This document shows, in pieces, positions 1 to 22,953 of a stretch of 22,953 nucleotides of DNA; the stretch's first letter is position 1; every line of letters starts with the position of its first letter. The notes under the pieces are model-generated. The model had not been told where the DNA came from. It worked only from the letters and a program-made list of their open reading frames with translations, and ran no database searches. The stretch covers positions 24,299 to 47,251 of IMG/VR virus record IMGVR_UViG_3300030333_003064, one strand, 5' to 3'. A program made the translations under genes and the position numbers. Source of the stretch: a virus.

Positions 1-300
1 CGTGTCAGTTAATGTTTCTGCTGTCTTCTTTTTAAACTCTTCTGGCACAGTCATCATTTGAGCTCTTTCTATAGTTTCTTGCTGTACATTAGCTTGATCA
101 TTTTTGTTACCATTAGCAAACTCTCCCTTTTTTTGCATAGTCCAATTTGTCAACTCCTCTCTTTCTTCTGGTGTAACCTTAGGATCTCTGTTTAACTCAC
201 TGTTCATTGCTTGTAAAAACATTTCGTTCTGGCTAGGTACGGCTTGTGGCTGTACTTGCTCTATTGGCTGTTGACTTTGTGGCACGTATTCTTCTTCCAT
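1..300 (-). CDS. Unknown protein, 3' part cut by left window edge
   Basis: An open frame starts with ATG at 300 and runs without a stop for 100 codons to the left edge, so only the N-terminus is visible. It begins MEEEYVPQSQQP and is rich in Gln, Glu and Pro for about 20 residues, then becomes a charged, probably helical region with no membrane segment or signal peptide. The start lies 2 bases after the stop of the upstream S74-domain gene (TAA-TA-ATG), so it is almost certainly co-transcribed and perhaps translated by re-initiation. I recognise no family. By position, next to a predicted ejection protein, it could be another internal virion protein, but this is inference from context only. 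The reading frame is well supported; function is unknown. Confidence 0.8.
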   Translation of the reverse strand, partial: MEEEYVPQSQQPIEQVQPQAVPSQNEMFLQAMNSELNRDPKVTPEEREELTNWTMQKKGEFANGNKNDQANVQQETIERAQMMTVPEEFKKKTAETLTDT

Positions 301-302
301 TA

Positions 303-1256
303 TTATAATATTTTAAATTCAACATCAATTTTAGAATAATCAACTCTATCGTAACCTCCGTTATTAATTACAGCGCTGTTAGGTATTTCATCAGACATTA
401 CACCTTGGTAAATATGTTCTCCAAAAAATTTATCAATATATTCAAATGCGTATATTCTTAATCCACTAGGTGATTTACCTATTAATTTAATATTCTTTTT
501 TAATCTTCTATCAGATAGTCCACCAAGCAAACTAATACCACTTGATATAGCTCCAGACCAAGCTTGGTCTTTTTGAGCTTGGGCGTTTGCAGCTGCTTGT
601 TGGGCGCTTTGGGCAGTTTGACTAGCATCCTGAAACAACATTTGCTGTTTATTTAATTCTCTTTGTTGAGCAGCTGCCGCACCTTGAGCAATTTTAGTAT
701 CAACATCTGCTGCACCTTGAGCTATCTGTTGAGCAACATCGAAATCACCTTTTGCTTCTTGCGATTGTAATCTACCAGCCTCAGCCGCAGCCTTTGCTTG
801 ATTAGCTGCTTCTTGTTGACCTATGCTAGCTGAAGATTTTTGAGCGGATAAAGCTCCTTGCTTTGCTAATGACTGAGCTAATGCTGCTATACCGCTACTA
901 CCAGCAGACCCTCTTAATCCTTCCATTATATTAGCTTGACTTTGCGCAAATTGTTGAGCTTGAAAATCAGCTTCTTGTTGATTAACAGTTAAGTCTTCCA
1001 TTGTATTTTCTAAACCTGAATATGGGTTTTGTAATCCAGAAAATTGATTTTTCATTCCTTCAAATGGGTTGCTAGTATCAACGTTTGAAAGTACATCTTT
1101 CATACGTTCTTTTTCAGCAGCTGCTTCTTTAGCGGCTCTATCTGCTTTTTTAGCGGCTTTACCAGCTTGTATACCACCATATATACCACCAACTAAACCA
1201 CCAATGGCTTTGAATATTTTTAAAGGACTTTCTGTATTTTTTTTAATATATGACAT
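303..1256 (-). CDS. Ejection-type internal virion protein with C-terminal S74 (intramolecular chaperone) domain
   Basis: This is a 317-aa protein in three parts. Residues about 12-34 hold a Gly-rich hydrophobic stretch (KIFKAIGGLVGGIYGG) that could insert into or thread a membrane. Residues about 35-245 are a very Ala/Gln-rich helical region, including an 11-residue repeat (IAQGAA at 178 and 189), as expected for a coiled-coil internal virion protein such as T7 gp14 or P22 gp7. Residues 248-317 look like a Peptidase_S74 intramolecular chaperone domain: SDRRLKKNI, then GLRIYAFEY, then YQGVMSDEIP. In this family Ser cleaves the chain with a Lys five residues later; both are present (S248, K253). 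The domain normally folds trimeric tail spikes, so its place here is unusual. The gene opens a transcription unit: a 22-bp promoter-like repeat lies 8 bases before its ATG. It could alternatively be an appendage protein. Confidence 0.75.
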   Translation of the reverse strand: MSYIKKNTESPLKIFKAIGGLVGGIYGGIQAGKAAKKADRAAKEAAAEKERMKDVLSNVDTSNPFEGMKNQFSGLQNPYSGLENTMEDLTVNQQEADFQAQQFAQSQANIMEGLRGSAGSSGIAALAQSLAKQGALSAQKSSASIGQQEAANQAKAAAEAGRLQSQEAKGDFDVAQQIAQGAADVDTKIAQGAAAAQQRELNKQQMLFQDASQTAQSAQQAAANAQAQKDQAWSGAISSGISLLGGLSDRRLKKNIKLIGKSPSGLRIYAFEYIDKFFGEHIYQGVMSDEIPNSAVINNGGYDRVDYSKIDVEFKIL

Positions 1257-1264
1257 AATTGCTT

Positions 1265-1286
1265 TTTTACTATTATATAGTTACAT
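1265..1286 (-). promoter_or_regulatory. 22-bp promoter-like repeat, copy 1
   Basis: This 22-bp stretch is identical to 11366-11387, in the same orientation. On the minus strand its core is ACTATATAATAGT, an ACTAT/ATAGT inverted repeat around ATA that includes a TATAAT-like box, followed by AAAA. It ends 8 bases before the ATG of the S74-domain gene. The sequence upstream of the block is not conserved between copies, and no Bacteroidetes TTTG or TAnnTTTG boxes are visible. I infer a phage-specific late promoter with a very short leader; an operator is the alternative. Confidence 0.6.
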
Positions 1287-1296
1287 TTTTTGCTTA

Positions 1297-1755
1297 TTAT
1301 TTACTGCTTTCGTTTATCTCTGCAGATATAGTAAATAGCTCAGCTTTTTCTTTTGAATTATTCTTTAATTGTACTTTAGCAAAGTAACCTAACAACGATG
1401 CTATATTAGCCTCATCGTCTTTTACAAAAAATGCAAAAGAACCTACTTCTGGTAGAATGGTGCTGTAATTTAACACATTTGTTTGCATTGTTAAAGTTGT
1501 TGTTTCTGTCCCATCGTCTAAAGAAGTTGTGTTGTTTATAGCGCTTAACGTTCCTAATTTTTGTAATGTTCCACCTTGGCCAACTGTAAAAAATGGCAAT
1601 GTAGAGTCTGGAGTTTGGCTATAGTTGCCATCACTATCAACAGTAGCGGTAGATTCATAATTTACTGAAGTATATGTATCAATATAACAAATGAAATCTC
1701 CAATTTGCAATGAAGTATATTGTTCTCTAGGTACTTGTATTATCCATGTAGCCAT
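1297..1755 (-). CDS. Small structural protein of the tail/neck gene cluster, function unknown
   Basis: This 152-aa protein has no membrane segment or signal peptide. It reads as mostly beta strand: an N-terminal piece (ATWIIQVPREQYTSLQIGDFICYID), a Ser/Thr-rich middle, and a C-terminal amphipathic stretch around LLGYFAKVQLKNNSKEKAEL. The C-terminal part resembles small proteins I associate with the neighbourhood of gp10-like genes in marine phages, but I cannot name a function. It follows the 515-aa gene with a 10-base gap and is the last gene of the unit starting at 11356; the promoter-like repeat for the next gene lies just downstream of its stop. The start is supported by the AATTATGGC context shared with many genes here. 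A minor tail or adaptor protein is the most likely role. Confidence 0.75.
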   Translation of the reverse strand: MATWIIQVPREQYTSLQIGDFICYIDTYTSVNYESTATVDSDGNYSQTPDSTLPFFTVGQGGTLQKLGTLSAINNTTSLDDGTETTTLTMQTNVLNYSTILPEVGSFAFFVKDDEANIASLLGYFAKVQLKNNSKEKAELFTISAEINESSK

Positions 1756-1765
1756 AATTATTTAT

Positions 1766-3313
1766 TTAAGGGGTTGTAAGTGCTGCTCCGTCTATTGATA
1801 AAAAATCTGATGAGTCCAAAGTAAACGTAACATCTGCTGTGCCAAATTTATTTAATAATATATATCCAGTCACGGTTATTACCGTTGGCGTTGTTTCATT
1901 ATTCTTTTTTACTAACACATTATTTATTGATATTATATTACCATGATTAGTTGTGCTCTGATCCCAATTAGAACTAGCATCAGTCATTGACCACGTAGGA
2001 GTAGCAGCTGTTGTAAATTTAGTTCCTGAAGTTTTAGTATAAACATAAGTAAACTTAATTCTTTCTCTTAGTTTTCCAATGTTTTTTAATTTATCAATAC
2101 TTTTGTTAGCGATTCCTTTATACACCACGGGAGTCGCTGATGTTACTTCGTAGTTTGTTCCAGCATTAGTATTAATTGTTATCGTAGGCATTATATGTTG
2201 ATTAAAAACTATTTGTGAAGATGGCGGCTGCGTTATATTAGAATTTAAAATAGTGTTTCTACCAGGATAAATATTTAAATTATAAGACTCGTTAGATGAA
2301 GTAGAAGGAAACTCTTGTGTAAACTCAAAAGTAGAATAAGGTGATTTAGCTGTTAATCCTGATAAAGTTTTATTAATTCCTCTAATTACACCAGCATCCC
2401 TATCTAAAATATCTACGTTTGTTATGCTAGTATCTATTATAGATGTATTATCACTATTTTTAAATAGTGTTAAATCAAACTCAGCACCAACATCTCCATA
2501 TATTTGTATTTTTTTATTACCGCCAACCATTGCAACGTCGGTAGGGCCAACAATAATTTGGCTTATCTCATTAGTTGTTTTATCAGCTATTGCAGCGTAA
2601 TTAATTATAACTTGAGCATTAGAAGTTAAACTAAACTCACTTACAAACATTATTTTATAATTCCAAACTTTTACCGTATCAGTTTCCCCATCTCTTCTAG
2701 TTATAGAATCTAGCAATAAAGATACAGTACCCTCAGGCATATTTACTAATTCAATAGTAGGTGGATTTATAAAGTTACATATATCAGGGGAATCATCAGC
2801 TGTTACTACTAAAGTTCCAATTTGGGCTAAAAAATCAGCCGTTACATTTGACGCAGACAAACTTGTGGTAACAGTAGTGCTACCAGTTGGCCCCGATTGA
2901 GTCACCGCTGATCCAAAGCTAGACACCACAGAACTACCATTTAAATTTACAGATGTATCGTCTATAAAATCTATCCTAAAATCTATGTATCTTTTATTTG
3001 GAACTGGCCGCGCATGACCTGTAAAAGGAACATTTATAGTATTCAGCGCCTCTGACATTTCAAATAAAATAGAAAACACAAATGACACCGTAACTGTATT
3101 ATTTATTTCGCCAGCAACCGCCGTGTCAGCAAAAGTTATACTAGAGAACTGACCAGGTAAAGTTCCAGGCGCAGAAAAATCCAAAGCAGATACTGTAAAC
3201 CCATCATTAGGAGTAATAGTAAAACTACCACCACTAATCATATTTTGACCCATAACGCTAGCGTCAGGATCTTCTGCGAAAGTAAAAGTTGATACTGTAA
3301 AATTTATTGCCAT
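1766..3313 (-). CDS. Beta-rich structural protein, probably tail-associated
   Basis: This 515-aa protein is rich in Thr, Ser, Asn and Val, with short alternating hydrophobic/polar strands throughout and little predicted helix. That is the look of a beta-sandwich or fibre-type virion protein. No enzymatic motif, signal peptide or membrane segment is visible, and I do not recognise the family. It begins MAINFTVSTFTF and starts 2 bases after the stop of the giant gp10-like gene (TAA-TT-ATG), which ties it to the tail or neck module. Likely roles are a tail appendage or receptor-contacting protein; an Ig-like accessory protein is an alternative. The frame is certain; the role is inferred from position and composition only. 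Confidence 0.8.
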   Translation of the reverse strand: MAINFTVSTFTFAEDPDASVMGQNMISGGSFTITPNDGFTVSALDFSAPGTLPGQFSSITFADTAVAGEINNTVTVSFVFSILFEMSEALNTINVPFTGHARPVPNKRYIDFRIDFIDDTSVNLNGSSVVSSFGSAVTQSGPTGSTTVTTSLSASNVTADFLAQIGTLVVTADDSPDICNFINPPTIELVNMPEGTVSLLLDSITRRDGETDTVKVWNYKIMFVSEFSLTSNAQVIINYAAIADKTTNEISQIIVGPTDVAMVGGNKKIQIYGDVGAEFDLTLFKNSDNTSIIDTSITNVDILDRDAGVIRGINKTLSGLTAKSPYSTFEFTQEFPSTSSNESYNLNIYPGRNTILNSNITQPPSSQIVFNQHIMPTITINTNAGTNYEVTSATPVVYKGIANKSIDKLKNIGKLRERIKFTYVYTKTSGTKFTTAATPTWSMTDASSNWDQSTTNHGNIISINNVLVKKNNETTPTVITVTGYILLNKFGTADVTFTLDSSDFLSIDGAALTTP

Positions 3314-3315
3314 AA

Positions 3316-6300
3316 TTATTCTGGTGTTTGTTCGTAAGTATTACCATCAGCATCTGTAGCTTGAGCTGTTGTTTCTAGTTGAGGTGTAAACCCAAGTGAT
3401 TCAGGTTCTGCTAATATAGGACCTAAACCTTGTACATTAAAACCACCTGTATCAATATCTCTTTGCGCATTTATTCCGACTGAAATTTCTTTATTATTTC
3501 CTTTAATGTAATTAAACCATTTGCCTTCTTTTTCTATAAACTCAGAAATTTGACCTTTTTGTAAACCAGTATCTATACTTACTACGCTCCACCCACTTTT
3601 TGAACTTATATTATAAAATTGGCCATCTTGCACATTTGTTAAAACTCTAGATTGAGTTCCTTCATAATTAATGGCTGAAAAAGACTTCATTGAGCTAGGA
3701 GATTCATTAAATAATACGTCTACAGTAGAAGATGTATATGCTCCATAAAAAACATTATGATTATTATCACCTTCAGATGTTTTACCAACATAGTGTTTAT
3801 ATATTTTATTTTCATTAGTAGTATAATATCTGTCTACCACACTAACACCAGATGTTGGAATAAAAGATTTAAAACTTACCCAGCCTTTTGATTTTTCATT
3901 AAAAGAAATAGTTTTATCAACAGATAACGTAGGAAACTTTGACCAGGATAGCAATGTTAAATTATACTCATCATTAATACCATCAAACGTACCTAAAATA
4001 TTAGTATAGTATTTTAGTTTTTCTCTAAAATATCCTTTCATACCAACATCTGATATAGGTGTAATTCCATTACCAGACAGTCTTAAAACAGCGCCTCTTT
4101 GCTTGTCAGTAAAATACATTCTGTAAGCGTCGGTAGCTAAAGACTCAGGATTTTTTGATATACCATAATCACCTGCAAACGGAGTCGAAGTTCCTAAAAC
4201 TCTATTAGTAGATGTTAGCTGCGCATTACCTCCAGCGTTAAATAAAACGTCTTTACCACTTGACATTACCTTTAACACTTTGTCTTCAGTAAAAACTACA
4301 ACATCATTATCTCTAGCTTTTATAGCTTGTATAGAACCGTAAGTAGTATTTAAATCTTTAGTTATTTTTTCAGCCATATTGAACTGATTTAAGCTATTTG
4401 TGCTTGATGTTGAGTTATATATTCCTGAATATATTATACTACTTGTCTTTTCTTCTTGTCCATACTCTAAAAATACAGATGAAGCTTTTATACCATTATC
4501 TATTTGAGGAGCATTAAAATCATCTCTTATTCTATCTGATTCCACACCATTACCAAACGAATAACAATTATTCCATGCTAAATTAACAGGTAGTTCATAA
4601 ACATTTGCATCTATAATAAAAGTACCTGTTACTTCTTGAAATGTGTAAAAATAAGAGTTATTAGTATTTTGTGTTAAAGATTTGTTTAAACTAAAAACAT
4701 AATTATTATTAACAATAGCCACTTGCGTGACAAAAGTTCCGGGAGCTATAAAGGTACCTTGCACCTCCATTCCAGCTGTTACAAGATTAGCGTCAGTAGT
4801 TGTTGTAGGTGTTAAAAGCGTTTGGTTGCCAGTTGAGCAAACAAAAAAATACCGATCAGAAAGCACTGGTGTTGGAGCAATTGAAGAATTATCTATTTTA
4901 GCATGGTTCATAATCCTAGACCTAGTTACTAGGCCATTATTATGCGTAAATGATACATAGTCTAAAAGAGCGGGAGATTCAACATCGCTACCACTAATAA
5001 TAGGCGTAAGATTTACATCAGATCCATTAACTGTTCTTTTAACTGTAATAGCTTTTTGCGCCGCGCTATGTACATAAGGTTCGCCTGTTAAATTAACAGA
5101 TGGCCCAGTAGGTGTTTTTAAATTAGCCCCAAACTTAGCTGATTTTTCTTTAGAGTTATAAGCTCCTACGTAGTCTACAATATTTTTTTCGTCTAATCTT
5201 AAAGGTATAGCTCTACTAGCCTCATAATATATATCTAACCCTAAGTCTTCTTTAGGTTCTGTTTCAAAAATCGCCGCACTTGATCTAATAGAATCTTCAT
5301 TGATACTTTGTGCTGATACTCTTTTTACAAACTCAATAGTTATACTGCCAAGACCATTGTGTTTTATAACACCTAAAGGATCCCAAATTCCTCTATTTAC
5401 ACCTTCGTTAAGTCTGTTTAGTTGAGAATCTAAACGTCTAAATCTAACTACTATTGAAGTTCTATATTTTAAATCATTATCAACTCCTTCCCAGTTTGAA
5501 AAATTTCTACTTTCTATTGTTATGTTTTCTGAAACTGAAGTAGAATTTGGAGGATCCGCTAAAGGATTAAATTGATCCCCTATAAAAACTTCATAAACTT
5601 CTTGATTAGGATCTTCTGCAAATCTAAATCTAGTCCCTTCTTGCTGCATCTTGGTTTTAAAGTAAGAATTAGAACCGTTAAATCCATCTGCGCCTATAAC
5701 AGATAATATCATTTGAGCATCAGTATAATTTGCATCAAAGCCGCCATTTGTAAAAGCTTTATGATCGCAGTTAATTATACCATCGTCTTGCACATCTGGA
5801 TCACCATCGTCGTCATCATCAATTATTGTTCCTTGAAAAGCTGCACTAAAAATTTCATTACCTCCGTTATCATTTAAACCAAAACCTTTACGCGCTCTTG
5901 CTGAATCAAGAAATATATCAGCGGTTCTATCAGGATTATTTTTCCATGATGTCCAAAAATTTTGTGTCGTTTCAGAATTACTTCCATCTCCTGAATATGT
6001 ACCAAAAGTACTTTCTATGTTGGCATTAGTAAAATCACCTAAAGCATCAGGATCACCATTAATATCTACGTAATCGTCCCAATTGGAAGCTTCATAATCC
6101 ATTTCAGCCGCGTAAATATTGTCATCATAAGCTGGATTTTGCGCTTTACTAGCTATGTGTGCTATTTGGTAAGAGCCCTCAACTTGCCATTCTCCTAAAG
6201 AATCTCCCAATACTCTATTTTCTAAAACGCCGTCCCTAGATATTTTTACAAAAAACTTACCATCAAATTCTGGTTTGTTTTTAATAACTTGATCTCTAAG

Positions 6301-9225
6301 TTGAATGTTGTAAGTTAGCTTACTATCTTCACCATCTGCATAATTATTAACAGACTCAATTGCTGTACCTATTGTGCTAGCATCAGGTAACTGCTGTTGT
6401 ATTTTGTTATACATAAATACATCTGACAAAACAAATGGATCTCTAATACCAAATCCATATTCACCACCATTAGCTCCACCTTTTATAACTCTAGTAATTT
6501 TTCTAAAAGGGCTATGTGCGTGGTAGAAAGTACCGTCAGTGTCTTTGTATTTACCAACTATTCTTAATAATGCATCTCCTTCAAAATCTAATCCATCTAA
6601 ATAATCAGTATTACCATCTCCATCAGGTTCAGCTGATTCTAATAAAATTCTATCAAAACCACTTTCTGAAGAAGGGTCACCGTCCACTATTATATTATTA
6701 GGCTCTGCGTCATCTTGAGTGTAGTTGCCATTGTTATCAAATGCGGCTCCACCAAACACGTGCTTAGGGGCCATTACTTCTAACGGAAAGTCTTTGTGTT
6801 CTTTTTTTATATACTCTGGAGCTTCATTTTCTATAGCTATTATTTTGTATCTAGCTTCTTCATCAATAGCTTTTTGTGCGCCATGTTCATTTTTTAATAT
6901 TAAATAATCATTTTCTTGTACTTTATTTCTATCAGCAGAATTAAAAGCAAGCCAAACGTTCTCATCGCCAGCGTCATACCACCTGTCTAATACTAAATTA
7001 TAATATTCGTTAGAGGTTTCTTTTACATAGTATTTAACGTATGACATCCAGTCAGAAGGCGTAGTATAATTGCTACCACCGTTTGTATTTGTTTGCTCCC
7101 ACTCTGGTTCTACCATAAATTTATTAGAAAATTTAGATAAACTTTTTTCAACTTTAATAGTGCTAGGAACTCTATCAACTCCAAATTGTTCATTATCTTT
7201 ATCATAACCACTTGATATAACAGGCGTTTCTCTACCAAATTTATCACCAATAACTACGCCAAGTTGGTAATCTCTAATAGATTTTATAGATTTTTTTGGC
7301 CTTGGGAAAGATACTACTTCTGATGAAATAGATGGTTTTAATCCTATAGTTTGACTTATATTATAACCCTGTGTATAGTTTCCGTATAAAATTCTATTAC
7401 CTGATATACCTTGAGCTCTAGCATACCTAGGAACGTTATCCCAAGCTCTAAGTAATTGATTAGCTTCTACAACTTTGTATATCATTTCTGATGTTATAGT
7501 AAGCTCACCCGTTGCTGACAATGGATCAAAAGAAATGTCTCCCCACTCAAAAGCATCTATTCCTCTTTTTAAAGTTTTAACAATATATACATTAGCATTA
7601 TCTGTAGTTTTCCATAATATATCTATAGCCTTAACATCTAGCGGTCTAACATAAGTATTAGGTATAAAATTTTTAACAACTATTTTTCTAGCTGTATTAG
7701 CCATGCCTTCATTAAAACCTTTTTGAGGTGCATAGTCAAAGTCACCAGGTAAAAACGCTAGTTCGGACCAAGGAGAAAAAGTAGAGCACTCATTATCTTC
7801 GTATTTATATCTATAACCAAATCTACCAAACTTTGATTCAAACAAAGGTCTTTTTATTTCTAAAACAACATTCCAATTACTAGGATTATCTTGTTCATTC
7901 AAGTCCCTATCAGCAAATATTATTTTAATTGTAGCATCGTTACCACTGTCAGATACAACTTCACCTCTTATAGCGATTGGATCATTAACGTTAGTTGCGT
8001 TAAAAGTAAAAATATCGCCTCTTTTATAATCAACAGCAGATGGAAAAGGCACAATTACTTCATCACCCGCTTGTATTACTTCATCTCCTTCAAAAAAATT
8101 ATAACCTGTAAGTGGAAACTCTATTAATGCTGGTTCTCTTTCAGAAACTTTCATTTCAATTTCAGGTGGTAAGTGTGGGGCTTTTTTTATTGTAGTAATA
8201 TTTTCTAATTTTATATCAGAACTTATATTAACAATATTATCAGGTGTAATTTGTAAATTTTCTACATCTGCCACATCAACAAGTTGTTTGCTAACAGGAT
8301 GTTCTACAAACAATTTAGTATGAGTCTTACCATCATTAATCGTTCCACTTATATTAGTCCCAGCCTCGCATCTGTCTATATTTATTTTTTTAGGCTCATG
8401 TTTTCCATCTGACCACATTAATAAATTATCTAAAATATTTATAGACGCAGACGGTATTAAATTTATAGATTCAAAAGAATCCCCTTTATAATAATCAAAC
8501 TCTAAAACTCTTTGAGGGTAAATAAACTTTAAAGCCGCGTTTGTAAAATTAAAATTAGTTGAATTAGATAAATATAATATATTACTAGTAGTATCTATTT
8601 TTGTTATTTTTCTACAATCTGTAGGTTGTGAATCATCAGGTTGTTGGCCATATATTTCCATGCCAACCCTATATTTAGATGCGTCGGCTACTGTTAGAGA
8701 GGTAATGTCGCTACTACCATCAGGTATTGGATTACTTCCAAAAACATTAGCTGCTGTATCTGTAACAGCAAACTTATCTATAAAAATAAACTTTCTAGTT
8801 AAATCTTCATTTGCTCCTTCAACGCCAACTTCAGTTATGCTATCAACCCAATGTATTTCTTCGGTTATATGATCAGGAGAAATACCATTTAGTATACCAT
8901 TAATAGGAACTGGGGATGCTGTAAAATAGTATGTTTTATTATTACCTTCATCTGCAATGCTAGCTATAATTTTAGATTTTATTGGTGCTACTTGTATATT
9001 AATACCAGCTATAGATTGAAAAGTTGTGGTAGTAGTTTCAGTAACCTCTTCGTTTCCTTGTAAATTCTGTACAACACCAACATTACCCACGCCAGTGTTA
9101 GCGTCAGCATCAGACGTTGATATCTGAATATTCATAGCATCTCTATATTCACCATTGGGAACAATTCTCTCATCGAGATCTTTGTTCATTTTAGCTTTTG
9201 AAAAATTACGTTTAATCTCTGGCAT
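3316..9225 (-). CDS. Giant P22 gp10-like phage stabilization (tail hub/needle-neck) protein
   Basis: This 1969-aa protein takes about a quarter of the window. The N-terminus (KMNKDLDERIVPNGEYRDAM, then NIQIS and a VGVVQN segment) matches what I know as the start of phage stabilization proteins of the P22 gp10 type, which close the portal after packaging and join head to tail. P22 gp10 is about 470 aa, so this protein is roughly four times longer and must carry added domains. Two acidic metal-loop-like motifs are visible: D868-D880 (DGDGNTDYLDGLD, EF-hand-like spacing) and D1136-G1149 (five Asp, then GDPDVQDDG, thrombospondin-3-like). The C-terminus is Gln/Thr-rich. It sits between a connector-type gene and a beta-rich gene, with 2-base gaps on both sides. 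The gp10 assignment rests on the N-terminus and position; it may be a combined hub, muzzle and adsorption protein. Confidence 0.8.
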   Translation of the reverse strand: MPEIKRNFSKAKMNKDLDERIVPNGEYRDAMNIQISTSDADANTGVGNVGVVQNLQGNEEVTETTTTTFQSIAGINIQVAPIKSKIIASIADEGNNKTYYFTASPVPINGILNGISPDHITEEIHWVDSITEVGVEGANEDLTRKFIFIDKFAVTDTAANVFGSNPIPDGSSDITSLTVADASKYRVGMEIYGQQPDDSQPTDCRKITKIDTTSNILYLSNSTNFNFTNAALKFIYPQRVLEFDYYKGDSFESINLIPSASINILDNLLMWSDGKHEPKKINIDRCEAGTNISGTINDGKTHTKLFVEHPVSKQLVDVADVENLQITPDNIVNISSDIKLENITTIKKAPHLPPEIEMKVSEREPALIEFPLTGYNFFEGDEVIQAGDEVIVPFPSAVDYKRGDIFTFNATNVNDPIAIRGEVVSDSGNDATIKIIFADRDLNEQDNPSNWNVVLEIKRPLFESKFGRFGYRYKYEDNECSTFSPWSELAFLPGDFDYAPQKGFNEGMANTARKIVVKNFIPNTYVRPLDVKAIDILWKTTDNANVYIVKTLKRGIDAFEWGDISFDPLSATGELTITSEMIYKVVEANQLLRAWDNVPRYARAQGISGNRILYGNYTQGYNISQTIGLKPSISSEVVSFPRPKKSIKSIRDYQLGVVIGDKFGRETPVISSGYDKDNEQFGVDRVPSTIKVEKSLSKFSNKFMVEPEWEQTNTNGGSNYTTPSDWMSYVKYYVKETSNEYYNLVLDRWYDAGDENVWLAFNSADRNKVQENDYLILKNEHGAQKAIDEEARYKIIAIENEAPEYIKKEHKDFPLEVMAPKHVFGGAAFDNNGNYTQDDAEPNNIIVDGDPSSESGFDRILLESAEPDGDGNTDYLDGLDFEGDALLRIVGKYKDTDGTFYHAHSPFRKITRVIKGGANGGEYGFGIRDPFVLSDVFMYNKIQQQLPDASTIGTAIESVNNYADGEDSKLTYNIQLRDQVIKNKPEFDGKFFVKISRDGVLENRVLGDSLGEWQVEGSYQIAHIASKAQNPAYDDNIYAAEMDYEASNWDDYVDINGDPDALGDFTNANIESTFGTYSGDGSNSETTQNFWTSWKNNPDRTADIFLDSARARKGFGLNDNGGNEIFSAAFQGTIIDDDDDGDPDVQDDGIINCDHKAFTNGGFDANYTDAQMILSVIGADGFNGSNSYFKTKMQQEGTRFRFAEDPNQEVYEVFIGDQFNPLADPPNSTSVSENITIESRNFSNWEGVDNDLKYRTSIVVRFRRLDSQLNRLNEGVNRGIWDPLGVIKHNGLGSITIEFVKRVSAQSINEDSIRSSAAIFETEPKEDLGLDIYYEASRAIPLRLDEKNIVDYVGAYNSKEKSAKFGANLKTPTGPSVNLTGEPYVHSAAQKAITVKRTVNGSDVNLTPIISGSDVESPALLDYVSFTHNNGLVTRSRIMNHAKIDNSSIAPTPVLSDRYFFVCSTGNQTLLTPTTTTDANLVTAGMEVQGTFIAPGTFVTQVAIVNNNYVFSLNKSLTQNTNNSYFYTFQEVTGTFIIDANVYELPVNLAWNNCYSFGNGVESDRIRDDFNAPQIDNGIKASSVFLEYGQEEKTSSIIYSGIYNSTSSTNSLNQFNMAEKITKDLNTTYGSIQAIKARDNDVVVFTEDKVLKVMSSGKDVLFNAGGNAQLTSTNRVLGTSTPFAGDYGISKNPESLATDAYRMYFTDKQRGAVLRLSGNGITPISDVGMKGYFREKLKYYTNILGTFDGINDEYNLTLLSWSKFPTLSVDKTISFNEKSKGWVSFKSFIPTSGVSVVDRYYTTNENKIYKHYVGKTSEGDNNHNVFYGAYTSSTVDVLFNESPSSMKSFSAINYEGTQSRVLTNVQDGQFYNISSKSGWSVVSIDTGLQKGQISEFIEKEGKWFNYIKGNNKEISVGINAQRDIDTGGFNVQGLGPILAEPESLGFTPQLETTAQATDADGNTYEQTPE

Positions 9226-9227
9226 AG

Positions 9228-10643
9228 CTATTTAATTTGCTTACTCATGCCTTTTAGCACTTGAGTAAATTCTTCAATTTTAATATTTGATAATCTTATT
9301 TTTGCTTTTCTAGTTTCAGCAAACTTTTCTTTTTTAAATCTTTGAACTAAATATTCAGGTATATTAGACCTTCCAGATAGTATGCCGTACATAATCCACT
9401 TATAACAAGCTTCTTCACAAAATTTATGTATAACCATTTCTGAGTCTGTACCTAAACCATCACTTACATATTTTAATATTATAGTATCACCAGCCAATGA
9501 GGATCCAAAGTGTATATAACCTCTAAGATTATCTATATAAAAAGTGCCATTAGACTGTGCGTACTGTGGGTCTAATCCATATCTTCTACCTCTATAATCT
9601 ATTTCTATATCCGTAGAATCATCAGAGTCAGGATCTGATTGCGTAGTATCAGAATAATTATCTAACGTGTTGCTAGGTACTTGCTCCACTAAACTAAATG
9701 TTGATGAATCTCCTGAAGCATTTGAAAATGCCCATGAGTTGTTATCAGCGGTTGAAGTAGCAATTAAAGCTTCGGGTGACGTTATATGTGTAGACGATAC
9801 TGTGCCAATAGCCATTGAAGCTGGAAAAAATCCTATTTGCTGATTTGGTCCGCCTGGAACGTAAAAAGCCGGCTCAGTACCTCCATCAAACTTATTAACA
9901 ATAGTTAAAAGATCACCAACTATTTCTGTTGTAAATCTTTTACTAGTATCTATAGCTGTTTTTAAAGCATTTAATAATTGCCCTCTATTCATACTAGTAG
10001 TGTACGCAACTTCAAAACGAGGGCCTGGTAAACTACCTGCAGGATTAGCTCCATCATTAATATCGCCGTCAGAATTAAATATAAAAAACATATTTTGCTC
10101 TGCCCCTGCTTCATCTAAATAAGATAAACTTAAATAATCTCCGTCTGCAATTCTAGCTCCAGCTAATGTAGTCTCTGTAGAGCCATCTGGATTTGTTTCA
10201 ACTAAATTACCAGGAACTCTCATTTCGTATTTTCTTTTTTGACTAGTAGGATCTGTAGTATAAGTTCCATCAGCCGTTTGAGTTATAGCAAATGGATTAC
10301 AAGTTTTACTAGTTGGATATAAAACTCTTTCAGTACCATCACTTCCTAATGCAGATAGTTTAATATAATTAACGTAATCGTGAGGTAATACCATCTTAAG
10401 CGTGTTAGGTACCTCTATTTCTTGTGATTTAAAAGAACGTAAAACATCATATGATAACTCTTGTAATGCTCGCATAGCATGAAATTGAACATCAGTTCTA
10501 TTTACTTTAGTTATTATTTTATTTTCACCTACGTAAATATACATAAAGTTATTTATAATACTATCAAGACTTACGAATTGATATGTACCAAAATCGCTAC
10601 CTTGATAATATGCAGCTTGAGTTGTTGATCCTAGTAATCCCAT
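9228..10643 (-). CDS. Connector/ring-type head-tail structural protein
   Basis: This 471-aa protein has a conserved-looking N-terminal helical part (LDSIINNFMYIYVGENKIITKVNRTDVQFHAMRALQEL in pieces, residues about 27-65) and a C-terminal helical part (about 405-471, with KFCEEACYKWIMYGILSG and RFKKEKFAETRKAKIRLSN). Between them lies a long Thr/Ser/Asp-rich beta region with YRGRRYGLDPQYAQSNGTFY near 350-370. This arrangement, and position between the first connector gene and the gp10-like gene, fit the ring or adaptor proteins that stack under the portal in short-tailed phages. No enzyme motif is present. It starts 2 bases after the upstream stop (TAA-TT-ATG) and ends in TAG, 2 bases before the next ATG. 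The structural role is likely; the exact ring is not resolvable from sequence alone. Confidence 0.75.
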   Translation of the reverse strand: MGLLGSTTQAAYYQGSDFGTYQFVSLDSIINNFMYIYVGENKIITKVNRTDVQFHAMRALQELSYDVLRSFKSQEIEVPNTLKMVLPHDYVNYIKLSALGSDGTERVLYPTSKTCNPFAITQTADGTYTTDPTSQKRKYEMRVPGNLVETNPDGSTETTLAGARIADGDYLSLSYLDEAGAEQNMFFIFNSDGDINDGANPAGSLPGPRFEVAYTTSMNRGQLLNALKTAIDTSKRFTTEIVGDLLTIVNKFDGGTEPAFYVPGGPNQQIGFFPASMAIGTVSSTHITSPEALIATSTADNNSWAFSNASGDSSTFSLVEQVPSNTLDNYSDTTQSDPDSDDSTDIEIDYRGRRYGLDPQYAQSNGTFYIDNLRGYIHFGSSLAGDTIILKYVSDGLGTDSEMVIHKFCEEACYKWIMYGILSGRSNIPEYLVQRFKKEKFAETRKAKIRLSNIKIEEFTQVLKGMSKQIK

Positions 10644-10645
10644 AA

Positions 10646-11356
10646 TTAACTATTTTGTTCTTGGTTAGTCATTTGTATAGCGTTTGCCCCAACTTGACCT
10701 ATGTCTTGCTGTTTTGTTACAACGCCAGATAACATTAATATTTTTGAAACTAATGGCTCTTCTTCAACTTCTAGTAATTCAAAATTTTGAGCGTCACTAG
10801 CCCCTGAGTTATAAAGAGCCTTTTCAGCAACAATTACGTAGGTCCAATTTGGAGCCGTTGGCTTTTTATAATAAGTAACAGTGCAGCTAGTGCTATTACC
10901 TGGATCTGGCGTTATTCTAATTGTTGTAGATGAAACTCTAGTAAATATAGGTCTTGACGTTTTAGGATATAATACTGATCCAGTTTCACCAAGAGAAGTA
11001 ATATAATGTTCTTCTTTTTTATTTACCTCTGTAGCAAGATTAATTCCTACTTTTACAATATCTAATTTATACAAATCTGTTGGAAGTGTCATTATACCAC
11101 TAGAAATGTTAGTGTTTGTTTCTGATTTTAAGAAAGGAGATAATTTAGCTTCTAGCATTTCTAAAGTATCTGTATGTGTATCATCATCTTTTGGTTTAGC
11201 GCTAGAGTTTCTAGATTTGTGAAAGTAAGCTTCATATATTTCATTTTGAGCTCTATCTGCTAATAGATTAAATTCTTGTGGTGTTAAATAACCTCTTTGC
11301 TCTTTATTAAGCAAGGCTAAAACTTTTTGATATACGCTGTTTATATTTACTGCCAT
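10646..11356 (-). CDS. First connector/adaptor protein of the head-tail joint
   Basis: This 236-aa protein starts MAVNINSVYQKVLALLNKEQ and continues RGYLTPQEFNLLADRAQNEI, a pattern I associate with small virion adaptor proteins in marine Bacteroidetes phages. The first 65 residues look helical and the remainder beta-rich (TIRITPDPGNSTSCTVTYYKKP, residues about 146-167). It opens the tail/neck transcription unit: a terminator closes the previous gene, and the 22-bp promoter-like repeat lies 9 bases before this ATG. The leader ACAAAATGGC contains no Shine-Dalgarno sequence. Size, position after the capsid genes and position before a larger connector gene suggest it docks on the portal (gp4/gp11-like role). 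That function is inferred; the gene itself is clear. Confidence 0.75.
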   Translation of the reverse strand: MAVNINSVYQKVLALLNKEQRGYLTPQEFNLLADRAQNEIYEAYFHKSRNSSAKPKDDDTHTDTLEMLEAKLSPFLKSETNTNISSGIMTLPTDLYKLDIVKVGINLATEVNKKEEHYITSLGETGSVLYPKTSRPIFTRVSSTTIRITPDPGNSTSCTVTYYKKPTAPNWTYVIVAEKALYNSGASDAQNFELLEVEEEPLVSKILMLSGVVTKQQDIGQVGANAIQMTNQEQNS

Positions 11357-11365
11357 TTTGTTTTA

Positions 11366-11387
11366 TTTTACTATTATATAGTTACAT
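11366..11387 (-). promoter_or_regulatory. 22-bp promoter-like repeat, copy 2
   Basis: This block is identical over 22 bp to 1265-1286 and ends 9 bases before the ATG of the 236-aa connector gene. It sits just downstream of the hairpin terminator at 11410-11444, the expected place for a new promoter. The minus-strand core is ACTATATAATAGT, followed by AAAA. If the TATAAT box acts as a -10 element, transcription would start only about 10 bases before the ATG. Confidence 0.6.
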
Positions 11388-11409
11388 AATAAAGTGGAAG
11401 GTTAGCCCC

Positions 11410-11444
11410 TAAATAAAAATAGCCACCCGTAATGAGTGGCTATT
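11410..11444 (-). terminator. Rho-independent terminator after the 283-aa gene
   Basis: On the minus strand, AATAGCCACTC (11444-11434) pairs with GGGTGGCTATT (11428-11418) in an 11-bp stem with one G-T pair and the 5-base loop ATTAC. A run TTTATTTA follows. It lies 19 bases beyond the stop of the 283-aa gene and before the promoter-like repeat, so it separates two transcription units. The plus-strand downstream side lacks a good T run, so it should act mainly on the minus strand. Confidence 0.85.
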
Positions 11445-11463
11445 AATATTAATTAAAAAAATG

Positions 11464-12315
11464 TTATTTCATTCTTTTTTCTATATTTGAATATATTTCC
11501 ATACCTTCATCAGTTTTAAACCAAGCAGCTAAAGCTGAGTATGGATGCTCTTCAAAAGGAATCGTCATTAACTTTCTATCAGTTGATCCCCACATAAAGT
11601 ATCTCTGATCTTGTGATAGTTTTAATATTCCAGCTTCAACAGCTTTGATACCAAAGTTTCTAAGTTGAACGTTGTCATCACTAACTAATTCTATAAATAA
11701 TTTAGGATTTCTTTTAGCAAATAATAACAAATCTCTTTTTAATTCTTTAGAACTTAAACTATTAACGTCAGACCCAATTTCAACTCTCATTATAGCTTCA
11801 GCAATTTCTATATCTAATCCTTTAGCTAAACTCAAAGCCTCAACTTCAAACTCTAACCAATCTAATTGATTTTCTGCTACCTCAATAGGTTTATATTCGT
11901 AATATATTTGATCCTTATGAGGATGGTAAAGTGATAATAACTTTTGTAAAGTTGTTTGTTGCTTAGGAACGTATAATGCTCCGTTTCTAAAAACAATATG
12001 CTCTAATCTTTGATCACCTTTCATTTCATCAACAAAAGGAGTTTTTTGATTTTGACAATATTTAAGTTCTCTTTCATAACCTTTTTCCTCATCAAACCAA
12101 AATATATTAGCTGATTTTATCATTCTTGATAAAGGTTTTTTCTTACTTTTTAAATAATATACTCTATCTTTTATTTCCCAAGTGTTTCTTGGTTTAGCTT
12201 TTATTTCAGGAGCTTTAACCTTAGGTTGTTCTTCTACAACCGGCTGTTTTTCAACAGCTACTGTTTCTTCAACTATAGGTTCTTCAACCTTAATTGTTGT
12301 TTTTTTCTTTGCCAT
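11464..12315 (-). CDS. Conserved-looking capsid-neighbour protein, function unknown
   Basis: This 283-aa protein has a disordered Lys/Glu/Val/Pro-rich N-terminus (residues 1-43, starting MAKKKTTIKVEEP) and a folded, mixed-charge remainder. Visible segments include RNTWEIKDRVYYL, IFWFDEEKGYERE, NGALYVPKQQTTLQKLLSLY and ELKRDLLLFAKRNPKLFIEL. There is no membrane segment, signal peptide or catalytic motif I can name. I associate this type of gene with the position just after the major capsid gene in marine phages, but I know no function for it. It is alone between two hairpin terminators (12338-12371 upstream, 11410-11444 downstream) and has no obvious promoter of its own, so its expression probably depends on read-through from the capsid gene. 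A head-associated or head-completion role is a guess from position. Confidence 0.8.
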   Translation of the reverse strand: MAKKKTTIKVEEPIVEETVAVEKQPVVEEQPKVKAPEIKAKPRNTWEIKDRVYYLKSKKKPLSRMIKSANIFWFDEEKGYERELKYCQNQKTPFVDEMKGDQRLEHIVFRNGALYVPKQQTTLQKLLSLYHPHKDQIYYEYKPIEVAENQLDWLEFEVEALSLAKGLDIEIAEAIMRVEIGSDVNSLSSKELKRDLLLFAKRNPKLFIELVSDDNVQLRNFGIKAVEAGILKLSQDQRYFMWGSTDRKLMTIPFEEHPYSALAAWFKTDEGMEIYSNIEKRMK

Positions 12316-12337
12316 AATATAATATAATAAAAAATTA

Positions 12338-12371
12338 ATAAAAATAGAGGCAGCAAAAAGCTGCCCCTATT
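12338..12371 (-). terminator. Rho-independent terminator after the major capsid gene
   Basis: On the minus strand AATAGGGGCAGC (12371-12360) pairs with GCTGCCTCTATT (12354-12343) in a 12-bp stem with one G-T pair and a 5-base T loop. It is followed by a T-rich tail (TTTATTAATTTTTT). It begins 10 bases past the capsid stop codon. Its position suggests partial termination that keeps capsid mRNA abundant and protects its 3' end, while some read-through feeds the next gene. Confidence 0.85.
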
Positions 12372-12381
12372 AAAATAAATA

Positions 12382-13866
12382 CTAGTTCATCAACATAAAG
12401 TTGTTTGCACCTTGAGTGATTAAACATCTTTCTGATAACATATGTATTTGCATTGCATCTAAAGCAGTAGTAGAAGCTCCAACTGAACCAGTGGTCCAAG
12501 TTTTCATTTTTCTATTATCTGTTTGAGAAGCTCTAAATCTCACGTGTAAGAACGGTCGTTTTAGGTTTTTACCCATTTGTTGATCGTATACAGTAGAAGT
12601 ACCAGCTGGAATCATAACACCTCTAATTGCATTAGCAGCGTTAGCAGCATTAATACCACCTCTTGTAGCTAGATCGTTTAAATATCTAAAGTCAGACTTA
12701 TAGAAGTCATAAGAACCTCTTCTAAATCCTGAAAAACCTAAATTTAACGCCATGTCTTCGTCGTTGTCAAATACTCCGTAAGAAGTACCTCCAGCTCCGT
12801 AAGAGTTCATTGAAGCTAGCATGTCGTCCATAGCTAAACTAGTAGCTCTGTTTACAAACATCATGTATTCTTCAATAGCACCTTGCTTATCAAACTCAGC
12901 TAAAATAGCGTCAAACTCTGCTAAATCAGTAGCAGCGTTAACACCTGTTACGCCAGAAGTCATATTACCTCTATCTTCGATAGCAGCAAATAAACCTTCA
13001 GTACCTACAGCATCTGCGTTATCAGCGATAAATGCATCAGCACTGTTAGTACCCCCTGATAAACCAGCACCATAGTTATTAGCACCATCAGAACCAATTA
13101 CACCTTCAATCATTGCCATTTCTAAGTAATCATTGAATCTTGCTCTTGTATCAGCTTCAGCTTTTAAGTACCATAAATAACCTGATTGACCTTCTTCGCC
13201 AGTTATTTCAACCCAACCAATTCTTGAAACATCAGAACCTGATACTTCATAAAAGTCTTTTAATATAATTGGTTTGTTAGAAAAAGTTTTGAAAGAAGGT
13301 TCATTAGATCCTCTACTTTCTAAATTTGTAGCAGCAGCAGAGTTACTATAGTAACCTGTTCCTTTAGAAAATTCAGATCCATAAACTAATATAGTTGTAG
13401 CTTTAGTAGCTGTAAGCTGATCTACTTGAGTACCATCATAAGTAGCTACTGTGCAAGCAGCTCCAGTAATAGAAGTAACAACAGCTTTAAAAATACCATT
13501 TGTATTTGCTATTAAAACAGTATCATTAAGTCTAATACCATGAGTAGTTGTTATTGCATTACCGTCAATGTCGGATTCGCATGTAAAAACATCATTACTA
13601 GACATATTACCTTTGTAAGATAAATGTAGTCTACCTTGTTCAGACCAAATGACTTGGTCAGAAGTCATAGCCTCTTCAGCCCCTACTTTTTCAAGAAATC
13701 CTGATATAGTTCTCGGTCCGAAAACTTCAGCCTCTTGTTCCATAAGGTCTGGTAAATATTGTTGAGCCCAACCACCACTTTGGTTGAAATCTAAGTAATT
13801 TGAAGCAAGCGTTTGCTGTATTGGCGACGGCGTGCTATTCAAATTACCTCCTGCAGTTATTGCCAT
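12382..13866 (-). CDS. Major capsid protein (HK97-like fold inferred)
   Basis: This 494-aa protein lies directly after portal and scaffold-like genes, the standard place for the major capsid protein. Visible landmarks are an N-terminal arm (residues 1-45), SGFLEKVGAEEAM (55-67), a Thr/Ala-rich beta insertion (about 85-165) that interrupts the core, RARFNDYLEMAMIEGV (242-256), and a conserved-looking block D371-D398 (DMALNLGF, GFRRGSYDFYK, RYLND). The latter resembles capsid proteins I know from crAss-like and marine Bacteroidetes phages. No protease gene is seen nearby. The gene is followed by a strong terminator hairpin, consistent with high expression, and its ATG sits in the AATTATGGC context. 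It ends with TAG, showing TAG is a true stop. The capsid identity is well supported by context; the fold is inferred. Confidence 0.9.
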   Translation of the reverse strand: MAITAGGNLNSTPSPIQQTLASNYLDFNQSGGWAQQYLPDLMEQEAEVFGPRTISGFLEKVGAEEAMTSDQVIWSEQGRLHLSYKGNMSSNDVFTCESDIDGNAITTTHGIRLNDTVLIANTNGIFKAVVTSITGAACTVATYDGTQVDQLTATKATTILVYGSEFSKGTGYYSNSAAATNLESRGSNEPSFKTFSNKPIILKDFYEVSGSDVSRIGWVEITGEEGQSGYLWYLKAEADTRARFNDYLEMAMIEGVIGSDGANNYGAGLSGGTNSADAFIADNADAVGTEGLFAAIEDRGNMTSGVTGVNAATDLAEFDAILAEFDKQGAIEEYMMFVNRATSLAMDDMLASMNSYGAGGTSYGVFDNDEDMALNLGFSGFRRGSYDFYKSDFRYLNDLATRGGINAANAANAIRGVMIPAGTSTVYDQQMGKNLKRPFLHVRFRASQTDNRKMKTWTTGSVGASTTALDAMQIHMLSERCLITQGANNFMLMN

Positions 13867-13883
13867 AATTATAAATTTTTAAG

Positions 13884-15068
13884 TTAATTTTTCTTTCTAA
13901 TTTTAAATGATCTGTTTTTAATATCAGAAGAAGATTGACCTAATACTTTAACTTTTAATCCACCAGCCTCGTATTCATTATGCATTTTTCTAGGTTCTAA
14001 ATTAATATTTTTATCTTTAGCAACTCTATCTTTTATTGCATCAGCTCTACCTTGCTCGTAAAAATGTTTAGCTATAGCATCAGGATTCATGGCAGTAAAT
14101 AATGATTTATGATAACCAGCTGCGTCTTCAATAGTTGAATTGTCTTTATTAGTAAACTTACTAACAAAATTATTGATATCACTTTGGGTTGTTTTAACTT
14201 TATCAACATCTTTAACATTAAACCTATAACGTTTGTCCCCGACATTATATTCAAAACCTTTGAAATCTTGTCCAAAGAAACTATCAGTTTTATTTAAAAA
14301 TGTTCTTTTACTTGCCTCTGTTTGCTTTTTCTGCTCTTCAGATCGATTGAAGAAATCAATAGCTTTTTGTTGTTCTTCTGTAAGTTTACTTCCAGCTTTG
14401 ATATCTTCATAATATTTAGACTTTTGCCTGTCTAAGTGGGCTCTAGCCTCGGCAACTTGCTCTTTAAGGGCTATTTTCTTTTTACGTATTGTTTTCTCAT
14501 CATCTAACTCTTCATCTATACCATAATTATCTTCTAATAGAAAAGATCTTTCTTCTGGTGATAAATGAGATTTTGTTTGCTTATAATATTCGTCTAATAC
14601 GTCAGAGTCGTCCATTTTTTCAACGTCTCTATTTAATTGTACATAGTCGTTTAAATCACCACCAGTTTCGTCCATAAATTTTACTAATTTCTGTATATTT
14701 TCTGGCAACGGTTTTCCGGTAGTTTCCATATTTTCAATTGCTTCTTTAGCAACTTCTTTTATTTCTTCTACCTTTTCTTCTTGTGTAATTTCTTCCATTA
14801 CTGGAATTTCTTCTACAACTTCTTGTTCTTTAGTTTCTGGAACTTCAACTTTTGGTGTTTCAGTTTTTGATTCTTTAACTACGTTTTCTTTTTCTTCAAC
14901 TACCTCTTCTTTTGTTGGAGGTGGTTTACTTAAGTCTACTTTAACAACTCCATCATCTTTAATTTTTTTCTTTGATGTGAACTTGCCTTTTTCATCTCTT
15001 GGTTGTTCTTTTTTTTCAACAACCTTTTCAGTTGTCTCTTCAACAACCTCTTTGTTATTTTCTTCCAT
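13884..15068 (-). CDS. Scaffolding-like protein
   Basis: This 394-aa protein is very charged. Residues 1 to about 115 are a low-complexity Glu/Val/Lys/Thr region (for example VVEETTEKVVEKKEQP), probably disordered. Residues about 170-245 look like coiled coil (KKKIALKEQVAEARAHLDRQ). The C-terminal quarter is basic and helical, ending SFKIRKKN. Length, charge, coiled coil, and position between portal and major capsid protein are the usual signs of a scaffolding protein that lines the procapsid and leaves or is degraded during maturation. No protease motif is visible in it, and no separate prohead protease is in the window. It could instead be an internal head protein that stays in the virion. 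A 26-base A/T leader separates it from the portal stop. Confidence 0.75.
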   Translation of the reverse strand: MEENNKEVVEETTEKVVEKKEQPRDEKGKFTSKKKIKDDGVVKVDLSKPPPTKEEVVEEKENVVKESKTETPKVEVPETKEQEVVEEIPVMEEITQEEKVEEIKEVAKEAIENMETTGKPLPENIQKLVKFMDETGGDLNDYVQLNRDVEKMDDSDVLDEYYKQTKSHLSPEERSFLLEDNYGIDEELDDEKTIRKKKIALKEQVAEARAHLDRQKSKYYEDIKAGSKLTEEQQKAIDFFNRSEEQKKQTEASKRTFLNKTDSFFGQDFKGFEYNVGDKRYRFNVKDVDKVKTTQSDINNFVSKFTNKDNSTIEDAAGYHKSLFTAMNPDAIAKHFYEQGRADAIKDRVAKDKNINLEPRKMHNEYEAGGLKVKVLGQSSSDIKNRSFKIRKKN

Positions 15069-15094
15069 AATAAAATTTTATAAAATATTAAAAA

Positions 15095-17497
15095 TTAGAG
15101 ACCAAACCTTCTCATGCCTGCATCCCCACTAAGTATATCATTACCTGATGATTCAAACTTTTTAGTAGTATCACCCTGTTTTCTTTGCTCTATCATATTC
15201 ATTTGATGTTTAGCTTGTCTATCAACTCTTGCATCTTTTCTATCTTCTCTTTTATTTTCTTTCTCGTTATCAGTTTCTTTTTTCATACTTTCTAACTGAG
15301 AGTTTAACTCGAACTCATATTGCATTAATTCTTTTTTAGCTTGTATCTCCGCTTGTAAGTATTGTATTTTTAATTGATTTCTAGTTTGCTCTAGTTGGGA
15401 TTCAGCTTGAGTTTTGCCTTGAGCTTTTTGTATCTCTGCTTGAGCTGCTGCTTGCTGTTGTTGAGCGTTGGCTTGAGCCTGAGCCTGCATATTCTGTTGC
15501 TGCATTGCTTGATCTCTTTCGGCTTTAGCCTTTCTTTTAACTTTTAGCAATTGATTAGCAAGCTTTATATTTCTCACATTACGTAAATCAATAGCATCGT
15601 CTAAATCAAGCATTTGTTGACCTAATGCGACCTGTATGTTATTTTCAAGTAATTGTTTTTCTTCTTCATCTGGCAACAGCTCTATAAATATACCAAAATC
15701 ATGAAGATGTAAATTAGACATTTCTTCTAATGTAGCAACGTTATGAGCGCCTATAGCTTGTATAAAAGCGTTTTTAGTTGGTGAATATTCTACTATATCA
15801 GATATTCGTAAAGACAAACATTCAGCAACCTCAGCTGTTAAAAATAACATTGCTTGTAGTATATGCCTAGTTGCTGTATTTGAATTTGCAGCAGCTAATT
15901 TTTGAACACCAACTAATGCATTTTTATCTGGAGTAGCAGCGTCTCTAGCCTCATTTAATCCCGTCGTATCTCTTATCATTTGTAAGTAGTAATTATAAGT
16001 TTGAATTAAACTTTGTATTTTACCACCATTTACTCCATTGTTTATTTGCTGTATTGGAATTTTACCAGGATTACCATCACCCTCACTAGTGAAGCTTCTA
16101 CCAACAACACTACCAGTTTGAAAAAACATATTTAAAGCTTCTTGTGGATTGTAGTTTGTTCCATTACCAAGATCAACCTCTGCTAAACCATCTACGTCTA
16201 AGTAAACACCATCAGGCACCATACGAGACATAACTTGTTGTAACTTTAAATGAGTTAATTGTATCATATCTGCAAAACCTGTTATTCTACTAACTACAGA
16301 TTCAATTCTTCCTTGATACATTCTAGGAGCAACAATTTGATAATTCATTTTAACGCTACCAAAGTCAGAATCTGAACGCATCATATTGTCGGCCATTTTC
16401 CATTTTAGCAACTTGTCAGCGCCTATTAAATAAACTCCTTCATATAAAACCTCTACGGTTCTTTCTAATTTGCTAAAATCGCCACCCATACTTTCTACAG
16501 GCGGATCAAATGTATCGTCTTTTTCAATTACTTTTTCAGCGCCACTACCTAATTTTTTTAACTTATAAACATCATTCATGTGTGTTTTATAATTAAAGTA
16601 TAAAACTTCTACTTGGTTTTTGTCTAACTCTCTTCTATAATGTGAGTGTCTATAAGACGTGTAGCCCGAATTATCTACTATATCTTTTATTTCTTCTTCA
16701 GTTAAATCAGGAAATTCTTTTACTAGTTCGTTTATAGGAACAATTTTAACTTCACCAACATAATACACGTCATCAAAGTATGGTGATTCTGTATGAGAAT
16801 AAATTAAATTAGCTGGATCAACATACTTTATTTTAACGCCTTCTGTAAAATCAAAAGTAGTTTTTGTTGCACCTATACCTAATACAGTTAAATCATATAA
16901 AACTCTTCGTCTAGTTAAATCATAATCGCTGTTATCCATTAACACATTAATAGCCTGCTCTTCTGCTAGTTCTACTGCTTGCTTATAATTAAGCTGCATG
17001 TGTAATGCTAGCTCTTCTTCTGAATCAGGAAGTGATTCTGGAGGATTTTCTGATATATCAATACCAAATTGCTCTTGTACTAAATGCGTATACTCTTTAG
17101 CTCTCATATCTCTAAGTATAGACTCCATGTATTCAGTTCTTTTACTTATACCAAACTGATCTTGTGAATAAGCGTTTATTTCGTAGTTTCTTTGCGACAT
17201 TCCGTTTACAACTATATCTACAAATTTAGGAATAATTGGCACTGGCTTCCAATCTAAATTAAGATACGACAAATCACCGTTTATAGATAATTCATTTTTA
17301 TATTTTTGTATTGATTGCTCTCCTCTAGCGTATAATCTTAGTTGATGAAAATTATTTATATTACCGTCAAATTTAGAAGTAGCGCCATTAAACCATTCTT
17401 GCCTTATAGCTTTAGCTACGTCTAACCCATACTTTTCAGATAGCTTTTCTAAATCACTTACCGCTTGTGATGGAAAGTTTACATGAGATTGAATCAT
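15095..17497 (-). CDS. Portal protein
   Basis: This 800-aa protein follows the large terminase and overlaps it by 4 bases (ATGA), so translation is probably coupled. The core spans about 1-650, with portal-like segments including YDLTVLGIGATKT (201-213), YVDPANLIYSHTESPYFDD (225-243), and the helix-rich IRDTTGLNEARDAATP followed by GVQKLAAANSNTATRHI (508-546), which resembles the portal proteins of crAss-like phages. From about 655 on it has a long Gln/Ala- and then Lys/Glu-rich coiled-coil tail (QQNMQAQAQANAQQQQAAAQ region), ending in KKFESSGNDILSG. The length suits the large portals of that group; many portals are 400-600 aa. The dodecameric ring at one capsid vertex passes DNA during packaging and ejection. 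Identity is supported by position and motifs. Confidence 0.9.
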   Translation of the reverse strand: MIQSHVNFPSQAVSDLEKLSEKYGLDVAKAIRQEWFNGATSKFDGNINNFHQLRLYARGEQSIQKYKNELSINGDLSYLNLDWKPVPIIPKFVDIVVNGMSQRNYEINAYSQDQFGISKRTEYMESILRDMRAKEYTHLVQEQFGIDISENPPESLPDSEEELALHMQLNYKQAVELAEEQAINVLMDNSDYDLTRRRVLYDLTVLGIGATKTTFDFTEGVKIKYVDPANLIYSHTESPYFDDVYYVGEVKIVPINELVKEFPDLTEEEIKDIVDNSGYTSYRHSHYRRELDKNQVEVLYFNYKTHMNDVYKLKKLGSGAEKVIEKDDTFDPPVESMGGDFSKLERTVEVLYEGVYLIGADKLLKWKMADNMMRSDSDFGSVKMNYQIVAPRMYQGRIESVVSRITGFADMIQLTHLKLQQVMSRMVPDGVYLDVDGLAEVDLGNGTNYNPQEALNMFFQTGSVVGRSFTSEGDGNPGKIPIQQINNGVNGGKIQSLIQTYNYYLQMIRDTTGLNEARDAATPDKNALVGVQKLAAANSNTATRHILQAMLFLTAEVAECLSLRISDIVEYSPTKNAFIQAIGAHNVATLEEMSNLHLHDFGIFIELLPDEEEKQLLENNIQVALGQQMLDLDDAIDLRNVRNIKLANQLLKVKRKAKAERDQAMQQQNMQAQAQANAQQQQAAAQAEIQKAQGKTQAESQLEQTRNQLKIQYLQAEIQAKKELMQYEFELNSQLESMKKETDNEKENKREDRKDARVDRQAKHQMNMIEQRKQGDTTKKFESSGNDILSGDAGMRRFGL

Positions 17498-19731
17498 ATT
17501 TTGTTTGTTATTATTTTAGATTGAAATCCTTTATTATTATACTTATGTATATTAATATTAACTGGTTGTTTTTCTACTTTTGGGTTTGGGCGGTATAAAT
17601 GTCTATTGCAGGCCATTATTGCTAAGCCTGAACTTATAGAAGCATCGTGTTTTGTTCTTTTATTTATATCAAATCTAGACCAATCATTTAAAGTGTCGTT
17701 AAAGTACATTGTCCCATAAGTGCCATCTTGCAATAAACCAACGTGGTCATTGATATACATTTCAATAGCGGCCGCATGAGCTTGTTTTATATCTTCACTA
17801 GAGTTTGGTATACCACCTACTTCTTTTTCTGCAACTGATAATTTATTCCAAACTTTATCTGGTCTATTTATACTAAACTTCCTATAACCTCTTCTTCTCA
17901 AATAATATAATAATCTAGGCTTGTTATTTTCAGCAAGTAATGGCATGCCATAAAAAACCAACGCCATCAATACATCTTCAAAAAACATATCAGCCGTTTG
18001 TGGTCTAGCTATATATTCTAAAAAGAATGTGTTAGCTGGAGCATCTTCCATTGAAAACTTAGTTAATCCATGCAAAGCTCCTTTCGATCCAGTGCCATCA
18101 ACTGTTCCTGATATATCGTACGAGTCACAACCAAACGCTCCCATATGTTCGTTACCTGGGTATTTTACTCCGTTTTTTAATATAACGTTATTTTGTAATT
18201 TACCATTAGGAACCCAGCTAACTTTAAATCTACCATTAGGGTCAGCATTAAAGACTACTTGAGTGTCTTTTACTCCAGCCACCCATTGAAAGTTACCAGT
18301 TGTTATTACTGAAGAGTTTCTGTTACCTTCATTATAGTCTATTTGCTCATATATTTTTATAAGATTAAATAAACTATTTTTAGTTTCATCTCTAAATGCG
18401 TGCTCTTCAGTTCTAGGAAATTGTCTATAAAATTCGTTTAAAGCGTCTTGATCGTCTTTTAATCCTTCGGCTTCATTATCCCAATGATCTATAACGCCTT
18501 GATCTATTTCTAATCCATGTGGATCATATTTTTCTTCTTTAGGATTGTTGAATACAGGTTGTCCATATTCATCAATAAATCCTTCGTAGTTCCATTCCAT
18601 AGGGATAAACAAAGAATATAATCCTGACTTAGTCTGTCCATTACGATTTCTTTTTGTAACATCTGAATTATAATATAAGTTTTTAAAATTATCACCACCC
18701 TTATCTAAAGCATTAGATGTACTTCCCATCATGCACTTACCAACTATTCTACTACCTAATCGCAAGCAAGTTTTTGTAACTCTCCAATTATTCTTTATAT
18801 TATCAGGTCTTTCCCACTTACCACTTTCGTCATGAACTAATAAATTTAATTTTTCACCATCATAACTATTATCACCTGTATTTTTCCAATCTATAGTTGT
18901 ATCTAGCCCTTCAACATCATCCATTTCCTCACGCTCACGTATCTTCTTACGAGTAAACTTTTTAGCTGGCACTCTATATGCGAGTTCAGACTTTGGCCGG
19001 TCCATACCATCTTGTATTGGTTTAAAGAAAAATGGATAGTTGAGACTTATTGGTACAACTTTATCTGTAAACATTTTTTTTGCGTCAGCTCCAGTTTTTG
19101 ATAGTATACCAAATCTACTATCACTAGCAAGCGTTGCTAAATTAACTGTTTCAGCCGAACTCATAAAAGAAAAACCAGAACGTCTATTTTTTAAATAACA
19201 CATTCCGTAACTTCTTTTATCTGCTTTACAAGCTTCCCAGAATATAAAGAATAATCTGTTTGCTTCTCTAAAATCAGGAGCACCAACATCAATTTTACTC
19301 CATTGTAAATACATATAGTGTGTTCCCGTTATATAGGTTGGTTTACCGTTATTCATAAACCAAAAACCTTCTTCTCTTCTTTTAAACTCTTCGTCTATAT
19401 ATTCGTAATGATCTTGTTTAAAATCATCTGGATAATCTTGCCAATCAAATACAGTTTTAATTTTTTTAAAAGCAGGGTTAGCTGGAAACTGTTTCCATTT
19501 TTGCTCTGACTTTATTTTACTGCAACTATATATTTCTTTTGGTTGTTTAGGTAATGCTATTTGTAAACCTTGTATCTCTATAACTTCACCAATCGTACCA
19601 GTTTTAGATATAACAACTACATCGCTTTCTTTATTATATCCATACTCCCACTTTTTACTTTTATTTAATCTTTTAATAGTATTCGACTTTATTGGCTCTA
19701 CTATTTTATATAAGCTTTGTTCGTATTTCAT
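17494..19731 (-). CDS. terL: Terminase large subunit (ATPase and nuclease)
   Basis: This 745-aa protein has the two domains of a packaging motor. ATPase part: YITGTHYMYLQW (133-144), a variant Walker A loop around R183-R184-S185-G186-F187-S188 in which the usual GK[ST] is not seen, Walker B LNLLVHDE (295-302, D301-E302), and a coupling motif MMGSTSN (334-340). Nuclease part (RNase H-like): acidic residues D536 and D539 in GCDSYD, E601 in PLLAENN, and D696 in KHDASISSGLA, giving the expected metal-binding acids. The protein cuts concatemeric DNA and pumps it through the portal. It starts at an ATGA overlap with the preceding 90-aa gene and overlaps the portal gene the same way. The altered Walker A and the ITGxHY motif resemble crAss-like terminases. 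Identity is very secure. Confidence 0.95.
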   Translation of the reverse strand: MKYEQSLYKIVEPIKSNTIKRLNKSKKWEYGYNKESDVVVISKTGTIGEVIEIQGLQIALPKQPKEIYSCSKIKSEQKWKQFPANPAFKKIKTVFDWQDYPDDFKQDHYEYIDEEFKRREEGFWFMNNGKPTYITGTHYMYLQWSKIDVGAPDFREANRLFFIFWEACKADKRSYGMCYLKNRRSGFSFMSSAETVNLATLASDSRFGILSKTGADAKKMFTDKVVPISLNYPFFFKPIQDGMDRPKSELAYRVPAKKFTRKKIREREEMDDVEGLDTTIDWKNTGDNSYDGEKLNLLVHDESGKWERPDNIKNNWRVTKTCLRLGSRIVGKCMMGSTSNALDKGGDNFKNLYYNSDVTKRNRNGQTKSGLYSLFIPMEWNYEGFIDEYGQPVFNNPKEEKYDPHGLEIDQGVIDHWDNEAEGLKDDQDALNEFYRQFPRTEEHAFRDETKNSLFNLIKIYEQIDYNEGNRNSSVITTGNFQWVAGVKDTQVVFNADPNGRFKVSWVPNGKLQNNVILKNGVKYPGNEHMGAFGCDSYDISGTVDGTGSKGALHGLTKFSMEDAPANTFFLEYIARPQTADMFFEDVLMALVFYGMPLLAENNKPRLLYYLRRRGYRKFSINRPDKVWNKLSVAEKEVGGIPNSSEDIKQAHAAAIEMYINDHVGLLQDGTYGTMYFNDTLNDWSRFDINKRTKHDASISSGLAIMACNRHLYRPNPKVEKQPVNINIHKYNNKGFQSKIITNKI

Positions 19732-20000
19732 TTTGATCTACCTTCTGCAAAACCTTTAAACTTAACTTCTTTCTTTTCTTCAACTTTACCTTCAAGCATA
19801 TTTTCTTCTTCATTTATACGATTCAGTATTTCAAAAGCATCGAATATAGCTAACTTTTTTGTAGCTGCGGCATTTTTTAATCTATCAGCTGATATATCAT
19901 CGTCACTATCAACTATAGGTTCTTTGGCAACTTTAATAAGTTCTTCAACTGCCTTTTGCCCAGCTTGGATTATATTCTTCTTCGTTTCCTTGATATTCAT
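19728..20000 (-). CDS. Small helical protein before the terminase; candidate small terminase
   Basis: This 90-aa protein is charged and probably all helical: NIIQAGQKAVEELIKVAKEP (9-28), a DSDDD acidic turn, then ADRLKNAAATKKLAIFDAFE (38-57) and a Glu-rich end. It overlaps the GroES-like gene by 56 bases and the terminase by 4 bases (ATGA). The start at 20000 is the only ATG that gives most of the protein, since the next Met is residue 68. A small helical protein immediately upstream of terL is the classical place for a small terminase subunit, which binds the packaging site. No helix-turn-helix can be confirmed by eye, so the assignment is inference from position and size. Confidence 0.65.
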   Translation of the reverse strand: MNIKETKKNIIQAGQKAVEELIKVAKEPIVDSDDDISADRLKNAAATKKLAIFDAFEILNRINEEENMLEGKVEEKKEVKFKGFAEGRSK

Positions 20001-20523
20001 ATTTAATTGTAATAAATTTATTCATAACCCTATATAATCTTTCTCCATTAACTATAAACTCGTACTCCATACTAGGCATAAAACCAACTAGCTCTTGCTT
20101 ATTAAAAGTTCCATCAGAATATTTTATAATACCCATCAATGGCCTTTCTTTTTCTAAATTATATTTACTAATAGACTTTAATGGTTTAACAAAGCTATAA
20201 CCAGGCATAGCTTTATTATTATATAAATATATTTGATCTTCTGATATTATATATTTATTTTCTTTCCAGTACGATCTACTATTTTTTTCTCTACCTTTAA
20301 CATCATGCCATCTTCTAAATACGTTATGATGTACTATCACTTCATCACCTATATTTACAGGTGATTGAAATAATAGCGGAGTAGCGATAACTTTTGCGCG
20401 TCTATTTATATATTGATGATTAAATATTTCAGTGTTTAGTATTAACTCTTTGTTATCGACTCGTACACTGTTATTATAGCGATCACCAATAGGGCTGATA
20501 ATAAAATCTTTGTAAGCATTCAT
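19945..20523 (-). CDS. Tandem GroES-like (co-chaperonin) protein
   Basis: This 192-aa protein reads as two GroES-type beta barrels. Barrel 1 (about 6-101): FIISPIGDR (compare GroES IRPLxDR), a hydrophobic LIL at 27-29 where GroES carries its GroEL-binding mobile-loop tripeptide, RAKVIATP (42-49), VNIGDEVIVHHN (56-67, compare VKVGDxV), and the closing strand KYIISEDQIYLY. Barrel 2 (about 110-175): SFVKPLKS, PLMGIIKY, a short loop and RLYRVMNKFITIKY, without a clear mobile loop. Phage co-chaperonins such as T4 gp31 help the host GroEL fold the capsid protein, and this gene sits in the head-gene operon, so the same role is plausible. The alignment was done by eye. It starts at a 1-base overlap (TAATG) with the upstream gene. 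Alternative: another small-barrel structural protein. Confidence 0.6.
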   Translation of the reverse strand: MNAYKDFIISPIGDRYNNSVRVDNKELILNTEIFNHQYINRRAKVIATPLLFQSPVNIGDEVIVHHNVFRRWHDVKGREKNSRSYWKENKYIISEDQIYLYNNKAMPGYSFVKPLKSISKYNLEKERPLMGIIKYSDGTFNKQELVGFMPSMEYEFIVNGERLYRVMNKFITIKYEYQGNEEEYNPSWAKGS

Positions 20524-20747
20524 TAATATTCTAAGTTATACTCGACTGATATAGCCATATTCTTATTAAAATCTTTCCAAGGTATCACTACGTTGTCTTT
20601 TCTAATATAAATACAGTACTTATCTTCTTCTTCTATTATATCACAAATTTCATGACCTCCATAAACCTCTTGACCTACAGCATAATGCATGGCATCGTTT
20701 TTATAGTCTTTACCTATGGTAATTTTTCTAATAATGTTATTTTTCAT
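20523..20747 (-). CDS. Small conserved-looking protein of unknown function
   Basis: I place the start at the ATG ending at 20747 (MKNNIIRKITIGKDYKNDAM), giving 74 aa. An in-frame ATG at 20789 would add 14 hydrophobic residues (MILMLQMVLLIKKK) that lie inside the previous gene and look like out-of-frame translation. The chosen start overlaps that gene by 11 bases. The protein has DYKNDAMHYAVGQEVYGG (13-30) and KYCIYIRKDNVVIPWKDF, with alternating strands suggesting a small beta fold, and an acidic C-terminal half. I have seen similar small proteins in marine phage head operons, but know no function. It ends at a TAATG overlap with the GroES-like gene. There is no membrane segment and no catalytic motif. 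Confidence 0.75.
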   Translation of the reverse strand: MKNNIIRKITIGKDYKNDAMHYAVGQEVYGGHEICDIIEEEDKYCIYIRKDNVVIPWKDFNKNMAISVEYNLEY

Positions 20748-21006
20748 TTTCTTTTTTATTAATAGTACCATCTGTAACATTAATATCAAAAGTACCGTAC
20801 TTTTTAGAAAGCTTGTCTTGCATATCTATAATTTTCTTTTGAGTTAATCCTAACTCGTGAAGTAAAGTATGCTTTTGTCCTTCTAATTGTCCAATTTTAA
20901 ATTGGATATTATTTGTCATATTTAGTATATCTTGTAACTCTTTTAAGTGTTCGTCAGATATTTTGTCAACCTTAGGTTTAAGGTCAACTATTTTTTCTTT
21001 TTTCAT
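20737..21006 (-). CDS. Small coiled-coil protein
   Basis: This 89-aa protein has a Lys-rich start, then a long amphipathic helix (about 18-69: HLKELQDILNMTNNIQFKIG and EGQKHTLLHELGLTQKKIID) with heptad-like hydrophobic spacing, and a short beta-like end (TFDINVTDGTI). It likely forms a coiled-coil dimer or oligomer. Such small helical proteins occur in marine phage genomes near head genes, but I can assign no function. It opens the cluster of small pre-terminase genes. Its ATG directly abuts four tandem TAAAT units. A regulatory or assembly adaptor role is possible; nothing in the sequence decides between them. Confidence 0.75.
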   Translation of the reverse strand: MKKEKIVDLKPKVDKISDEHLKELQDILNMTNNIQFKIGQLEGQKHTLLHELGLTQKKIIDMQDKLSKKYGTFDINVTDGTINKKENEK

Positions 21007-21026
21007 ATTTAATTTAATTTAATTTA
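21007..21026 (-). repeat. Four tandem TAAAT units immediately before an ATG
   Basis: On the minus strand the 20 bases before the ATG at 21006 are exactly four copies of TAAAT. Together with 21027-21030 this is the whole spacer between the LamG-like gene and the coiled-coil gene. There is no Shine-Dalgarno sequence, so the run may serve as an unstructured A/T ribosome entry site. It could also be simple slippage-prone DNA. Confidence 0.7.
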
Positions 21027-21030
21027 TAAT

Positions 21031-21912
21031 TTATAATGAGTATTTTGAACTTAAATAATTGTTTACATTATCAAACTGCTCATCAGTTAAAATATTTTGA
21101 TACATAATTATTTCTGCTATTTCACCATTAAATTGTCTACCAGTACCATGACCAAATCCACTACCTATAGTAAATTCTATAAATCCGCTGTTTTGAGTTA
21201 ATCCTTTATTCGTAGCACTAAAATCAGTTGTTGTTGTAGCTAAAACACTACCATTTTTATATATACGTTGTTGAGGCCCATTATCTGATCTTAAAGCCCA
21301 ATATTCAAAACTTGAACTAGGCCAAGCTGTATTAGAGTCTATAACATTACCATCAGTGTTGCTGTAAGTAAAATGATATTTTATATGGTCATCACCTGAA
21401 TCACAGGACCAGCCAGCCGTTTTTCTAAATGGATCTTGAAATGCAAAAACAAATTCATCGTCCAAGTGATCAGATCCAGTAATTGTTGATGCTCCTGCTT
21501 TATATACAACAAACGCTGTAAACTTATCAGCATCAAGATCAGTTAAAGACATTTGATTACTTCCTACATTACCTGTGCTGGTATCAGACTCAAGGTAATC
21601 TCCACCAGCTAAAAAATTCATAACGCTTAATCCATTCACTCTATTAAAAGCAATTGTTGGTTGTTTACTACTAGTAGTCTGGGCTACAAAATCGTTTATT
21701 CTAACGCTAGAAGCAAATGTTGCAGCTTTATTTGTTACTTTTGATATGTTATCATTATCCTGAGGTGTTTCAAAGCCACCACTACCATCATCTTTAAATA
21801 CTGTTGTTATATCAGTAAAGTCAAACCATGCCATTAAGCCGTTTATTTGCTCTGGAGAAAATGTGTCAAACGAACTAACGCTACTTGTTAATGAACCACC
21901 TAATCCTAGCAT
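21031..21912 (-). CDS. Concanavalin A/LamG-like virion protein
   Basis: This 293-aa protein starts with a Gly/Ser stretch (MLGLGGSLTSSVSSF) and is then almost wholly a jelly-roll lectin-type domain. Landmarks are FSPEQINGLMAWFDFTDIT (18-36, the usual first strand of this fold in phage proteins), the beta-rich middle with FTAFVVYKAG, and the C-terminal signature FNGEIAEIIMYQNILTDEQF followed by NVNNYLSSKY. The last part is typical of LamG_3-like domains. Such domains bind glycans or other proteins, and in phages often decorate the head or sit in tail appendages. The gene overlaps the preceding gene by one base (TAATG) and precedes the packaging cluster, so decoration or host-surface binding is plausible. 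The fold is well supported, the ligand unknown. Confidence 0.8.
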   Translation of the reverse strand: MLGLGGSLTSSVSSFDTFSPEQINGLMAWFDFTDITTVFKDDGSGGFETPQDNDNISKVTNKAATFASSVRINDFVAQTTSSKQPTIAFNRVNGLSVMNFLAGGDYLESDTSTGNVGSNQMSLTDLDADKFTAFVVYKAGASTITGSDHLDDEFVFAFQDPFRKTAGWSCDSGDDHIKYHFTYSNTDGNVIDSNTAWPSSSFEYWALRSDNGPQQRIYKNGSVLATTTTDFSATNKGLTQNSGFIEFTIGSGFGHGTGRQFNGEIAEIIMYQNILTDEQFDNVNNYLSSKYSL

Positions 21913-22625
21913 TATTTTCCGAAATAACAGATTACGCCGCCATCAGCATCAGCCTCAGGAGTAAATTTTGTCCATCTACCATATATAGTTAATCCCTTTG
22001 GAAACTTAACACCCTCAGTAGTTGTACCACCACCTCCATGGAATGGATCTAAAAAGTATAGTCTATTATCACCATCAATATGATCAATTTCAGCTATTCC
22101 CGCTCCTGATGATCTTTTACCAACTTCTTTTACTACTAAGCTAGTACCATAAGTACCACCACTAATACTAACTACTTCCATATAGTTTTTATTTGGACCA
22201 CTATATATAGGATCTATATGGCCAGCTGCAGCATCGACTGTGATACCGTTATCTATTCCTTCGGTAGCATCGTCACCAATTAAAACTATTTGACCTGGTT
22301 TTATTTCTACATTCCTAGCATTATCAGTAAGAGGAATTACACCGGTAGCTACTGTACCAGCACCTGAAGCTTCAGCGAAAGTTACACCAACAAAATTTGC
22401 GTCAGGTCCACCATCTGCTGCAATTTCATCATCTTGATGCGTTGGAAATTGAGGTCCAGCACCATGTAGCGTTTCTGTCTCCATTACAGTTGGTGTATTG
22501 TCTGCTAGAAATTGGATAGCTACAATAACGTGATCCTTTGGTGGATATATTGGAAATGCTAAATTACTAAAGGCACTCCCCATTTGTCCGAAGCCATACG
22601 AGACTTCTGTTGAATTTATTCCCAT
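21912..22625 (-). CDS. Probable virion structural protein, function unknown
   Basis: This 237-aa protein is rich in Gly, Ala, Asp and Thr and looks beta-rich, with no membrane segment or signal peptide. The N-terminus (MGINSTEVSYGFGQMGSAF) is Gly/Ser-rich like that of the next gene. The C-terminus has a Gly run (FHGGGGTTTEG) and ends LTIYGRWTKF...ICYFGK, a compact closing strand I associate with small virion proteins of marine phages. It lies between the holin-like gene (2-base gap, TAA-AC-ATG) and the LamG-like gene (1-base overlap), so these three are surely co-transcribed. A capsid decoration or minor appendage protein is most likely; I cannot name a family. Confidence 0.75.
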   Translation of the reverse strand: MGINSTEVSYGFGQMGSAFSNLAFPIYPPKDHVIVAIQFLADNTPTVMETETLHGAGPQFPTHQDDEIAADGGPDANFVGVTFAEASGAGTVATGVIPLTDNARNVEIKPGQIVLIGDDATEGIDNGITVDAAAGHIDPIYSGPNKNYMEVVSISGGTYGTSLVVKEVGKRSSGAGIAEIDHIDGDNRLYFLDPFHGGGGTTTEGVKFPKGLTIYGRWTKFTPEADADGGVICYFGK

Positions 22626-22627
22626 GT

Positions 22628-22953
22628 TTATTTATTTTTATTTTGTTCTTGATTCTTTTTAGACGATCCGCCGAAAAAGAAATCGACTACCGTGTTAACT
22701 TTAGCACTCATAGCTCCAAATATAGTAGAAATAAAACTTATTTCAAATTCACCTAGTTCAATATCTTTCATTACGAAAAATCTAAACATCATGAAACTTA
22801 ATCCAAAGTATGCTGCTGTAAATAAAGTTGCAAGGACTTTTTGAATGAACGCATCGTCTTTATACATTTCGCGTGCACTTTTTCTGTCTTCAACTTCTTG
22901 TTTAAAAGCTTCTGTCTCGGCGTCAAGTAATAACCGTCTAAGAGCGAGTTTTG
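22628..22953 (-). CDS. Holin-like small membrane protein, 5' end beyond right edge
   Basis: The frame is open from the right edge to the TAA at 22628, giving 107 visible residues. An ATG at 22867 exists, but the frame stays open 28 codons upstream of it with plausible coding sequence (LALRRLLLDAETEAFKQEV, then EDRKSARE), so the true start is probably outside the window. The charged helix with SARE before MYKDDAFIQK is followed by one clear membrane segment (VLATLFTAAYFGLSFMMFRF) and a second weaker one (FISTIFGAMSAKVNTVVDFF), then a GGSSKKNQEQNKNK tail. This order of charged helix, two membrane segments and polar tail fits a holin-type protein such as those near structural genes in marine phages. 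A non-lytic membrane protein is the alternative. It is followed after 2 bases by the next gene. Confidence 0.7.
   Translation of the reverse strand, partial: KLALRRLLLDAETEAFKQEVEDRKSAREMYKDDAFIQKVLATLFTAAYFGLSFMMFRFFVMKDIELGEFEISFISTIFGAMSAKVNTVVDFFFGGSSKKNQEQNKNK

Follow-up and report, generated by a model that had tools for sequence, protein, structure and literature searches.

The stretch of DNA analysed here (the window, 22,953 bases) is the final part of a 47,251-base virus record, and its genes are structural by PHROGs, with TerL, portal and virion proteins among them. A GroES-type protein is encoded near TerL (19945-20523). A GroEL-type chaperonin is encoded by the relative G031 (L216:10308-11873, plus strand; Cpn60, 1.7e-54). 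The ribonucleotide reductase gene of G000 (L121:1479-3307, plus strand) is split into two overlapping frames of 391 and 246 aa, which may be genuine or an artefact of assembly; its counterpart in G031 is a single 621-aa frame with ribonucleotide reductase matches.

Two identical copies of a 22-mer, ATGTAACTATATAATAGTAAAA, lie on the minus strand of the window, one 9 nt upstream of the ATG of a 236-aa virion structural protein (site A) and one 8 nt upstream of that of a 317-aa virion structural protein (site B; Table 1). No further copy with up to three mismatches was found in the window, none arose in 100 dinucleotide shuffles of it, and the 22-mer is present only twice in the whole record. 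A previous sequence-only reading had described these blocks as identical, oriented alike and close to an ATG, with one of them directly after a terminator; all of this was confirmed, the site A copy being preceded by a terminator-like hairpin.

Table 1. Features of sites A and B in the window, and one example of the early motif found in relatives.
Feature	Position	Strand	Remark
Site A, candidate -35 box CTAACC	11400..11405	minus	20 nt 5' of GTAAC, like GTAAAT at B and D
Site A, extended -10 box GTAACTATA	11377..11385	minus	invariant, 36/36 element-bearing orthologous gaps
Site A, 22-mer	11366..11387	minus	
Site A, predicted transcription start (+/-2 nt)	11369..11370	minus	inferred from -35/-10 geometry
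Terminator-like hairpin AATAGCCACTCATTACGGGTGGCTATT + TTTATTT, end of upstream unit	11418..11444	minus	
First gene of unit A, 236-aa virion structural protein, PHROG_14543	10646..11356	minus	
Site B, -35 box GTAAAT	1299..1304	minus	overlaps AAA-TAA end of upstream gene
Site B, extended -10 box GTAACTATA	1276..1284	minus	
Site B, 22-mer	1265..1286	minus	
Site B, predicted transcription start (+/-2 nt)	1268..1269	minus	inferred from -35/-10 geometry
First gene of unit B, 317-aa virion structural protein, PHROG_6121	303..1256	minus	
Three-box motif, example	L221:15241-15259 (G040 35241)	plus	

Relatives were first gathered by scanning viral contigs with a 15-mer of the block, and unrelated contigs were removed by tblastn to the window proteins. 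Many of the relatives carry the block 5' of the same two genes. Nearly all have exactly two strong copies on the same strand about 10 kb apart (30 whole records scanned). To avoid selection based on the block, a second set was fetched with the 236-aa protein alone. The block was found in the gap before this gene in 36 of 41 relatives, and the five without it are the most distant ones (at most 43% identity). GTAA[C/T]TATA was also present in the gap of every locus of the 317-aa gene that matched from residue 1. Among the relatives, those with a name are Flavobacterium phage elemo, Maribacter phage Panino, the uncultured MW202828 and Cellulophaga phages including phi18:3.

The two sites vary among relatives (ACTAT-ATA/AAT/ATT/A-ATAGT and ACTATAATAGAGT), and therefore neither the position of TATAAT nor the spacing of the palindrome is fixed. 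By this comparison, the conserved -10 element is GTAA[C/T]TATA and not TATAAT. The inverted arms and TATAAT box pointed out earlier do exist at sites A and B, but when more sites are compared, neither the ACTAT/ATAGT dyad nor TATAAT proves to be conserved.

A further site, D, is located in relatives directly after a gene for a sigma factor and before an ERF recombinase gene. Most of 67 loci have GTAATTATA there, or a sequence close to it; a regular expression for the core matched 60 of these sigma loci and failed at seven. When 53 unique loci were aligned, the information peaked at positions -20 to -15 (GTAAAT) and 0 to +8 (GTAATTATA), with about 10 uninformative positions in between. GTAAA stood at offset -20 in 27 of the 53 loci and at any other offset in two at most. 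Partner boxes occur at the same distance in the window, 20 nt upstream of GTAAYTATA (GTAAAT at B and CTAACC at A). In sigma70 numbering, GTAAAT would span -35 to -30 and A[C/T]TATA -12 to -7, the two being separated by 17 bp, which is the layout of a sigma70-type bipartite promoter with two boxes at a near-constant spacing of about 17 bp. The earlier description of a single block lacking a -35 partner is thus wrong, as the layout is bipartite with a fixed 14-nt/17-bp spacing; the flanks of the two blocks, moreover, are not wholly different, since both contain a partner box at equal upstream offset. The site A box deviates from GTAAAT, and CTAA[C/T]C is retained across the orthologous gaps, while the deeper relative G052 has GTAACT in its place. 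The entire spacer of site A is conserved as well, more than a plain -35/-10 promoter would require. With these -35 boxes and an unconserved TATAAT position, the sites are not of the E. coli TTGACA/TATAAT type; a scan of the window for E. coli-type promoters gave an uninformative 64 matches compared with 55 expected.

This geometry places the predicted transcription starts at about 11370 and 1269, with leaders of about 12-14 nt. The mRNAs would consequently be short-leadered and not leaderless, which modifies the near-leaderless mRNA suggested by the sequence-only reading. At 13 of the 53 site-D promoters, the ATG follows exactly 5 nt after GTAATTATA, which would imply leaderless mRNA at these loci of relatives.

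The pattern TAAMY-N14-GTAAYTATA yielded 23 matches in 27 sigma-bearing genomes, and the reversed pattern yielded none. A profile trained on the window-clade copies of A, B and D gave two to four matches of at least 17.5 bits per window-clade genome, counts that are partly circular, compared with means of 0.00-0.23 in Markov controls; no match reached this threshold in elemo and MW202828. With the exception of one (site E of G039), the window-clade matches are intergenic and precede a gene start. The scan recovered A, B and D and, at the late strand's head, an additional site E, some copies of which are 40-68 nt away from the following start. Independent of the training are site E, the more distant genomes and a weaker site, C. 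Several of the distant sigma-bearing genomes have only a site-D copy or none at the 17.5-bit threshold. Site C is a degenerate copy, GTAATAATAGTATAG, outside the window (G000 12467, minus strand), right after the stop of a 3,687-aa gene, and has a like form in G002, G031 and G039. The giant protein encoded there (G000 12472-23535, minus strand) has a kinase/HAD-like segment with a weak match to the polynucleotide kinase family, and Cys/His-rich repeats at its C-terminus.

The record of the window phage ends before the region of the sigma gene, which is known from relatives that reach the replication half. Their 251-aa protein matches Pfam Sigma70_r4 above the cut-off (5.6e-7) and sigma70 region 2 just under it (4.2e-5; 23.7 bits, cut-off 24.0), so that both regions of the sigma70 family are represented. 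All 55 aligned members match the sigma factor family PHROG_351, and a profile search of the PDB returned SigA, RpoD and FliA chains. In the AlphaFold model (pLDDT 79.8, pTM 0.47), the helical domains are confident and the linkers are not. Foldseek found sigmaA/RpoD chains as its best matches with a probability of 1.00 and TM-scores of about 0.3; such low scores are expected if the domain arrangement is not fixed. Of the window-clade records, the four that include the neighbouring ERF gene (G001, G031, G039 and G040) all have the sigma gene, but it is missing from every one of the four complete outgroup genomes (those of elemo, MW202828, Panino and phi18:3). At least 110 IMG/VR stretches encode the protein, many of them on contigs of 60-69 kb. 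Its relatives also occur in Saprospiraceae and Flavobacteriaceae MAG contigs, by which the hosts are probably Bacteroidota, although Aliivibrio and Halieaceae bins, perhaps misbinned, were matched as well. Among named phages, the matches are distant and of cyanophage type only. The nearest are the sigmas of Microcystis phage MaAM05 and cyanophage KBS-S-2A (E values of 1e-5 and 2e-3), which differ in showing only 25-30% identity and in belonging to phages of cyanobacterial hosts. Literature searches on Cellulophaga and Flavobacterium phages returned nothing relevant on either their sigma factors or their promoters.

The outgroups lacking the sigma gene have a different sequence at the orthologous positions. 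The gap before the 236-aa ortholog contains TATCTTTG in elemo, MW202828 and Panino and TAACTTTG in phi18:3, and site B of MW202828 and phi18:3 likewise carries one or the other. These gaps contain a terminator and TAnnTTTG, which is the -7 box read by the primary sigma of Bacteroidota (promoter TTTG/TANNTTTG; PMC6847099). The window clade shares with elemo and MW202828 the same gaps, the same structural genes and the order of terminator and promoter; in contrast to them, it lacks TAnnTTTG at sites A and B and has GTAAAT-N14-GTAA[C/T]TATA instead. The gaps are promoter positions at which the window clade uses a different sequence. Across whole genomes, intergenic host-type TAhhTTTG boxes number 13 in elemo, 11 in MW202828 and 0-1 per sigma-bearing genome. 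A gap of the window before a 283-aa gene (12316-12381) has a strong terminator (12371-12343, minus strand) and no GTAA[C/T]TATA; the matching gap of elemo has a terminator and TATCTTTG.

Taken together, the blocks at sites A and B are likely to be the -10 halves of bipartite, phage-specific sigma70-type late promoters read by the host RNA polymerase with the phage-encoded sigma. Their conserved position, the promoter boxes in the orthologous gaps of the outgroups and the phage sigma strongly support the phage-specific late promoter near the ATG that the sequence-only reading had put forward, and its interpretation as a whole is partly supported. Each promoter would comprise a -35 box GTAAAT (CTAACC at A), 14 nt and GTAA[C/T]TATA, with a spacer of 17 bp should A[C/T]TATA be the -10 hexamer, and A and B would start two late structural transcription units. 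The sigma gene lies within the early unit of close relatives, and early transcription would supply the sigma. On the host core polymerase, this sigma would then activate D for recombination and replication, E at the front of the late strand, and A, B and C, redirecting the host enzyme to middle and late promoters. The sites and the sigma gene co-occur in one lineage, and it is from this co-occurrence, which shared descent alone could yield, that we infer the link between them; the assigned timing is likewise a prediction.

The early strand of the sigma-bearing genomes carries a different motif, the rigid ACAAA-n3-AATACG-n10-AGATAATA, with 46 unique copies. It precedes many early genes in G031, G040, G001, G039 and G002 (L216-L228), is absent from elemo and MW202828, and is a candidate early promoter. 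Host-type promoters are nearly absent from the sigma-bearing group (L212-L228, L309-L348), although its hosts are probably Bacteroidota. We tentatively consider, at well below even chances, that this widespread uncultured group has left the host promoter language, with the early motif read by an unrecognised and possibly virion-delivered factor and the middle/late class by the phage's own sigma. If so, no phage gene would depend on the host primary sigma.

Alternatively, the host RNA polymerase could read sites A and B with a primary or alternative host sigma, the phage sigma serving other promoters. The promoter position of the sites is secure in either case, and a Bacteroidota host, to which the Saprospiraceae and Flavobacteriaceae matches point, would have its own set of sigmas. 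However, the primary Bacteroidota promoter is absent from the element, and TAnnTTTG is kept in the same gap by the sigma-less relatives but not by the sigma-bearing ones, which makes this explanation rather unlikely.

The palindrome at sites A and B could also be read as an N4-like hairpin promoter of a virion RNA polymerase, with a 5-bp stem (ACTAT/ATAGT) and a 3-nt loop. The geometry at the two sites is exact, the loop varies (ATA/AAT/ATT) between constant arms, and a giant protein of about 3,700 residues is encoded by the phage. However, DNA folding gave only a weak stem (-1.4 kcal/mol) and none at site D (0 kcal/mol), and some site-B copies have a 1-nt centre. The G:C loop-closing pair that N4 promoters require (PMC4496689) counts against it as well, and a profile search of the giant protein against the PDB found no RNA polymerase and only a chance match to a designed protein. 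This candidate was rejected on the basis of DNA folding and the site-D sequences, and we regard it as very improbable.

The same dyad could be a repressor or activator site overlapping the promoter, as in the built-in operator proposed by the sequence-only reading, and the conserved spacer of site A could hold a second protein. However, only sites A and B have the palindrome, which is not kept at C, D, E and in deeper relatives, all of which keep GTAA[C/T]TATA and the -35 box; the operator was rejected because of this lack of conservation, and is highly improbable. We give almost no credence to an RNA-level signal for mRNA processing or translation start in place of a promoter, for although sites A and B stand at a short, fixed distance from the ATG and have no Shine-Dalgarno-like sequence, a strong terminator precedes site A, the -35 partner lies upstream at fixed spacing, some site-E copies are further from the next start and promoter boxes occupy this gap in the outgroups.

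The promoters proposed here, read by a phage sigma, have counterparts in other phages. Gp55 of phage T4 has a role as a sigma in late transcription (PMC5780444). As in T4 (TATAAATA promoters), a phage sigma-family protein would give the host RNA polymerase a new late specificity. The late promoters of T4 consist of a -10 box only, whereas the sites described here have a -35 box at fixed spacing, the box GTAA[C/T]TATA and a sigma matching both region 2 and region 4 models; the T4 combination of an TATAAATA -10 box without a -35 was thus not found at them. Bacillus phage SPO1 uses gp28 and gp33/gp34 in a middle/late sigma cascade. The resemblance to SPO1 lies in bipartite -35/-10 promoters and a phage sigma from the early unit, but the box sequences differ, the phage is unrelated and the host here is of Bacteroidota type.

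From these results, a transcription map can be predicted for a large group of podovirus-like phages that are uncultured, and a precise link is proposed between a phage sigma and its promoters. In Bacteroidota, in which promoters of other bacteria generally fail, the boxes could be developed into an orthogonal expression system. A sigma of its own would let the virus take over the bacterial transcription machine, and the host-type boxes that sigma-less relatives have in the same gaps would make a switch of promoter class visible in evolution.
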